64,000 nt of DNA from Maribacter thermophilus (lineage in GTDB: Bacteria; Bacteroidota; Bacteroidia; Flavobacteriales; Flavobacteriaceae): the NCBI RefSeq assembly GCF_001020565.1, contig NZ_LDAS01000001.1, positions 1,714,985-1,778,984 of the forward strand, written 5' to 3'. Position numbers and translations under genes: made by a program. The notes beneath the pieces were generated by a model that was given only the letters and a program-made list of their open reading frames with translations, was not told the origin of the DNA and did no database searches. Shown in pieces: positions 1 to 64,000 of this stretch. Every line of letters starts with the position of its first letter. The first letter of the stretch is position 1.

Positions 1-121
1 TATTCGTACTCTTTACTCTTAATAAAGATTCGTGTTTCTTTCTTTTTAGGTCGATAAGGACCCTTGTCCCTATCTTCCCTGTTCCAATATGTCAATGAAC
101 GTTCTTCCGCTTCGCGGATCG
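1..121 (-). other. 16S-23S internal transcribed spacer, partial
   Basis: This is the spacer between tRNA-Ala and the 23S rRNA gene, which lies outside the window beyond position 1. It is read on the minus strand, as are the tRNAs and the 16S gene. No gene is visible in it. The other spacer pieces, 196-299 between the two tRNAs and 374-538 between tRNA-Ile and 16S, also hold no gene. Confidence 0.7.
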
Positions 122-195
122 TGGAGAATATCGGAGTCGAACCGATGACCTCCTGCGTGCAAGGCAGGCGCTCTAGCCAGCTGAGCTAATCCCCC
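122..195 (-). tRNA. tRNA-Ala (anticodon TGC)
   Basis: The minus strand folds as a complete 74-nt cloverleaf. The acceptor strand begins GGGGGAT, the D arm contains AGCTCAGCTGG, the anticodon loop reads TTGCACG, and the T loop has TTCGACT. The discriminator base is A and CCA is not encoded. It lies in the rRNA operon spacer beside tRNA-Ile, the usual arrangement for bacterial rRNA operons, and is co-transcribed with 16S. Confidence 0.95.
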
Positions 196-299
196 GTTTC
201 CTGCAAGTGGCCCGTTGCCGCTTTACAGTTGACAGTTGACCCAACTTCCAGAATTTCCAGTACTTCAATCTATGAACGTATCCCCTTTCAGGGGGCTCG

Positions 300-373
300 T
301 AGTCCCAGGCAGACTCGAACTGCCGACCTCTACATTATCAGTGTAGCGCTCTAACCAGCTGAGCTATGGGACT
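300..373 (-). tRNA. tRNA-Ile (anticodon GAT)
   Basis: The minus strand gives a 74-nt cloverleaf with acceptor AGTCCCA pairing to TGGGACT, anticodon loop CTGATAA (GAT) and T loop TTCGAGT. CCA is not encoded. It is the first tRNA after 16S in the operon, followed by tRNA-Ala. Confidence 0.95.
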
Positions 374-538
374 GTCCCTACTTCCCTCCCCGTAAGAAGG
401 TCCGTATTTGTATATATCGTTATCGCGGAGAAACTTTCCTTAAAAAAAACAACAGCTCATTATATAAATCGAAAAAACGGGACCGAAGACCTCTTCCGAC
501 AGTCGTCGGGGACCGTCCTTCAAAAGGACAATCTCTAG

Positions 539-2069
<1,531 letters not shown>

Positions 2070-2291
2070 TGTTCTGTATATATTCGTCCCAACGACTACC
2101 GAATCCGTCCACGGCCCCGATTCTCTCGATCTAATTCTTTGTTATCTTTTTCTACCGTCGCCCTAGAAGACCTAAACCTCCCAAAACGACTTTTCTCCAC
2201 AATATTTCAATGAACTTCCATTCCTGTAAAAACGTCTCCCGAACTGCGCCGTTCCCCGTTTTTTTTGCTTGGCTGTTTGCCTAAGCGGGTG

Positions 2292-2321
2292 CAAATATAC
2301 AACTGTTTTTTAAACCGGCAA
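2292..2321 (-). promoter_or_regulatory. rRNA operon promoter P1
   Basis: On the minus strand a -33 TTG (2321-2319) is followed after exactly 19 nt by TATATTTG (2299-2292), matching the Bacteroidota consensus TTG-N19-TAnnTTTG. The bases after the -7 element, GCACCCGC, are GC-rich in otherwise AT-rich DNA. The same -7 plus discriminator block occurs at the tRNA-Lys promoter (25794-25808). It lies about 220 nt upstream of mature 16S. Confidence 0.8.
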
Positions 2322-2441
2322 CCTTTTTTGAAAAAAATTATTTTTTCTTTTCCGGCCCCCGTAAAACCTCAAAAAACAATGAACGTCGCGATCCCCAGGA
2401 TCTCCCCGCGGAACCCCTAAGGGTATCCGTCTAACGGGCTG

Positions 2442-2449
2442 CAAATGTA
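2442..2449 (-). promoter_or_regulatory. rRNA operon promoter P2 (upstream, -7 element)
   Basis: A second minus-strand -7 match, TACATTTG, is followed by GCAGCCCG, which resembles the P1 discriminator. No TTG stands at the expected distance; the place is taken by an A/T tract. It lies 150 bp upstream of P1, so the operon probably has tandem promoters. Confidence 0.5.
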
Positions 2450-2714
2450 AGACCCTTTTTTAAATTAAAAAGAAAAAAATCACTTTTTTTTGACATAAAA
2501 TTCACACCCCTTTTCAAACACCCTATAAAAGAACATCTTACAACCTCCACTACACCCTAAAAAAATGCATCGCTCTATGAAAAGCAATATAAAAAATCAC
2601 CTATATAATAGGAAAGCCTAACCACATGTACAGAAGTAATATCTGTAAAGCCACAACAAAACATAAACAACTACCTATATATGTATAATTATCACAAAAC
2701 ATAGCTACAATATA
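2450..2714. other. Intergenic region between rRNA promoters and thrS
   Basis: Very AT-rich DNA between the divergent rRNA operon and thrS. I see no coding sequence, and the longest ATG frame on the plus strand (from 2577) ends after 14 codons. The A/T tracts next to the rRNA promoters could act as upstream activating DNA, which is inference. Confidence 0.5.
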
Positions 2715-2745
2715 TTGTGGACATTATCACAACATATTATCTTTG
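2715..2745 (+). promoter_or_regulatory. Promoter of the thrS operon
   Basis: TTG at 2715-2717 and TATCTTTG at 2738-2745 are separated by 20 nt, a good Bacteroidota sigma-A match. Transcription would start near 2751 and leave a leader of about 18 nt before thrS, too short for a T-box or leader-peptide attenuator. Confidence 0.7.
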
Positions 2746-2768
2746 TCTTCCTGTTACAAAAATAAAAG

Positions 2769-4709
2769 ATGATAGAAATTACTTTGCCGGACGGCTCTAT
2801 TAAAGAATTTGACAAAGGCATTACCCCAATGGGCGTTGCAAAGACTATAAGTGAAGGACTTGCAAGAAATGTTATTTCAGCAAAATTCAATAACACAATA
2901 GTAGAAACCACCACACCTTTATCTACCAACGGATCCCTAACCTTATATACATGGAATGACAAGGAAGGTAAAACGGCATTTTGGCATTCTACATCACATA
3001 TTGTAGCACAGGCCTTGGAAGAATTATACCCTGGGGTTAAATTAACCATTGGCCCCGCAATTGACAACGGCTTCTATTATGATGTAGACCTACCCAATGG
3101 TACTATTTCAGAAAAGGATTTTCCTAAAATAGAACAAAAAGCATTGGAAATTGCACGTGGCAAGCACGATTATAAAATGCGTTCTGTTTCTAAGGCGGAT
3201 GCCCTTAAATTTTATAAAGACCAAGGAAACGAATATAAGGTTGAACTTATCGAAAACCTGGAAGACGGCACTATCACTTTTTGCGACCACGATACCTTTA
3301 CCGATTTATGCCGTGGAGGACATATCCCCAATACAGGTATTGTAAAGGCCATTAAAATCTTAAGTGTTGCCGGCGCATACTGGAGAGGTGATGAAAACAA
3401 GCCTCAACTAACAAGGGTGTACGGTATATCGTTCCCAAAACAAAAGGAATTAAAAGAGTATTTGGAGCTTCTAGAAGAGGCAAAAAAACGAGACCATAGA
3501 AAACTAGGAAAAGAATTGGAGCTTTTCACCTTTTCGCAAAAAGTAGGACAAGGACTTCCTTTATGGTTACCAAAAGGCGCAGCTTTAAGAGAACGCCTGG
3601 AAAACTTTCTGAAAAAAGCCCAAAAGAAAGCTGGTTATGAAATGGTGGTAACCCCACATATTGGCCAAAAAGAGCTCTATGTTACCTCTGGTCATTATGC
3701 TAAATATGGCGAAGACAGTTTTCAACCTATAACCACACCGAAGAAAGACGAAGAATTTCTTCTAAAACCCATGAACTGTCCTCACCACTGCGAGATATAC
3801 AACACAAAACCGTTTAGCTATAAAGAACTTCCTAAAAGGTATGCTGAATTTGGTACCGTATATAGGTATGAACAAAGTGGTGAACTACATGGCCTAACAC
3901 GTGTAAGAGGTTTTACTCAAGACGATGCCCATATTTTCTGCACACCTGACCAACTAGATCAAGAATTTAAAAATGTAATAGACCTATCCTTATATGTATT
4001 AGGTTCTTTAGGTTTTGACAATTTCACGGCCCAAGTATCGGTAAGGGACTTGGATAATCCGGATAAATATATAGGAAGTGTTGAAAATTGGGAAAAAGCA
4101 GAACAAGCAATAATCAATGCAGCCAAAGAAAAAGGTCTGGATTATGTAATAGAAAGTGGTGAAGCTGCCTTTTACGGACCAAAGTTGGACTTTATGGTAA
4201 AGGACGCCCTTGGAAGACAATGGCAACTAGGAACCATACAAGTAGATTACAATTTACCGGAAAGATTTGATCTTACCTATAAGGGAAGTGACAATGAAAT
4301 GCACAGACCTGTAATGATCCATAGAGCTCCTTTTGGAAGCATGGAACGTTTTATAGCCCTGTTACTGGAGCATACGGGGGGTAATTTTCCATTATGGCTG
4401 ATTCCCGATCAAGCTATTGTATTGCCGGTCAGCGAGAAACATGAAAAATATGCTGAAAAAGTTTTAAAATCATTAGAAAATAACGAAATTCGCGCCCTAA
4501 TTGACAACAGAAACGAAACTGTAGGCAAAAAGATCAGGGAAGCCGAGATGAATAAAATACCATTCATGCTCGTTGTTGGAGAAAATGATGAGATTGCAAA
4601 TACTATATCCGTTAGAAGACACGGAGGTGAAGATTTAGGAGCAATCACCATTGAACAATTTAATGACTTGGTAACAAAAGAAATAAATAGTACCTTAAAG
4701 TCGTTTTAG
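2769..4709 (+). CDS. thrS: Threonine--tRNA ligase
   Basis: A class II aminoacyl-tRNA synthetase that charges tRNA-Thr in the cytoplasm. The 646-aa product has the usual full-length order. An N-terminal TGS domain (about residues 1-62) is followed by the editing/second-additional domain with an HSTSH motif (near 76-80), the catalytic core with the zinc-ligand segment MNCPHHC, and a C-terminal anticodon-binding domain. The start matches the conserved TGS N-terminus and lies just downstream of a strong promoter. It is the first gene of thrS-infC-rpmI-rplT, a conserved translation cluster, with 32 nt before the proposed infC start. Identification is secure. Confidence 0.97.
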   Translation: MIEITLPDGSIKEFDKGITPMGVAKTISEGLARNVISAKFNNTIVETTTPLSTNGSLTLYTWNDKEGKTAFWHSTSHIVAQALEELYPGVKLTIGPAIDNGFYYDVDLPNGTISEKDFPKIEQKALEIARGKHDYKMRSVSKADALKFYKDQGNEYKVELIENLEDGTITFCDHDTFTDLCRGGHIPNTGIVKAIKILSVAGAYWRGDENKPQLTRVYGISFPKQKELKEYLELLEEAKKRDHRKLGKELELFTFSQKVGQGLPLWLPKGAALRERLENFLKKAQKKAGYEMVVTPHIGQKELYVTSGHYAKYGEDSFQPITTPKKDEEFLLKPMNCPHHCEIYNTKPFSYKELPKRYAEFGTVYRYEQSGELHGLTRVRGFTQDDAHIFCTPDQLDQEFKNVIDLSLYVLGSLGFDNFTAQVSVRDLDNPDKYIGSVENWEKAEQAIINAAKEKGLDYVIESGEAAFYGPKLDFMVKDALGRQWQLGTIQVDYNLPERFDLTYKGSDNEMHRPVMIHRAPFGSMERFIALLLEHTGGNFPLWLIPDQAIVLPVSEKHEKYAEKVLKSLENNEIRALIDNRNETVGKKIREAEMNKIPFMLVVGENDEIANTISVRRHGGEDLGAITIEQFNDLVTKEINSTLKSF

Positions 4710-4741
4710 AAAAATTAAGTTTAATTAAAAAATATTAAGTC

Positions 4742-5299
4742 ATAGCAATACGTAAAAGATTCAGGCCTCAACCTAGAAGGGAAAACAAAAACCCTCACAA
4801 CATTAATGAAAAGATTCTTGCTCCAGAAGTAAGATTAGTAGGAGACAATGTGGAAGTTGGAGTATATCCAATAAGAAAGGCTTTGGATATTTCCAAAGAA
4901 CTTGAATTGGATTTGGTGGAGATTTCACCTAAGGCGAATCCTCCTGTTTGTAAAATAATCGATTATAAGAAATTCTTATACGAACAGAAGAAAAGAGACA
5001 AGGCCATGAAGGCCAAAGCCTCTAAGGTTGTTGTTAAAGAAATTAGGTTTGGCCCTAATACCGACGATCACGATTACGAGTTTAAAAAGAAGCATGCCGA
5101 GAAATTCTTGAAAGACGGAGCTAAATTAAAGGCATATGTTTTCTTTAAAGGTAGGTCTATCGTATATAAGGACCAAGGTGAAATATTGTTATTGAAATTG
5201 GCATCTGAACTGGAAGAACTTGGAAAAGTTGAACAAATGCCAAAATTAGAGGGTAAAAGAATGACCATGTTCATCGCCCCTAAAACTAAAGGAAAATAA
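4742..5299 (+). CDS. infC: Translation initiation factor IF-3, probable AUA start
   Basis: IF-3 binds the 30S subunit, prevents premature 50S joining and enforces start-codon choice. The 185-aa product carries the N-terminal IF3 domain ([14 protein letters not shown] onward), a lysine-rich linker and the C-terminal domain ending in [10 protein letters not shown]. The frame holds no in-frame ATG upstream of conserved sequence. The GTG at 4850 lies inside the conserved VGDNVEVGV segment and would remove the first 36 residues. A stop at 4736-4738 limits the upstream frame, so the start must be a non-standard codon. ATA at 4742, giving (M)AIRKRFRPQ, fits best. ATA at 4748 and ATT at 4802 are alternatives. 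E. coli infC uses AUU, which allows IF-3 to repress its own translation, so the same control is likely here. Confidence 0.92.
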
Positions 5300-5302
5300 A
5301 AA

Positions 5303-5366
5303 GCATTTCTTTGTACTTGAAATGCATTAGAAAATACTGAGTGCTGCCTATACTTGTTATGGGCAG
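5303..5366 (+). promoter_or_regulatory. Two hairpins in the infC-rpmI gap
   Basis: A 7-bp perfect stem (GCATTTC at 5303-5309 with GAAATGC at 5319-5325) is followed by a second stem (CTGCC at 5344-5348 with GGCAG at 5362-5366). Neither has a following T tract, so they are not ordinary terminators. In other bacteria L20 represses rpmI-rplT by binding leader RNA, so this is a candidate site by position only. Confidence 0.35.
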
Positions 5367-5409
5367 TTTCAGCATAATAAAGTGAGATTAATTAAATAAA
5401 TAGGAGAAA

Positions 5410-5607
5410 ATGCCTAAACAAAAAACAAAATCGAGTGCCAAAAAGCGTTTTAAGCTTACCGGTACCGGTAAAATTAAAAGAAAGCACGCTTTTAAAAGTC
5501 ACATTCTTACAAAGAAGTCTAAGAAGCGTAAGCTTGCGTTGACACATGATACCCTGGTACACCAGCATGATGTTAACAGTATTAAAGAACAATTACGCTT
5601 AAAGTAA
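5410..5607 (+). CDS. rpmI: 50S ribosomal protein L35
   Basis: A 65-aa, strongly basic ribosomal protein of the large subunit. It shows the L35 pattern [18 protein letters not shown] near the N-terminus and a lysine-rich run KKSKKRK in the middle, with normal length. It lies between infC and rplT in the standard order and is probably translated from the same mRNA. An A-rich leader, AATAGGAGAAA, precedes the ATG; its GGAG could pair with the anti-Shine-Dalgarno, which is unusual for this window. Confidence 0.96.
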
Positions 5608-5699
5608 TTGAACAACAAAAGGTAAAATTATTAACCATGGAGTTAGGCCAAAAAAGTTCCTGAATTGATTAGGACGCCTACTACAAAAAATTTAAAAAA

Positions 5700-6044
5700 A
5701 TGCCAAGATCAGTAAATGCAGTAGCTTCTAGAGCCAGAAGAAAAAAGGTGATGAAGCAAGCCAAAGGTTACTTTGGAAGACGTAAAAACGTTTGGACAGT
5801 AGCCAAAAATGCGGTTGAAAAAGCAATGTTATATGCTTACAGAGACCGTAGAAACAAGAAAAGAACTTTCCGTTCTTTATGGATTACCCGTATTAATGCA
5901 GGTGCCAGATTACACGGAATGTCTTACTCTCAGTTTATGGGTAAGGTAAAAGCCAATAACATAGAACTTAACAGAAAAGTTTTAGCCGATTTGGCCATGA
6001 ACCACCCTGATGCTTTTAAAGCAATCGTTGAGCAAGTAAAATAA
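5700..6044 (+). CDS. rplT: 50S ribosomal protein L20
   Basis: A 114-aa large-subunit ribosomal protein needed early in 50S assembly and, in other bacteria, the autogenous repressor of its own operon. The N-terminus [20 protein letters not shown] and the later [18 protein letters not shown] block are classic L20. Length is normal. It is the last gene of the operon, followed 20 nt after the stop by a strong terminator. The 92-nt gap before it contains a TAGGC/GCCTA inverted pair that may fold. Confidence 0.97.
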
Positions 6045-6064
6045 CAAACAATATATCTCACTTT

Positions 6065-6097
6065 AAAAAATCCGATTCTAACGAATCGGATTTTTTT
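6065..6097 (+). terminator. Rho-independent terminator after rplT
   Basis: The stem AAAAAATCCGATTC pairs with GAATCGGATTTTTT around a TAAC loop and is followed by more T. It ends the thrS-rplT operon. Confidence 0.9.
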
Positions 6098-6201
6098 ATT
6101 TTGGTCCATTTTTTCTACTTTAAATAACGAAACCAACCATTTTGCCATACATAAAGGTTATCACAACATAACTTATTGGGCCGTACTATTGGCATACTCT
6201 T

Positions 6202-6624
6202 CTACATACCCCAAGCTGTTATCACCAACCCTCTACCCTGGGCATAATTTCTATGTTCACAAAGATACACACCTTGCCATATTCCTATATTTAATTTTCC
6301 GTTTGTAATTGGTACTTGTACCGATGCTCCCATTAATGATGCTTTTATGTGCGCCGGCATATCATCAGGACCTTCGTACGTATGGATGTAATAAGGAGCA
6401 TCTTCAGGTACCATAACATTGATATGACTTTCAAAATCTTCTCTAACGGTTGGGTCGGCATTTTCATTAATCGTTAAACTAGCCGATGTATGCTTGATGA
6501 ATACCTGCAAAAAACCTTTTTGAATATGCCTAATTTCTGGTATACTCCCCAAAATTTCTTCCGTTATCAAATGATACCCACGTTTATATGGCCGTAATAC
6601 AAGTTCTTTTTGATATAGCTTCAT
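6202..6624 (-). CDS. YjbQ/UPF0047 family protein
   Basis: A small (140 aa) protein of the YjbQ family, members of which show weak thiamine-phosphate synthase activity in vitro but whose cellular role is not settled. The two family signatures are present: HTSASLTINENADPTVREDF in the middle and QGVYLCEHRN near the C-terminus, holding the conserved His and Glu residues thought to bind a metal or phosphate. The ATG at 6624 was chosen over an upstream TTG at 6630 in the same frame. It is transcribed convergently with rplT and appears monocistronic. Confidence 0.88.
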   Translation of the reverse strand: MKLYQKELVLRPYKRGYHLITEEILGSIPEIRHIQKGFLQVFIKHTSASLTINENADPTVREDFESHINVMVPEDAPYYIHTYEGPDDMPAHIKASLMGASVQVPITNGKLNIGIWQGVYLCEHRNYAQGRGLVITAWGM

Positions 6625-6717
6625 TTTCAAATATTATTAAATAAAGGTAAAACTTTCAGCTTTCTTCCTTTTAATAGGCTTCATTGAAATATCTTTACCA
6701 TTTATTATTGTTTATAT

Positions 6718-7515
6718 ATGGATCTATCAAAGGTTAAAATGGTCGTTTCCGACATGGACGGAACTCTTTTAAACGACAACCACGAAGTTAGCGATCGTTT
6801 TTTTGAGCTTTTCAAAAAAATGAAACAACAGGGCATTATTTTTGTTGCTGCCAGCGGTAGACAATACCATAGTATCGTAGATAAATTACTTCCGATAAAA
6901 AATGATATTATCGTAATTGCCGAAAATGGCGGTTTTGCCATGCAACAGAACACAGAACTCTTGTCTACCCCTCTACCCTACCAAGACAAAAATACGGTAT
7001 TGGATATTTTAGAACCTGTTGACAATATTTATCCTGTACTTTGCGGCAAACACAATGCCTATATTAAAAAAGGTTCGGAAAAATTTGAATCAAAACTAAG
7101 GGAATATTATACAGATTACAAAGTATTGGAAGACCTAAAAGAATTTGATGGGGAAATACTCAAAATCGCCATCTATCACTTTGAAAGCTCAGAGCAATAT
7201 ATTTACCCCAGTGTATCCCATTTAGAAAAAAAATTAAAAGTAAAGGTATCCGGAGAAAATTGGGTAGACATCTCAAGTCCAAATGCCCACAAAGGTTATG
7301 CCTTGAACAAGGTACAGGAACTTTATAATATTAAACCGGAAGAAACTATGGTCTTTGGCGATTATAACAATGACCTTGAAATGTTGTCCTTGGCCCATTT
7401 TAGCTTCGCGATGGAAAATGCGCATCCGAATGTAAAAAAAGCGGCCAACTACCTTACCGATAGCAATACCAATTTGGGTGTAGAGCGAATTCTAGAAAAG
7501 CTGGTAACAAGTTAA
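6718..7515 (+). CDS. Cof-type HAD-superfamily phosphatase
   Basis: A 265-aa cytoplasmic HAD hydrolase of the Cof/YbiV type, which usually dephosphorylates sugar phosphates or small metabolites. Motif I is DMDGT with the nucleophile Asp12 and acid/base Asp14. Motif II is the Ser in AASGR, and motif IV is GDYNNDLEM near the C-terminus. The long insert between motifs II and III is the C2 cap typical of this group. The substrate cannot be told from sequence. It runs convergently into the lipoprotein gene at 7523, with 7 nt between the stops. Confidence 0.9.
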   Translation: MDLSKVKMVVSDMDGTLLNDNHEVSDRFFELFKKMKQQGIIFVAASGRQYHSIVDKLLPIKNDIIVIAENGGFAMQQNTELLSTPLPYQDKNTVLDILEPVDNIYPVLCGKHNAYIKKGSEKFESKLREYYTDYKVLEDLKEFDGEILKIAIYHFESSEQYIYPSVSHLEKKLKVKVSGENWVDISSPNAHKGYALNKVQELYNIKPEETMVFGDYNNDLEMLSLAHFSFAMENAHPNVKKAANYLTDSNTNLGVERILEKLVTS

Positions 7516-7522
7516 TTCCATG

Positions 7523-7927
7523 TTATTCTACAAGTATTCTTGCCTTTATGGTCTTATATCTATAAACGGACAAGTTGATCTTCTCAGATAAAATAATGCT
7601 GGAGTTAGGGGCTATCTGTTTGTACAAATTCTTGTAATGCCCAATTTCTCTACCATCTTGGGTAAAGATGCTAAAAAACACCTTGAATTTTCCAAAGTCG
7701 GGCTTAAATAATTCGTTCGAGTTATTTTTAATTTCATAATCAACATTAATAGCATTGGAATCATAGGAAACCTCCTCCACTAACAACACTTCTATTTCTA
7801 AATTATTAGTCACATCAAAAGGTTCGTGATGCGATGGGGACATTTCATAACTACTTAAAGCCATAGAGCCACAACTATGTACCAGCACAACGACACAGAT
7901 AAAAATAATCCTTTTAAATTTTATCAT
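7523..7927 (-). CDS. Small lipoprotein of unknown function
   Basis: 134 aa with a basic N-terminus, a hydrophobic stretch and a lipobox-like VHSC ending at Cys19, so it is probably exported and lipidated. The rest reads as a beta-rich domain with the phrase VDYEIKNNSNELFKPDFG, which resembles Ig-like or FxLYD-type extracellular folds, but I do not recognise the family. It starts one nucleotide after the stop of the upstream 650-aa secreted protein, so the two are almost certainly co-transcribed and may act together at the cell envelope. Confidence 0.7.
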   Translation of the reverse strand: MIKFKRIIFICVVVLVHSCGSMALSSYEMSPSHHEPFDVTNNLEIEVLLVEEVSYDSNAINVDYEIKNNSNELFKPDFGKFKVFFSIFTQDGREIGHYKNLYKQIAPNSSIILSEKINLSVYRYKTIKARILVE

Positions 7928-7928
7928 T

Positions 7929-9881
7929 TTATTTTATGAAGGTTGATAATATTTTAACTACTCTCGCCTCGTTATGCAAGTTTTTATACTTACTCTCGAC
8001 CTCATCAAAATCGGCCCTATAAAATCTGTAATAATCATTTAGTTCCTCTTTAATACCATTTATGGCACTATGATGTAAATACTTTTTTATAGTGGTTTCA
8101 CCTACAAACAACAACACGTATGTTTTCTGGTACCTTTTAAACAATTGCTTAAAAAGCCGGGGGTTATCTGTATAGCGAAGTTTATTCTCACTGGATAATT
8201 CATCTAACAGGAGCTCTAGTAAGGGTAATTGTCTAATAGTTTCGTTATTCACCGTCAACATAAGATCTGTAAGCTGAACAATGCTATTGTCCAGTTCCCT
8301 TTTTTCATATTTTTCATCCAAAAAGAGCTTAGATAAAATAACCATCCGCTTATCGAACAGTCTTTTAAGTTCTTCTGAATCACTGGAGATGGTTTTGTTC
8401 AGAGATATTTCCTTATCATAAACTTCGTAAAAATCGATTAATTCTTGTGATATCTTGGTGACCAAAATTTTCTCCTTATCCTCAAGAACACTTAAATCCA
8501 GATATTTAATCTCCTCCGATTCTTTTATTTCCCTATTAAACACTTCAACAAAATACGCATCTGTTTCTTCAAAACCGACATTGACATCACCCTTATCATT
8601 GAATTTTTTACTTAATCTCTTTAATTCGGCCAAATACTCATAATGGCTCAATAACTTATACAAGACCAATGCTTTTTCTTCGTTTTTCTGAAGGTCAGCT
8701 TTCGACCGCATGGCTTCATTAACCCCTAAGAGCCTTGCACCTGTATTTTGATAAAACACGTAACTAGGGTTATGAGAACCTTTAAAGTTTGGTGGTGCTC
8801 CAGTAGTTTGATCTTTTCCTTCACCAAAAAAGTTTTCTTTTTTGGAAATCTGCTCTAAAGGCATGTCTTTTAGATAGGTATAACTTGCTCTATAGTTCAA
8901 CTGTTCAATTTCCTTATATACCTCCAAAGCCTTTTCATTTTCACCTAAAGCGTAATATGCTCCAGAAATGTTGGCCAAAAGCCCCCAAACAATCTTACGT
9001 TCCTTCTTGTCCTTTTTATTATACTTTGTTACCTGGGTCCTCCAAAAATCGATTTTAGGAAGTAGTCTATCCTCCAATAGCGATTGATAATGTGGACCAG
9101 GATCAATGTCGGCCAAATTAACAAGTTGATCTATGGAGTTTTGAAGTTCGGAAAAATCATATCCCTTTTTCTTGTTATAGGAATATAGGTATAAGGTCGA
9201 TTTTTTACGTCTTACATCTAATACATCTTGTAAGTGCACTATCATCTTATAATATAAAGGTCCGGACAAACTTCCACCAGCCCGTGCAAAATATTTTTCC
9301 GGGTTTTCCAAAAAATGAGCCTTCATTAAATCTATCGCCTTTTGCTCTGTTTTAATAGATTGGTTTTCAAACGCTGAAATGCTATGAAGCTCATTAACAT
9401 CCTCTAAAACAGTTTCATACAGCATATTGTTTTGAGTATCCTTTACTTCTATTTTTAAACTTCTCAGCATTTTCAATTGACCCGTATACCTGTCCTCATC
9501 CCCATTTACACCACGCTTTTCCTTATACCCTATTACTTTAAATACAGTAGGTTGCGGAACAAAATACACTCTTACATCTGCCTTATCAAAAGGTACTGTT
9601 TTATATGACCATAGATCTAAATCGTTAACAAAACTTGAAGAGATGGTAGTTTTTACATTTCGACCTTCCAAAAAATCAACTTCCTCCCCATTTCTATAAA
9701 ATATAGCCGCTCTTACAGGTAAGGGCTCTTCATCTACCGAAAAACCAATATTCCTTGATATACTTTTCACCAAGGGATAGTTCCACGAATAATAGTCAAC
9801 GGATTTTTGTTTTGGGTTTTGGCCCCATGCAATAAAAACGGACAAAAAAAGGAATATTAATAGTAGAGAAGCACTTTTCAA
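7929..9881 (-). CDS. Secreted protein of unknown function
   Basis: About 650 aa. No ATG lies near the N-terminus. A TTG at 9881 gives an ideal signal peptide (MKSASLLLIFLFLSV...AWG) ending before QNPKQ; another TTG at 9911 would add ten residues. The mature protein is charged and largely helical in its second half, with one TPR-like stretch (GAYYALGENEKALEVYKEIE) around the middle. I recognise no enzyme motif. It is first of a two-gene unit with the lipoprotein at 7523. An envelope or periplasmic scaffold role is only a guess. Confidence 0.75.
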   Translation of the reverse strand: MKSASLLLIFLFLSVFIAWGQNPKQKSVDYYSWNYPLVKSISRNIGFSVDEEPLPVRAAIFYRNGEEVDFLEGRNVKTTISSSFVNDLDLWSYKTVPFDKADVRVYFVPQPTVFKVIGYKEKRGVNGDEDRYTGQLKMLRSLKIEVKDTQNNMLYETVLEDVNELHSISAFENQSIKTEQKAIDLMKAHFLENPEKYFARAGGSLSGPLYYKMIVHLQDVLDVRRKKSTLYLYSYNKKKGYDFSELQNSIDQLVNLADIDPGPHYQSLLEDRLLPKIDFWRTQVTKYNKKDKKERKIVWGLLANISGAYYALGENEKALEVYKEIEQLNYRASYTYLKDMPLEQISKKENFFGEGKDQTTGAPPNFKGSHNPSYVFYQNTGARLLGVNEAMRSKADLQKNEEKALVLYKLLSHYEYLAELKRLSKKFNDKGDVNVGFEETDAYFVEVFNREIKESEEIKYLDLSVLEDKEKILVTKISQELIDFYEVYDKEISLNKTISSDSEELKRLFDKRMVILSKLFLDEKYEKRELDNSIVQLTDLMLTVNNETIRQLPLLELLLDELSSENKLRYTDNPRLFKQLFKRYQKTYVLLFVGETTIKKYLHHSAINGIKEELNDYYRFYRADFDEVESKYKNLHNEARVVKILSTFIK

Positions 9882-9988
9882 TATAATTGGTTTTTGGAAC
9901 AAAACGGACAATAATCATTATTATTGAAAGTCGACAACTCTTTTTCACATAAGCCGTAAAGTGGAAATCAATCGTGCAACGATCTATC

Positions 9989-10972
9989 TTATTTTAGATT
10001 ACTTGGCAAATACCCCATGGTTCTTTTAAAAGCTTTGGTAAAATGCTGAGGGTTAGAATAACCAACCTCATAGGCGGCATGGGCTATAGTTGCCCCATCT
10101 TGGGCTATTAAACTTTTTGCCGCTTCCATTCTCAATGCGGTAATATACCTAAAAATGGGCATGCCATACACCTTTTTAAAATCACGTTTTAATTTTGTCG
10201 CATTAAATCCGGCTATTTCGGCAAGATCCAAAATCTTAAGCGGTTCCTTCAGATTTTTTCTAATATGGGCTTCTACCTTTACCAAGGCCAAATAATCGGA
10301 ATTCATCAGTTTATTATTGTTCTTCGATATTTCCAATGTTTGTCTTCCCATCAAAAAATCGATCAACAACACAGTCAGTTTGCTCTCTAAATACCTTTTT
10401 CTTATCTCACCTTTGTAAGGGCATTGCACAATCTCATTGATCTTACTACGAATCTGGGGCGGTATAAATTTGCTTTTGTCCCACAACACAAAAGAATTAG
10501 AGTTTAGAATAGCATGCTGTAGTTTCCCGAACGATTTTTTAAAATGAGTACCGAGAAGCTTTGGCAATAACTTTGGTTTTATATAGATCTCAAACACTTT
10601 CGCATTGCCCTTATAAAATATATCACGCCCTTCGGTAGTAGGGTAATAAAACATATTACAGTGATTCTCGGGAATTTGAACCAAGTATTTTATATGGCTC
10701 AAGGGTTGATAAGAATAGGTACCTTCTAACGAAAAATGGAATTTAATCAAGTGCTGATCACTGATAACCCTTATTTCCGAATCAAATTCGAAAAGTTGTT
10801 GTGGATTAGAAAAATCAATACCGTTTATAAACGCAACATCATCTTTATTCGTGACTTCCACATTGTTAAACTGAACAGAATTCTCGAAATAACTGTCTTT
10901 AAACAACTGCTTCACGTGTATTTCTTTACACAGCAAATTTCCATAATCAGTACTGTTCTCCTCTAACTTCAT
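9989..10972 (-). CDS. AraC family transcriptional regulator, PchR-like
   Basis: A 327-aa regulator with a poorly conserved N-terminal sensing domain (about 1-220) and a C-terminal AraC double helix-turn-helix (about 228-327), including FNATKLKRDFKKVYGMPIF and AAYEVGYSNPQHFTKAFKR. The layout resembles PchR-type regulators that switch on ferric-siderophore receptors when the ligand is imported. It is transcribed away from the TonB receptor gene at 11096, with 123 bp between the starts, so control of that receptor is likely. The ligand is unknown. Confidence 0.85.
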   Translation of the reverse strand: MKLEENSTDYGNLLCKEIHVKQLFKDSYFENSVQFNNVEVTNKDDVAFINGIDFSNPQQLFEFDSEIRVISDQHLIKFHFSLEGTYSYQPLSHIKYLVQIPENHCNMFYYPTTEGRDIFYKGNAKVFEIYIKPKLLPKLLGTHFKKSFGKLQHAILNSNSFVLWDKSKFIPPQIRSKINEIVQCPYKGEIRKRYLESKLTVLLIDFLMGRQTLEISKNNNKLMNSDYLALVKVEAHIRKNLKEPLKILDLAEIAGFNATKLKRDFKKVYGMPIFRYITALRMEAAKSLIAQDGATIAHAAYEVGYSNPQHFTKAFKRTMGYLPSNLK

Positions 10973-11031
10973 TACTTCCTTTTGCGTATATAAAAATTCT
11001 TTTTGCGGTACTATACCCCAAATCCTGTTTT

Positions 11032-11063
11032 TAGATTTGCAAAGTTATCTATTTAGACTAAAT
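11032..11063 (+). promoter_or_regulatory. Promoter and candidate Fur-type operator of the TonB receptor
   Basis: TAGATTTG at 11032-11039 matches the Bacteroidota -7 element. The nearest TTG (11003-11005) is 26 nt away, longer than optimal, which suits an activator-dependent promoter. Just downstream, ATTTAG-A-CTAAAT at 11051-11063 is a perfect 6-1-6 inverted repeat, the geometry of Fur half-sites, placed where a repressor would block early transcription. Confidence 0.4.
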
Positions 11064-11095
11064 CTTAATAAAAAGAAAGGTCTTTTTTTAATGAT

Positions 11096-13513
11096 ATGAA
11101 GAACTTATACATTGTTTTATTTCTTATAGTTTTCTCATCAGTCCACGGACAGCAAACTTTTGGTACCATTTCCGGTAAAGTAACCGATACTTCCGGAAAT
11201 CCCCTGCCCTATGCAAATGTTGTGGTAGAAGGCCTAAAACTTGGGGTGCTGACAGATGATAGTGGATCTTATACCATAAGTAAGATTCCTTTTGGAAAAC
11301 AAAAAATCATTGTTTCATTTATCGGTTATGGCAAACGGTCAAAAACCATTGAGATCAATGAAAGTTCCAATTCCATTAGAATTAATTTCACCCTACAGGA
11401 AACAGCAGAGAATTTAGATGAGGTAACCGTAAACGGTAAGTCTACGGAGACAGAGACAGAAACAGAAGGTTTTGCTGTAAACGCCGTAAAAACAAAAGAG
11501 GCTAGCCTTAGAAATATTCAAACAAATGAATTGCTAAATACAACGGTCGGTGTAAAAATCCGTCAAAATGGAGGTTTAGGTTCGGATGTCAACTATAGTT
11601 TAAACGGTCTTTCGGGTGATGCCGTAAAAATTTTCATAGACGGTATCCCCATCTCCATCTACGGTTCTTCATTTAACCTAAACAGTATTCCCCCATCAAT
11701 GATCAAGAATATTGAGGTTTATAAAGGTGTAGTACCCGGACATCTGGCAGATGATGCTTTGGGTGGGGCCATCAATATAGTACTTCACAAAGAAGCCAAG
11801 AACAATTTAAATGCCTCTCTTTCTTATGGGTCTTTCAACACCATACAAGCAAGTGTTAACGGTACCTACCGTTCTAAAAATTCAGGGTTTACCGTAAAAG
11901 CTTCTCTTTTTAACAATTACTCCGACAACAATTACAAAGTTTCAGGAAGAAGTGTCGTTGTTACAGGTCTAGGTGGGGTACAAACGCCTATTACCGCAAG
12001 AAGATTTAACGATGCATATAGATCTACGGGTGGTTTGGTGCAGATTGGTTATACAGATGTAAAATGGGCCGATCAGTTTTTCATCGGTATTACAGGGTCC
12101 GACGACTACAAAGAAGTACAGCATGGAGCTTTTATGACCATTACCCCTTATAAGGATCGATTCTTGGAATCAGATGCCTTATTGGCCAATCTCACGTACC
12201 AAAAGAAAGACCTTTTTACCAAGGGGTTGGATGTAAATATAAACGGTGCATATGGCAAGAGAAACCGTACTGTTAATGACACTGTTGCATGGGCCTATAG
12301 CTGGACAGGAGAAAGAGCTATAGATTATAAAGGAGATGAATATCAATATACATGGGGCTCTCAACAAGAAGGAGGACCTACATTGGCCCAAATAAAAAGA
12401 AACGTAGCATCTATTAGATCTGGTCTGTCCTATGCCATTAACGACCATCACAAGTTTTTACTGAACCATGTGTATAGTGGGATCGACAGGGAAGATAGCG
12501 ATCCTTTACGTACAATTTTGGAAAATACATTTTATGGCACTAGGGATCTACACAAAAACATATTTTCCCTAACCTACGAACTAAACGCTTTCGATGAAAA
12601 ATTAAAAGCTAGTATATTCGGAAAACACTATCAACAAAAAACGACCAGTGTAGACCCTGCTATTGCAACCGATACAAACGGTAACGACATCATAGTCGAC
12701 GAAGTTGTAAGCAGCAATAAAAAATATGATGGGTATGGCTTTGCCGCTTCTTATGCCATTACCCCAAACGTTACACTTTTGGCCTCGGCTGAAAAAGCCA
12801 TACGATTACCGAACGAAACCGAAATATTCGGTAATGACGGTGATAACGTAGTAGCCAATTCCAGTATTAACCCAGAACAAAGCGATAATTATAATCTTGG
12901 ATTTCGGTTTGGGGCGTTCAATATTAAAAAACACCAATTTACCGTTTCTACCAATCTTTTCACAAGAAACATAAAAGACAGAATTGGTCTGCCTATAGAA
13001 ACTTCATTAAATGTAGATGATGAGTTAATACTTTATGTAAACCAAGGCAGCGGAACCTCTAAAGGCATAGATGCGCAATTGAACTATACCTATAACAACA
13101 ATTTTGGGCTCAACTTCAATATTTCCCGTTTTGATCTGACTATCGAAAACAATGGGGTAGAAATTGACGTACCAAATACACCATTTTTTACCATGAACGG
13201 TGGTTTGCGCTATTCATTTAAAAATGTTGTACAGAAAAAATCGCAATTAAACCTCTTTTACAACCTATACTATACCGATGAGTTTTCTTATCTGGTTTCA
13301 CAAGGTTCCAATACTGTGGGCGATGACTTTTTTAAAGTACCCGAGCAACTACAACAAGACTTTGGACTTAGTTACATATTTCCAGGCAACAGATTTGTAG
13401 CAAGTTTCGACATCAAAAACATATTTGACAAACCGGTATACGACAACCTATCGGTACAAAAACCCGGAAGGGCTTTTTATTTAAAAATAAATTATCGAAT
13501 CAATAATTTTTAA
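11096..13513 (+). CDS. TonB-dependent receptor, probable ferric-siderophore type (XusA-like)
   Basis: An 805-aa outer-membrane active transporter energised by TonB. A signal peptide ends near residue 18 (SSVHG). Next come a carboxypeptidase-regulatory-like beta domain (about 22-110), the plug domain (about 125-235, with VYKGVVPGHLADDALGGAINI) and a 22-strand barrel ending in a short C-terminal strand (KINYRINNF). About 805 aa is nearer to siderophore receptors than to the roughly 1000-aa SusC glycan receptors. It is paired with a DUF4374-like lipoprotein 20 nt downstream and a divergent AraC regulator, which points to iron-chelate uptake. The exact ligand cannot be read from sequence. Confidence 0.85.
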   Translation: MKNLYIVLFLIVFSSVHGQQTFGTISGKVTDTSGNPLPYANVVVEGLKLGVLTDDSGSYTISKIPFGKQKIIVSFIGYGKRSKTIEINESSNSIRINFTLQETAENLDEVTVNGKSTETETETEGFAVNAVKTKEASLRNIQTNELLNTTVGVKIRQNGGLGSDVNYSLNGLSGDAVKIFIDGIPISIYGSSFNLNSIPPSMIKNIEVYKGVVPGHLADDALGGAINIVLHKEAKNNLNASLSYGSFNTIQASVNGTYRSKNSGFTVKASLFNNYSDNNYKVSGRSVVVTGLGGVQTPITARRFNDAYRSTGGLVQIGYTDVKWADQFFIGITGSDDYKEVQHGAFMTITPYKDRFLESDALLANLTYQKKDLFTKGLDVNINGAYGKRNRTVNDTVAWAYSWTGERAIDYKGDEYQYTWGSQQEGGPTLAQIKRNVASIRSGLSYAINDHHKFLLNHVYSGIDREDSDPLRTILENTFYGTRDLHKNIFSLTYELNAFDEKLKASIFGKHYQQKTTSVDPAIATDTNGNDIIVDEVVSSNKKYDGYGFAASYAITPNVTLLASAEKAIRLPNETEIFGNDGDNVVANSSINPEQSDNYNLGFRFGAFNIKKHQFTVSTNLFTRNIKDRIGLPIETSLNVDDELILYVNQGSGTSKGIDAQLNYTYNNNFGLNFNISRFDLTIENNGVEIDVPNTPFFTMNGGLRYSFKNVVQKKSQLNLFYNLYYTDEFSYLVSQGSNTVGDDFFKVPEQLQQDFGLSYIFPGNRFVASFDIKNIFDKPVYDNLSVQKPGRAFYLKINYRINNF

Positions 13514-13533
13514 CCATATAAATACTTTTTAAT

Positions 13534-14895
13534 ATGAAACGATTCTTTTTGAATTATAAAACCTTGGCCGCTACTGTACTAACGGTAGGCCTAATGACCG
13601 CTTGTAGTAGCGATGACAATTCTGTTGATGTTGATATTGATACCGAAACGGAAACTGAGACAGGAAACGAAACTGATTCTAGATGGATTACCGTTGCAGC
13701 GGCAAGAATGGGCGAAGAGCCTGGAGACGGAAACGGAGGGACTTTAATTTATGCCGTAAGCAGTGAAGATGCGAAAGATCCTACGGTCTCTATAGAACCA
13801 TTTGATAACGGATTTATAGTACCTTCCAATAGAACCGCCCGCTTACAGTCTTCTGAAGACGGCAATACTATTTTTAATATAAGCTATGCCGGCGATACAG
13901 GAGGAAATTACTCCAAATACACTGTAGAAGGCGGACAAACTTTTACACAAACAGGATCAGAGATAAGTATCGCCCCCTATGTAGGTACCGCTCCAAGATG
14001 GATAAAATTATTTGACGGAGACCAAACGGGAGCCGCTGTTTATGTATCTACAGAAATTGAAACTGACGAAGAAGGAAATTACACCCGTACAAATGCTACT
14101 ATGGGTATTGTAACATTAGATTTGGTAAATTCTCAAATAAACAATTTTCAAGAGCATAGTGTTCCTTTGAGCGAAGAAGAAGAAGCTGCCGGTTACTACA
14201 TCTCAAGAATTGACATGCCTACACTTAATGCCGCCGGAGATAAATTATATATCGGCGCCCGTTTAAGCAAAGTTGACCCTGCCACAGGAGAAAGTGACAG
14301 TGATTACGAGATATTAGGCTCTAAGACCATTGTATTGGATTACCCTTCTTTGTTAAACCCAACTGTGATTACCTCTACCGTAGGACACGGAAACACTAAT
14401 GGATATCGTAGTATCAATGCCTTTGAATACAACGGAAGTGTATACCAAGCAAACCAAAGTGACCCTGAGGGTTCTCATATTTTAAAAATTGACGCCGATA
14501 ACGAATATGACGACTCGTATGTTTTTAATTTAGATGATGCCTTAGGTGTAGAAGGTGCTTACATTCTTGCTTGGAGACCTGCCGCTAACGGAAAAGCTGT
14601 TATTGCTTACCGTCATAACGGATCTGCAGAAGGTGTTGCAGGAGCACAAGGCTTTTTCGCCTTAGCTGACTTAAATGCTAAAACAGCTGTAAAAATTGAT
14701 GACATTCCATATGATACAGATTTCTACCTATTCCAATACCAAGGTTTTGTGGTAGACGGAACTGAAATATACGTTACAGAAGCTCCTGTAGGGCAGAACG
14801 GAAACATCTATGTTATAGAAACAGAAACAGGTGAAGTTACCAAGGGTGCAGAATTGGTAAACGTAGAAGGAAGCCATTTTATAGGTGTATTCTAA
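13534..14895 (+). CDS. DUF4374-like surface lipoprotein (XusB-like)
   Basis: 453 aa with a signal peptide and lipobox LMTAC (lipidated Cys24), then an acidic Ser/Asp/Glu/Thr-rich linker and a repetitive beta-rich domain consistent with a seven- or eight-bladed propeller. The architecture and its place directly after a TonB receptor match DUF4374 lipoproteins. The best known is Bacteroides XusB, which binds ferric enterobactin at the cell surface and works with the receptor XusA. Here no PepSY-type reductase (XusC) gene follows. Assignment to DUF4374 is by resemblance and context. Confidence 0.65.
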   Translation: MKRFFLNYKTLAATVLTVGLMTACSSDDNSVDVDIDTETETETGNETDSRWITVAAARMGEEPGDGNGGTLIYAVSSEDAKDPTVSIEPFDNGFIVPSNRTARLQSSEDGNTIFNISYAGDTGGNYSKYTVEGGQTFTQTGSEISIAPYVGTAPRWIKLFDGDQTGAAVYVSTEIETDEEGNYTRTNATMGIVTLDLVNSQINNFQEHSVPLSEEEEAAGYYISRIDMPTLNAAGDKLYIGARLSKVDPATGESDSDYEILGSKTIVLDYPSLLNPTVITSTVGHGNTNGYRSINAFEYNGSVYQANQSDPEGSHILKIDADNEYDDSYVFNLDDALGVEGAYILAWRPAANGKAVIAYRHNGSAEGVAGAQGFFALADLNAKTAVKIDDIPYDTDFYLFQYQGFVVDGTEIYVTEAPVGQNGNIYVIETETGEVTKGAELVNVEGSHFIGVF

Positions 14896-14955
14896 AATTA
14901 TAGTACCAATCTTGTTGTTCCAATAAACCAGAAAGCAAGAACATTTATTATAAAG

Positions 14956-14986
14956 AAAAACCGTGGTCTTAGACCACGGTTTTTTT
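14956..14986. terminator. Bidirectional terminator between convergent genes
   Basis: AAAAACCGTGGTC pairs with GACCACGGTTTTT around TTA. T or A tracts flank both sides, so it can end both the receptor operon (plus) and the 15024 gene (minus). Confidence 0.88.
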
Positions 14987-15023
14987 ATTTATACAGTATA
15001 CTTCTAACGAGTAAAGATTCTTA

Positions 15024-16286
15024 TCAGGTCTTTTGTTTCTTTTTCTTTGCTGCCGGAAAAAGCACGTTATTGAGAATTAAGCGATAACCGGGAGAAGTAG
15101 GGTGCAGTTCCAACTCCGTTTTTGGATCGCCAACCCTATGTTGGTAATCTTCCGGATCGTGCCCTCCATAAAAAGTGAAAAAGCCTTTCCCCTTTATTCC
15201 ATGTATATACCTGGCCTCTCCATTTATCTTATTCTCTCCTAAAACCAATACCGTAGGTTTTATTTCCTCTCTTTTAAAAGCCGTCGTCTGCCCCATAAAC
15301 CCTTTTACCAAAGATGTATGATTTTGACACAACATAGTAGGTACCGGATCCCATTTTGCGGAAAAATCCATTAAACTAAAATAATCGGATTCTTTAGGAA
15401 CATTACCTCTTTGCGAAGTCATGTCAATAGACGAAAACTCATATTTTAACGGATTACGTTCCAATGTAAAATCCGTAAAAGCAAAAGTGTTACCATAATC
15501 CAAACTTGCTTGGTAATTAGGGTCGGAAGGATCTCCATCGAACATAGGCTCACAGATATCAACATTCTCTGCCGCCAGCGCAATATCAAAACTATCCGTA
15601 GCGGAACACATAGCGAACATAAACCCCCCACCTATTACATAGTTTCTTATTTTTAGGGCTACCGCAAGTTTCTCTTCAGAAACCTTGTCATACCCCATTT
15701 TTTTTGCCAGTTTCTCCGCCTCTTTTTTTCCTTCTATGTACCAAGGAGCCGCCCTATAGGCCCCATAAAACTTACCGTATTGTCCCGTAAAATCTTCATG
15801 GTGCAAATGCAACCAATCGTACAGAGCCAATTTATCGGTTAAAACTTCCTCATCATAGATGGTAACGTACGGAATTTCGGCATAGGTCAATGCCATGGTA
15901 ACCGCATCATCCCAAGGCTGATTCCCCTTAGGTGAATAAACTGCTATTTTTGGTGCTTTTTCTAAAATAACGGCATCCTGATTTCTTGACGGACTACTTA
16001 TTTCGTCTAATATATTATTAGCCTGATCGTCTGACAAAACTTCAAAAGATACACCCCTGATCTGACATTCTTTTCTAATTACTTCCCCGTCCGGTAATAA
16101 AAAGGAACCTCCCCTATAATTTAAAAGCCATTGCACCTTTTGTTGTTTGGATAACACCCAGTACGTAATTCCATATGCCTTCAAATGATTCTTTTGGGTG
16201 TCGGCATCCATGGGAATAAGAATCGACGAAGCAAAAAGCGACATCGAAAAAAAGAAAAGAACTAGAACCAAAAAACCTTTACGCAT
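15024..16286 (-). CDS. Exported protein with a glutamine-amidotransferase-like fold, function unknown
   Basis: 420 aa starting at the ATG at 16286, which gives a clear signal peptide (MRKGFLVLVLFFFSMSLFAS); a longer TTG-start form would put the hydrophobic stretch too far in. The middle carries a Rossmann-like segment (KIAVYSPKGNQPWDD), the histidines HLHHEDFTGQYG, and GGFMFAMCSATDSFD, which looks like the nucleophile elbow of class I amidotransferase/ThuA-like folds with a Cys. Relatives are, as I recall, often named 'asparagine synthetase B', but no AsnB synthetase domain is present and the protein is exported. Real activity is unknown. It is followed by a bidirectional terminator. Confidence 0.7.
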   Translation of the reverse strand: MRKGFLVLVLFFFSMSLFASSILIPMDADTQKNHLKAYGITYWVLSKQQKVQWLLNYRGGSFLLPDGEVIRKECQIRGVSFEVLSDDQANNILDEISSPSRNQDAVILEKAPKIAVYSPKGNQPWDDAVTMALTYAEIPYVTIYDEEVLTDKLALYDWLHLHHEDFTGQYGKFYGAYRAAPWYIEGKKEAEKLAKKMGYDKVSEEKLAVALKIRNYVIGGGFMFAMCSATDSFDIALAAENVDICEPMFDGDPSDPNYQASLDYGNTFAFTDFTLERNPLKYEFSSIDMTSQRGNVPKESDYFSLMDFSAKWDPVPTMLCQNHTSLVKGFMGQTTAFKREEIKPTVLVLGENKINGEARYIHGIKGKGFFTFYGGHDPEDYQHRVGDPKTELELHPTSPGYRLILNNVLFPAAKKKKQKT

Positions 16287-16442
16287 ACCTTTTATATTGT
16301 GAAGTCTACTCAAAAGTAAACGAAAAACAATAAAACGATATTTTAAGAATCGTTAAAGATTTTGAAAAGTGCATGTATTAAGTGACCTATGAATGCTTAC
16401 ACCAGCCGATTTATACTACCCTCCTTACAGCAATATCCTATT

Positions 16443-17987
16443 TTAGAACGGTACATCATCGTCTTCCGGCATTCCTTGATTCATAGAACTACCAAAGGCA
16501 TCGTCTGCACTGGGCAAGTTTTTGGTCGTGAACGGATTCTCTTCGTTAGCGTTCATTTTAGACTGGAACTCGAACGGAGAATCAAAATCGTCTAGGTTAT
16601 CGAACTTACCTTGACTACCAATAAACTTAAGACGAATGTTTTCTAGCCCTCCATTTCTGTGCTTGGCTACAATAAATTCTGCCTGGCCTTGGGTAGGGGT
16701 ACGTTCTTCATCGTCCCATTCCTCTATTTTATAATATTCCGGTCTGTATATGAACGATACAATATCCGCATCTTGCTCAATAGCTCCAGATTCCCTTAAA
16801 TCGGAAAGAATAGGTCTCTTACTTCCGCCACGGGTTTCTACTGCACGTGAGAGCTGTGACAGGGCTATAACGGGTACGTTCAATTCTTTTGCCAAAGCCT
16901 TTAAGTTTCGAGATATGGTTGAAATTTCCTGCTCCCTGTTCCCTCCTTTTTGGCTTCCACCGGCGGTCATCAACTGCAAATAATCTATCATGATCATTTT
17001 AATGCCATGCTGTGATGCTAACCTACGTGCCTTTGCCCTTAAATCGAAAATTGAAAGAGAAGGGGTATCATCTATAAACAATGGAGCTTTTTCAAGGGTC
17101 TTCACCTTTACGTTCAATTGCTCCCATTCATGTTTTTCTAATTTTCCTGTCCTTAATTTCTCTGAAGAAAGTCCGGTTTCGGAAGAAATCAACCTTGTAA
17201 TCAACTGTACGGATGACATTTCAAGAGAAAAGAATGCAACCGGGGTATTTGAATTAACGGCCATGTTCCTGGCCATAGATAGGGTAAGTGCCGTTTTACC
17301 CATACCTGGACGGGCAGCAACAATGATCAAATCACTAGGCTGCCAACCGGATGTCAACTTATCCAATTTATCAAAACCGGATGGTATACCACTTAAGCCT
17401 TCTTTATTGGCGATCTCCTCGATTCTCTTCTTTGCCTGAATCACCAAATTTTGTGCGGTTTCTGCCGATCGTTTTAAGTTACCTTGGGTAACATCGTACA
17501 ATTTAGCTTCTGCGGCATCCAATAGATCAAAAACATCGGTAGATTCATCGTAGGCTTCTTCGATTATCTCGTTCGATATTTTTATAAGACTTCGCTGAAT
17601 GTACTTTTGGAGAATTATTCTTGCATGAAACTCGATATGGGCAGAAGATGCCACTTTTTGGGTCAATTTTATCAAATAAAAGTCCCCTCCGGCCGCCTCA
17701 AGTTTTCCCGCCTTCTTTAACTGGGATGAAACAGTTAATAAATCTACAGGTTGTGACTCTTCGAATAAAACAAATATAGCCTCATATATAAACCTGTGGG
17801 CATCCTTATAGAAAACATCGGGATGCAAAATATCGATAACTTCATCAACACCTTTTTTATCAATCATCATTGCACCCAACACAACCTCCTCTAAATCAAC
17901 GGCTTGAGGTGGAATTTTACCCCTTTCAAGGTTTATAATCGTAGATTTGTCGATCTTTCGACCAACGATAGGTTTTGTGTTCTCCAT
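16443..17987 (-). CDS. dnaB: Replicative DNA helicase DnaB
   Basis: The hexameric 5'-3' helicase of the replication fork. The 514-aa product has the N-terminal collar domain (about 25-125, beginning PPQAVDLEEVVLGAMM), a linker and the RecA-like C-terminal motor. The motor has Walker A ARPGMGKT at about residues 219-226, the DnaB-characteristic MIDYLQLM segment, and the ESGAIEQDAD segment. It ends with an extra acidic tail (about 70 residues, ending EDDDVPF), common in Bacteroidota DnaB. No intein is visible. It stands alone between accA and the 15024 gene. Confidence 0.97.
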   Translation of the reverse strand: MENTKPIVGRKIDKSTIINLERGKIPPQAVDLEEVVLGAMMIDKKGVDEVIDILHPDVFYKDAHRFIYEAIFVLFEESQPVDLLTVSSQLKKAGKLEAAGGDFYLIKLTQKVASSAHIEFHARIILQKYIQRSLIKISNEIIEEAYDESTDVFDLLDAAEAKLYDVTQGNLKRSAETAQNLVIQAKKRIEEIANKEGLSGIPSGFDKLDKLTSGWQPSDLIIVAARPGMGKTALTLSMARNMAVNSNTPVAFFSLEMSSVQLITRLISSETGLSSEKLRTGKLEKHEWEQLNVKVKTLEKAPLFIDDTPSLSIFDLRAKARRLASQHGIKMIMIDYLQLMTAGGSQKGGNREQEISTISRNLKALAKELNVPVIALSQLSRAVETRGGSKRPILSDLRESGAIEQDADIVSFIYRPEYYKIEEWDDEERTPTQGQAEFIVAKHRNGGLENIRLKFIGSQGKFDNLDDFDSPFEFQSKMNANEENPFTTKNLPSADDAFGSSMNQGMPEDDDVPF

Positions 17988-18096
17988 ATTGCGAAAATAT
18001 ACAATTAACCTTTAGTTAACTTGAAAAATCACGTTTTCGATGTTCACAGTTAACTAACAATTGGTTGTTAGTAAATTACAATTTTATGTTGATAAG

Positions 18097-18127
18097 ATAA
18101 AAAAACCGAAGATTTTCATCCTCGGTT
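18097..18127 (-). terminator. Rho-independent terminator after accA
   Basis: On the minus strand ACCGAGGAT pairs with ATCTTCGGT (one mismatch) around a GAAA-type loop and is followed by seven T. It lies 27 nt past the accA stop. Confidence 0.8.
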
Positions 18128-18153
18128 TGTCGTCAGGTTCCTAAAATGGTATC

Positions 18154-19107
18154 TCAACCATTAAATACACCCATATTTGCATATTTTTCCATTCGTAGTT
18201 TCACCAATTCTTTTGGTGATAACTTTTGTAATTCCTCGAAATTTGAAACAATTTTATTTTTCAGGATTTCAAAAGTCTTTTCTCTATTGGCATGTGCTCC
18301 GCCAGCAGGTTCTCTAACAATTTCATCGATCAATTTCAATTTTTTCATGTCGGTAGCGGTAAGTTTTAAGGCTTCTGCCGCTTTTTCCTTATACTCCCAA
18401 CTTCTCCATAAGATAGAAGAACATGATTCTGGTGATATGACCGAATACCATGTGTTTTCCAACATTAGTACCTTATCGCCTACGCCTATACCTAGGGCAC
18501 CTCCAGAAGCTCCTTCACCTATAATGGCGACAATAATGGGCACTTTTAGCTTGGTCATTTCAAATATATTTCTGGCGATTGCCTCACCTTGGCCTCGTTC
18601 TTCTGCCTCAATACCAGGATAGGCACCTGGAGTGTCTATTAAAGTAACTATAGGAATTCCAAATTTTTCGGCAGATTTCATTAAACGCAATGCCTTTCTG
18701 TATCCTTCGGGGTTTGCCATACCAAAATTACGGTATTGCCGTGTCTTGGTATTATATCCTTTTTGCTGACCTATGAACATAAAACTTTGGTCTCCTATTT
18801 TACCAAGACCACCGATCATTGCCTTATCGTCCTTAACGGTACGATCGCCATGCAATTCTAAAAAAGTATCACCACAAATGGCATTTATATAATCTAGGGT
18901 ATAGGGTCTATTAGGATGTCTAGAAAGTTGAACACGTTGCCATGCAGTCAGGTTCTTATATATTTCTTTTCTAGTATCGTTCAGTTTCTTCTCTATCTGC
19001 TTACAGGTTTCCGTAACATCAACATCACTCTCCTCCCCAATAATCATACACTTGTCCAATTGCTCCTCCAGCTCTTTTATTGGAAGCTCAAAATCCAAAT
19101 ACTCCAT
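18154..19107 (-). CDS. accA: Acetyl-CoA carboxylase carboxyltransferase subunit alpha
   Basis: With AccD it transfers the carboxyl group from biotin to acetyl-CoA, making malonyl-CoA for fatty acid synthesis. The 317-aa product is the usual length and has the N-terminal coiled segment (LEEQLDKCM), the crotonase-type core with [16 protein letters not shown], the glycine-rich [15 protein letters not shown] and the [11 protein letters not shown] motif. It is a single gene here; accD is not in the window. A TATCTTTG -7 element precedes it by about 34 nt. Confidence 0.97.
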
Positions 19108-19140
19108 AGTTCTCTAATAAGATTTAGTTAGTTGTGCAGG

Positions 19141-19148
19141 CAAAGATA
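19141..19148 (-). promoter_or_regulatory. Promoter -7 element of accA
   Basis: On the minus strand TATCTTTG matches TAnnTTTG and would give a leader of about 25-30 nt. No TTG is at the expected -33 distance, so the match is partial. Confidence 0.45.
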
Positions 19149-19179
19149 AAACTTTAATAAGTATTCTAGAGCGCTCCAC

Positions 19180-20061
19180 CTATTTTATCCGAGTCTTATA
19201 TTTTAGTATTCCGTTCAAGACTACTGTAATCAGTATAATTAAAGCACCCACATAAAACAAAGGGTTCATCTTTTCGTCGGCCCCAAAAATAAACCATGCC
19301 AGTACAATACCATATATAGGCTCTAGATTTGTCGTTAGCATTACTGTATAAGGGGTTAAAACGCGCATAACCTTTATAGAGGCTATAAAAGCATAGGAAG
19401 TGCAAACAAGCCCCAAAATCAATAAATAAAACCAATCGGCCATGTCAATTTCAAAAAAGTGCAAATCGAAATTAGTTCTATACCCCATAATCAATGACAA
19501 GAAGAGTACACCTATCCCCAACTCATAAAATGATATCACAGAGGGCCTATGATTTTTAACCAATTTTGCATTGATGAGGGAAAAAACAGCGGCCAAAAAT
19601 GCGGATAACAATGCTACGACCATTCCTTCTTTATAGGTAGACTCTACCCTAAAAATGAGCATTAGCCCCATTATCACCGCTAATCCAAATAGAATTTCAT
19701 AGGCGATCACTTTACGCTTAAACAACAACGGTTCTAACAAGGCGGTAAAAAAAGCTCCTGTGGACATCATGGCCAACGCAACCGAAACAGTAGCTATCTT
19801 AATTGCATAGAAAAACGTAACCCAATGCCCTGCAACCACAATACCGGCCAATACCAACCATAAAAAAGTTTTTTTATCAACCTTAAAACTAAAACCCGAA
19901 ACAAGCATATAACCAAGAATCGCCAATGCAGCAATGGTCATTCGATACCAAACCAAGGGCAAGGAATCTATGGATATTAACTTACCTAAAATGGCCGTAA
20001 ACCCCCAGATAAAAACTATAAAATGTAAATGGATTAGGTTTAACGTCCTATCTTTTTGCAT
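19180..20061 (-). CDS. EamA/DMT family transporter
   Basis: 293 aa in ten predicted membrane helices arranged as two EamA repeats, the drug/metabolite transporter layout. The start at 20061 (MQKDRTLNLIHLHFIVFIWGF) opens directly with the first EamA helix. A longer frame reaching 20208 would overlap the upstream permease by 160 nt and has no family resemblance. With this start the gene overlaps the LptF/G gene by 14 nt, so they share an operon with tgt. The substrate, possibly an amino acid or metabolite being exported, cannot be inferred. Confidence 0.85.
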   Translation of the reverse strand: MQKDRTLNLIHLHFIVFIWGFTAILGKLISIDSLPLVWYRMTIAALAILGYMLVSGFSFKVDKKTFLWLVLAGIVVAGHWVTFFYAIKIATVSVALAMMSTGAFFTALLEPLLFKRKVIAYEILFGLAVIMGLMLIFRVESTYKEGMVVALLSAFLAAVFSLINAKLVKNHRPSVISFYELGIGVLFLSLIMGYRTNFDLHFFEIDMADWFYLLILGLVCTSYAFIASIKVMRVLTPYTVMLTTNLEPIYGIVLAWFIFGADEKMNPLFYVGALIILITVVLNGILKYKTRIK

Positions 20062-21130
20062 TTTGTAAAAGATAAAAAGCCAAGATACCAAAGAGTACGT
20101 TTGGAATAATAACGGCCAACAAAGGAGAAAAACCGGATTGCTCTGCCAACGTACCAAAAACCTTGTCAAAAAAGATAAAAACAAAGGCCACCAATATACC
20201 AAAGGCAAGGTTCACTCCCATTCCTCCCCTTCTTTTTACAGAGGATACAGCTACGGCAATAATCGTTAAGATAAAGGCCGTCAACGGTAAGGCCCACCTT
20301 TTATATTTCACCAAAATATAGGTATTAATATTTGAAGCTCCCTTACGTTTTTGATCCGCAATAAACTTATCTAATTCGAACAAATTTTTGGTTTCCGCAA
20401 CATAAGATACCGGAGTAAGATCATCTATCTTAAAAGAAAAGACGGTATCCAATCTTCTTTTTCTTTCTATGTGGGCCGAGTCGCCCACCATTTTACGTTT
20501 TACATACGAGGTTAACCTGTAATTGCTATCTTTCTCTACCCATCTTATGTTCTGTGCAGAAATCTTAAAATCCAACTTATTATTTTCGTTAAACCTTTCA
20601 AAGGTGAAATTATGCCCTAATTGCCTTGCCGGATCAAAACTACTTACGTAGATAAAATCGGTTTCGTTCAATTGGTTAAATATATTATTGGTGACCCTAT
20701 CTTGCTTACCACGCTTTAAGTACTTGTATTTAAATTCGTTAAAACCAATACTTGCCTGTGGCACAATAAACATGGTCATAAAAAACATAATTATGGCAAT
20801 AATGGTGGCCCCTATCAAATAGGGCCTTAAAAACCTTCCATAAGAGACCCCGGAACTTAAAATCGCAACAATCTCTGTATTATTGGCCAATTTTGAGGTA
20901 AAAAATATGACCGATAAAAAAAGAAAAATGGGAAATAAAAGACTGCCTATATATATCGTAAAGTTTAGATAATACACCAATATTTCATTTAAAGGTGCCT
21001 CATTATCTATCATCTTACCAATCTGTTCGGCGAGGTTTGCCATGATCCCTATGGGTATGAACAAGAGCAACATCACCGCAAAGGTGGTCAGATAACGCTT
21101 TAGTATATATTTATCTATAATTGTAAGCAC
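20048..21130 (-). CDS. LptF/LptG family permease (YjgP/YjgQ)
   Basis: A 360-aa inner-membrane subunit of the LptB2FG lipopolysaccharide extractor. Helices near the N-terminus (about 15-120) and C-terminus (about 270-355) flank a periplasmic beta-jellyroll domain. The N-terminal LTIIDKYILKRYLTTF phrase is typical of the family. GTG is the start, and its G is shared with the tgt stop, indicating translational coupling. The ATPase lptB is at 46110, so the transporter genes are split. Which of LptF or LptG this is cannot be settled from sequence alone. Confidence 0.9.
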   Translation of the reverse strand: MLTIIDKYILKRYLTTFAVMLLLFIPIGIMANLAEQIGKMIDNEAPLNEILVYYLNFTIYIGSLLFPIFLFLSVIFFTSKLANNTEIVAILSSGVSYGRFLRPYLIGATIIAIIMFFMTMFIVPQASIGFNEFKYKYLKRGKQDRVTNNIFNQLNETDFIYVSSFDPARQLGHNFTFERFNENNKLDFKISAQNIRWVEKDSNYRLTSYVKRKMVGDSAHIERKRRLDTVFSFKIDDLTPVSYVAETKNLFELDKFIADQKRKGASNINTYILVKYKRWALPLTAFILTIIAVAVSSVKRRGGMGVNLAFGILVAFVFIFFDKVFGTLAEQSGFSPLLAVIIPNVLFGILAFYLLQNAKR

Positions 21131-22260
21131 TATAGTCTTTTATCCATTTGTTTTACCATACTGTTTTTCCAGGTATAAAAATCCCCCTCCAATATATGTT
21201 TTCTGGCTTCACGAACCAACCAAAGATAAAAACCTAGGTTGTGTATCGTTGCAATTTGTTTGCCCAAATACTCGTTGGCGGCAAATAAGTGCCTTAAATA
21301 AGCCTTGGAGTATTCCCTATCTACAAATGTAGTTCCCATTTCATCTATGGGAGAAAAATCATCTTCCCATTTTTTGTTCTTGATGTTTATGGTTCCGTGT
21401 GCCGTAAATAGCATTCCGTTTCTGGCATTTCTTGTAGGCATTACACAATCAAACATGTCTATACCCAAAGCAATGTTCTCCAATATATTAATGGGCGTAC
21501 CCACTCCCATTAAATATCTTGGCTTGTCTTCGGGCAAAATATCGCACACCACCTCTGTCATGGCATACATTTCTTCTGCCGGTTCCCCAACAGAAAGCCC
21601 TCCAATAGCATTGCCTTCAGCTCCGGCATTGGCGATATACTCCGCAGATTGTTTTCTCAAATCTTTATAGGTAGACCCTTGTACTATTGGAAAAAAACTT
21701 TGGGAATAATCATAGGCGAAAGGTGTTTTTTTCAAGTGATCTATACATCTATCTAACCAACGGTGGGTCATATGCATAGATCTTTTAGCGTAGTTGTAAT
21801 CACATGGGTACGGGGTACATTCATCAAAAGCCATAATAATATCGGCCCCTATCACCCTTTGAATTTCCATAACATTTTCGGGCGTAAACATATGCATGGA
21901 ACCGTCTATATGCGATTTAAACTTGACTCCTTCCTCTTTTATCTTTCTGTTGGCCGATAAAGAATATACCTGATACCCGCCACTATCTGTCAAGATATTA
22001 CGATCCCATCCCATAAACTTGTGCAGCCCACCTGCTTTATGAAGTATTTCGGTTTTTGGTCGTAAAAACAGATGGTAGGTATTTCCTAAAATAATATCAG
22101 GATCTATTTCTTCCCGTAATTCCTTTTGATGCACTCCTTTTACAGATGCCACGGTGCCAACAGGCATAAATATAGGTGTCTGTATCTTTCCATGATCTGT
22201 AACCATGGTACCTGCTCTTGCCTTGCTAAGCGTATCGGTTTTATGTAAAGTAAATTTCAA
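21130..22260 (-). CDS. tgt: tRNA-guanine transglycosylase (queuine tRNA-ribosyltransferase)
   Basis: It exchanges guanine-34 for preQ1 in GUN-anticodon tRNAs during queuosine synthesis. The 376-aa TIM-barrel product has the catalytic Asp in ILTDSGGYQVYSL, a second Asp in AFDECTPYPCDY, and DMFDCVMPTRNARNG. The zinc-ligand region follows but the usual CxCxxC cluster is replaced by sequence around NIKNKKWEDDFSP, as in many Bacteroidota. A TTG at 22260 is the best start, giving (M)KFTLHKTD. The longer frame from 22281 would overlap the -7 promoter element. It leads the tgt-LptF/G-EamA operon. Confidence 0.95.
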   Translation of the reverse strand: MKFTLHKTDTLSKARAGTMVTDHGKIQTPIFMPVGTVASVKGVHQKELREEIDPDIILGNTYHLFLRPKTEILHKAGGLHKFMGWDRNILTDSGGYQVYSLSANRKIKEEGVKFKSHIDGSMHMFTPENVMEIQRVIGADIIMAFDECTPYPCDYNYAKRSMHMTHRWLDRCIDHLKKTPFAYDYSQSFFPIVQGSTYKDLRKQSAEYIANAGAEGNAIGGLSVGEPAEEMYAMTEVVCDILPEDKPRYLMGVGTPINILENIALGIDMFDCVMPTRNARNGMLFTAHGTINIKNKKWEDDFSPIDEMGTTFVDREYSKAYLRHLFAANEYLGKQIATIHNLGFYLWLVREARKHILEGDFYTWKNSMVKQMDKRL

Positions 22261-22278
22261 TAGTCTAGAATAAAGTTG

Positions 22279-22286
22279 CAAAGATA
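22279..22286 (-). promoter_or_regulatory. Promoter -7 element of the tgt operon
   Basis: TATCTTTG on the minus strand, ending 18 nt before the TTG start at 22260. Its position rules out the upstream TTG at 22281 as the translation start. Confidence 0.55.
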
Positions 22287-22498
22287 ATGAACTACTAGTC
22301 TATAAAACTTAATAAAAGTTAAAGATGCTTTTATGTTTCTACCAATAATAACGAACAATGTACATAGACCAAGAATTAACATTGATGTCCGTTTTATGAA
22401 ACAATAAACGCGAACACCTACCGTTTTGATGGTATAACGAGTATTGAAATAATTGGTATTGTTCTTGATATCAGTTATTTCAATTAAAATAAAACTAT

Positions 22499-23089
22499 AT
22501 GAAAAAAGTACTTTTTCTCACTGTTATGTTATTGACAGGGTTATCAGCGATGGCCCAGAGTGAATCCGGATTCGGTATTAAAGCAGGTTTAAACTATAAT
22601 GCCAATGGCGATTATTTTGAATCTGCAGGTGATGTTGCCCGTAACCCTGATAGAAATGTAGGCTACCATTTTGGTATTTTTGGTAAACTCGGTGTAGCAA
22701 AAATTTATGTGCGCCCAGAATTGGTCTATACAAAAACCAAATCTGATTACAATGGTGACGATTTTGACATGAGCAAACTAGACGCTCCTATTTTATTGGG
22801 TGTTAAAGTTATTGGCCCATTGCATGTTTTTGCCGGTCCTTCTTTTCAATATATATTGGATACCGAGTACGATGGTATTACGATAGACGATGTAGAAAAC
22901 GATTTTACCGTTGGTATGAACATAGGTGCCGGGGTAAACCTTGGTAAATTAGGAATAGACCTACGTTACGAAAGAGGTTTTAGCGATAACGAAGCTACCT
23001 TTATCAATACGAACATTACTACGGTAGGCACCAGTAGAATAGACACTAGGCCTGATCAACTGATTTTAAGTTTATCCTTAAAAATATAG
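22499..23089 (+). CDS. Outer-membrane beta-barrel protein (PorT-like family)
   Basis: 196 aa with a signal peptide (MKKVLFLTVMLLTGLSAMAQ) and alternating strands (GFGIKAGLNYNANGDYF, VYVRPELVYT, GAGVNLGKLGIDLRYERGF) closing with an amphipathic C-terminal strand ending LSLSLKI. This is the common small 'outer membrane beta-barrel' family of Bacteroidota, likely eight strands. Transport or structural role is unknown. It is single-gene, with its own terminator shared with the convergent FKBP gene. Confidence 0.82.
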   Translation: MKKVLFLTVMLLTGLSAMAQSESGFGIKAGLNYNANGDYFESAGDVARNPDRNVGYHFGIFGKLGVAKIYVRPELVYTKTKSDYNGDDFDMSKLDAPILLGVKVIGPLHVFAGPSFQYILDTEYDGITIDDVENDFTVGMNIGAGVNLGKLGIDLRYERGFSDNEATFINTNITTVGTSRIDTRPDQLILSLSLKI

Positions 23090-23111
23090 TTCGTCATAAC
23101 CAACAAAAAAC

Positions 23112-23145
23112 AAAAAAAGCTCTCATACTAAATGAGAGCTTTTTA
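23112..23145. terminator. Bidirectional terminator between the barrel gene and the FKBP gene
   Basis: AAAAAAAGCTCTCAT pairs with ATGAGAGCTTTTT with A and T tracts outside the stem, in the gap between two convergent genes. Confidence 0.88.
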
Positions 23146-23166
23146 TTTTATAATGCCATACTATTA

Positions 23167-24135
23167 TTATAAGTCATTATCCAAATGGTCTGGAACCCCA
23201 TCACCATCGGTATCAATGAAGCCTACAAAATTACCGTCATCGTCCAATTCTATTTCCTCTATGGTAGGTATACCGTCCCCATCATCATCAGGGTCGTTAT
23301 AGTTGGCCAAATACGATGTAAATTCGGTTTCTACATCCGTATTGTCGTTATTTAAATTACCATCTCCATCAACATCCTCCAAATAAGAAGGGATGCCATC
23401 ACCGTCATAATCGGTATCTTTTTCATAGGCAAAAGCATCTACTTTAAAGATCAAGGGAGAATAAGAAGATATTACAGACCCCGAAGTATTATTAAAATAG
23501 GCCAAACCAGAAGGTATAAATATCGCCCCTACCCCATAACCTTCATAACTTACCGTACCGTCTCCATTTTCTATAGGCCCCATACCGGTTTGAAAGTATT
23601 CCATACCATTACCAAATCCTCTAACCACGGTAGAAAGATTGAATTGTACGGGCTGATTGGCTGAAGCATCGAACAACGTACCGTCTAAAAGCAACCCTTC
23701 ATATCTTAAGTAGACATTATCACCAATGGTCGGTTTCCCTTCCTTAGCTCCTTGCCTAGCAATTAAATAATATAAGGTATGGTCGGCTTCTTCTTCGTCA
23801 GAGATACCAAAATCAGAAGATTTAACGGATATTACCTCTGAGCCTAACTCTATACCTTCAAGTTCATTACTGTCATATATAGAGACCTTGTCACTATTAT
23901 CACCGGCAATAGTGTCAAAAACAACTTTGTAATCAAAATCGGCAGGGGGATTTTGAAAGTCCTCATAATTAAAAAAATGCGTTTTCAAAAAAGATACAAT
24001 CTCCTCATCATCTTCCGCCGACACTTCAATAATAGATCTAGGCGGAACTACTTCTATTTCGTCATCATCATCATTTTTACATGACCATATGCAACCAATT
24101 GCCAGAGCTACACCAAAGATATTTTTCAATTTCAT
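23167..24135 (-). CDS. FKBP-type peptidyl-prolyl isomerase lipoprotein with calcium-type repeats
   Basis: 322 aa. A lipobox IWSC puts the lipidated Cys at residue 19, followed by an acidic linker. The middle (about 130-230) is an FKBP domain with NVYLRYEGLLLDGTLFDAS and later EGYGVGAIFIPSGLAY. The C-terminus carries DGDG-rich, thrombospondin type 3-like segments (DTDYDGDGIPSYLED, DPDDDGDGIPTIEE, DTDGDGVPDHLDNDL), which normally bind calcium. It is likely an envelope-anchored folding factor. The ATG at 24135 is preferred over two adjoining TTG codons. Confidence 0.85.
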   Translation of the reverse strand: MKLKNIFGVALAIGCIWSCKNDDDDEIEVVPPRSIIEVSAEDDEEIVSFLKTHFFNYEDFQNPPADFDYKVVFDTIAGDNSDKVSIYDSNELEGIELGSEVISVKSSDFGISDEEEADHTLYYLIARQGAKEGKPTIGDNVYLRYEGLLLDGTLFDASANQPVQFNLSTVVRGFGNGMEYFQTGMGPIENGDGTVSYEGYGVGAIFIPSGLAYFNNTSGSVISSYSPLIFKVDAFAYEKDTDYDGDGIPSYLEDVDGDGNLNNDNTDVETEFTSYLANYNDPDDDGDGIPTIEEIELDDDGNFVGFIDTDGDGVPDHLDNDL

Positions 24136-24151
24136 CAACAATATTTTAAGC

Positions 24152-24180
24152 TTGCAAGATACAATTTTCCCTTATTTTTG
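24152..24180 (+). promoter_or_regulatory. Promoter of hslR-like gene
   Basis: TTG at 24152-24154 and TATTTTTG at 24173-24180 are spaced by 18 nt, a near-consensus Bacteroidota promoter, 32 nt before the start codon. Confidence 0.65.
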
Positions 24181-24212
24181 TGGAGTTAAGTTAACAAAGA
24201 TTTTAGTTTGCC

Positions 24213-24596
24213 ATGCGCATTGACAAATACTTATGGAGTACCCGTTATTTTAAAACTCGCAACCTTGCCACCACTGCGTGTAAAAAAGGGCATGTAAAGA
24301 TCAATGACCAAGTGGCCAAACCTGGTCGGGAGGTTTTTCCTATGGATAAAATTGTAGTAAGAAAAAATCAAATCGACTATCAGTTTACGGTTTTGGACAT
24401 ACCCCCTAGCAGGGTCGGGGCCAAATTAGTGGATATCTACAGAAAGGATACCACACCAAAAGAAGCTTTTGAACATAGCGAACTTTTAAAGTTTTCCAAA
24501 GAATATTATAGAAAGAAAGGAACAGGACGCCCTACAAAAAAAGACCGGAGAGAAATAGACGATTATCTCGACACTCCTTTAGACGAAACGGATTAA
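24213..24596 (+). CDS. S4-domain RNA-binding protein (Hsp15-like)
   Basis: 127 aa with an N-terminal S4 fold (MRIDKYLWSTRYFKTRNLAT through KINDQVAKPG), as in heat-shock protein Hsp15/HslR, which rescues stalled 50S subunits carrying a nascent chain. The C-terminal third is basic, then acidic. It may be co-transcribed with the phosphoribosyltransferase 97 nt downstream. Family assignment is firm; the stalled-ribosome role is transferred from E. coli. Confidence 0.88.
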   Translation: MRIDKYLWSTRYFKTRNLATTACKKGHVKINDQVAKPGREVFPMDKIVVRKNQIDYQFTVLDIPPSRVGAKLVDIYRKDTTPKEAFEHSELLKFSKEYYRKKGTGRPTKKDRREIDDYLDTPLDETD

Positions 24597-24693
24597 GCAC
24601 CATGCGGTCGATTTTAACACAAATCTACCCAGCAATACATAAAAATCATAAAAACATAGCTAACTTGTAAACTCGTAAAGAGTAATTTTGATT

Positions 24694-25191
24694 ATGGAAC
24701 AAAACATTCTTACCCACCAACAAATTCAGCACAAAATAGAACGTATCGCCTATCAGATCTATGAGGCCAACGTAACGGAAAAAGAGATCATAGTTGCAGG
24801 CATTGTGGGTGGCGGTCTTAATTTTGCTAAAAAAATAATAACCGTACTTAAAAAAATTACCCCGGCAGAAATTACCTTGTGCAAGGTAATGATGGATAAG
24901 TCCAACCCATTGGAAAGCGGGGTATCTACATCATTGCCCGAAGAAGATTACAAAAACAAATCAGTGGTTTTAGTAGATGATGTCCTAAATTCGGGTACCA
25001 CGTTGATATACGGTGTACACCACTTTTTAAAAACTCCTTTAAAACAGCTTAAAACAGCTGTATTGGTAAACCGAAACCACAAAAAATATCCTGTTAAGGC
25101 CGATTTTAAGGGAATTTCACTTTCCACATCTTTGCAAGAGCACGTAAACGTACTGTTCGAGCCTAAAAAAAATCGCGTTTTCCTAGACTAA
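24694..25191 (+). CDS. Phosphoribosyltransferase, PyrR-like
   Basis: 165 aa with a type I PRTase fold. The PRPP-binding loop is VVLVDDVLNSGTT, preceded by a hydrophobic beta-strand segment (IIVAGIVGGGLNFA). Family names range from PyrR to hypoxanthine-type PRTase, and the base used is unclear. The ATG at 24694 is chosen over the TTG two codons upstream. It overlaps the convergent aroK gene by 9 nt at the 3' ends. Confidence 0.85.
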   Translation: MEQNILTHQQIQHKIERIAYQIYEANVTEKEIIVAGIVGGGLNFAKKIITVLKKITPAEITLCKVMMDKSNPLESGVSTSLPEEDYKNKSVVLVDDVLNSGTTLIYGVHHFLKTPLKQLKTAVLVNRNHKKYPVKADFKGISLSTSLQEHVNVLFEPKKNRVFLD

Positions 25192-25707
25192 ACGTTCTCT
25201 TATTTCTTGCGCTGCCGTTTCTGGGGTCTTATTTTTATTGTGTACTGTATGGTGTGCCTGATTATAGAAATAGCTCCTTTCAAAAAGATGTTTGGCTATA
25301 AACTCGGGAAGTTCGTTATTGCTCAAATTCGCAATTAAAGGTCTTTCCGCCTTTTGGTTCAAAAGTCTGGCCGTAAGATCCGCTATATCCGTTCTAATGT
25401 AAAAAGAGTTTTGGGTAGCCTCATTAATCTGCTGCATATTATTTCCAAAACAAGGTGTTCCCCCTCCAAGAGACAAAACAAAATTATTTTTTTTTGCTAA
25501 AATTTCGTTGAGGTAAAAATTTTCCTTTTTTCGAAAATACACCTCTCCCTTCTCTTTAAAGATACTTTTTACATCCTTTTTTTCGGCAGTTTCAATGTAC
25601 TCATCCAAATCTAAAAAATTACATTTCAATTCTTTAGCCAAAATTTTTCCAATGGTGGTCTTACCACTGCCCATATATCCCAACAATACAATTTTCACCT
25701 CTGACAT
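25183..25707 (-). CDS. aroK: Shikimate kinase
   Basis: It phosphorylates shikimate in chorismate synthesis. The 174-aa product has Walker A GYMGSGKTT at residues 10-18, the shikimate-binding DLDEYIE, GGGTPCFGN, and the lid region KAERPLI with the catalytic Arg. Length is normal. It is a single gene, converging on and slightly overlapping the phosphoribosyltransferase gene. Confidence 0.95.
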   Translation of the reverse strand: MSEVKIVLLGYMGSGKTTIGKILAKELKCNFLDLDEYIETAEKKDVKSIFKEKGEVYFRKKENFYLNEILAKKNNFVLSLGGGTPCFGNNMQQINEATQNSFYIRTDIADLTARLLNQKAERPLIANLSNNELPEFIAKHLFERSYFYNQAHHTVHNKNKTPETAAQEIRERLV

Positions 25708-25771
25708 TTTCTGTAAAATTCAGCTAATTTGACCTGATTTCAAAAAAAAATAAATTTCTCACCAAATAGGC

Positions 25772-25801
25772 TTGTGAAATAAATAAATGGTTTTATATTT
25801 G
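25772..25801 (+). promoter_or_regulatory. Promoter of tRNA-Lys
   Basis: TTG at 25772-25774, exactly 19 nt, then TATATTTG at 25794-25801, a perfect Bacteroidota match. The next bases GCACCCGC are identical to those after rRNA P1. Confidence 0.85.
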
Positions 25802-25837
25802 CACCCGCAAACGGGAAAAGATTTGCACTGAAATTAT

Positions 25838-25910
25838 GACCTGGTAGCTCAGTTGGTAGAGCATCTCCCTTTTAAGGAGAGGGTCCTGGGTTCGAGCCCC
25901 AGCCCGGTCA
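25838..25910 (+). tRNA. tRNA-Lys (anticodon TTT)
   Basis: 73-nt cloverleaf with D arm AGCTCAGTTGG, anticodon loop CTTTTAA and T loop TTCGAGC. CCA is not encoded. The acceptor stem GACCTGG/CCCGGTC contains one U-C mismatch at pair 5-68 where U-G would be expected. It has its own promoter and terminator. Confidence 0.95.
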
Positions 25911-25921
25911 CTTTCAAATAC

Positions 25922-25964
25922 AAAAGCCTTGCTTATCTAAAGATAGACAAGGCTTTATTTTTTG
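25922..25964 (+). terminator. Terminator after tRNA-Lys
   Basis: AAAGCCTTG (25923-25931) pairs with CAAGGCTTT (25948-25956), with inner TATCT/AGATA pairing, followed by ATTTTTT. Confidence 0.85.
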
Positions 25965-26102
25965 TGTTGAAAAAGCATTCGGTAGAAACATTTTTGTAAG
26001 AGAGGTTTAGTTTAAAATTGGTTTTGGCAAACAGAAGACCAAAGAATGTTTTGAACAATAGATAAATAGGGTTCTTTTACACAGTTATAGATGATTTTTT
26101 CT

Positions 26103-26131
26103 TTGATTTAAAAGATACCTTTATATCTTTA
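26103..26131 (+). promoter_or_regulatory. Promoter of tRNA-Leu
   Basis: TTG at 26103-26105, 18 nt, then TATCTTTA at 26124-26131, one base off TAnnTTTG. The tRNA starts 20 nt later. Confidence 0.55.
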
Positions 26132-26151
26132 CCGACGCTAAAATAAAATTT

Positions 26152-26235
26152 GCCCACGTGGTGAAATTGGTAGACACGCTACCTTGAGGGGGTAGTGTTC
26201 GTAAGAACGTGCTAGTTCGAATCTAGTCGTGGGCA
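26152..26235 (+). tRNA. tRNA-Leu (anticodon GAG)
   Basis: 84-nt class II tRNA with acceptor GCCCACG pairing to CGTGGGC, anticodon loop TTGAGGG (GAG), a long variable arm (TGTTCGTAAGAACG) and T loop TTCGAAT. CCA is not encoded. Confidence 0.95.
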
Positions 26236-26238
26236 CTT

Positions 26239-26268
26239 AAGGCCGGGTAATTTACCCGGCCTTTTTTT
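26239..26268 (+). terminator. Terminator after tRNA-Leu
   Basis: AAGGCCGGGTAA pairs perfectly with TTACCCGGCCTT around one T, followed by a T run. Confidence 0.92.
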
Positions 26269-26280
26269 GTTTTTGAACAA

Positions 26281-26340
26281 TTTAACTTCTTTTAAAGGCT
26301 TTGTTTCATCTTAAATCGTAAATTTGTTTAACTTTTTACA
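26281..26340 (+). promoter_or_regulatory. Promoter and candidate self-operator of the carotenoid operon
   Basis: TAAATTTG at 26319-26326 is an exact -7 element. The nearest TTG (26301-26303) is only 15 nt away. Two direct repeats flank it: TTTAACTTCTTTTA (26281-26294) and TTTAACTTTTTACA (26327-26340), matching at 11 of 14 positions. A CarH tetramer binding both would cover the promoter; this is inference. Confidence 0.4.
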
Positions 26341-26354
26341 TAAATAAATAAACA

Positions 26355-27248
26355 ATGCCAAAAAAAGTATTTAGCATTAGGGACTTGGAAAACCTTTCAG
26401 GCATTAAAGCACACACCATTAGAATCTGGGAAAAAAGGTACAACCTTTTATCTCCCGAACGTACCGATACCAACATTAGAAACTATAGTATCGCCAGCTT
26501 ACAAAAGCTCTTAAATGTAACATTACTATATCACAATGGTTACAAAATATCCAAAATAGCCAAAATACCAGAAGCAGAAATACCACTAAGAGTCAAAGAA
26601 GTGGTATCAAAAAAGAACAATAACTCCCATGTCTTAAATACGTTCAAATTGGCCATGGTCAACTTTGACCAAACACTTTTTTTTGAAACGTACAACAAAT
26701 TGCTGAGCACCCGTAGTTTTAGAGAAGTATTCAAAGAAACATTTATTCCTTTGTTAAACGAAATTGGATTGTTGTGGCAGACAGATACCATAAGCCCCGC
26801 CCATGAGCATTTTATTACCGGCTTGATAAAACAGAAAATCTTAATCAACACAGAAAAAGTCCAACAACCCACCCCTACCAAGACCGACAAAGTATTTGTT
26901 TCGTTCTTACCAGAAAATGAAATTCATGAAATAGGCCTTCTATACCTTAATTATGAGATTTTATCAAAGGGTTACAAATGCGTTTACCTAGGGCAAACCG
27001 TACCGCTGGAAAACCTTGTAGATGTTATGAGATACTTTGAGAACATCTATTTCCTATCATACTTTACGGTAAAACCGGACAAAGACCACATTAACACATA
27101 CATACGCAACTTTGAAAATATGGCCTCAAAATATTCAAATCCCAATTTTTGGATATTGGGCAGACAGGTAAAACATGTAGAGGTTTCAAAATTGCCCAAC
27201 TATATAAAAACATTCACCTCTATAGACCAAGTGGTCAACGAACTATAA
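26355..27248 (+). CDS. CarH-like MerR-family regulator with B12-binding domain
   Basis: 297 aa. An N-terminal MerR helix-turn-helix (SIRDLENLSGIKAHTIRIWEKRY... near residues 7-30) is joined to a helical cap and a C-terminal cobalamin-binding Rossmann domain. Both CarH signatures are present: W-x9-EH (Trp141, Glu151-His152), which holds the adenosyl group, and ExHxxG (Glu189-Ile-His191-Glu-Ile-Gly194), whose His is the lower cobalt ligand. CarH proteins repress carotenoid genes in the dark with adenosylcobalamin and release DNA in light. Being first in the crt operon fits exactly. Gln142 replaces the His that follows the Trp in Thermus CarH. Confidence 0.88.
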   Translation: MPKKVFSIRDLENLSGIKAHTIRIWEKRYNLLSPERTDTNIRNYSIASLQKLLNVTLLYHNGYKISKIAKIPEAEIPLRVKEVVSKKNNNSHVLNTFKLAMVNFDQTLFFETYNKLLSTRSFREVFKETFIPLLNEIGLLWQTDTISPAHEHFITGLIKQKILINTEKVQQPTPTKTDKVFVSFLPENEIHEIGLLYLNYEILSKGYKCVYLGQTVPLENLVDVMRYFENIYFLSYFTVKPDKDHINTYIRNFENMASKYSNPNFWILGRQVKHVEVSKLPNYIKTFTSIDQVVNEL

Positions 27249-27256
27249 AGTCGCTT

Positions 27257-28714
27257 ATGAACAAAAACGTTGTTATAATCGGTTCTGGTTTTTCTTCGTT
27301 ATCCGCATCTTGCTATTTGGCAAAAGCAGGCTACGAGGTAGCCATCTACGAAAAAAACGACGTTATCGGTGGTAGGGCATCTCAATTGACCAAAGACGGA
27401 TTCACGTTCGACATGGGACCCAGTTGGTACTGGATGCCCGATATTTTTGACAAGTTTTTTAATGATTTCGACAAAAGCACATCTGACTATTATACCTTGG
27501 ACAAGCTGAGTCCGGCCTATAAAATTTTCTTTTCCGACGATGTCATTACCATTGGGGACTCTATGGACAAAATATGTACGGAATTTGAACGGATTGAAAA
27601 AGGAAGCGCCTCCAAACTCAGAAAATTTATTTCCGAAGCCCAAGAAAACTACGATATTGCCATTAACAAGATTGTGCTTAGACCAGGACTCTCACCGTTT
27701 GAATTGGTCACCAAAGAAACCATATTAAAAGTAGACCAGTTTTTTAAAACCATCAGTAACGTTGTTAGGAAAAAGTTTAACAACCCAAAATTAATCGCCA
27801 CCTTAGAGTTTCCCGTTCTTTTTCTTGGTGCAAAGGCAAGCAACACCCCTTCATTTTATAGCTTTATGAATTTCGCTGACTTTGGCCTTGGCACGTGGCA
27901 CCCAAAGGGCGGTATGTACCAAGTTATTAAAGCTATGGCATCTTTGGCTACAGAACTCGGAGTCAAAATACACACCAATAGCCCTGTCGATAAGATTTTG
28001 GTAAAAAACAACAAGAGCGTAGGCATCATCTGCAATGAAAAAACCATTACATGCGATATTGTTCTTAGCGGTGCCGACTACCATCATTCAGAGAGTCTTT
28101 TGGACAAAGACCACAGACAATACCCTGAATCGTATTGGAACAAAAAAACCTTCGCCCCCTCATCACTTCTTTTCTATATCGGGTTTAACAAAAAGTTGAA
28201 AAACATAGAACACCACAATCTTTTCTTTGACACGGATTTTGATACCCACTCAAAAGAAATATACGATACCCCCCAATGGCCTTCCGCCCCACTTTTCTAC
28301 GCCAATTTTCCATCCATAAGCGATAAGGGAATGGCTCCGGAAAACTGTGAGACAGGTTTTTTTCTGGTCCCCATTGCCCCTAATCTCAAAGATACTCCCC
28401 AACTACGGGAGCAATATTTTAATATTATCATGGATAGGTTTGAACTTAGAACAGGCCAAGAGATCAAAAACAATATCTTATTTAAGGAAACCTTTTGTGT
28501 AAACGATTTTAAAGAGCGGTACAACTCATACAAGGGAAATGCCTACGGCATGGCAAATACCCTTTCGCAAACCGCCTTTTTAAGACCTAGACTTAAAAGT
28601 AAAAAAGTAAAGCACTTGTTCTTTACAGGTCAGCTTACGGTGCCTGGCCCCGGTGTTCCCCCTTCTTTGATCTCTGGAAAACTAGTTTCTGAACTTATCA
28701 TAAAAAATACCTAA
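27257..28714 (+). CDS. crtI: Phytoene desaturase (CrtI type)
   Basis: FAD-dependent desaturase converting phytoene to lycopene at the membrane. The 485-aa product starts with the dinucleotide-binding fold VVIIGSGFSSLSASCYLAKA and continues with YEKNDVIGGRA. Near the C-terminus it has the CrtI signature FTGQLTVPGPGVPPSLISGK. The ATG at 27257 is used; a longer frame beginning inside the regulator gene has no family match. It lies 8 nt after the carH-like gene and 9 nt before crtB, so the operon is tight. Confidence 0.95.
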   Translation: MNKNVVIIGSGFSSLSASCYLAKAGYEVAIYEKNDVIGGRASQLTKDGFTFDMGPSWYWMPDIFDKFFNDFDKSTSDYYTLDKLSPAYKIFFSDDVITIGDSMDKICTEFERIEKGSASKLRKFISEAQENYDIAINKIVLRPGLSPFELVTKETILKVDQFFKTISNVVRKKFNNPKLIATLEFPVLFLGAKASNTPSFYSFMNFADFGLGTWHPKGGMYQVIKAMASLATELGVKIHTNSPVDKILVKNNKSVGIICNEKTITCDIVLSGADYHHSESLLDKDHRQYPESYWNKKTFAPSSLLFYIGFNKKLKNIEHHNLFFDTDFDTHSKEIYDTPQWPSAPLFYANFPSISDKGMAPENCETGFFLVPIAPNLKDTPQLREQYFNIIMDRFELRTGQEIKNNILFKETFCVNDFKERYNSYKGNAYGMANTLSQTAFLRPRLKSKKVKHLFFTGQLTVPGPGVPPSLISGKLVSELIIKNT

Positions 28715-28723
28715 CTTATAGCT

Positions 28724-29563
28724 ATGAAACCAACATTTGACAAGGTATCGTATCAATGCAGCAAAATAGTTACCGAAAACTATAGCACTTCCTTTGCCTT
28801 GGCAACTAAAATGCTTCATAGCTCCATAAGGGGCGATATATACAACATTTATGGTTTTGTGCGGTTTGCGGACGAAATCGTGGACACTTTTCATGAATAC
28901 GATAAGCATCTACTCTTTAATAAATTCGAAGAAGATCTTGAAGCAGCATTGATCAATAGAATCAGCTTAAACCCCATTTTAAATTCATTTCAGCATACTT
29001 TTCACAAGTATCGCATTCCAAAACACTTAGTCTCCTCTTTTATGAAAAGCATGAGGACAGACCTAACCAAGACTATTTACAAGACAAATGAAGAATATAA
29101 AGAGTACATCTATGGTTCTGCGGACGTTGTAGGCCTAATGTGCCTAAAAGTTTTTGTAAAGGGCTCTGACGAACTATATGACAACCTTAAAGAGTCGGCA
29201 ATGGCCTTGGGGTCGGCATTTCAAAAAGTAAATTTCCTCAGGGATGTAAAAACCGATTTTGAAGAACTAAATAGGTCTTATTTTCCCAACACAGATCTTT
29301 CTGCCCTCAACGAAAGCTCTAAAACCGCAATTGTAAATGAAATCAAGGCCGATTTTAAACTAGGTTACTCTGGCATCATAAAACTACCTATAGAAGCCAA
29401 ATTTGGGGTTTTTACAGCTTACCGATATTATTATCGCCTATTAAAAAAACTACAGAACACCCCTTCTTTGGATATTAAAAGTGCTCGTATAAGAGTACCC
29501 AACTATGAAAAGTTTAGCCTTTTGGCACGGTCTTATGTAAAATACAAAATGAATTTAGTCTAA
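28724..29563 (+). CDS. crtB: Phytoene synthase
   Basis: Joins two geranylgeranyl diphosphates to phytoene, the committed step of carotenoid synthesis. The 279-aa product has both Asp-rich motifs that bind Mg-diphosphate, DEIVD (residues 50-54) and DVKTD (174-178), and the SFALATKML start of the trans-isoprenyl transferase fold. Family length is normal. The crtZ start codon follows its stop directly. Confidence 0.95.
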   Translation: MKPTFDKVSYQCSKIVTENYSTSFALATKMLHSSIRGDIYNIYGFVRFADEIVDTFHEYDKHLLFNKFEEDLEAALINRISLNPILNSFQHTFHKYRIPKHLVSSFMKSMRTDLTKTIYKTNEEYKEYIYGSADVVGLMCLKVFVKGSDELYDNLKESAMALGSAFQKVNFLRDVKTDFEELNRSYFPNTDLSALNESSKTAIVNEIKADFKLGYSGIIKLPIEAKFGVFTAYRYYYRLLKKLQNTPSLDIKSARIRVPNYEKFSLLARSYVKYKMNLV

Positions 29564-30010
29564 ATGAATGTTATAATCTGGATATCGATTTTTTTAGGCA
29601 CCTTCCTTTTTATGGAATTCATGGCCTGGTTTACCCATAAATATATTATGCATGGTTTTTTATGGAGCCTACATAAAGATCATCACCAAAAAGACCATGA
29701 TTCTTGGTTCGAAAGAAATGACGCCTTTTTTATTTTTTATGCCATTGTAAGTATGGTGCTATTTTATTTGGGAAGCACCGGTTACTGGTATGGATGGCCA
29801 TTAGGTCTTGGAATTTTAGCCTATGGTATCGCCTATTTTTTAGTTCATGATATTTTTATTCACCAAAGGTTTAAACTATTTAGAAATGCCAATCATTGGT
29901 ATGCAAAAGGAGTTAGAAGAGCCCACAAGATGCACCATAAACATTTAGGCAAAAAAGACGGGGAATGTTTTGGGATGTTAATGGTTCCCTTTAAATACTT
30001 TAAAAAGTAA
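29564..30010 (+). CDS. crtZ: Beta-carotene hydroxylase
   Basis: 148-aa membrane di-iron hydroxylase of the fatty acid hydroxylase superfamily that adds the 3-hydroxyl groups to beta-ionone rings, making zeaxanthin. The His clusters HKYIMHG, HKDHHQKDHD, HDIFIHQR and HKMHHKH supply the iron ligands, and about four membrane helices surround them. It directly abuts crtB with no gap and is last in the operon. Its substrate needs a lycopene cyclase, which is not in this window. Confidence 0.93.
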   Translation: MNVIIWISIFLGTFLFMEFMAWFTHKYIMHGFLWSLHKDHHQKDHDSWFERNDAFFIFYAIVSMVLFYLGSTGYWYGWPLGLGILAYGIAYFLVHDIFIHQRFKLFRNANHWYAKGVRRAHKMHHKHLGKKDGECFGMLMVPFKYFKK

Positions 30011-30021
30011 AACTACAAGCC

Positions 30022-30576
30022 CTACTCTTCCAGTAAGCTTTGAATTAAACGATCGGTCTTTGAGTTGTCCCAATCGGCAACTGCATTTTGATGGACCACC
30101 ACATAACCGTTCTTATCCAAAATATAAGATCCTGGCGGCTTTAAAATACCCAGGGGACTCCTCTCGCCAATAATTTGATAGGTAACCGGAAATGTATACC
30201 CTTCTTTTTCCATAAACAATTCTACAGGCGCCCGCTCCTCATTGGTTATGATATAAAAATTTACCCTTCCCTTATACTTATCGTATAAATATTGAATGTC
30301 TTTCAATTGCGCTTGCGACGGTAAATGCCATGAAGTCCAGAAAGAGATAAAAACCACCTTGCCCCTAGCCTCTTCAAAATTAAACTGATTCCATTTTTCA
30401 TCTTTCAATTTCCAATCGTAATCCGATATTTTACCCCTATTCTCCTTACTGATAATGGTAGGGGCGGTTGCCAACCATCTATTCAATAAAATTTTGCTGT
30501 AGTCACCTAGAGGGGTCACGAAAAAAGATAAAACAAAAGCGATTATTAAAAGCGTATAAACAGTTTGTCTCTTCAT
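30022..30576 (-). CDS. Thioredoxin-fold (TlpA/ResA-like) protein lacking the CxxC motif
   Basis: 184 aa with an N-terminal membrane anchor or signal (YTLLIIAFVLSFFV) and a periplasmic AhpC/TSA-TlpA domain. The family active site WCxxC is replaced by WHLPS (residues 83-87), so both redox cysteines are absent while the cis-Pro region FPVTYQI is kept. It therefore cannot be a normal thiol oxidoreductase and may bind partners or ligands instead. It is convergent with crtZ and separated from the upstream aconitase gene by that gene's terminator. Confidence 0.85.
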   Translation of the reverse strand: MKRQTVYTLLIIAFVLSFFVTPLGDYSKILLNRWLATAPTIISKENRGKISDYDWKLKDEKWNQFNFEEARGKVVFISFWTSWHLPSQAQLKDIQYLYDKYKGRVNFYIITNEERAPVELFMEKEGYTFPVTYQIIGERSPLGILKPPGSYILDKNGYVVVHQNAVADWDNSKTDRLIQSLLEE

Positions 30577-30600
30577 TTTTAAAATGTAGTACCCAAAACT

Positions 30601-30632
30601 AAAAAACTCCCGAATATTATCGGGAGTTTTCT
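30601..30632 (-). terminator. Terminator after aconitase
   Basis: On the minus strand AAAACTCCCGATAA pairs with TTCGGGAGTTTTTT around a short loop. It sits between the acnA stop and the redoxin start. Confidence 0.85.
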
Positions 30633-30653
30633 TTACTTATTTTGCTTTATATG

Positions 30654-32927
30654 TTAAGCAGCGTTTTCCTTTTTGATTACATTCAATGCAGAACCTTCCC
30701 TAAACCAGCCAATCTGAGCTTCGTTATAGGTATGGTTCGCCATAATGGTATCTTTACTGCCATCTGCATGAACAACCTCAATAGTTAAAGGCTTGTCGGG
30801 TGCAAAATCTGCAATATCCAAGAAGTTAAAGGTATCATCTTCTTGAATTAGGTCATAATCGTTCTCATTGGCGAACGTTAACCCTAACATACCTTGTTTC
30901 TTCAAATTAGTTTCATGGATACGAGCAAAAGACTTGACCAAGACAGCGGCAACACCTAAATGTCTAGGTTGCATAGCGGCATGTTCTCTAGAGGAGCCTT
31001 CTCCATAGTTATGATCACCCACAACGATAGATTTTATTCCTTTGGCCTTATATGCCCTTTGCGTATCTGGCACACCTTCATATTCACCTGTCAATTGGTT
31101 TTTTACCAAATTTGTCTTTTTGTTAAAAGCATTGACAGCACCTATAAGGGTATTGTTGGCAATGTTGTCCAAATGCCCTCTAAAACGCAACCAAGGTCCG
31201 GCCATAGAAATATGGTCGGTAGTACATTTACCATAGGCCTTGATCAATAATTTAACACCTTGCAACTCTTCGTTCTTAATAGGTACAAAGGGCTCTAGCA
31301 ATTGTAGTCTTTCCGACTCCGGACTAACGACAACTTCAACTCCAGAACCATCTTCTATAGGTGCCAAATAACCGGCATCCTCTACTTCAAAACCTTTTGG
31401 AGGCAATTCCCATCCTGTTGGTTCATCGAATTTTACTTCTTGACCGTCTTCATTGATCAAAGTGTCCTCCATAGGATTAAAATCCAATCGGCCCGCAATT
31501 GCAATGGCCGCGGTAATTTCTGGAGATGCCACAAAAGCGTGTGTATTAGGGTTGCCATCCGCACGTTTGGCAAAGTTTCTGTTAAAAGAATGTACTATAC
31601 TGTTCTTAGGTGCATTTTTGGGATCACTATATCTTGCCCATTGCCCGATACATGGTCCACATGCATTTGTAAATATTTTGGCATCCAATTTTTCGAATAT
31701 ACCCAAAATACCATCTCTCTCCGCAGTGTAACGTACTTGCTCAGAACCAGGGTTGATTCCTAATTCCGCTTTTATTTTCAATCCTTTGTCCAAGGCTTGC
31801 TGTGCAATCGAGGAAGCCCTTGATAAATCTTCATAAGAAGAGTTGGTACAAGAACCGATCAGACCCCACTCAACTTGCATAGGCCATTCGTTCTCGGTTG
31901 CCTTTTTTGTCATATCCTTTCCTACGGGAGTAGATAGATCCGGAGTAAAAGGTCCGTTTAAAAGCGGTGTAAGTTTAGAAAGGTCAATATCGATCACTTG
32001 ATCAAAATATTTCTCTGGATCTGCATACACTTCGGCATCCGCAGTCAAATGTTCCTTAACGGCATTGGCCGCATCGGCAACATCTGCCCTATCGGTAGCC
32101 CTAAGGTACCTTTCCATAGATTCGTCATATCCAAAGGTAGAAGTGGTAGCTCCTATCTCAGCCCCCATATTACATATGGTACCTTTACCCGTACATGACA
32201 AAGCTTTGGCCCCAGGACCAAAATATTCTACGATAGCACCTGTACCACCTTTTACGGTCAATATTTCGGCTACTTTTAAGATTACATCTTTTGGAGCGGT
32301 CCAACCAGAAATTTTACCGGTCAATCTTACCCCTATCAATTTTGGAAACTTCAGCTCCCAAGCCATACCTGCCATTACATCTACGGCATCGGCCCCACCG
32401 ACACCAATAGCCACCATTCCCAATCCACCGGCGTTTACGGTGTGAGAATCGGTACCGATCATCATTCCACCAGGAAAAGCATAATTCTCCAAAACAACTT
32501 GGTGAATAATACCGGCTCCCGGTTTCCAAAAACCTATACCATATTTATTGGACACGGATTCTAGAAAGTCAAATACTTCCGCACTGGTACTGTTCGCAGA
32601 CTTTAAATCGGCCGCAGCACCACTTTTAGCCTGAATCAAATGGTCGCAGTGTACCGTTGTAGGTACGGCCACTTTTGGCTTACCTGCTTGCATAAATTGA
32701 AGCAATGCCATTTGTGCCGTTGCATCTTGACATGCAATACGATCCGGAGCAAAATCAACATAATCCTTACCTCTTGTAAATACCTTCGTCGGGCTACCGT
32801 CCCAAAGATGTGAATACAAAATCTTCTCCGAAAGGGTCAGCGGTCTCCCCACTAGTTCACGAGCTTTATCCACCCGTTCGGCCATATTGGCGTACACCCC
32901 TTTAATCATATCAATATCGAATGCCAT
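30654..32927 (-). CDS. Aconitate hydratase
   Basis: TCA-cycle enzyme interconverting citrate and isocitrate by a [4Fe-4S] cluster. The 757-aa product is of the mitochondrial/Bacteroidota aconitase type. Cluster cysteines occur in [11 protein letters not shown] and in [10 protein letters not shown]. The substrate-binding segments [13 protein letters not shown] and [14 protein letters not shown] are intact. The C-terminal swivel domain is complete. It is flanked by a terminator on its 3' side. An assignment to acnA or acnB nomenclature is not useful here. Confidence 0.96.
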
Positions 32928-33113
32928 TATTTATTTATTTTAAGGTTAAAGCAATTCCGTAAAATTAAGAAAATCTATGGGGCAATTAAAATTTAAGTCA
33001 CAGGATTAATAGCTTTTTTGCCAATCCATGTAATTTACCCCCCTAAGTTTAAAAAAAGAACACCAAAAAAGAGCCTCATTACGACCATATATCAGGCGGC
33101 ACCGCACTAAATA

Positions 33114-34067
33114 TTAAAGTAACTTACCTATAATAGCCTCTTCCGAAATGCCCTCGGCTTCGGCTTTGTAGTTTTTGATTATACGATGCTTCAATATACC
33201 ATAGGCAACTTTCTGAACATCTTCTATGTCGGGAGAGTATTTTCCGTTGACCGCTGCATGAGCCTTTGCAGCCAATATAAGGTTTTGCGATGCTCTTGGG
33301 CCAGCCCCCCAATCAACGTATTGCTTTACATAATCGGATGCCGTTTCTAAATTTGGCCGGGTACCGTTGACCAGGTTTACGGCGTACTCTACCACATTAT
33401 CGGGCACTGGCACCCTTCTGACCAACTGCTGTACATTAAGAATTTCCTCAGCATTAAACTGGGGTCTCACCTGTACTTTTGAAGTAGAGGTCGTATTTTT
33501 TACTATCTGTATTTCTTCTTTTACCGTAGGGTATTTTAACTCTATCGCAAACATAAAACGATCCAACTGCGCTTCTGGCAATGGGTATGTTCCTTCTTGC
33601 TCAATAGGGTTTTGGGTTGCCAATACAAAATAGGGCAACTCTAATTTATACTGCTGCCCGGCAATGGTAACGGCTCTTTCTTGCATGGCCTCTAACAACG
33701 CTGCCTGGGTTTTTGGCGGTGTTCTGTTTATCTCATCGGCCAAAATAATATTCGAGAATATGGGGCCTTTAATAAATTTGAAATTTCTGTTCTGATCTAG
33801 AACCTCACTACCCAAAATATCACTGGGCATTAAATCCGGGGTAAACTGTATGCGCTTAAAATCTAAGCCAAGCGCCTGGGCTATAGTATTTACCATTAAG
33901 GTTTTTGCGAGACCGGGAACACCTATCAAAAGGGAATGCCCGCCCGTATAAATAGAAAGCAGAATTTGATCAACAACATTGTCTTGGCCAACGATAATCT
34001 TGGCTATTTCACTTTTAAGTGCGTTGTGCTTCTGTACCAGAAGTTTGACCGCTTCAACATCAGACAT
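33114..34067 (-). CDS. MoxR family AAA ATPase
   Basis: 317 aa with Walker A GVPGLAKT (about residues 49-56), Walker B NIILADEINR (about 107-116), sensor I (ATQNPIEQEGTYPLPEAQLDRF) and a C-terminal helical lid. MoxR ATPases act as chaperones for protein complexes and usually neighbour DUF58 and VWA proteins. Those partners are not next to it here; instead it follows two SurA-like chaperones at a 2-nt gap and likely shares their operon. The client is unknown. Confidence 0.92.
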   Translation of the reverse strand: MSDVEAVKLLVQKHNALKSEIAKIIVGQDNVVDQILLSIYTGGHSLLIGVPGLAKTLMVNTIAQALGLDFKRIQFTPDLMPSDILGSEVLDQNRNFKFIKGPIFSNIILADEINRTPPKTQAALLEAMQERAVTIAGQQYKLELPYFVLATQNPIEQEGTYPLPEAQLDRFMFAIELKYPTVKEEIQIVKNTTSTSKVQVRPQFNAEEILNVQQLVRRVPVPDNVVEYAVNLVNGTRPNLETASDYVKQYVDWGAGPRASQNLILAAKAHAAVNGKYSPDIEDVQKVAYGILKHRIIKNYKAEAEGISEEAIIGKLL

Positions 34068-34069
34068 AC

Positions 34070-35557
34070 CTATTCTTTTACCCAGTTATTAGCAAAATCG
34101 CATTCTCTATTCGCCTCGTTTACACTTACGTAGGTATCCTCGATGTGTTCGTCCATCCATTTTTTAATGGCCTTGTACTGCTTTTCCGTAAGGGCCAACT
34201 CCTGTATTTTGGTATAATCCTTTGCAAAATCGGCTACATGTTCATCATAGCGATTGGTTACCTGAAGTATCTTATATTTTGAAGCCCCCCCTCTGGGATC
34301 TTCTTCCAATATTGGATAAGAAATTTCATTGTCCTTTAGATTTCTTACTTGATTGTAGAGTGTTGGATCCATTTTTGTCAACTCAAAACGAGAACTAAAG
34401 TCTTTTGGGTTTCTTAAAAGCCCCCCGTCGAATTTGGTTTCCTTTTCATCTGAAAAATTTAGTGCTGCTTCGGCAAAGGTAAATTCACCATCCATAATTT
34501 TCTTTCGAATGGTATCCAACTCCCTCTTCGCCTCGTCCAATGCTTCTTGGGATATTTCTGGCTGCATTAAAATATGCCTTAGATCCAGCTCTTGCCCCCT
34601 AATTTTTTCAATATATATGATGTGATACCCAAAAATGGTCTCAAAAGGTTCTGAGACCTCTCCTTCCCTTAAACTAAAGGCCACATCCTTAAATGTTTTA
34701 TCAAAACCGGTATCCTTGGTGATACTATAAAATCCACCTTTGGACTTTGAACCTGGATCTTGTGAATACAATATCGCCTTTACACTAAAACTTGCATCGT
34801 TATCCTCTACATCAGCTTTAATCTGGTTCAGTTTATCTATAACCTTTTGCTTTTCGGCCTCTGTTGGTTTAGGTGCCTTTACAATTTGGGCAATTTCCAA
34901 TTCCGCACCAAATACAGGACGTTCGTCCTCTGGTATTTTATTAAAGAACTGACGAACCTCCTCTGGCGTTATTTCTATATCGGCAATAATATCTTGCTGC
35001 ATTTTCTCGGAAAGCATTCTAAGCTTGTTGATCTTGAACAACTCTTCCCTAAAACTCTGCTCATCCTCCTTTTTGTAATACTTCAGCACTTTTTCTATGG
35101 ACCCTATTTGCTGTACTAAGGACTGAAGTTGTCTATCTCCTACGGCATTCACCTCATCGTCGGACACCAATATACTATCCTGAACAGCTTGGTGCGCATA
35201 CAACCTATCTTCCATTAATTTGCCCAAAAGACTACAACGGGTAATATCTTCTGTAGATGCGCCTTGGCTTTTTAAATCGATCAAGGTCTTTTCAATGTCT
35301 GATTCCAATATTACGTAATCACCTACCACTGCGGCAATACCGTCCAATTTTAGTTTTTTAAAATTGTTTGTAGAGTCCTTTTTGGTTTCAACAGTGGCTT
35401 CTGCAACGCTATCCATTGCTTCTGCCTGTTGGTCTACTACCTCTGTATTGACATCTTGCGCGTAAAGAGCCCCACAACTTATGCTTAACAATAACACATA
35501 ACCGGCTCTATTTATCGTTTGTAAAAACTTCAAATTCTTTCTTTTTAATTGCTTCAT
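34070..35557 (-). CDS. SurA-like periplasmic peptidyl-prolyl isomerase
   Basis: 495 aa with a signal peptide (hydrophobic YVLLLSISCGALYAQ), a SurA N-terminal chaperone domain (about 60-190) and two parvulin PpiC domains. The first contains GGFYSITKDTGFDKTFKDVA and ends in GYHIIYIEKI; the second has LRHILMQPEIS and FDGGLLRNPKDFSSRF. It escorts outer-membrane proteins to the BAM complex. The ATG at 35557 overlaps the upstream gene by 50 nt; an in-frame TTG at 35533 is an alternative. It lies between another SurA-family gene and the MoxR gene. Confidence 0.9.
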   Translation of the reverse strand: MKQLKRKNLKFLQTINRAGYVLLLSISCGALYAQDVNTEVVDQQAEAMDSVAEATVETKKDSTNNFKKLKLDGIAAVVGDYVILESDIEKTLIDLKSQGASTEDITRCSLLGKLMEDRLYAHQAVQDSILVSDDEVNAVGDRQLQSLVQQIGSIEKVLKYYKKEDEQSFREELFKINKLRMLSEKMQQDIIADIEITPEEVRQFFNKIPEDERPVFGAELEIAQIVKAPKPTEAEKQKVIDKLNQIKADVEDNDASFSVKAILYSQDPGSKSKGGFYSITKDTGFDKTFKDVAFSLREGEVSEPFETIFGYHIIYIEKIRGQELDLRHILMQPEISQEALDEAKRELDTIRKKIMDGEFTFAEAALNFSDEKETKFDGGLLRNPKDFSSRFELTKMDPTLYNQVRNLKDNEISYPILEEDPRGGASKYKILQVTNRYDEHVADFAKDYTKIQELALTEKQYKAIKKWMDEHIEDTYVSVNEANRECDFANNWVKE

Positions 35558-36401
35558 CTATGATTTCAGTTTCTAATTTGCGCAGGTAGTCCATTTTTCT
35601 GCGGCTTAATAAAACTTGTTTTATGGTAGGCGCTATATAGGAAAGTGGGGCAATATCGTTCACCTCCTTTACTTCCTCTATTTTTCCCAAATATACCCCG
35701 ATTGAATCCTCTAATTCAAAAAATTGTGATTTTTTTAAGTATCTATCCTGATTATCAAAGGTTATGGGAGGTATCTCTTCAAAAATCCTAGAGCTACTTA
35801 CCCAGATAGAATCGTTGAAATTTAGCTTTTTGAACTGCACCCCAATAGAGTCGAGATAAACCAAATCCTCTTTTTCAAAGCTTTTAAGTCTTTTTGTAAC
35901 TTCTTCCCTATTTAAAAAGTTTGTAGGCAACTCTATAAAACGAATACGTACAATACGTTCTTTTAGTTTAAAGTTCTCTTTCTGTTCCTCATAGAATTTT
36001 TGCAACTGGTTTTCTGTCACCACCGAATCCGCACCTTGTGAAACCAATGCCTCTTTATAGGCCCTGGTATACAGATCTGTACGGTACGCATCTACAAGAG
36101 CATTGAACTCTTTAAGTTTTTCTTCCGGCAGATTAATTTTTGATTTGGATAACAACAATTGCTTTGATGCCCAATTATTTATGTAATTGGCAACAAAAGA
36201 GGCACTATCCCCTTTAGACATACCCTCTGTAATCAACGGGGCAACATCTTCTTTATAAAGGTATGTCTCCCCGACCCGCGCCAAAGGTTCTTTTTCCTCT
36301 TTCTTTTTAAAATACGAGCTACAGGATAAAAATATAGAGCACAACAAGATAGCCCCCATAAAAAGAACCGATCTATATTTTGTTATTTGAGACATAAACA
36401 T
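35508..36401 (-). CDS. SurA N-domain-like lipoprotein, no PPIase domain
   Basis: 297 aa with a lipobox-like FLSCSSYFKKKEEKE and a helical SurA/PpiC N-terminal-type domain (LYKEDVAPLITEGMS... and FVANYINNWASKQLL). No parvulin motif is visible, so it is a chaperone-like protein without isomerase activity. It is the first gene of a run into the SurA and MoxR genes, and overlaps the former. Two in-frame ATGs (36401 and 36395) are possible starts, and the promoter places the transcript end very near the first. Confidence 0.78.
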   Translation of the reverse strand: MFMSQITKYRSVLFMGAILLCSIFLSCSSYFKKKEEKEPLARVGETYLYKEDVAPLITEGMSKGDSASFVANYINNWASKQLLLSKSKINLPEEKLKEFNALVDAYRTDLYTRAYKEALVSQGADSVVTENQLQKFYEEQKENFKLKERIVRIRFIELPTNFLNREEVTKRLKSFEKEDLVYLDSIGVQFKKLNFNDSIWVSSSRIFEEIPPITFDNQDRYLKKSQFFELEDSIGVYLGKIEEVKEVNDIAPLSYIAPTIKQVLLSRRKMDYLRKLETEIIDEAIKKKEFEVFTNDK

Positions 36402-36405
36402 CGTG

Positions 36406-36435
36406 CAAAAATAGCAATTAGATCATCCTGTACAA
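36406..36435 (-). promoter_or_regulatory. Promoter of the SurA-like/MoxR operon
   Basis: On the minus strand TTG (36435-36433), 19 nt, then TATTTTTG (36413-36406): a perfect consensus. The predicted start of transcription is within a few nt of the first ATG (36401), so the mRNA may be leaderless or start translation at 36395. Confidence 0.75.
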
Positions 36436-36566
36436 ACGGTGGCGGTTTTAGTTAACACAATTTTAGGTGTCCAAATTTTAAATTATCTTTCTGGGGTGAA
36501 CCATAAACATGTACATCCATTTAATAAATCTCGTGTAATATGTATGGTTCTCTTAAAATCAAAGAT

Positions 36567-36574
36567 TAATTTTG
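36567..36574 (+). promoter_or_regulatory. Promoter -7 element of the small-protein/beta-lactamase-like unit
   Basis: TAATTTTG matches TAnnTTTG. No TTG lies at -33. It would give a leader of about 15 nt before the TTG start at 36595. Confidence 0.4.
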
Positions 36575-36594
36575 GCTGATAAAACCCTTTCATT

Positions 36595-36837
36595 TTGAAT
36601 AGAAAAATAAAACTTATTTGGGATTTTAGAGGTCCGGAATCCTTAAAAACAGCGGAGCACCACGAAATACATTTAAAGGAATTTATCGCAATCGAAAAAT
36701 TAAACCTTACCATTACCGGTTTCTCCAAGATAAACGAATTGCACAGTATTGCCTATATGGTTGTAGAGGAACCCAATATGATTCCAGTGAGAGATGCCTT
36801 AAAACCTCATAGAGGAGAAATTTATGAAGAAAACTAG
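36595..36837 (+). CDS. Small conserved protein of unknown function
   Basis: 80 aa, cytoplasmic, with no membrane segment. Sequence such as IKLIWDFRGPESLKTAEHHEIHLKEF and DALKPHRGEIYEEN looks constrained, and I believe similar short proteins occur in other flavobacteria. The only start is TTG at 36595. It overlaps the beta-lactamase-like gene by 14 nt and so is probably translated with it. Histidines in AEHHEIHLKE could bind a metal. Confidence 0.72.
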   Translation: MNRKIKLIWDFRGPESLKTAEHHEIHLKEFIAIEKLNLTITGFSKINELHSIAYMVVEEPNMIPVRDALKPHRGEIYEEN

Positions 36838-37984
36838 ACACTCCTGTTTTAAACATATTCTTCTATTGCCCATGACAATGGGACTTATTTTTTCTTGTAA
36901 GGGAGAACAGGAAAACCCAAACCTACTGCAAGAAGCCCTGTCTTCCCAGAATGAAAAAATAGCTAGGGTAATGGATAGTCTGGACACCTATGAAGTTCAA
37001 ATAAGATATACCAAAATAGACAGAAGAAATGACAGTTTGCTTCTCACCGATTATGATTTTCAGGTAAACGATCATAATTATTTTTATCCTGCCAGTACTG
37101 TGAAGTTTCCTATTGCCGTTTTGGCCTTGGAAAGACTCAACCAAACAGATACCTTAGATAGGGACGTAAAGTATTTTGTAGAAGGAGACTCCATAGAGTC
37201 TACATTTGCGAAAGATATCTCTCAAATTTTTGCGGTAAGCGACAACCTAGCAAACAACCGCTTGTTTGAATTGCTGGGGCAAGACGCCATTAACCGATCA
37301 CTACAGCTCAAGGGAGTCGGCCCCGTTCGCATATCGCACAGGCTTGGGCACCATAGTGAAGATTTAAGGACCAAGCCCCTGATCATATACCTCAACGACA
37401 GCACTATTGGCATTACCGACCCCAGTATAAATACCGCTCCAAAACCTTTAGCGCTAAACAAAATAGAAAAAGGAAAAGGTTATTTTGAAGACGAAGAACT
37501 TATAGACGCCCCTTTTAATTTTTCATTAAAAAACTACTACCCCATAACCTCGCAACACGAGGTACTTAAACGGGTAATTTTCCCAGAACTATTCGCCAAA
37601 GAAAAAAGGTTCGACATTTCTAAGGAACAGGCTTCTTTTTTATTAAATACCATGCGAACCCTTCCCCGTAATGCCGGGTACGATCCCAACGAATACTACG
37701 ATGGCTATTGTAAGTTTTTTATGTTCGGCGATAATAAGAACACCATACCCGACCATCTTGAGATATACAACAAGGTAGGTTTTGCCTATGGTACGCTAAC
37801 CGACTGCGCATATATAAAAGACACCAAAAACAATATAGATTTTTTATTGACCGCCACTATTCTAGTAAACAAGAATGGTATCTTTAACGATGATATTTAT
37901 GAATATGAAGAAATAGGGCTGCCATTTTTAGCGGAATTGGGCAGAGAGATCTACAGACTTGAATTAGAAAGACAAAACGACTAG
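36824..37984 (+). CDS. Class A beta-lactamase-like serine hydrolase lipoprotein
   Basis: 386 aa, with a lipobox IFSC at Cys25 and a serine-hydrolase domain. It carries S-x-x-K (Ser91-Thr-Val-Lys94), S-D-N (Ser139-Asp-Asn141) and a K-x-G (Lys317-Val-Gly319), the three landmarks of the class A beta-lactamase/PBP fold. I do not see the usual omega-loop ExxN, and an extra segment lies between the SDN and KxG motifs. It may be a penicillin-recognising hydrolase of the envelope rather than an antibiotic-resistance enzyme. Co-transcribed with the 80-aa protein. Confidence 0.75.
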   Translation: MKKTRHSCFKHILLLPMTMGLIFSCKGEQENPNLLQEALSSQNEKIARVMDSLDTYEVQIRYTKIDRRNDSLLLTDYDFQVNDHNYFYPASTVKFPIAVLALERLNQTDTLDRDVKYFVEGDSIESTFAKDISQIFAVSDNLANNRLFELLGQDAINRSLQLKGVGPVRISHRLGHHSEDLRTKPLIIYLNDSTIGITDPSINTAPKPLALNKIEKGKGYFEDEELIDAPFNFSLKNYYPITSQHEVLKRVIFPELFAKEKRFDISKEQASFLLNTMRTLPRNAGYDPNEYYDGYCKFFMFGDNKNTIPDHLEIYNKVGFAYGTLTDCAYIKDTKNNIDFLLTATILVNKNGIFNDDIYEYEEIGLPFLAELGREIYRLELERQND

Positions 37985-38001
37985 ATATAGCATTATAATC
38001 T

Positions 38002-38736
38002 ATGCCGAAGCAAATGAAGGAAACCAGAATAAATAAATACTTAAGCGAAGCAGGTTACTGCTCTAGAAGAGCTGCCGACAAACTTATAGAACAAGGTAGG
38101 GTCACCATTAACGGAAAAGTACCAGAGATGGGAACCAAAATCGTTGAAGGCGACTTGGTACAAGTGGACGGCGAGACGGTTTCAAAACCTAAAAAAGAAT
38201 CGGTCTATATTGCTTTTAACAAACCTGTGGGCATTGTCTGCACTACGGACACAGGGGTAGAAAAAGACAATATTATTGATTTTATAAATTATCCGGAAAG
38301 AATATTTCCGATAGGCAGATTGGACAAGCCCAGCGAAGGCCTGATTTTTTTGACCAACGACGGCGATATAGTCAACAAAATATTACGGGCCCGAAACAAC
38401 CATGAAAAGGAATATCTGGTAACCGTGGACAAACCCATAACCCCCATCTTCTTAAAAAAAATGAGAGCGGGCGTTCCTATTTTGGATACGGTTACCCGTA
38501 AATGCGAAGTAGCACAAGTAAGTAAATATCAATTTAGGATAATATTGACACAGGGTCTAAATAGACAAATAAGGAGAATGTGCGAATACTTGGATTACAG
38601 GGTGAAAAAATTAAAAAGAATCCGAATAATGAACGTACATCTAGACATACCCGTAGGAAAATGGAGAGATCTTACGTCTCAAGAGCTGAAAGAAATAAAT
38701 AGATTGGTGAGCAACTCCACAAAAACGGATGACTAG
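38002..38736 (+). CDS. rluF: 23S rRNA pseudouridine synthase (RluF type)
   Basis: 244 aa with an N-terminal S4 domain ([22 protein letters not shown]) and an RsuA-type catalytic domain. The motif [18 protein letters not shown] holds the catalytic Asp, and [24 protein letters not shown] is the C-terminal signature. RluF converts U2604 in 23S rRNA. The RluF name rests on the C-terminal block; RluB/RluE are less likely. It lies 17 nt after the beta-lactamase-like gene. Confidence 0.88.
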
Positions 38737-38864
38737 GCAAAATAACACCTCAAAAACTAACACTGCCGCATCCTCCTATTTATAGGCAATTGCCAAAAAC
38801 CCTACAATAAGAGACACCTTTTTTGCCCCCTATTGTTAAATTAGTAAAAAGAACATTTTTTACT

Positions 38865-39971
38865 ATGTGGTTCATAATAGGTCTTTTTACGGTTTTTATT
38901 CTTATTGGGATTGCACTTTCTATAATGTTCGTCATAAAAAAGAAAGGGGATGTAGTCGCAAACAGGTTTTTAGCAGCATATACATTTTTGTTTTCTTTTG
39001 AATTACTGAACAATGTCTTAAGATGGTCAGGTGTATTGGAAACCGAACCTTTCGTTCATTTTAATTTAGTACACTTTCCCGTTTGGGCCATTTATGGTCC
39101 TTTGGTATACATGTATATAAGACGTGTTACCAAAAAAGTCACCTTTAAGATTACTGATTTAGTTTTTCTTATCCCCTTTCTTCTAATATTTGGAGCGCTT
39201 TCACCTTTTTATTTTTTACCTACGGATGAAAAACTACAGCTTGTAGAAGCAGGTACGGTATTCCAACATGTTCCCTGGCCTTCGTACGGAATTTGGTTGG
39301 TAATATTACTAATGTCTTTTTACGCTGTATTTTCGTTTCAAAGTTTTAGAAAAAATAGAAAGCTTGGGTATCGAGAAAATGTTTGGCTTAAATGGTTCGT
39401 TGGCTCTTATGCCGGATTTGTATTCATGTTCTCACTATACATATTTCTGGTCCGATTTAATATTATGGACCCAAAATATGATTATTTCGTAGATATAGTC
39501 ATCGTAGGTTTTATAGGACTACTGGCCTTTTTCGGTTTTGTACAGCCCGATGTTTTTGAAGGTAAAAACCTTAGAGAGGTACTACCTTTCATAAAATATA
39601 GAAAAAGCGGTATTTCACCGGCCCTCTCCCTAGAGATGAAAGAAAAGCTGGTGGAAATAATGCAAAATCAAAAGCCATATCTGGATAACGAACTACGATT
39701 GGATGACCTTAGCCTACTTTTAAATCTTTCTAGAAACCAGACCTCACAGATAATCAACGAACATTTTAACCTATCCTTTTTTGATTTTGTGAACAGATAC
39801 AGGATCATGGAAGCCAAAAACATGCTAATAGATTACGAGAACAAGCAATTGACCATGTCGCAATTGGCATTTGAGGTCGGATTTAACAGTAAGGCCTCTT
39901 TTTATAGAGCATTTAAAAAATTTACGAACTACAACCCATCAGAATACCTAAAAATTTCAAAGGCATCCTAA
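38865..39971 (+). CDS. Membrane-bound AraC-type transcriptional regulator
   Basis: 368 aa with about six or seven N-terminal membrane helices (to about residue 225) and a C-terminal AraC double helix-turn-helix (about 265-365), with LSLLLNLSRNQTSQIINEHF and LAFEVGFNSKASFYRAFKKF. Such 7TM-AraC fusions are common in Bacteroidota and presumably sense an envelope or small-molecule signal. The ATG at 38865 is used; the frame opens upstream at a TTG (38823). The target genes are not identifiable from sequence. Confidence 0.87.
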   Translation: MWFIIGLFTVFILIGIALSIMFVIKKKGDVVANRFLAAYTFLFSFELLNNVLRWSGVLETEPFVHFNLVHFPVWAIYGPLVYMYIRRVTKKVTFKITDLVFLIPFLLIFGALSPFYFLPTDEKLQLVEAGTVFQHVPWPSYGIWLVILLMSFYAVFSFQSFRKNRKLGYRENVWLKWFVGSYAGFVFMFSLYIFLVRFNIMDPKYDYFVDIVIVGFIGLLAFFGFVQPDVFEGKNLREVLPFIKYRKSGISPALSLEMKEKLVEIMQNQKPYLDNELRLDDLSLLLNLSRNQTSQIINEHFNLSFFDFVNRYRIMEAKNMLIDYENKQLTMSQLAFEVGFNSKASFYRAFKKFTNYNPSEYLKISKAS

Positions 39972-40082
39972 AGAGGGTTTAGAGGTATCTATAATTATTA
40001 ATCAATAAAATTAACAGTATATCAACCTAAAAATCACTAACTTAGAAATAAAAGGAATCTTAAATCAACAAAAATCACAGAT

Positions 40083-41402
40083 ATGAAACGGAAAGCACTT
40101 ACACTAGACAAAAATTCCCTGTTTCGTATTCTTCTTTTATCGGTTTTGGCCATTGTCATCAACAATATTACACTTTACGCCCAAGAAGATAAATACAAAG
40201 AATACTTAGGGGAGGTATTTGACCAGCAAACCAAAAAACCTTTGGTATTTGCCACCCTTACTTTAGAAGGCACAAACATTAGCACCATTACCAACACAGA
40301 GGGCGCCTTTTTATTAAAAGTACCCGAAGAAAACGCGGGCAACAATGTTATTATCTCATTTTTAGGTTATCAAACCCTGTCACTCCCACTGTCCAACTTT
40401 TCCGAAGACAAAAACAAGATAGGTATGAAAGAACTTATTACCGAGCTTCCAGAAGTAAGCCTAATAGTACCCAGAGATGCCGCCAGACTGGTGAGGGAAA
40501 CACTTAAAAAGAGAGGTGAGAACTATATAGATCATCCAACGGTAATGACCGCCTTTTATAGGGAAACCATAAAGAAAAGAAGAAAAAACGTAAGCTTGTC
40601 AGAGGCTGTTGTAAATATTTACAAAGCCCCTTATTCAAATGACCGAACCGATGCCCTAAAACTGTTCAAGGCCAGAAAAAGTACCGATTATAGTAAACTG
40701 GACACCGTAGCACTGAAATTGCAAGGGGGGCCTTTTAACGCGCTATTTGTTGATATGGTAAAATACCCGAATTACATTTTTTCAGACAACTATTTTGAAC
40801 ACTATAATTTTTCTTTTGTCAACTCTACACGCGTGGGAGACAAATTAATTTATGTTATAAAATTTGAACAAAAACCCGAAATCATAGACCCGTTATACAC
40901 CGGAAAACTATATATAGATGCGGAAAATAAAATTCTGACCAGTGCCATTTACTCACTTAACATCACCAATAAGGACCTGGCCTCTAAAATGTTCGTAAGA
41001 AAAAAACCGAAAAATGCAGAGGTTTGGCCAACAGAAGTAGCCTATAGGGTAGATTACAGGGAAAAAGATGGTAAATGGTATTATGGGTACAGCAATGTTC
41101 TCTTAGAATTTAAGGTAGACTGGGACAAGAGACTGTTTAACTCTGTATACAGCATGAGTTGTGAAATGGCCATAACCGATTGGGAAAGAAATACAGACAA
41201 CACGATCCCAAAATACAAAGACCGTGTAAAATCGGATATTATTCTGAGTGATGAGGCCATTGGTTTTGCTGACCCCGATTTTTGGGGAGAATACAATATT
41301 ATTGAACCCGAAAAATCAATAGAATCGGCAATTAAAAAAATCCAAAGACAGCTCAGAAGAGGAAAAATTAACGGTGCAGGCAACGGTACCACGGCCAGAT
41401 AG
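40083..41402 (+). CDS. Exported protein with carboxypeptidase-regulatory-like domain
   Basis: 439 aa with a signal peptide (FRILLLSVLAIVINNITLYAQ) and an N-terminal CarboxypepD_reg-like Ig domain (about 38-115, GEVFDQQTKKPLVFATLTLEG). It continues with a long beta-rich domain without recognisable catalytic residues. This resembles TonB-system-like or surface-associated proteins of Bacteroidota. Its C-terminal tail is basic (KIQRQLRRGKINGAG). It is single-gene and followed by a terminator. Confidence 0.8.
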   Translation: MKRKALTLDKNSLFRILLLSVLAIVINNITLYAQEDKYKEYLGEVFDQQTKKPLVFATLTLEGTNISTITNTEGAFLLKVPEENAGNNVIISFLGYQTLSLPLSNFSEDKNKIGMKELITELPEVSLIVPRDAARLVRETLKKRGENYIDHPTVMTAFYRETIKKRRKNVSLSEAVVNIYKAPYSNDRTDALKLFKARKSTDYSKLDTVALKLQGGPFNALFVDMVKYPNYIFSDNYFEHYNFSFVNSTRVGDKLIYVIKFEQKPEIIDPLYTGKLYIDAENKILTSAIYSLNITNKDLASKMFVRKKPKNAEVWPTEVAYRVDYREKDGKWYYGYSNVLLEFKVDWDKRLFNSVYSMSCEMAITDWERNTDNTIPKYKDRVKSDIILSDEAIGFADPDFWGEYNIIEPEKSIESAIKKIQRQLRRGKINGAGNGTTAR

Positions 41403-41420
41403 CACAGACTTGGTATAACT

Positions 41421-41453
41421 AAAAATCCCATTTCTAAATGAAATGGGATTTTT
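41421..41453. terminator. Terminator between convergent genes
   Basis: AAAAATCCCATTTC pairs with GAAATGGGATTTTT with A and T tracts outside, between the 40083 gene and recQ. Confidence 0.88.
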
Positions 41454-41509
41454 GTTTTTATATCACAGACAGTTCAACAAAAAAATAAGAACAAAATTAA
41501 GTAAAAACC

Positions 41510-43702
41510 TTAATTGGCCACTTCACTTATAAATTTAAGACGGTACAACCTTAGTTCCTCATCTTCATAATCTCCATCAAATTCTTTCATGGCCTCTTCC
41601 AAATTATCAGTTTCGGCCTCCAGAAAATAATCGTGTATCTCTTCTTGTTGGTCCTCATCCAAAACCTCATCTATCCAATAATCGAGGTTCAGTTTAGTTC
41701 CGCTAAATACGATTTGCTCCATTTCTTTAATAAGCTCGGGAATTTCCAACCCTTTGGCCGAAGCAATGTCATCTAAAGGCAATTTTCTATCTACGTTTTG
41801 AATAATGTATAATTTTAAGGCAGAATTTGCCCCTGTACTTTTAACCACAAGGTCATCGGGTCTTACAATCTCATTTTCCTCTACATATGTTCTTATGAAG
41901 TTAACAAAAGGGGTGCCGTATTTTTTGGCTTTACCCTCACCAACACCATGTACATTAAGCAATTCTTCTAGAGATATTGGGTATTTGAGCGCCATGTCTT
42001 CTAACGACGGATCTTGGAAGACCACAAAAGGAGGCACCTTAAGCTTATTGGCCTGCGCCTTTCTCAAATCCTTTAACTGCTTCAACAATTTTTCATCGGC
42101 AACACCTCCCGATTTTGAAGCTCCAACAATAGCATTGTCATTTTCTTCATTGTATACATGGTCTTTCGTCATCATAAACGAAGTAGGATTCTCTAAAAAT
42201 ACCAGCCCCTTTTCTGTAAGATGCAATACTCCGTATTGCTCTATTTCCTTTTTTAGCAGACCGGCCACAAGGGTTTGTCTGATCAATGCCATCCAATGGC
42301 CTTTATCCTTATCAGAACCAATTCCAAAAAAATCTTTTTCGTTTGTTTTATGAGAACTGATAATTGCGTTGTTCTTACCTCTCAGGGCATTTACAATTTC
42401 TTTGGATTTAAATTTTTCGCTGGTTCCCTGAACAACCTTTAAAAGTTTTACCACATCGTCCTTGGCCTCTACCTTTTCTTTTGGATTTCTGGTGTTATCG
42501 TCCATATCGGCACCTTCACCATTTACCTCGTCGAATTCCTCGCCAAAATAGTGGAGCATAAATTTTCTTCTGGACATAGAGGTCTCGGCATACGCAACCA
42601 CCTCTTGCAACAATGCATTACCTATTTCTTGTTCGGCAACAGGTTTACCGGACATAAATTTCTCTAGCTTCTCTATATCTTTGTACGAGTAGAACGCCAA
42701 ACAATGGCCTTCTCCCCCATCTCTTCCGGCACGTCCGGTTTCTTGGTAATAACTTTCGATACTTTTCGGAATATCGTGATGGATCACATACCTAACATCC
42801 GGTTTGTCTATACCCATACCAAAAGCGATGGTAGCCACTACAACATCTACGTCCTCCATTAAGAACATATCTTGATACTTAGACCGTGTTTTGGCATCGA
42901 AACCGGCATGATAAGGTACCGCACTAATCCCGTTAACCTGCAAGACCTGGGCCAGTTCCTCGACTTTTTTCCTGCTTAAACAATAAATGATCCCCGATTT
43001 ACCGGCATTCTGTTTTACAAAACGAATAATATCGGCATCTACATTTTCGGTCTTTGTACGAACCTCGTAAAATAGGTTAGGTCTGTTAAAAGATGCTTTA
43101 AAAAGTTTGGCATCGTTGATACCAAGGTTCTTAATTATGTCTTCTTGCACCTTAGGGGTAGCCGTGGCCGTTAATCCGATCATAGGAATGTTCTCTCCCA
43201 ATCTGGCCACAATAGACCTTAAGTTTCTGTACTCTGGCCTAAAATCATGTCCCCATTCAGAAATACAATGGGCCTCATCTACCGCCACGAAAGAAATTTT
43301 CACCGAACGCAAAAACTCAACATTCTCCTCTTTGGTCAGTGATTCGGGGGCAACGTACAGTAGTTTGGTAACGCCATCTACTATATCTTGTTTTACCTGT
43401 TTTACTTCCGTTTTGTTAAGCGAAGAATTTAACACATGGGCTATACCCGTCTGTGAAGACACCCCTCGTATGGCATCTACCTGGTTCTTCATCAGGGCAA
43501 TTAATGGCGAAACCACGATTGCCGTACCTTCTTGCATTAATGCAGGAAGCTGATAGCAAAGCGATTTGCCCCCTCCTGTGGGCATGATCACAAAAGTATT
43601 TTTCCCTTGTAAAATATTCTTAATAACGTCCTCCTGTAGCCCCTTGAATTGTGAAAATCCAAAATATTTCTTTAACGAGGCATGTATATCAATCTCACTC
43701 AA
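41510..43702 (-). CDS. recQ: ATP-dependent DNA helicase RecQ
   Basis: 3'-5' DNA helicase of recombination and fork repair. The 730-aa product has Walker A PTGGGKS (about residue 40), the DEAH box VDEAHCISEWGHDFRPEYR and helicase motif VI QETGRAGRDG. After these come the RecQ-Ct zinc/winged-helix region and an HRDC domain (around KDLRKAQANKLKVPPFVVFQD). A further C-terminal helical tail is rich in acidic residues. No ATG is near the start: a TTG at 43702, giving (M)SEIDIHASLKKYFGF, is preferred over another TTG at 43720. Confidence 0.95.
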   Translation of the reverse strand: MSEIDIHASLKKYFGFSQFKGLQEDVIKNILQGKNTFVIMPTGGGKSLCYQLPALMQEGTAIVVSPLIALMKNQVDAIRGVSSQTGIAHVLNSSLNKTEVKQVKQDIVDGVTKLLYVAPESLTKEENVEFLRSVKISFVAVDEAHCISEWGHDFRPEYRNLRSIVARLGENIPMIGLTATATPKVQEDIIKNLGINDAKLFKASFNRPNLFYEVRTKTENVDADIIRFVKQNAGKSGIIYCLSRKKVEELAQVLQVNGISAVPYHAGFDAKTRSKYQDMFLMEDVDVVVATIAFGMGIDKPDVRYVIHHDIPKSIESYYQETGRAGRDGGEGHCLAFYSYKDIEKLEKFMSGKPVAEQEIGNALLQEVVAYAETSMSRRKFMLHYFGEEFDEVNGEGADMDDNTRNPKEKVEAKDDVVKLLKVVQGTSEKFKSKEIVNALRGKNNAIISSHKTNEKDFFGIGSDKDKGHWMALIRQTLVAGLLKKEIEQYGVLHLTEKGLVFLENPTSFMMTKDHVYNEENDNAIVGASKSGGVADEKLLKQLKDLRKAQANKLKVPPFVVFQDPSLEDMALKYPISLEELLNVHGVGEGKAKKYGTPFVNFIRTYVEENEIVRPDDLVVKSTGANSALKLYIIQNVDRKLPLDDIASAKGLEIPELIKEMEQIVFSGTKLNLDYWIDEVLDEDQQEEIHDYFLEAETDNLEEAMKEFDGDYEDEELRLYRLKFISEVAN

Positions 43703-43883
43703 TTTTATAAAGTATATCAAATTTTCAAGGTCACCGCAATTATAATTCGCTTTTAACCTATATCAAAATCAAATCTCAAAAATCTATAACGTACAACCAA
43801 ATTATTATCTGATAGAGATCCTATAAAATTAAGTTTACGTAATTTTGCAATCTTAAAGATAACACATTCTTTTAGGAATACCA

Positions 43884-44870
43884 TTGATAAAATTGAATAA
43901 TACATTGACACCGGACAGCACTATACTGGACTTGGCTAGAAGAACGATTGAAAAAGAGCGGGATGCCATTGGGCATCTTACAACACTTTTGAACGAAGAC
44001 TTCTCCAGAATCGTTAATTGCATTCTAGAATCAAAGGGCAGAGTTGTTATTTCGGGAATTGGAAAAAGTGCCATTATAGCTTCTAAAATAGTAGCTACGC
44101 TCAATTCTACCGGAACACCTGCTATTTTTATGCATGCGGCCGATGCCATACATGGCGACCTGGGAACAATTCAGGACAATGATATAGTCATATGTATTTC
44201 TAAAAGTGGCAACACCCCGGAAATAAAAATGTTGGTTCCCCTTATAAAAAGAGGAAAAAACATTCTAATAGGTATGACGGGCAATACCGATTCTTTTTTG
44301 GCCAAACAAGCAGACCACGTTTTAAATACTTTTGTGGAAAAGGAGGCTTGCCCAAATGGCCTGGCCCCTACCACCAGTACCACCGCACAACTGGTTATGG
44401 GTGATGCACTGGCCATTGTTCTTCTAGAGCTAAGAGGCTTCAGCAGTGCCGATTTCGCAAAGTTTCATCCTGGTGGCACACTCGGCAAAAGACTTTACCT
44501 TAGAGTATCTGACATAGCCAAGAACAATCAAATTCCACAGGTTCAGTTAAACACGGAAGTAAAACAAGTAATTGTAGAGATTTCTAAAAAAATGTTAGGC
44601 GTCACTGCCGTCTTGGACAAAAACAAAGTGGTTGGCATTATAACCGACGGCGATATTCGAAGAATGTTGAACAACCACGACAATATAAAAGGGTTGACGG
44701 CCGCCGATATAATGTCTAAGAACCCAAAGACCATCGAAATGGATACCTTGGCCATTAAGGCCCTGGAACTAATGCAACAAAAAGGAATTTCACAGTTATT
44801 GGCCCTTCAAGATGGTGAATACGCTGGTGTAATCCACTTACATAACCTTATAAACGAAGGTATTATATAA
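43884..44870 (+). CDS. kdsD: Arabinose-5-phosphate isomerase (KpsF/GutQ/KdsD)
   Basis: It interconverts ribulose-5-P and arabinose-5-P, the first step to Kdo of lipopolysaccharide. The 328-aa product has an N-terminal SIS domain (GRVVISGIGKSAIIASKIV..., ISKSGNTPEI) and paired C-terminal CBS domains. No ATG is available: the start is TTG at 43884 (or 43893). Its stop overlaps the tatC start by one base. lptB, another lipopolysaccharide gene, lies 1.2 kb downstream. Confidence 0.93.
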   Translation: MIKLNNTLTPDSTILDLARRTIEKERDAIGHLTTLLNEDFSRIVNCILESKGRVVISGIGKSAIIASKIVATLNSTGTPAIFMHAADAIHGDLGTIQDNDIVICISKSGNTPEIKMLVPLIKRGKNILIGMTGNTDSFLAKQADHVLNTFVEKEACPNGLAPTTSTTAQLVMGDALAIVLLELRGFSSADFAKFHPGGTLGKRLYLRVSDIAKNNQIPQVQLNTEVKQVIVEISKKMLGVTAVLDKNKVVGIITDGDIRRMLNNHDNIKGLTAADIMSKNPKTIEMDTLAIKALELMQQKGISQLLALQDGEYAGVIHLHNLINEGII

Positions 44871-45724
44871 TGGCAGACAAAAGCACAACCTCCCCGAACG
44901 AGATGTCGTTTTTAGACCATCTTGAAGAATTAAGATGGCATTTGATACGATCTACAATTGCCGTTGTCCTTATAGGAATAGTGGCTTTTGTTTTTAGTCG
45001 TTTTATTTTTGACGTTATCATATTTGGACCGTCACAGATGGATTTCCCTACCTACGAATTTTTCTGTAGGGCGGCAAATTTTATAAACATTGAATCGGAT
45101 TTTTGTAAAGACAAATTACCCTTTACCATTCAGAGTAGAACTATGTCGGGGCAATTTTCGGCAGATATCTGGACTGCTATTTGGGTAGGAATTATTGTTG
45201 GGTTTCCTTACGTATTGTATGAACTGTGGAAATTTATTAGCCCTGGCCTTTATGAAAAAGAACGTAAACACTCTAAAGGATTCATTTTAATAGCATCCCT
45301 TTTGTTCTTTTTAGGTGTTCTTTTCGGATATTATATTGTGGCTCCGTTATCCATTAACTTTTTGGGTACTTACCAAGTAAGTGAAATGGTCTTGAACGAG
45401 TTTGACCTAGACTCTTATATAGGTACCGTTAGATCGGCCGTACTTGCATGTGGTGTTCTTTTCGAATTACCGATCATCATCTTCTTTTTGACCAAAGTAG
45501 GCTTGGTGACACCCGAAATAATGAAAAAGTACAGAAAAATTGCCCTAGTGGTAGTATTGATTCTTTCCGCCGTAATTACACCTCCTGATGTAGCGAGTCA
45601 AATTATAGTGGCAATACCCGTCCTAATCCTATACCAAGTAAGTATCTATATTTCTGGAAGAGTGTTAAAAAGAGAAGCCAAAAAAGAAGCTAAAAAAGCA
45701 AAAGCAAATGTCAAACGCAGTTGA
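44870..45724 (+). CDS. tatC: Sec-independent protein translocase TatC
   Basis: Core receptor of the twin-arginine translocase in the inner membrane. The 284-aa product has six membrane helices and the family N-terminus SFLDHLEELRWHLIRS, with the conserved Glu in the first periplasmic region and FPYVLYELWKFISPGLY. The C-terminal tail is Lys/Ala-rich and cytoplasmic. It is translationally coupled to kdsD upstream (1-nt overlap) and the CMD gene downstream (17-nt overlap). tatA is not in this window. Confidence 0.95.
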   Translation: MADKSTTSPNEMSFLDHLEELRWHLIRSTIAVVLIGIVAFVFSRFIFDVIIFGPSQMDFPTYEFFCRAANFINIESDFCKDKLPFTIQSRTMSGQFSADIWTAIWVGIIVGFPYVLYELWKFISPGLYEKERKHSKGFILIASLLFFLGVLFGYYIVAPLSINFLGTYQVSEMVLNEFDLDSYIGTVRSAVLACGVLFELPIIIFFLTKVGLVTPEIMKKYRKIALVVVLILSAVITPPDVASQIIVAIPVLILYQVSIYISGRVLKREAKKEAKKAKANVKRS

Positions 45725-46058
45725 GGAATTTAACGCCTATCGTTCTAAAATGAACGATAAAATATTGGCGGACAACAACAAGATAATAAAACGTATTTTT
45801 AATTTGGATACGAACGCTTTCACGGCGGGCGCTTTGGATGTTAAGACCAAAGAACTTTTAGGCTTGGTCGCCTCTACCGTTTTGCGTTGCGACGACTGCG
45901 TTAAATACCACCTAGAGAGCTGCTACAAAGAAGGCCTCACCAAAGAAGAAGTGATGGAAACACTTAGTATTGCTACTCTAATAGGAGGTACCATCGTAAT
46001 TCCACACTTAAGACGGGCTTACGAGTACTGGGAAACATTGGAAACGACCCAAGGTTAA
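45708..46058 (+). CDS. Carboxymuconolactone decarboxylase (AhpD-like) family protein
   Basis: 116-aa small helical protein of the CMD/AhpD family. The active-site-like CDDCVKYH (CxxCxxxH) in the middle is the peroxidase/disulfide motif of AhpD-like members. It begins inside the end of tatC, overlapping by 17 nt, so it is translated with it. Whether it acts as a peroxidase or as an accessory thiol protein is not clear. Confidence 0.87.
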   Translation: MSNAVEEFNAYRSKMNDKILADNNKIIKRIFNLDTNAFTAGALDVKTKELLGLVASTVLRCDDCVKYHLESCYKEGLTKEEVMETLSIATLIGGTIVIPHLRRAYEYWETLETTQG

Positions 46059-46075
46059 ATTAGTGCTAAATCCTT

Positions 46076-46104
46076 TTGTTGGAAGTGAATATAGGTTAGA
46101 TTTG
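46076..46104 (+). promoter_or_regulatory. Promoter of lptB
   Basis: TTG at 46076-46078, 18 nt, then TAGATTTG at 46097-46104. Only 5 nt separate the -7 element from the ATG, so the mRNA may be leaderless or nearly so. Confidence 0.6.
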
Positions 46105-46109
46105 AAAAA

Positions 46110-46850
46110 ATGAAGCTAAGAGCCGAAAATATAATGAAGTCTTACCGTGGCCGTAGAGTGGTCAAAGGTATTTCTTTAGAAGTAAACCAAGGAGAAATCG
46201 TAGGTCTTCTTGGACCTAACGGGGCAGGAAAAACAACCTCGTTCTATATGATCGTGGGCCTTATCAAACCAAACGGGGGAAACATCTATTTGGACGATAT
46301 GGAAATCACCAAGTTTCCTATGTACAAAAGGGCTCAGAACGGTATCGGCTATTTGGCACAAGAAGCATCGGTTTTTAGAAAACTCAGTATAGAGAAAAAC
46401 ATCTTAAGTGTTCTTCAACTTACAAAGTTGAGCAAAAAAGAACAGCACATGAAGATGGAGTCGCTCATCGAAGAATTCAGCTTAGGACATATTCGCAAAA
46501 ACAGGGGAGACCTGCTATCGGGTGGAGAAAGACGACGTACAGAAATAGCGAGGGCCTTGGCGACCGACCCAAAATTCATATTGTTGGATGAGCCTTTTGC
46601 AGGGGTAGACCCCGTTGCAGTGGAGGATATTCAGCGAATCGTGGCCCAATTAAAGAATAAAAATATAGGTATTCTAATAACAGACCACAACGTACAAGAA
46701 ACCTTGGCCATTACAGAACGTTCGTACCTCATGTTCGAAGGCGGAATTCTAAAATCAGGTATTCCAGAAGATCTTGCTGCAGACGAGATGGTCCGTAAGG
46801 TCTATTTAGGCCAGAATTTTGAACTTCGTAAAAAGAAGCTGGATTTTTAA
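46110..46850 (+). CDS. lptB: LPS export ABC transporter ATP-binding protein LptB
   Basis: Cytoplasmic ATPase of the LptB2FG complex that extracts lipopolysaccharide from the inner membrane. The 246-aa product has Walker [10 protein letters not shown] (about 37-45), the Q-loop [13 protein letters not shown], the ABC signature LSGGERRR, Walker B FILLDEP and the switch His in DHNVQETLA. It can be read from kdsD-tatC-CMD or from its own promoter. An LptF/G permease gene is at 20048. Confidence 0.96.
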
Positions 46851-46886
46851 TAACCAGCTCTAACCGCATTCGTTCTTGTGGTACTT

Positions 46887-48149
46887 TCACAACTTTTTAC
46901 CATACAACCGAAAATATCGGTAAGCCGCCATACCCCCAACAAAATAAAACACCGCCAACATCCAGAACACATGCCGGTGCCCTTTTAAACCTGGTGAAGT
47001 ATCTAGCAAATATCCCATGGCCGGCCCGGCAAAAATATCAGGAGTATAACCGACCAAAGAAATTAGACCTACGGCAGTACCGGTATACAATAAAGGAATT
47101 TTTCCACTTTGCATTACAGAAAAATAAAGTGCCCTTACCGAATATACCCCTATTGCCACTACTAGTATAGAAAGCAAAAACAAGAGCCAAGAAACGTTCA
47201 CCACTATACCCAAAGCAAAGACCAAAGCCCCAAAAAAGGCGATAACAAAACCAATAAATAGCCATAGAACAGGTCTTGAACGATCTGCCAAAACCCCTAT
47301 CAATATTCCAACAAAAGGTCTTGCGAAAAGCAAAAAGGTACCCACCTGGGCCGAGGCTACCTCGTTGTACAACATAACATCTTGAGCATAGAGGGAGAAA
47401 ACATCCGTGATCTTGTACCCAACATAGGCACAAAGAATAATAACCATAAGCAACAATACCGATGGCAGCGCAAGTACTTCTTTTACCTGCGACACGGTAA
47501 TACGCTCTACTATTATTTTTTTCTCTACTTGGGGCGGTAGTTTCATGAACATCCAAACCAAGGCCCCTACTACCGTTACAATACCAGAAGAGGTCAATAT
47601 AACATACCTAAAGGCCGATCTACTTTCTTCAAGAGAAGCCTGATCCAACTCGTTTACCATAAAAAAAGAAAATACCATTACCCCCATGGTACCAAAAAGA
47701 GCCCCTACAAGTCCCCTTCCCCCATCCAACAAACCAAAAGCTTTTCCTTGCGACCGATGCCCACCCCATACACGGGTAGCCTTTATCATTGGCGACCAAA
47801 AAAGGAAAATAGTGGTAAACCCCCAAAAACCGTATAGAAGTTGTAATGTAGAATAATCTGGAAAAGTAGCAAAAAGTAAACCTCCCAATGCGGTTAACCA
47901 TAAGGCCATCGCTATTAATTTTCTTGGGGGAAACCTATCCGCCAGCGGACCACCGAACAAATAGGAAACCAAGGCAACAAAACCATATACCGAAAAACAC
48001 AGACCTAACTGAACATTGTCCAAATTAAATACTTTTAAAACCGTAGGCCTAAAAACCCGCTGTAATACAAAGGGCAGGATAAACACACTCTCCCCTGCCA
48101 AAATCAACATAAACAGGTAATACCAAGGTACTTTTCTAGATTCTTTCAT
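46887..48149 (-). CDS. MFS transporter
   Basis: 420 aa in 12 predicted membrane helices with the MFS loop 2-3 signature GPLADRFPPRK. It lies 3 nt after the GyrI-like gene and about 0.5 kb downstream of the DinB-like gene, suggesting one unit. The pattern (LLDGGRGLVGALFGTMG) recalls organophosphate:Pi antiporter-like or glycerol-3-phosphate transporters but does not prove a substrate. Confidence 0.85.
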   Translation of the reverse strand: MKESRKVPWYYLFMLILAGESVFILPFVLQRVFRPTVLKVFNLDNVQLGLCFSVYGFVALVSYLFGGPLADRFPPRKLIAMALWLTALGGLLFATFPDYSTLQLLYGFWGFTTIFLFWSPMIKATRVWGGHRSQGKAFGLLDGGRGLVGALFGTMGVMVFSFFMVNELDQASLEESRSAFRYVILTSSGIVTVVGALVWMFMKLPPQVEKKIIVERITVSQVKEVLALPSVLLLMVIILCAYVGYKITDVFSLYAQDVMLYNEVASAQVGTFLLFARPFVGILIGVLADRSRPVLWLFIGFVIAFFGALVFALGIVVNVSWLLFLLSILVVAIGVYSVRALYFSVMQSGKIPLLYTGTAVGLISLVGYTPDIFAGPAMGYLLDTSPGLKGHRHVFWMLAVFYFVGGMAAYRYFRLYGKKL

Positions 48150-48151
48150 TT

Positions 48152-48628
48152 TTATTGTATAGGAATCCAGATCTGCTCTTCTGAATTGGGGTCATTATTT
48201 TTGTACTTGTCCCCAAGCACTTCAAAATGAGGACGATTTGCCAATTGGTATTTCGAATTGGGCAACCATTCCTGAAAAATATAGGTAAAAATTCTGGCAT
48301 CGTTTGGCAACCCCTTATAATCAAATACGGCATACTTACCTTTGGACAGTACAAAAACTTCCATTCCATCGGGTACGACATGCGCATCCGTAACCTCTAC
48401 AAGAGCCCATTTTACAAACTTATTGGCGGGACTAAAGTTCTGGTAATAATCCTTTGGATAAACCTGTAAAGAAATATATTCGGAATTGGCCTTGTTCTTG
48501 ATCTCTTTGTTGCGTACCATAAAAGACCTCCAGAGATCTATGGTCCTATTCTCTATCAAACTCATTGACAGCGATACACCTACCAATTTTTTATCTTCTA
48601 AAAATTCTATTCTAGGTGCTATATTCAA
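48152..48628 (-). CDS. GyrI-like/AraC effector-binding domain protein
   Basis: About 158 aa, single-domain, starting (M)NIAPRIEFLEDKKLVGVSL. The fold is the SOUL/GyrI-like effector-binding domain seen at the C-terminus of Rob and in GyrI, here with no DNA-binding domain. Start is uncertain: TTG at 48628 begins at the domain boundary, whereas TTG at 48694 would add 22 residues and overlap the DinB-like gene. It probably binds a small hydrophobic or drug-like ligand; the MFS gene next to it could be the matching exporter, which is inference. Confidence 0.72.
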   Translation of the reverse strand: MNIAPRIEFLEDKKLVGVSLSMSLIENRTIDLWRSFMVRNKEIKNKANSEYISLQVYPKDYYQNFSPANKFVKWALVEVTDAHVVPDGMEVFVLSKGKYAVFDYKGLPNDARIFTYIFQEWLPNSKYQLANRPHFEVLGDKYKNNDPNSEEQIWIPIQ

Positions 48629-48669
48629 AATGCTTGTTTTATCTTTCTTTCGGCCGTTAGTTAGACTTT

Positions 48670-49197
48670 CTATTTTTGCAAAGATTGTAGCCAACTAACG
48701 GTAACCAACAACTGCCCTACATGCCGTTGACTATGTTCTGCCGCATGAAACAAAAGCCCCAAAACAGTTGATGGAAGTTTTTTTCTACCCACTGTTCTTA
48801 TCTCTTTTAACTCATCTTCTGAAATACCTTCAAAATATCGGAGCATTTTTTCTACTTGATCACCAAAAAGATTGCATAGATCATCGGCCGATAAAGAGCC
48901 ATTTCTCTCCCCTTCGCTTCTCAAATACTTAAACTGCTCTTCGGTTAACGCCTTTCCCTTGGCGTAGGTCATCATCCGATCCAGAACCCCGGTAATATGC
49001 CTTATATGAAATCCTATAGATGCCCTACCTTCGGGCTTTTTCCATAACAGATCTGAAGGTAAATTTTCTGTATATATCTTCAGTTCCTTTTTTGATTGCA
49101 ACAGTGCGTGCGCCGCAGGTTGCAATAAAGACGGTATCCCCTTTACAGGACCCCTTAACCAAAATTCGGTGTTATCACCCTGTACGGAGTCTGACAT
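48670..49197 (-). CDS. DinB-like four-helix-bundle protein
   Basis: 175 aa of the DinB/YfiT-type superfamily. A His triad for a metal is visible in GFHIRHITG and HAAEHSQRHVGQ. Members include bacillithiol- and mycothiol-dependent transferases, but the reaction here is unknown. It leads the DinB-GyrI-MFS run. The ATG at 49197 is the natural start. Confidence 0.82.
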   Translation of the reverse strand: MSDSVQGDNTEFWLRGPVKGIPSLLQPAAHALLQSKKELKIYTENLPSDLLWKKPEGRASIGFHIRHITGVLDRMMTYAKGKALTEEQFKYLRSEGERNGSLSADDLCNLFGDQVEKMLRYFEGISEDELKEIRTVGRKKLPSTVLGLLFHAAEHSQRHVGQLLVTVSWLQSLQK

Positions 49198-49240
49198 ATT
49201 CTTATCAAATTATTATTAGGGACAATATCAAAAAAACACC

Positions 49241-49978
49241 TTAGAACTTTTGTGCCACGAAAGAACTAACTATGTAAAACACAATAATCAGAGGAATTGC
49301 CAAAAATTTCATCGTTATCAACATAATTAAACTAACAATCAAAAATACATATCGTAGGGCATTGTCCTTAAAGCCCCAATTCTTGAATTTTAATGCGAAC
49401 AACGACAAATTGCAATTGAGCAAATAAGCACTTACAAGCGTAAGAACCAACAAAAACCACTGATTTAGAATAATCTCACTGATACCTTTGCTTCCATTGT
49501 AAAAAAGTATCAATGGCAACGACAAGATCAGCAAAGCATTGGCAGGAGTCGGTAGCCCTATAAAGGAAGAAACCTGATTCTCGTCCAAATTAAATTTGGC
49601 TAAACGGTAAGCAGATCCCATAGTAATTATAAAGCCCGCAAAGGGCACCACCGCAGACCACTGAAAATTATCTGTTTCTAAAAAAGAAGTGGTATTTAAA
49701 CTCCACCCTCCACTTTGCGACATGGCGAGCAACTGAAACATAACAACACCCGGCACAAGACCGCTTGTAATCATATCCGCCAAAGAATCTAGCTGAAGCC
49801 CCAATTCGCTTTTAACGTTCAAGACCCTAGCTGCGAGTCCGTCGAAAAAATCTAGAAAAATGCCCAAAACAACGAACAAAGCTGCCATTTCCAACTTGTT
49901 CAACACTGCAAAAACTGTCGCCACACAGCCACAGAAGACATTTAAAAGAGTTATAAAATTGGGGATATGTTTTCGCAT
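49241..49978 (-). CDS. pssA: CDP-diacylglycerol--serine O-phosphatidyltransferase
   Basis: Membrane enzyme making phosphatidylserine, the precursor of phosphatidylethanolamine. The 245-aa product holds the CDP-alcohol motif D-G-x2-A-R-x7/8-G-x3-D-x3-D (DGLAARVL...SELGLQLDSLAD) and about eight membrane segments. The ATG at 49978 (MRKHIPNFITLLNVF) is preferred over a TTG/ATT-type extension to 49993. It is divergent from the DUF4105 gene, and both are envelope-lipid related. Confidence 0.93.
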   Translation of the reverse strand: MRKHIPNFITLLNVFCGCVATVFAVLNKLEMAALFVVLGIFLDFFDGLAARVLNVKSELGLQLDSLADMITSGLVPGVVMFQLLAMSQSGGWSLNTTSFLETDNFQWSAVVPFAGFIITMGSAYRLAKFNLDENQVSSFIGLPTPANALLILSLPLILFYNGSKGISEIILNQWFLLVLTLVSAYLLNCNLSLFALKFKNWGFKDNALRYVFLIVSLIMLITMKFLAIPLIIVFYIVSSFVAQKF

Positions 49979-50060
49979 AATATCTTCAATCAATTTTAGT
50001 AAAAATAAGATAAATTGGTTATTATTCGCATCTTTGTTCAGTTATCGACGAGATTAATCC

Positions 50061-51239
50061 ATGTTAAAGAAAGTATTTCTATTTTATTGTTTTTTGACTT
50101 TTGGTATCCAAGTTTTTTCACAAGGCCCCCAATTGTCCCCATTATCGGAGTTAAGCTTGCTCACCGTTGGCACCGGTGATGAACTAGCAGCCAAATTCGG
50201 CCATAGCGCCATACGTTTTAAAGACCCTTCTTTAGGCATAGATGTAGTATATGGTTACGGTACCTACGATTTTGAAGACCCCAATTTTTATTTGAATTTT
50301 ACCCGGGGAAAACTCGCCTATACTATATCTCGCATTCCTTTTAAATATTTTATGCGCAGCTACCAATTGGAACAACGCTGGGTAAAAGAGCAAAAACTAA
50401 ACCTAAATTTAGATCATCGAAAAGCAATAGTGTCATTTTTAGAGCATAACTTACTACCAGAAAATCGCAAATATAAATATGATTTTCTTTTTGACAACTG
50501 CGCCACTAGGATACCCTTGGTATTTGAAAAAAACCTGGGGGACAAACTCGTGTACGATTACACACATTTTAAGGACCATTATACCTTTAGGCAGCTAATA
50601 CACCAAAACCTAGAGGTAAACTCATGGTCCAACTTCGGTATTGATCTTGCACTAGGTGCGGTAATCGACAGAAAGGCCACCCCTTACGAACATATGTTTT
50701 TACCCTTGTATGTTTACGAGCAAATGAAACAAACCACCATAGACGGTGAACCCTTGGTAAAAAAGGAACAGGTTATATTGAACATCCCTCCAAAAGAAGA
50801 CGCCCCCCTTTTTATCTTAACACCTATATTTTGGCTGGCACTGTTAATGATAACGGTCTTTGTTATCACCTATAAAGATTTCAAGAAAAACAAAAGAACC
50901 CGTTGGTTGGACGTTGCTCTCTTTGCAATTACAGGTCTTGCGGGAGTTCTCATATTATTTTTATGGTTTTTCACAGATCATGAAGCTACCAAAATGAATT
51001 TCAATGCTTTGTGGGCCTTTGCCCCCAATATTATCGCCGCCTTTTTTATAGCAAAAAGAAAGCTGCCCAAATGGTTTCAGAATTATACGACCTTAATACT
51101 GGGGCTTTTGTTTATAAATATAGTTTTATGGATCCTGAAAGTTCAGGTATTCTCTATATTGCTCATTTTTATCTTAGCGGCTTTGTTCTTAAGGTATGTT
51201 TATATAATCATGTATCTAAAAAAACAAAACACACAATAA
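50061..51239 (+). CDS. DUF4105/Lnb-type membrane protein, possible lipoprotein N-acyltransferase
   Basis: 392 aa with a signal peptide (ending VFSQ), a periplasmic DUF4105 domain (about 25-245) and four C-terminal membrane helices. Two residues typical of the catalytic site are visible: His48 in AKFGHSAIR and Cys146 in FDNCATRI. DUF4105 has been linked to the alternative lipoprotein N-acylation system (Lnb) in Gram-positives and Bacteroidetes, which lack a typical Lnt. No lnt is visible in this window. The activity is inferred, not shown. Confidence 0.75.
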   Translation: MLKKVFLFYCFLTFGIQVFSQGPQLSPLSELSLLTVGTGDELAAKFGHSAIRFKDPSLGIDVVYGYGTYDFEDPNFYLNFTRGKLAYTISRIPFKYFMRSYQLEQRWVKEQKLNLNLDHRKAIVSFLEHNLLPENRKYKYDFLFDNCATRIPLVFEKNLGDKLVYDYTHFKDHYTFRQLIHQNLEVNSWSNFGIDLALGAVIDRKATPYEHMFLPLYVYEQMKQTTIDGEPLVKKEQVILNIPPKEDAPLFILTPIFWLALLMITVFVITYKDFKKNKRTRWLDVALFAITGLAGVLILFLWFFTDHEATKMNFNALWAFAPNIIAAFFIAKRKLPKWFQNYTTLILGLLFINIVLWILKVQVFSILLIFILAALFLRYVYIIMYLKKQNTQ

Positions 51240-51254
51240 CACACCTAACAATAC

Positions 51255-53123
51255 ATGAACCTACTCACAGTTGAAAATATATCCAAATCCTACGGGGAAT
51301 TGGTCTTGTTCGAAAATCTTTCCTTTGGCATAAACAAAGACCAAAAGATTGCCTTGATCGCAAAGAACGGTAGCGGAAAGACCTCTATTTTAAATATTCT
51401 GTCGGGAGCCGATACTCCAGACACTGGGCAGGTAAATTATCGCAAAAGCACTAGAGTATCGTTTTTGGCGCAAGAGCCAATAATGAATCCTTCGTTAACG
51501 GTCGAGGAAACCATTTTCGCTTCCGACAATGAAATACTTCAGGTAATTGCGAATTACGAGAAAGCACTGGCAAACCCAGAAGACACAGAGGCTTACCAAA
51601 AAGCCTTTGAGGCCATGGACAGGTTTGAGGCATGGGATTTTGAAACCCAGTACAAACAGATTCTTTATAAATTAAAGCTAGAAGACCTGAACGCCAAAGT
51701 AGGAAAGCTTTCAGGTGGACAAAAAAAACGTTTGGCCTTAGCCAATGCACTTATAAACAGACCCGATCTTTTAATTCTTGATGAGCCCACGAACCACCTT
51801 GACCTAGAAATGATAGAGTGGCTAGAAGAGTATTTCGCAAAAGAAAACCTAACGCTTTTCATGGTCACGCATGACCGCTATTTTCTAGAACGTGTCTGTA
51901 ACGAAATATTGGAGTTGGATAACGGCACACTATACCCCTATAAGGGCAATTACTCTTATTACCTAGAAAAGAAAGAAGCAAGAATAGAACAGCAGGCGGT
52001 TGAGCAGCATAAGTCGGAAATACTTTTTAAAAAGGAACTGAGCTGGATGCGACGCCAGCCAAAAGCAAGGACTACAAAGTCGAAATCTAGAATAGACGAT
52101 TTTAATGCGATAAAAGAAAAGGCCAGCCAACGTAGAAAAGAGCACGAGGTTCAGTTGGAAATAAATATGGAGCGCATGGGAAACAAGATCATTGAGCTTC
52201 ATAAAATATCAAAATCGTTTCCCAATAAACCCATTTTAGACAAATTTGATTATTCTTTTACCAAAGGGGAAAGAGTCGGCATTATAGGAAAAAACGGTAC
52301 GGGAAAATCTACCTTCTTGAATATATTATCGGGAAAGGACCAACCCGACAGTGGCAAAGTAGTGGTAGGCGAAACCATCAAGTTTGGTTACTATACCCAA
52401 AAAGGCATACAAATAAAGGAAGGTCAGAAAGTTATCGATGTTATTCGCGAGTTCGGAGATTTTATTCCGTTGATGAAGGGAAGGCAAATTTCTGCACAAC
52501 AACTTTTGGAACGCTTTCTTTTTGACAGAAAAAAACAATATGACTTTGTAGAAAAACTTAGTGGAGGAGAACGCAAGCGGTTATACCTATGCACAGTTCT
52601 TATCCAAAACCCTAATTTCCTTATTCTAGACGAACCTACGAACGATCTGGACATTGTTACCTTAAATGTACTGGAAAGCTTCCTGTTAGATTTTCAGGGC
52701 TGCCTAATCGTTGTTTCACACGATCGCTATTTCATGGACAAAATAGTAGACCACCTATTTGTCTTTAAGGGCAAGGGCGTAATTGAGGATTTTCCCGGAA
52801 ACTATTCTGACTACAGAGCCTACGAAGACAGTCAGGTAATAGAAAAAAGAGAACAGAAAGATAAAACCGAAGCACCTAAAAACACCTGGAAAAAAACGGA
52901 ATCCGTTAAGTTATCCTATCAAGAACAAAAAGAGTTCAAACAATTAGAGAACGAAATACAAAAATTGGAATACAAAAAACAGGAAATACAGAATAAATTT
53001 ACAGATACTTCTTTATCGGGAGAACAAATAGAAGCTTTATCCGTAGAACTTGGGGAAGTTACCGATGCCATTGACACAAAAACCGAAAGATGGTTTGAGC
53101 TATCGGCCAAAATGGAGGGTTAA
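51255..53123 (+). CDS. ABC-F family ATPase (Uup-like)
   Basis: 622 aa with two ABC cassettes in one chain. The first has Walker A AKNGSGKTS, signature LSGGQKKR and Walker B LILDEPTNHLDL. The second has GKNGTGKST, LSGGERKR and LILDEPTNDLDI. A charged linker and a C-terminal coiled coil (EQKEFKQLENEIQKLEYKKQ) match Uup more than the antibiotic-resistance ABC-F types. No transmembrane part exists; such proteins act on the ribosome. It follows the Lnb-like gene after 15 nt. Confidence 0.93.
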   Translation: MNLLTVENISKSYGELVLFENLSFGINKDQKIALIAKNGSGKTSILNILSGADTPDTGQVNYRKSTRVSFLAQEPIMNPSLTVEETIFASDNEILQVIANYEKALANPEDTEAYQKAFEAMDRFEAWDFETQYKQILYKLKLEDLNAKVGKLSGGQKKRLALANALINRPDLLILDEPTNHLDLEMIEWLEEYFAKENLTLFMVTHDRYFLERVCNEILELDNGTLYPYKGNYSYYLEKKEARIEQQAVEQHKSEILFKKELSWMRRQPKARTTKSKSRIDDFNAIKEKASQRRKEHEVQLEINMERMGNKIIELHKISKSFPNKPILDKFDYSFTKGERVGIIGKNGTGKSTFLNILSGKDQPDSGKVVVGETIKFGYYTQKGIQIKEGQKVIDVIREFGDFIPLMKGRQISAQQLLERFLFDRKKQYDFVEKLSGGERKRLYLCTVLIQNPNFLILDEPTNDLDIVTLNVLESFLLDFQGCLIVVSHDRYFMDKIVDHLFVFKGKGVIEDFPGNYSDYRAYEDSQVIEKREQKDKTEAPKNTWKKTESVKLSYQEQKEFKQLENEIQKLEYKKQEIQNKFTDTSLSGEQIEALSVELGEVTDAIDTKTERWFELSAKMEG

Positions 53124-53194
53124 ACAAGGCTATAGGTTCCTTAAAAAATTAAAAACTACGGTTTAACTGCTTTAAAAATCGATAAAGTGAAATA

Positions 53195-53215
53195 GGCGCC
53201 CGAACCGTTCATCGA
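53195..53215 (+). promoter_or_regulatory. Conserved upstream box with LytTR-like core (copy 1)
   Basis: GGCGCCCGAACCGTTCATCGA is almost identical (18 of 21) to the box upstream of the paralogous gene at 61174. The core ACCGTTCAT satisfies the known LytTR half-site pattern. It ends 118 nt before the ATG at 53334. Confidence 0.55.
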
Positions 53216-53333
53216 GTGAATTTCGCACTTTGTCCGGTTACATGTCGGATAACGAGAAATTGGGGTTTTTCAGCGATTCACCACCCTTCAAAATACACTT
53301 GCGGTAGTTATAATAATGTAACAAACGCAAGTC

Positions 53334-53570
53334 ATGAAAACAATAGCAACCATCTTCTTTATCCTTTTTATAGGAACAACACTACAGGCCCAGAAAAACA
53401 CTACGGAAGAAAAGGTAGAGACCATGGAAATGACCATCGTTACCAAAATCGTTAACTCTACCGATTTTAAAACCAACACCGAGGTTGCAAGGTTGTACAA
53501 GTTCAAAAACGCAAGGGTAACCAAAGCTTTGTCTTTTACGACCAAAAGAAACAAGGCCAAAATGGCTTAA
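53334..53570 (+). CDS. Small secreted protein with conserved basic C-terminal motif (paralog 1)
   Basis: 78 aa. A signal peptide (MKTIATIFFILFIGTTLQAQ) is followed by a Thr/Glu-rich stretch and a strongly basic C-terminus, VARLYKFKNARVTKALSFTT and on to a final Ala. The last 29 residues match those of the 85-aa protein at 60917 closely (VARLY, KN, RV, KAL, FTTK kept), so the two are paralogs. Both have a near-identical upstream box at the same distance. No function is known to me. Confidence 0.78.
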   Translation: MKTIATIFFILFIGTTLQAQKNTTEEKVETMEMTIVTKIVNSTDFKTNTEVARLYKFKNARVTKALSFTTKRNKAKMA

Positions 53571-53670
53571 AAGAATACAGTTTTCATTTAAAGCTACTTG
53601 ATAACATCTTTAAAAAACCAATAATTTTATATACTTTGGCCGGCTCAAATTCTACTCAAGAGGCTAACCG

Positions 53671-54165
53671 GTGTATCGTTTACTTGCTTACCTAAAATTT
53701 CTGTTATCGTCCACCAACCAACACGGTGTACATTCTCCTTTTGTGTACAACTTCATTACCAAATCTTTATATCAAAAAAGAAACAAAAGGTGCTCGATTA
53801 CCGAAGATGTATTATTCAAAAGCATATCCTATTTTAAATATAAAAAGGTAGGTTTAATACAACCGGACAATTCGTTAAAATCGACCTTAGACTCAAAATT
53901 CGGTCATTTAGAATACAACACCACGCCCTACGATATTATTTTTACAGATTCTAAAAATGAACTTTTAGACAAAATATCAAAGCAGATATATCATAATGAT
54001 AGCGCTCTGTTGGTGCAAGGCATTCACAACTCAAAAGAACGGACAAGACTATGGGAGTCCATTAAAAAACTACCCGAAGTCACTGTCAGTATAGACTTAT
54101 TTTACTGTGGCTTGATATTTTTTAGGAGAGAGCAGGCAAAACAACATTTTAAGATACGGATATAA
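53671..54165 (+). CDS. Shortened SAM-methyltransferase-like protein
   Basis: 164 aa from a GTG start. The N-terminus (QHGVHSPFVYNFITKSLYQK) and the C-terminus (KKLPEVTVSIDLFYCGLIFFRREQAKQHF) match, as I recall, a flavobacterial class I methyltransferase family of about 230-250 aa. The middle, which would hold the glycine-rich SAM-binding motif, is shortened and no GxGxG-type loop is seen. It is probably a degraded or repurposed homolog. The frame is open with no stop codons, so it may still be expressed. Confidence 0.65.
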   Translation: MYRLLAYLKFLLSSTNQHGVHSPFVYNFITKSLYQKRNKRCSITEDVLFKSISYFKYKKVGLIQPDNSLKSTLDSKFGHLEYNTTPYDIIFTDSKNELLDKISKQIYHNDSALLVQGIHNSKERTRLWESIKKLPEVTVSIDLFYCGLIFFRREQAKQHFKIRI

Positions 54166-54196
54166 ACCCCTAAATTTATAATATAAGCTCTTAATT

Positions 54197-54337
54197 ATGG
54201 ACAACACTATTTACATTGTTTTAGGTGTCGTATTTGCCATATACCTGGCAATCACCATTATTAACCGAAGAAAATCCAAAGAAAGGAAATCGAGAAAATT
54301 TATGGATAATTACAAGAGAAACGACCCCAACAAATAA
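54197..54337 (+). CDS. Small single-pass membrane protein (46 aa)
   Basis: An ATG frame below usual length cut-offs encodes 46 aa: a short N-terminus, one hydrophobic helix (IYIVLGVVFAIYLAITII) and a basic tail rich in Arg/Lys (NRRKSKERKSRKF). It lies 31 nt after the methyltransferase-like gene and 39 nt before cobO, in the same direction. Such helix-plus-basic-tail proteins are common small membrane proteins. It is likely real, but the function is unknown. Confidence 0.6.
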   Translation: MDNTIYIVLGVVFAIYLAITIINRRKSKERKSRKFMDNYKRNDPNK

Positions 54338-54376
54338 CCGCTTTATCCATTTCAAGAAACCAATCCATTGTTATCA

Positions 54377-54952
54377 ATGAAAATATACACCAAAACAGGA
54401 GACAAGGGAACTACGGCACTTTTTGGTGGCACCAGGGTACCTAAACACCATATGCGCATAGAGAGTTACGGCACCTTGGACGAGCTAAATTCATGGTTGG
54501 GCCTCATAGGCGACCAAAATATAGATACTTTAAGCAAAGAACAGCTTATTACGATACAAAAAAAGCTATTCACTGTTGGCGCCATTTTAGCGACAGCACC
54601 CGAAAAGAGCATTTTAAAAAATGGGAACGAGCGCCTTACCATCGACAAAATAAATGATAATGATATTGCCTTTTTGGAAAAGGCCATTGATACCATGGAC
54701 AACGAACTACCGCCGATGACACATTTTATTCTTCCCGGGGGCCACACAACCGTGTCATACTGTCATATTGCACGTACCGTTTGCAGACGGGCTGAAAGAA
54801 TGGCGGTATTGTTATATGAAAACGAACCCTTTGATGACAGGGTACTCTCATATCTAAACAGGTTGTCCGATTACCTTTTTGTATTGGCACGAAAATTGTC
54901 AAGAGATTTATCAGTAAAGGAAATCAAATGGATTCCTGACAAAAAAGACTAA
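54377..54952 (+). CDS. ATP:cob(I)alamin adenosyltransferase (PduO type)
   Basis: It transfers the adenosyl group from ATP to cob(I)alamin, producing adenosylcobalamin. The 191-aa trimeric PduO-type product shows MKIYTKTGDKGTTALFGGTR at the N-terminus, the RIESYGTLDELNSWLG motif, and the C-terminal CRRAERMAV and RLSDYLFVLAR. The ATG at 54377 is preferred over a TTG at 54368. Its product is the cofactor of the CarH-like regulator at 26355, though not its neighbour. Confidence 0.93.
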   Translation: MKIYTKTGDKGTTALFGGTRVPKHHMRIESYGTLDELNSWLGLIGDQNIDTLSKEQLITIQKKLFTVGAILATAPEKSILKNGNERLTIDKINDNDIAFLEKAIDTMDNELPPMTHFILPGGHTTVSYCHIARTVCRRAERMAVLLYENEPFDDRVLSYLNRLSDYLFVLARKLSRDLSVKEIKWIPDKKD

Positions 54953-55032
54953 TAATTTCATATTTTAAACGTTATGAACTTATCAATGCGAAAAAAATGT
55001 TGATAACTATGCTGAAATAAATAGAAATTATC

Positions 55033-55062
55033 TTGGCTATTTACATTTAAAAATTATTTTTG
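55033..55062 (+). promoter_or_regulatory. Promoter of the DUF2795 gene
   Basis: TTG at 55033-55035, exactly 19 nt, then TATTTTTG at 55055-55062: a perfect Bacteroidota match, 27 nt before the ATG. Confidence 0.75.
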
Positions 55063-55089
55063 CAAAAAATTTAAAATCAAACAATTACC

Positions 55090-55314
55090 ATGTATTGGAC
55101 ATTAGAACTAGCGTCTTATTTAAGTGATGCACCTTGGCCGGCAAGTAAAGATGAGTTAATAGATTACTCAATCAGAACCGGTGCACCTTTAGAGGTTGTA
55201 GAAAACTTACAATCCATGGAGGAAGAGGGTGGCGAAATCTATGAGTCTATCGAGGAGATTTGGCCAGACTACCCAACCGAAGAAGATTACCTCTGGAATG
55301 AGGACGAATATTAA
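55090..55314 (+). CDS. DUF2795 family protein
   Basis: 74-aa acidic, soluble protein with the DUF2795 pattern (ASYLSDAPWPASKDELIDYS and LEVVENLQSMEEEGGEIYES). The family has no established function. It has its own consensus promoter and terminator, so it is a well-expressed single-gene unit just upstream of secA. The frame and start are secure. Confidence 0.88.
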   Translation: MYWTLELASYLSDAPWPASKDELIDYSIRTGAPLEVVENLQSMEEEGGEIYESIEEIWPDYPTEEDYLWNEDEY

Positions 55315-55337
55315 TATTTGATATCATAAATAACTAC

Positions 55338-55366
55338 TAAAAAGTCTCCTCGGAGGCTTTTTTTTT
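55338..55366 (+). terminator. Terminator after the DUF2795 gene
   Basis: A stem of GTCTCC with GGAGGC (one G-T pair) with a TC loop and nine T following. Confidence 0.85.
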
Positions 55367-55471
55367 ATGTAATTTTGACAGTCTTAAAAGGAATTTATGG
55401 CTCAAAGCCATACTGGAACACCTTTTGTTTAACTGAAGTGCCGATACCGATCATCGGCTACAAACAATTTA

Positions 55472-55499
55472 TTGAAAAACACATTGAATCTTAGGTTTC
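55472..55499 (+). promoter_or_regulatory. Candidate promoter of secA
   Basis: TTG at 55472-55474, 17 nt, then TAGGTTTC at 55492-55499 (seven of eight consensus bases), about 30 nt before the ATG. Confidence 0.4.
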
Positions 55500-55529
55500 G
55501 CAAATTTTCAATGTAAATTACAAATACAT

Positions 55530-58500
55530 ATGAATTTTATTAACTCCGTACTAAAGGCTTTCGTTGGTGACAAGTCAAAAAAAGATGTAAAAGAATTACA
55601 GCCTATAGTAAATCAGATAAAGTCGTTCGAATCCGAGTTCGAAAAATTAAGTTTAGATGAACTTAGAAACAAAACGGTTGTTTTTAAACAGACTATAAAA
55701 GATTCTTATAAGAACATTACCGAACAAATTGCCACTCTTGAAAAAGAAGTCAAAGCATCTACTGACATTGACAAAAACGAGGATATCTATGCAGAAATAG
55801 ATAAACTTAAAGAAGAAGCCTATAAAATATCGGAAGACACCCTAAACAAGATTCTTCCCGAAGCATTCGCTGTAGTCAAAGAGACCGCCAAGCGTTTTGC
55901 AAACAACGAAACCTTGACCGTGACCGCGACGGAAAATGACCGAAAATTATCTGGAGAGAAAGAATATGTAACCCTAGACGAGGATAAGGCCATCTGGAAA
56001 AACTCATGGAACGCCGCAGGTAAAGAAGTTACATGGGACATGGTGCATTACGATGTTCAGTTGATCGGTGGTATTGCACTACACCAAGGTAAAATTGCCG
56101 AAATGCAAACGGGTGAAGGTAAGACCTTAGTGGCTACTTTACCTTTATATCTAAACGCCCTTACCGGAAATGGCGCACACCTTGTAACGGTGAACGACTA
56201 CTTGGCAAAAAGGGATAGTGCCTGGATGGCACCAATTTTCGAATTCCATGGTTTGTCCGTAGATTGTATAGACCACCACAAACCTAACTCTGACGGTAGA
56301 AGGGCCGCATACAATGCCGATATTACCTACGGTACCAATAACGAGTTTGGTTTCGATTACCTAAGGGACAACATGGCACATACACCAAAAGACTTGGTGC
56401 AAAGACCACACAACTACGCTATTGTAGATGAAGTCGATTCTGTATTGATAGACGATGCCCGTACACCATTGATTATTTCTGGACCAGTACCAGAGGGTGA
56501 CAGACATGAATTTAACGAACTAAAACCAAAGGTCAGTGAAATAGTCCAGAAACAGAGACAACATTTGACAGGTGTACTGGCCGAAGCCAAAAAATTAATT
56601 GCCGAGGGCAACACCAAAGAAGGAGGCTTTCTTTTATTAAGGGTTTACAGAGGTTTACCCAAAAACAAGGCATTGATCAAGTTCTTGAGCGAAGAAGGTG
56701 TAAAACAACTACTTCAGAAAACCGAGAATTTCTACATGCAAGACAACAACCGTGAAATGCCTAAGGTAGACGAAGACCTGTTGTTTGTTATCGATGAAAA
56801 AAACAACCAGATAGAGTTGACCGATAAAGGTGTAAACTATATATCCGGTGCAGAGGACAAAGATTTCTTTGTAATGCCAGATATCGGTGCAGAAATCGCC
56901 AAGATAGAGGAACAAAATCTTGATATTGAAAAAGAAGCTGAGCTTAAAGAAGAGCTTTTTAAAGATTTCACGGTAAAAAGTGAACGTATCCATACAATGA
57001 GTCAATTACTTAAAGCGTATACGCTTTTTGAAAAGGACGTTGAATATGTTGTTATGGACAATAAAGTGATGATCGTAGACGAACAGACCGGTCGTATTAT
57101 GGACGGCCGTAGGTATTCCGATGGTCTTCACCAAGCCATTGAAGCAAAAGAAAACGTTAAGATCGAAGCATTAACACAAACCTTTGCCACCGTTACTTTA
57201 CAGAACTATTTTAGAATGTACCGTAAACTGGCAGGTATGACAGGTACGGCCGTAACCGAAGCAGGGGAATTTTGGGAAATCTACAAACTTGATGTTATGG
57301 AGATCCCTACAAACAGGCCTATAGCCCGTGATGACCGTAACGATTTGATCTATAAGACAAAAAGGGAAAAATACAATGCCATTATAGAGGAAGTTACCCA
57401 ATTGAGCAAAGCGGGAAGACCGGTATTGATCGGTACCACTTCGGTAGAAATATCAGAATTGCTCTCAAAACTTTTGAGCGTACGTAAAGTACCCCACAAT
57501 GTATTAAATGCCAAACTCCATAAGAAAGAAGCCGATGTTGTGGCAGAGGCCGGTAAACCGGGCGTAGTTACCATCGCTACGAACATGGCAGGTAGGGGTA
57601 CGGATATTAAACTTTCGGAAGAAGTAAAAAAAGCTGGTGGTTTGGCCATTATAGGTACCGAACGCCACGACTCTAGACGTGTAGACAGACAGTTAAGAGG
57701 ACGTTCTGGCCGTCAGGGAGATCCAGGAAGCTCGCAATTCTATGTTTCTTTAGAAGACAACCTAATGCGTTTGTTCGGATCGGACAGGGTTGCCAAGATG
57801 ATGGACAAAATGGGATTGGAAGATGGTGAGGTCATTCAACATAGTATGATGACCAAATCTATAGAAAGAGCCCAGAAAAAAGTAGAGGAAAACAACTTTG
57901 GGGTACGTAAGCGTTTATTGGAATATGATGATGTAATGAACGCCCAACGTGAAGTTGTCTACAAAAGAAGAAGACATGCACTACAAGGTGATCGCTTAAA
58001 AGTGGATATCGCCAATATGGTCTATGATACTTGTGAAGTAATCGTAGAAGGCAACAAAGCGGCCAACGACTATAAAAATTTCGAATTTGAGCTGATCAAA
58101 TATTTCTCAATGACCTCTCCCGTAAGCGAAGAGGAATTTGGAAAGATGAGTGCCCAAGAAATTACCGGAAAGGTTTATAAGGCCGGATACGATCATTACA
58201 AAGAAAAAATGGAACGAAATGCCGCAGCTGCATTTCCTGTAATAAAACAAGTATACGAAGACAATGCCAATAACTTTGAACGTATCGTAGTACCATTTAC
58301 GGACGGGGTTAAAACACTTAACGTTGTTACCAACCTCAAAGAAGCCTATGAAAGTGATGGTAAACAATTGGTCACTGATTTTGAAAAGAATATTTCTCTT
58401 GCCATTATAGACGACTCTTGGAAAACCCATTTAAGAAAAATGGACGAATTAAAGCAGTCGGTACAATTAGCTGTTCACGAACAAAAAGACCCTTTGTTGA

Positions 58501-58892
58501 TTTATAAATTTGAAGCGTTTGAACTCTTTAAATCAATGATAGAGAAGGTAAACAAAGAAATAGTTTCTTTCCTATTCAAAGGAGAGCTACCTTCAGGGAA
58601 CCCCAATGAGATCAGAGAAGCAAGAAATGTTCAACAAAAAAGGGAAAAAATACAGACCTCGAAAGAAGAGATTCCTAACAGTGACGAGCTTGCAGCACAG
58701 AACAGGGCCGCTGGACAAACACAAAGGCAACGACCCGCCGTTACCGAAACAATTACCAGAGAACAGCCTAAAATTGGCAGAAACGAACGGGTAACCATAA
58801 AAAATGTAATGTCGGGCGAGAGCAAGGTTGTTAAATATAAACAAGCCGAACCTTTGATCGCCAAGGGCGAATGGGTCATTACCCAAGATTAG
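55530..58892 (+). CDS. secA: Preprotein translocase subunit SecA
   Basis: Motor ATPase that pushes unfolded preproteins through SecYEG. The 1120-aa product has Walker A MQTGEGKTL near residues 191-199, the DEVD box near residue 299, a preprotein cross-linking domain, the second nucleotide domain with IATNMAGRGTDIKL, and the helical scaffold. It is longer than E. coli SecA (901) because of extra segments in the first half, including about 590-700 bases around 56500-56990, typical for Bacteroidota. The C-terminus lacks the zinc-binding CxCxS tail. It has its own terminator. Confidence 0.97.
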   Translation: MNFINSVLKAFVGDKSKKDVKELQPIVNQIKSFESEFEKLSLDELRNKTVVFKQTIKDSYKNITEQIATLEKEVKASTDIDKNEDIYAEIDKLKEEAYKISEDTLNKILPEAFAVVKETAKRFANNETLTVTATENDRKLSGEKEYVTLDEDKAIWKNSWNAAGKEVTWDMVHYDVQLIGGIALHQGKIAEMQTGEGKTLVATLPLYLNALTGNGAHLVTVNDYLAKRDSAWMAPIFEFHGLSVDCIDHHKPNSDGRRAAYNADITYGTNNEFGFDYLRDNMAHTPKDLVQRPHNYAIVDEVDSVLIDDARTPLIISGPVPEGDRHEFNELKPKVSEIVQKQRQHLTGVLAEAKKLIAEGNTKEGGFLLLRVYRGLPKNKALIKFLSEEGVKQLLQKTENFYMQDNNREMPKVDEDLLFVIDEKNNQIELTDKGVNYISGAEDKDFFVMPDIGAEIAKIEEQNLDIEKEAELKEELFKDFTVKSERIHTMSQLLKAYTLFEKDVEYVVMDNKVMIVDEQTGRIMDGRRYSDGLHQAIEAKENVKIEALTQTFATVTLQNYFRMYRKLAGMTGTAVTEAGEFWEIYKLDVMEIPTNRPIARDDRNDLIYKTKREKYNAIIEEVTQLSKAGRPVLIGTTSVEISELLSKLLSVRKVPHNVLNAKLHKKEADVVAEAGKPGVVTIATNMAGRGTDIKLSEEVKKAGGLAIIGTERHDSRRVDRQLRGRSGRQGDPGSSQFYVSLEDNLMRLFGSDRVAKMMDKMGLEDGEVIQHSMMTKSIERAQKKVEENNFGVRKRLLEYDDVMNAQREVVYKRRRHALQGDRLKVDIANMVYDTCEVIVEGNKAANDYKNFEFELIKYFSMTSPVSEEEFGKMSAQEITGKVYKAGYDHYKEKMERNAAAAFPVIKQVYEDNANNFERIVVPFTDGVKTLNVVTNLKEAYESDGKQLVTDFEKNISLAIIDDSWKTHLRKMDELKQSVQLAVHEQKDPLLIYKFEAFELFKSMIEKVNKEIVSFLFKGELPSGNPNEIREARNVQQKREKIQTSKEEIPNSDELAAQNRAAGQTQRQRPAVTETITREQPKIGRNERVTIKNVMSGESKVVKYKQAEPLIAKGEWVITQD

Positions 58893-58912
58893 TACAAGTT
58901 ATTTATATAATT

Positions 58913-58950
58913 GCAATAAAAAAGACACTCTTCAGTGTCTTTTTTATTGC
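58913..58950 (+). terminator. Terminator after secA
   Basis: A 17-bp perfect stem (58913-58929 with 58934-58950) around a CTTC loop; the stem itself carries A and T tracts. Confidence 0.85.
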
Positions 58951-59396
58951 CTACCTGTCTAGGTCCTATCCGTAAAATATGTAACCTCAGCCTACGAGTT
59001 GATTTACAAATTTTATATATCTTTAAAAGAACCTATAACGAGACACAATGAAAAATTTAATGAAAAACCATAATTCGCCCATTGGCACATGGCAATCAAC
59101 GCCAAAAACACTCTTATATGTTTTTTGTCATAACAAATTCGAAAAACTATAGTTTTGCTTGGCTTTATTTTTATCTCAAAAAACAATAAGCTATCTAAAA
59201 CTTACCAGCCCATAATTATAAATTGTATTAAAATTAATTAAACTCGATAAAAATCAAGAGTTTATAGATGTACGTACAAAAGAAGTTATTTATGGGATAT
59301 CAAAAATAAGGTAAACCAAAAAATCTTAGTATTATGTTAAAAACATAACTAGATTTACGCACAAAATACTTGATTACCGGTTACTAAACAGAAACT
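58951..59396. other. Intergenic region before the histidine kinase
   Basis: 446 nt of AT-rich DNA with no convincing gene. The best frame is a 34-codon ATG frame at 59048-59152 preceded by weak promoter-like bases (TTG at 58999, TATCTTTA at 59018), which I do not call. TAGATTTA at 59350-59357 could be the -7 of the histidine kinase promoter. Confidence 0.5.
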
Positions 59397-60611
59397 ATGC
59401 CAGATTCTCTAATAGAACAAGAACGTCTTAGAAATAAAATAAAGTTAGTTCTAAAAGTAAATTATGTCGCAAGTGCTATTGCAATTACTTTTGGATTAGT
59501 TTGTTTCTTTCTACTGGATATAAAGGAGATTATACCTTACGTACTGGTTATTTTCGGATCGTTGAATTTCATCAACATCCAGTTCTTTAAACTAAAAAAG
59601 AACCTTACCCTTACATACAATATTTCTTCTATCCTTGCATTGATAAGTGCTTTGACCATTACACTATACAGTGGGGGCATCCATAGCCCATTTATATTTA
59701 TGCTGGCGATAATTGTATTTGCGGCCTATCTTAATACGCAAAGAAACGGACAAGTCTATCTCAATTTTATTTTCGTACTCGTACTTCTAATTTTTACCCA
59801 AAGTTTTCCTGAATTAAGTTTTACCGAAAATGTTATCCCAACAGAGTATAGGAATGTTTTCAGTTTAATATCCATTTTGTTCTCGCTGTACTTATTGGGC
59901 AATATTTTTGGAAAAGTATTATTGAAGACCCATAACTCGCTCTATACTTCAAAAAAGGAATTGACAATACAGATGTACGAAAAGGAAATGTTACTTAAAG
60001 AAGTGCATCACAGGGTAAAAAACAACTTACAAACCGTTTCTAGTCTACTTAGCCTACAAAGTAGAAGTGTAACCGAAAGAAAAATGAAAGAGTTACTAAA
60101 AAGCACCCAAAATAGGGTCATTTCTATGGCTATGGTCCATGAAATGCTCTACATGAGAAAAGATATAAGCCAAATAGAATATAAATCCTATGTTCAAGAA
60201 CTGAGCGAATATTTGATCAGGTCTATAAAAGGACTCGACAGTAAAGTGAATTTGAAGATTGATATTCCAGATATTAAATTGGGCATAGATACCGCCATAC
60301 CTTTAGGCTTACTTATTAACGAAGCGGTTACCAATGCCTTAAAATATGGATTTACAGATGATGAAGAAGGAGAAATATATATTGCCCTAAAACAAGAACT
60401 GGACAAACAGTATACTCTTAATATTGGAGATAACGGTGTTGGTTTTCCAGATACGATCAATTATAAAAACACCAAATCGCTGGGGTTAAAATTAATTTAC
60501 AACCTTACAAGACAGTTAAAAGGCACTATACAAAAAGACAATAGCAAAAAAGGCACAAACTACATCATTAAATTTCAAGAAGTAAAACAACAGCTATCTC
60601 CGGTTGCATAA
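59397..60611 (+). CDS. Membrane sensor histidine kinase, HisKA_2 type
   Basis: 404 aa. About six N-terminal membrane helices (to about residue 180) form the sensor. A short coiled coil then leads to the HisKA_2 phospho-acceptor box EVHHRVKNNLQTVSSLLSLQ, followed by a HATPase_c domain with an N box (LLINEAVTNALKYGF) and G1 (IGDNGVGFP). No response regulator gene is adjacent, so it is an orphan kinase. The signal is unknown. The small secreted protein at 60917 is the next annotated gene downstream, on the other strand. Confidence 0.9.
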   Translation: MPDSLIEQERLRNKIKLVLKVNYVASAIAITFGLVCFFLLDIKEIIPYVLVIFGSLNFINIQFFKLKKNLTLTYNISSILALISALTITLYSGGIHSPFIFMLAIIVFAAYLNTQRNGQVYLNFIFVLVLLIFTQSFPELSFTENVIPTEYRNVFSLISILFSLYLLGNIFGKVLLKTHNSLYTSKKELTIQMYEKEMLLKEVHHRVKNNLQTVSSLLSLQSRSVTERKMKELLKSTQNRVISMAMVHEMLYMRKDISQIEYKSYVQELSEYLIRSIKGLDSKVNLKIDIPDIKLGIDTAIPLGLLINEAVTNALKYGFTDDEEGEIYIALKQELDKQYTLNIGDNGVGFPDTINYKNTKSLGLKLIYNLTRQLKGTIQKDNSKKGTNYIIKFQEVKQQLSPVA

Positions 60612-60742
60612 ATTTGAAATAAACCAAACTATCACCCCTATCTTTAAAGCCCCATTTGCACCAATACAAGCGGGTTCCAAAAGACCTTCTGGCATACCGT
60701 ACACAAAAAATCAGTGTGCGATAAAAAACATACTACCGCCCC

Positions 60743-60862
60743 TTAGAACTTTCTTTGTTGAACAGGAACCTTTATAGGTTTAAGACTTCCCTTTGATTTT
60801 GGGAATATCAATAAATGGGAAACAACTAAAACAACGGGTATTATGGTAATAAATAATAACAT
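60743..60862 (-). CDS. Possible 39-aa membrane peptide
   Basis: A minus-strand ATG frame of 39 codons encodes a hydrophobic stretch (MLLFITIIPVVLVVSHLLIF) and a basic tail (KGSLKPIKVPVQQRKF). It lies 54 nt beyond the stop of the small secreted protein gene and may be co-transcribed. AT-rich DNA can give such frames by chance, so support is weak. Confidence 0.3.
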   Translation of the reverse strand: MLLFITIIPVVLVVSHLLIFPKSKGSLKPIKVPVQQRKF

Positions 60863-60916
60863 AGCATTTTGTTTTAATAAAGTACTTAATTGCACTCTAC
60901 AATTGTATTACAAAGG

Positions 60917-61174
60917 TTATGCCAATTTTGGTCTATCCTTTTTTGTGGTAAAAAACAAGGCTTTTTTAACCCTTGAATTTTTGTAGCGATATAACCTGGC
61001 CACACCATTGGTTTCAATTCTTTCTTTCTGGCCAAGGTCTTCTACTTTTAGGTTTTCTGCCATTTGCACCACACCTACTGTAGACACATCAACTTTGTGC
61101 TCAACATTTGCACTTTGTGCGAAAGAAACAGCTCCGAAAAAAAGAGTTAAAGACAAGGTTAAAATAGCTTTCAT
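60917..61174 (-). CDS. Small secreted protein with conserved basic C-terminal motif (paralog 2)
   Basis: 85 aa. Signal peptide MKAILTLSLTLFFGAVSFAQ, an acidic middle, then VARLYRYKNSRVKKALFFTT and a Lys/Arg/Pro tail ending LA. The C-terminal 29 residues align almost gap-free with the protein at 53334. It is preceded 117 nt upstream by the same 21-bp box. The kinase gene is convergent next to it. I do not know a function. Confidence 0.78.
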   Translation of the reverse strand: MKAILTLSLTLFFGAVSFAQSANVEHKVDVSTVGVVQMAENLKVEDLGQKERIETNGVARLYRYKNSRVKKALFFTTKKDRPKLA

Positions 61175-61291
61175 AACATTGATTTGGGTTATATAAAGCT
61201 AACTTCAGATGATAAAAAGTATCGTTACCTATCGTTTAAATACAAGGTTTTTCGATAACAAAACAAAGGTTGGATAAAGGGTACAAAATTG

Positions 61292-61312
61292 TCGATGAAC
61301 GTTTTGGGCACC
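61292..61312 (-). promoter_or_regulatory. Conserved upstream box with LytTR-like core (copy 2)
   Basis: On the minus strand GGTGCCCAAAACGTTCATCGA, the counterpart of the box at 53195. The core AACGTTCAT also fits the LytTR half-site pattern. It ends 117 nt before the ATG at 61174. Confidence 0.55.
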
Positions 61313-61425
61313 ACGATCAACACATCGAAAAAACAGGTAGATAATCGGCAGTTTTCTCTTTACAAAAAGCCCCATCCCTCTTTAAATAAGAGAAGAAAAC
61401 CTAATTATGATGTATTATAAATGGA

Positions 61426-63975
61426 CTAATTAACCTCTTTTCTCAACACCTGCAATGGAGGACTTTTAAGAACACTAATATTGTTGGACAATCCTATTAA
61501 CAAGACCAATAACGTAATACCTGGAAGCACGACAAAAAATGGAATCATTGAGGGTACGAACGGAGTTTCAAAAATAAAATATGCCAATAACTGACTACTG
61601 ATCAACGAAAGTAAAATCCCCATTCCAGTACCCAACAACCCTAGGTACAAATATTCTAAAGCGGCCATCTTTAGTATCTGATTGCTCTTGGCACCGATTG
61701 TCCTAAGAAGTACACTTTCCCTAACTCGCTGATACCGACTGTTTCTTACCGAACCTATTAAAACAATTATGCCCGTTAAGATGCTAAAAAAAGCCATAAA
61801 TGTGACCACCCAAGAAATTTTGTCCAAAATACCTTCTATCAAGGTAAGTACCTGTCGCAAGTCTAAAATAGAGACATTCGGAAAGCTTTTCACCAATTCG
61901 CGCTGAATATTGGCGGACGACAACTTATCTGGAGCATTGGTGGTCAACACATGAAATTGTGGAGCGTTCTCTAAAATCCCTGTCGGAAATACCACCGAAA
62001 AATTCATTTGCATTCTTCCCCAATCCACTTCCCTAATACTTCCAACAATTGTTTCCATCAGCATCCCTTGAACATTGAAGACCAAAGTATCTCCCACCAC
62101 AACCTGAGCGTCATTGGCCACATTATCGGACAACGATATGGGTACCGGCCTACCCGGAACCACTTTTGCGTCAAAATCTCCAGAAATCAATTTTTCTGAA
62201 CCGATCAAAGAATCACGATAGGTTACCCTAAACTCATGGTTTAATATCCATTTGTTTATTGTCGTAGTCGAATCTAAACGTATGGCGTTTACACTTCGAT
62301 CCTTGATCCGATCTAAACGCATAGTAATAATCGGAATATTATCTATAATCGGCAGTTTCTTTGCCTTTATAGCCTTGATCATATCTTCTTTTTGTCCATT
62401 TTGAACATCGAACATAATCAGGTTAGGACTTTTTTCATTGGCCTCCAATGAGGTTTTGGCCAACAAAAAATCTTTTGTAAAGTAGAGGGTTCCTATCAAA
62501 AAGGTTCCAATACCAATGGCCAAGATCAATACCGCGGTTTGATTGTTGGGCCTATAAAGATTTAGTAAACTTTGTCTTGAAACAAAACTCCAAGATTTAG
62601 GAAAATAACGTTTTACCAATCGCATAAAAAATTGCGACATACCCCATAAAACCGCAAAAGTCACCAATATACCTATTACAAAGCTAGAGGCATACTTAAA
62701 ATTATCGAGCAACCAATACGCGAATAAAAATACAAAGAGTACTATGGCCAAGAATACAAATATTTGAGCTTTTCTAGATTTGCCCCCAACATTCTCTTGT
62801 ACCCTTAAAACTTGTAATGGAGATACAAACCAAGTATTTAATAAGGGCGATAATGCAAAAAGAACCGACATTAATATGCCCAAGACCAAACCTACGACAA
62901 TGGCTTGATAAGAGGTAGATATTTGAACCTGAAAAGGCAAAAACTCTTGTAAGATCAAAGGAAAGGATTCTTGCAATAGTAGCCCGATCGTTGTTCCTAT
63001 GATGCCTCCCAGCAATCCCATTCCCGCAATTTGCAGCAAGAAAATAAGAAATGTCTGCTTTCTGGTAGCTCCCAAACACTTTAAGACTGCTACCGCCTTT
63101 AATTTTTCTTTTATATAAATATGAACGGAACTGGCTATACCCACACAGCCTAACAGTAATGCTATAAAGGCTACCAAGTTCAAAAAACGCCCAACATTGT
63201 CATACCTTCTTCCCAACCTCTGACTCGTAGAGGTGTGTGTATCAAGATCTGCATTTTGCTCATCCAACAAAGGATCTAGTTCTTTATCCAACTTTTCGAG
63301 GTCTGCATCAGGGGCCTTAAAATAATAGGCATAATCCAACCTACTTCCCTTCTGCAACAACCCACTAGATTCCATAAAACCATAAGGAACCATAATCGGT
63401 GGCGCTACCGAAGTTCCAATTCCCGTGCTTCCCGGGGCCGTGACCAACGAACCAATTATGGGAAAGGTCTTGTTCCCTAATTTTACACTGTCTCCCACCA
63501 CTAGATTAAACTGGAGCATAACGGTAGCATCTATTAGGGCACCAGATTCGGCTTGATATCTTACTGCCGCATCCGCAGGTTCTGTTTCGAGTTCACCATA
63601 AAAAGGAAAATTACCTTCCACTCCCCTAACCTGTACCAATTTAGTGGCACCGTTTTTAGAAAATGCGGCCATAGATGCAAACTTTACCTCCATAGCATCC
63701 GCACCACCAAGTGAATCCATTATAGACAATACCCGCTCATTGGCAGGTTCATTACTATCTATTAAAAAATCGGCTCCCATTAAGGCCTTTGACTGATTTC
63801 CAATGTTGTCCTTTAAATTTTCACTGAAAGATTGTATGGAGACTACCGCTGCAATCCCCAATACAATAGATGCCATAAACAACAGCAATCTTTTGCCGCT
63901 TGCCTTACCATCTCGCCATGCCATTTTAAACAACCAGCCCAACGAAGCCTTTGAAGTATATTTTAAATCGCTCAA
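61426..63975 (-). CDS. FtsX-like ABC transporter permease (YbbP-like)
   Basis: 849 aa with about ten membrane helices in two FtsX/MacB-type blocks (about 245-370 and 725-840), separated by periplasmic domains. Conserved text such as AVAVLKCLGATRKQTFLIFLL and SVLLRTIGAKSNQILKMAAL marks the two core FtsX loops. It lies at the window edge. The start is TTG at 63975, supported by an in-frame stop at 63985. No ATPase gene is nearby in the window; the partner is probably beyond position 64000. Confidence 0.9.
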   Translation of the reverse strand: MSDLKYTSKASLGWLFKMAWRDGKASGKRLLLFMASIVLGIAAVVSIQSFSENLKDNIGNQSKALMGADFLIDSNEPANERVLSIMDSLGGADAMEVKFASMAAFSKNGATKLVQVRGVEGNFPFYGELETEPADAAVRYQAESGALIDATVMLQFNLVVGDSVKLGNKTFPIIGSLVTAPGSTGIGTSVAPPIMVPYGFMESSGLLQKGSRLDYAYYFKAPDADLEKLDKELDPLLDEQNADLDTHTSTSQRLGRRYDNVGRFLNLVAFIALLLGCVGIASSVHIYIKEKLKAVAVLKCLGATRKQTFLIFLLQIAGMGLLGGIIGTTIGLLLQESFPLILQEFLPFQVQISTSYQAIVVGLVLGILMSVLFALSPLLNTWFVSPLQVLRVQENVGGKSRKAQIFVFLAIVLFVFLFAYWLLDNFKYASSFVIGILVTFAVLWGMSQFFMRLVKRYFPKSWSFVSRQSLLNLYRPNNQTAVLILAIGIGTFLIGTLYFTKDFLLAKTSLEANEKSPNLIMFDVQNGQKEDMIKAIKAKKLPIIDNIPIITMRLDRIKDRSVNAIRLDSTTTINKWILNHEFRVTYRDSLIGSEKLISGDFDAKVVPGRPVPISLSDNVANDAQVVVGDTLVFNVQGMLMETIVGSIREVDWGRMQMNFSVVFPTGILENAPQFHVLTTNAPDKLSSANIQRELVKSFPNVSILDLRQVLTLIEGILDKISWVVTFMAFFSILTGIIVLIGSVRNSRYQRVRESVLLRTIGAKSNQILKMAALEYLYLGLLGTGMGILLSLISSQLLAYFIFETPFVPSMIPFFVVLPGITLLVLLIGLSNNISVLKSPPLQVLRKEVN

Positions 63976-64000
63976 ACTACAATATCAGATTGGTTAGCAA

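Follow-up and report, generated by a model that had tools for sequence, protein, structure and literature searches.

In the passages cited here, operators of LytTR-type regulators are described as at least two direct repeats of 9-11 bp placed 10-13 bp apart (PMC11347149, PMC4847170), and the sites are said to have no common consensus (PMC4847170). The proven operator of YpdB, at E. coli yhjX, is GGCATTTCAT-N11-GGCATTTCAT, with an 11-bp spacer and a period of 21 bp (PMC4847170, same passage), and the AlgR site of Pseudomonas aeruginosa, CCGTTCGTC, occurs singly and scattered according to the cited part of PMC4064291. For CoxC/RcoM the direct repeats number more than two and are spaced by two helical turns (18-21 bp); CoxC, a membrane-bound repressor of CO genes, has three repeats of TTNNNGCN (excerpt of PMC11347149). 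Within the same phylum, the LRS-like operons of Bacteroides carry a putative operator upstream of the promoter, two 11-bp direct repeats of TCCGGTATTCA 11 bp apart ahead of the regulator operon itself, and in streptococci direct repeats lie upstream of the small exported peptide genes of the HdrRM/BrsRM bacteriocin systems (both from the cited part of PMC6193735).

Here we analyzed a 64,000-nt stretch of Maribacter thermophilus DNA (the window), in which two genes for small, probably exported proteins are preceded by an array with the consensus TGCATTTCATCGA. The array contains direct repeats about 21 bp apart, within the period of about 20-22 bp of LytTR-type operators and in line with the spacing of CoxC, and its half-sites have GCATTTCAT in common with YpdB and CCGTTCGTC in common with AlgR, with CGA as an extra part. 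The YpdB operator has two sites, whereas the flavobacterial array has up to four forward and two reverse sites, and both targets and sensor differ. The AlgR sequence is identical to the core of several copies of the third site (S3) of the array, e.g. ACCGTTCGTCGA, although here the sites are phased. Unlike the HdrRM/BrsRM targets, the flavobacterial family lacks a double-glycine leader and an adjacent LytTR gene, its signal peptide is of Sec type, and its array has a wider range of targets.

An unnamed protein family with a phased leader

The initial annotation regarded genes A and B of the window (Table 1) as paralogs for secreted proteins with a shared C-terminus, and this was confirmed. Both open reading frames are present, their products are identical at 34/86 positions (E 1e-15), the N-termini look signal-peptide-like by eye (the gene A model has a helix at residues 3-20), and both proteins end in VARLY[KR][FY]KN[AS]RV..KAL.FTTK....K[ML]A. 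The two are members of a family of small exported proteins of marine flavobacteria that has no name and gave no significant match in Pfam, NCBIfam, PHROGs, PADLOC or PDB sequences; the best weak matches were DUF4969 in Pfam (E 0.00092) and an NCBIfam model (E 0.003). The system was also absent among the matches listed in literature searches on the protein motif, the site letters, Maribacter/Zobellia and T9SS. Family matches at E<1e-10 were found in 70 of 397 sampled Flavobacteriaceae genomes, about one in six, and a single genome can carry as many as eight intact copies. The genome of the window has four family genes; one of them, likewise preceded by the box described below, is a near-identical copy located 2.3 kb past the window end.

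Table 1. Positions of genes, leaders and sites in the window.
Feature	Position	Strand	Remarks
Family gene A	53334-53570	+	78 aa; signal peptide ~1-20, variable middle, basic C-terminal 29 aa EVARLYKFKNARVTKALSFTTKRNKAKMA
Family gene B	60917-61174	-	85 aa; plan as gene A; C-terminal 29 aa GVARLYRYKNSRVKKALFFTTKKDRPKLA
HisKA_2 histidine kinase	59397-60611	+	adjoins gene B; common family neighbor
Operator-array leader, gene A	53156-53280	+	128-bp model R1, own-genome E 2.9e-22; in training set
Operator-array leader, gene B	61230-61351	-	128-bp model R1, own-genome E 6.7e-20; in training set
Reverse sites S1, S2, gene A	53160-53190	-	minus-strand starts 53168, 53188; 20 bp apart
Site S3, gene A	53206-53215	+	box CGTTCATCGA
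Site S3, gene B	61292-61301	-	box CGTTCATCGA
Sites S4, S5, S6, gene A	53227-53280	+	starts 53227, 53246, 53267; 21-19-21 from S3
Sites S4, S5, S6, gene B	61228-61280	-	starts 61280, 61261, 61241; 21-19-20 from S3
Inverted repeat GTTATAATAATGTAAC	53307-53322	+	over presumed -10/start region, 11 nt before ATG

Family members consist of a signal peptide, an acidic middle and a conserved basic C-terminus of 29 residues, with a mean charge after signal cleavage of -4 for the acidic stretch and +7 for the C-terminal 29-mer. The pN/pS values were 0.16 for the signal, 0.38 for the middle and 0.10 for the C-terminus (316 pairs of 39 sequences), and the strongest purifying selection is on the C-terminal 29-mer. 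AlphaFold2 modeling with 51 sequences gave no fold beyond the signal helix, the rest being disordered (pLDDT 58.9, pTM 0.21). The C-terminal motif was also found on a protein without signal peptide next to a metG-like gene, and the motif may thus be able to do without export. Type IX secretion cargo was rejected, as no sorting-domain model was among the NCBIfam matches of 20 members; type IX C-terminal sorting domains are about 70-100 aa, and the entire mature part of the gene A product is about 58 aa.

The box CGTTCATCGA, first reported as a conserved element, is real: the ATG follows after 118 and 117 nt, and the upstream 21-mers of the two genes agree at 18/21 positions and differ at three. 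What changed is its status: it is the third of six phased sites in a 128-bp leader, two reverse and then four forward with a spacing of 21-19-21 bp. In the standard layout the last forward site begins 67 nt upstream of the ATG; S4 and S5 are degenerate in the window leaders. The exact decamer was not enriched genome-wide (8 places vs. 6 for a reversed-pattern control, three of the eight lying 117-118 nt upstream of a family gene), and a regulon defined by a decamer search alone was rejected as uninformative. A two-site pattern with up to two mismatches was likewise rejected (24 places, as many as in the control; both one-mismatch places are family genes). Across 118 upstream regions taken from the named Maribacter loci and those of other genera, the exact decamer occurred five times and the relaxed form CGTTYRYCGR was present 112-124 nt upstream of the start in 66. 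The regulon idea had been tied to whether the box recurs before other family members rather than at random; the exact box is mostly absent there, whereas the array is present and non-random.

With a matrix built from S3 only and 70 non-redundant leaders, the top places included +40, +21 and +61 in forward and -25 and -45 in reverse orientation, with an extra forward place at -33 scoring between +21 and +61. An array score of at least 25 was reached by 95/108 core leaders and by 9/9 leaders of the divergent KHSR subclass, which had been left out of the array matrix, as well as by 4/10 of the MRTI and 0/16 upstream regions of the MKSI subclass. None of 1974 random 230-mers from the window reached 25, and eight reached 20. 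Among the 108 core leaders, 77 have a spacing of 21-19-21 and 15 one of 21-19-20, and all nine KHSR leaders have 19-21; KHSR and MRTI leaders are otherwise different and have the same sites at this 19-21 spacing.

The leader is also linked to the family beyond the window: of the 71 leader matches at E<=1e-4 in 20 additional genomes, every one sits 53-71 nt before a family gene. Of the 94 family genes in these genomes 23 have no R1 leader, 15 being Maribacter genes of KHSR, MRTI or MKSI type (by coordinates) and eight from other genera. Adjoining copies have leader and gene in common. In 822 kb around family loci with leaders masked, no intergenic two-site array reached a score of 18, and the mirrored motif was equally frequent (1 vs. 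4 at 18; 7 vs. 11 at 16). By eye, many other family leaders have inverted repeats of different sequence at a place similar to that of the repeat before gene A. A structured RNA leader was rejected, with RNAalifold giving 0 pairs over 33 leaders, and Rfam had nothing near gathering score for positions 52900-61700 of the window.

Arrays before other genes

The proposal of a small regulon of exported peptides proved too narrow, as the regulon is neither small nor limited to peptides and arrays precede other genes too. Shorter arrays before non-family genes were found with a model (R2) whose training set consisted solely of 26 family leaders, and R2 finds the promoter of a second peptide in 6/10 genomes. 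Peptide 2 (42-50 aa) is a probable exported peptide, unrelated to the family and with a KRKLTKKI-type end; it is preceded by the array in the same neighborhood in six genera. Other array-preceded genes encode LRR proteins, Ig/cadherin-type proteins and a subtilase; a CAP-domain lipoprotein gene and gldK join this set in some genomes. A further model (R3) was partly trained on own-genome matches, which come back by construction; 30 loci among its 69 matches were examined, all from untrained genomes, and 29 of these were intergenic, as compared to 756/5161 control positions (15%). The array-adjoining genes recur across genera (blastp), and many of the non-family arrays are weak. At 0.01, R3 gave no match in a family-negative Flavobacteriaceae genome, nor in four of five genomes of other families.

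The candidate regulator

The LytTR reading of the initial annotation was supported in that the element is shared, fixed in position and of LytTR type, with direct repeats of about 21 bp and GCATTTCAT/CCGTTCGTC matching known operators; it fell short in resting on a box that is one of six sites and in assuming a single LytTR regulator, as the genome of the window encodes 20 LytTR proteins. The likeness in sequence supports LytTR control of the array. The 3-kb loci of the 20 LytTR genes contained no array of score at least 25 (best 20.6, among the best 25 rows). In another genome (G018) an array of score 32.1 lies between a REC-LytTR gene and a TPR-HisKA_2 kinase gene, and the same interval of the window genome has a weaker array (score 21.3, R3 E 0.16). 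The array between both genes in two genomes, suggestive of autoregulation, makes this REC-LytTR protein, encoded around 1423268 of G000:C1, the best single candidate. The HisKA_2 kinase beside gene B is 40% identical in its kinase part to the kinase adjoining the array-linked regulator and is a possible input to the circuit.

Possibly, the array is real and read by another regulator, for example of AraC type or a NarL/LuxR-type response regulator, which we consider unlikely on the whole. AraC-type half-sites are likewise about 21 bp apart, one array of the window genome lies 401 nt upstream of a REC-GerE response regulator gene, and CGA, the strongest part of the array motif, falls outside what we take to be the LytTR consensus. 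Against this, TGCATTTCAT with its period of about 21 bp is nearly identical to the YpdB operator and CCGTTCGTC to AlgR, and the array between the REC-LytTR and kinase genes of two genomes again argues for a LytTR protein.

Role of the exported proteins

The proteins may be secreted antimicrobials or bacteriocins, LytTR-controlled as in Gram-positives, with an acidic pro-part that would neutralize a cationic C-terminal active part. The charge split, the presence of several copies per genome that differ in the middle and the known LytTR control of bacteriocin genes (cited part of PMC6193735) are in line with this. However, the variation is in the middle and not in the basic part, a version without signal peptide exists, PADLOC, PHROGs, Pfam and NCBIfam gave no significant match, a double-glycine leader was not seen, and neither an exporter nor an immunity gene was recognized beside the window genes; we regard the idea as doubtful. 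A class II, LytTR-controlled bacteriocin was rejected, as the N-terminus is signal-type and not double-glycine and the neighbors in the window, ABC-F, a 164-aa unknown protein, a cobalamin adenosyltransferase-like protein, SecA, the kinase and an ABC permease-like protein, include no recognized immunity gene.

An improbable reading makes the proteins the exported signals in a peptide-based communication circuit, with the neighboring HisKA_2 kinase as the sensor. Peptide quorum sensing commonly involves LytTR regulators. The kinase cluster was present in 26/41 compared sequences, but SecA and permease were as frequent (26 each), and the kinase may therefore be merely ancestral synteny; passage of the outer membrane is also unexplained. 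Least probable is that there is no regulon and that the leader, a promoter or RNA leader found in this family alone, was copied along with gene duplication: all 71 leader matches precede family genes and neighboring copies are alike in leader and gene, but KHSR and MRTI leaders keep the sites while differing otherwise, the 33 leaders have no RNA structure, and arrays precede unrelated genes in the same neighborhood in several genera, found partly with the model trained on the family only.

We favor, as the probable explanation taken as a whole, small basic exported proteins under activator-type promoters with a phased, putative LytTR array and a role in the envelope or outside the cell. We infer that a phosphorylated LytTR-type response regulator binds the array, two reverse and four forward half-sites about 21 bp apart, and that this binding would switch on the family gene. 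The same regulator, or a relative of like specificity, would bind the shorter arrays of the other genes, many of them for exported or surface proteins. Once exported, the product is probably a peptide that resembles a precursor or binds the envelope, and it would most likely work in the envelope or outside the cell, within a surface/biofilm program. A fuller version, to our minds rather unlikely, is an autoregulated TPR-HisKA_2/REC-LytTR circuit whose main outputs would be exported basic peptides of two unrelated classes, along with surface adhesins, curlin and T9SS genes, and in which the peptides would be secreted signals or matrix-active agents of an undescribed surface-colonization program of Bacteroidota.

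No flavobacterial LytTR operator was described among the literature matches listed, the nearest in the phylum being the putative one of Bacteroides (cited part of PMC6193735). Taken together, the family and the array point to an undescribed control circuit. With a defined phased operator and a list of targets, the regulator, the signal and the regulon become directly testable, and an unnamed exported family present in about one sixth of the sampled Flavobacteriaceae may have a role in life on the surfaces of algae and particles.

A six-site leader in front of most family genes

The initial annotation described two paralogous genes for small secreted proteins with a near-identical upstream box, and this held: gene calls and similarity agree on the pair, and re-reading both window leaders gave 21-mers that are identical at 18 of 21 positions, end in CGTTCATCGA and lie 118 and 117 nt before the ATG. 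From 147 family members we obtained 143 distinct upstream regions (core 108; subclasses KHSR 9, MRTI 10 and MKSI 16), and the conservation profile of 106 core leaders, anchored on this box, showed six sites (S1-S6, the box being S3). A matrix made from S3 only and run on 70 non-redundant leaders scored forward places at +21, +40 and +61 and reverse places at -25 and -45, as well as a forward place at -33 that overlaps a reverse site and is attributed to the self-complementary CG. Pooling 420 sites gave a matrix that reads TGC[AC]NTTYANCGA. An array score of 25 or more was reached by 95 of 108 core, all nine KHSR and four of ten MRTI leaders and by none of the 16 MKSI leaders; among 1974 random 230-mers from the window none reached 25 and eight reached 20. 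The KHSR and MRTI leaders are unlike the core outside the sites, yet keep the sites at a spacing of 19-21, and the last KHSR site begins 66-67 nt upstream of the ATG, as in core leaders. Folding gave no conserved RNA structure for the leader. MKSI genes occur as tandem copies without a scoring array (e.g. L062, with five in a row, L065 and L068), and some of their leaders carry an inverted pair, GTAGACGAATG...CCATTCGTCTAC, that on inspection by eye resembles the AlgR site.

The 128-bp leader model (R1) gave three strong matches in M. thermophilus, every one at a family gene (E 2.9e-22, 3.6e-21 and 6.7e-20), two of these leaders being among those it was trained on; E was 0.019 for the fourth paralogue and 0.014 for the best other place. 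In 20 further genomes, all 71 R1 matches (E<=1e-4) precede the start of a family match by 53-71 nt, and an R1 leader precedes 71 of the 94 secreted-type family matches listed (E<=4.4e-5), counts that exclude 28 leader rows weaker than 1e-4 (including two promoters of peptide 2, a second exported peptide), six protein matches confined to the C-terminus and weak ones confined to the N-terminus. The 23 leaderless genes comprise 15 Maribacter genes of the KHSR, MRTI and MKSI types, assigned by coordinates, and eight from other genera.

Arrays outside the family

In other Maribacter genomes, two places that R1 matches weakly are four-site arrays with scores of 41.9 and 38.4 (best score in ten 64-kb Markov control sequences, 24.8), and both precede a 43-aa peptide that is predicted to be exported, has a KRKLTKRI-type end and is unrelated in sequence to the family. 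A model trained on 26 leaders, all from the family (R2), was run on 10 genomes and gave between 28 and 47 matches in each (E<=1). When 20 non-family places were fetched and set against a simple ORF map, 18 proved intergenic; the exceptions lie in an ORF with a likely start further downstream (L346) and in a 105-aa ORF (L349). With a two-site model (R3; 24 training sequences, 20 of them non-family arrays) 54 matches were found in M. thermophilus at E<=5, about ten being training sequences. R3 was also run on 15 genomes outside its training, where matches at E<=0.01, on the rough E-values of the array models, numbered 11, 7, 6 and 6 in four family-positive genomes, 13, 12, 6, 2, 1 and 0 in six Flavobacteriaceae that were family-negative in the search of 397 genomes and 5, 0, 0, 0 and 0 in five genomes from other families. 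Thirty of these 69 matches were inspected as loci, and 29 were intergenic; for control positions within those loci the figure was 756 of 5161. Of 20 further M. thermophilus loci (E 9e-4 to 0.22; three are family leaders), 19 were intergenic. Taken by itself, the intergenic fraction makes the case look stronger than it is, because R3 and intergenic DNA are both AT-rich. Within 822 kb around family loci, further arrays were no commoner than mirrored-motif matches. The case rests on fixed phasing, leader-gene linkage and recurrence of targets.

The ORFs flanking 72 arrays, of which three are family leaders, were compared by blastp, and neighbours recurred between genomes (Table), as is partly expected from synteny among related genomes. 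The targets are not solely exported proteins, since uvrC and a YraN-like gene are among them. The names subtilase, LRR, Ig/Big_9, lipocalin, CAP, curlin, REC-GerE and kinase have a Pfam basis in the M. thermophilus protein; the remaining target names are readings of sequence. The arrays before gldK-like genes hint that the same operator type may control T9SS genes.

Peptide 2 (42-50 aa, sequence-unrelated to the family) is lipoprotein-like in two genera and has a KRKLTKKI-type end in most, and its four-site array points away from its gene. A multi-TM protein of 180-225 aa follows it, the M. thermophilus one lacking a Pfam match, and a PorX-like regulator gene, so named from its sequence, neighbours it in eight genomes.

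Table. Recurrent array neighbourhoods and other located features (G, genomes; L, fetched loci; own, M. thermophilus, G000, contig C1)
Feature	Genomes or genera	Position	Remark
Peptide-2 neighbourhood	own, G018, G032, G033, G090, G114, G165, G272, G284		nine genomes, six genera; peptide-2 ORF itself read only in own, G018, G032, G033, G090, G114
Peptide 2	own	L339:2187-2330 (G000:C1 about 1023186)	also L303, L304, L352, L353, L358
uvrC + 5-formyl-THF ligase-like gene	own, G258, G272, G284		
Ig/cadherin-type lipoproteins	own, G433, G258, G079		
Subtilase	own, G272, G114		
LRR protein	own, G082, G086		
PorP/SprF-like gene	own, G165, G258		own-genome array behind gene
Small zinc-ribbon-like protein	G209, G444, G072		
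CAP lipoprotein	G209, G079, own		directly behind array in G209, G079; neighbour only in own
YraN-like gene + divergent partner	own, G272		
NeuD-like gene	own, G284		own-genome array overlaps ORF start
Lipocalin-like lipoprotein	own, G165		
gldK-like gene	G082, G086 (family-negative Flavobacteriaceae)	L408, L418	array 115-130 nt upstream
Weak array (E 0.04)	own	L376, G000:C1:1199090-1199124	curlin-repeat (PF07012) protein 245 nt after it
Near-identical copy of window gene 53334-53570 (+)	own	C1:1780932-1781165	
Full leader (73.7 bits)		L114:11612-11733	next ORF has family N-terminus, altered C-terminal half
Signal-less paralogues	Zobellia, Maribacter, two other genera	L297:2778-2957, L298:2756-2947	also L299, L300, L301, L302

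A candidate regulator

The array consensus TGCATTTCATCGA, with its period of about 21 bp, matches the operator proven for YpdB, a LytTR regulator, which is GGCATTTCAT twice with an 11-bp spacer (PMC4847170). Variants of S3 contain AlgR's CCGTTCGTC (PMC4064291), and CoxC is known to have three-repeat arrays with a spacing of 18-21 bp (PMC11347149). M. thermophilus encodes 20 LytTR proteins, and no array of score 25 was found in the loci of their genes. In the genome G018 the DNA separating a REC-LytTR gene from a TPR-HisKA_2 kinase gene holds a three-site array (score 32.1, R2 E 1.5e-5) that precedes the kinase gene; its M. thermophilus counterpart is weaker (score 21.3, R3 E 0.16), and the two REC-LytTR regulators are 93% identical. 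The window's family-adjacent kinase and the array-linked kinase are 40% identical across 205 residues. On the strength of this array and kinase identity we rank the kinase-adjoining REC-LytTR protein first as putative regulator, an assignment that we consider possible rather than probable. Two LytTR regulators (L262/L419 and L265/L420) adjoin TPR-HisKA_2 kinases and have receivers whose best NCBIfam match, below cut-off, is a PhyR-type response regulator model.

Spread and properties of the family

The 4.05-Mb M. thermophilus genome encodes four members, namely the window pair, the near-identical copy (Table) and a diverged member adjoining that copy. A family match (best E 1.5e-14 or lower) was present in every one of the 35 genomes of the genus that were searched, with 2 to 11 matches each at E<=0.1. 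Among 397 Flavobacteriaceae genomes, across which copy numbers are "at least" values, 135 match at E<=0.001 and 70 of these, M. thermophilus included, reach E<1e-10; complete searches of 20 genomes listed up to eight intact copies per genome. Scanning named genomes for the family pattern yielded 76 retained loci, from Maribacter, Zobellia, Pseudozobellia, Ulvibacterium, Eudoraea, Poritiphilus, Kriegella, Euzebyella, Muriicola, Aurantibacter, Arenibacter, Pricia, Lentiprolixibacter and further relatives. None of the sequence families in Pfam, NCBIfam, PADLOC, PHROG and PDB covers the proteins. At most compared loci the copies lie within one conserved region, in the order SecA, HisKA_2 kinase, family, ABC permease, lipase-like gene, family, and several lie outside it (e.g. 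L114, L115 and L126).

The pN/pS ratio is 0.16 for the signal part, 0.38 for the middle and 0.10 for the C-terminal 29 residues (316 pairs from 39 sequences, each 78 aa). Mean charge is -4.2 in the middle and +7.2 at the C-terminus (n=40), the two window proteins having -1/+8 and -3/+9, and the signal helix is the only structure predicted by AlphaFold2 (mean pLDDT 58.9). The C-terminal motif (..VVRLYKDKNHRVKKELRFESKMNNTKL[AST]) is also found in a 53-59 aa protein without a signal peptide, whose gene is divergent from a metG-like gene. Because such signal-less paralogues exist beside the metG-like gene, we caution against assuming that export is the essence of the peptide.
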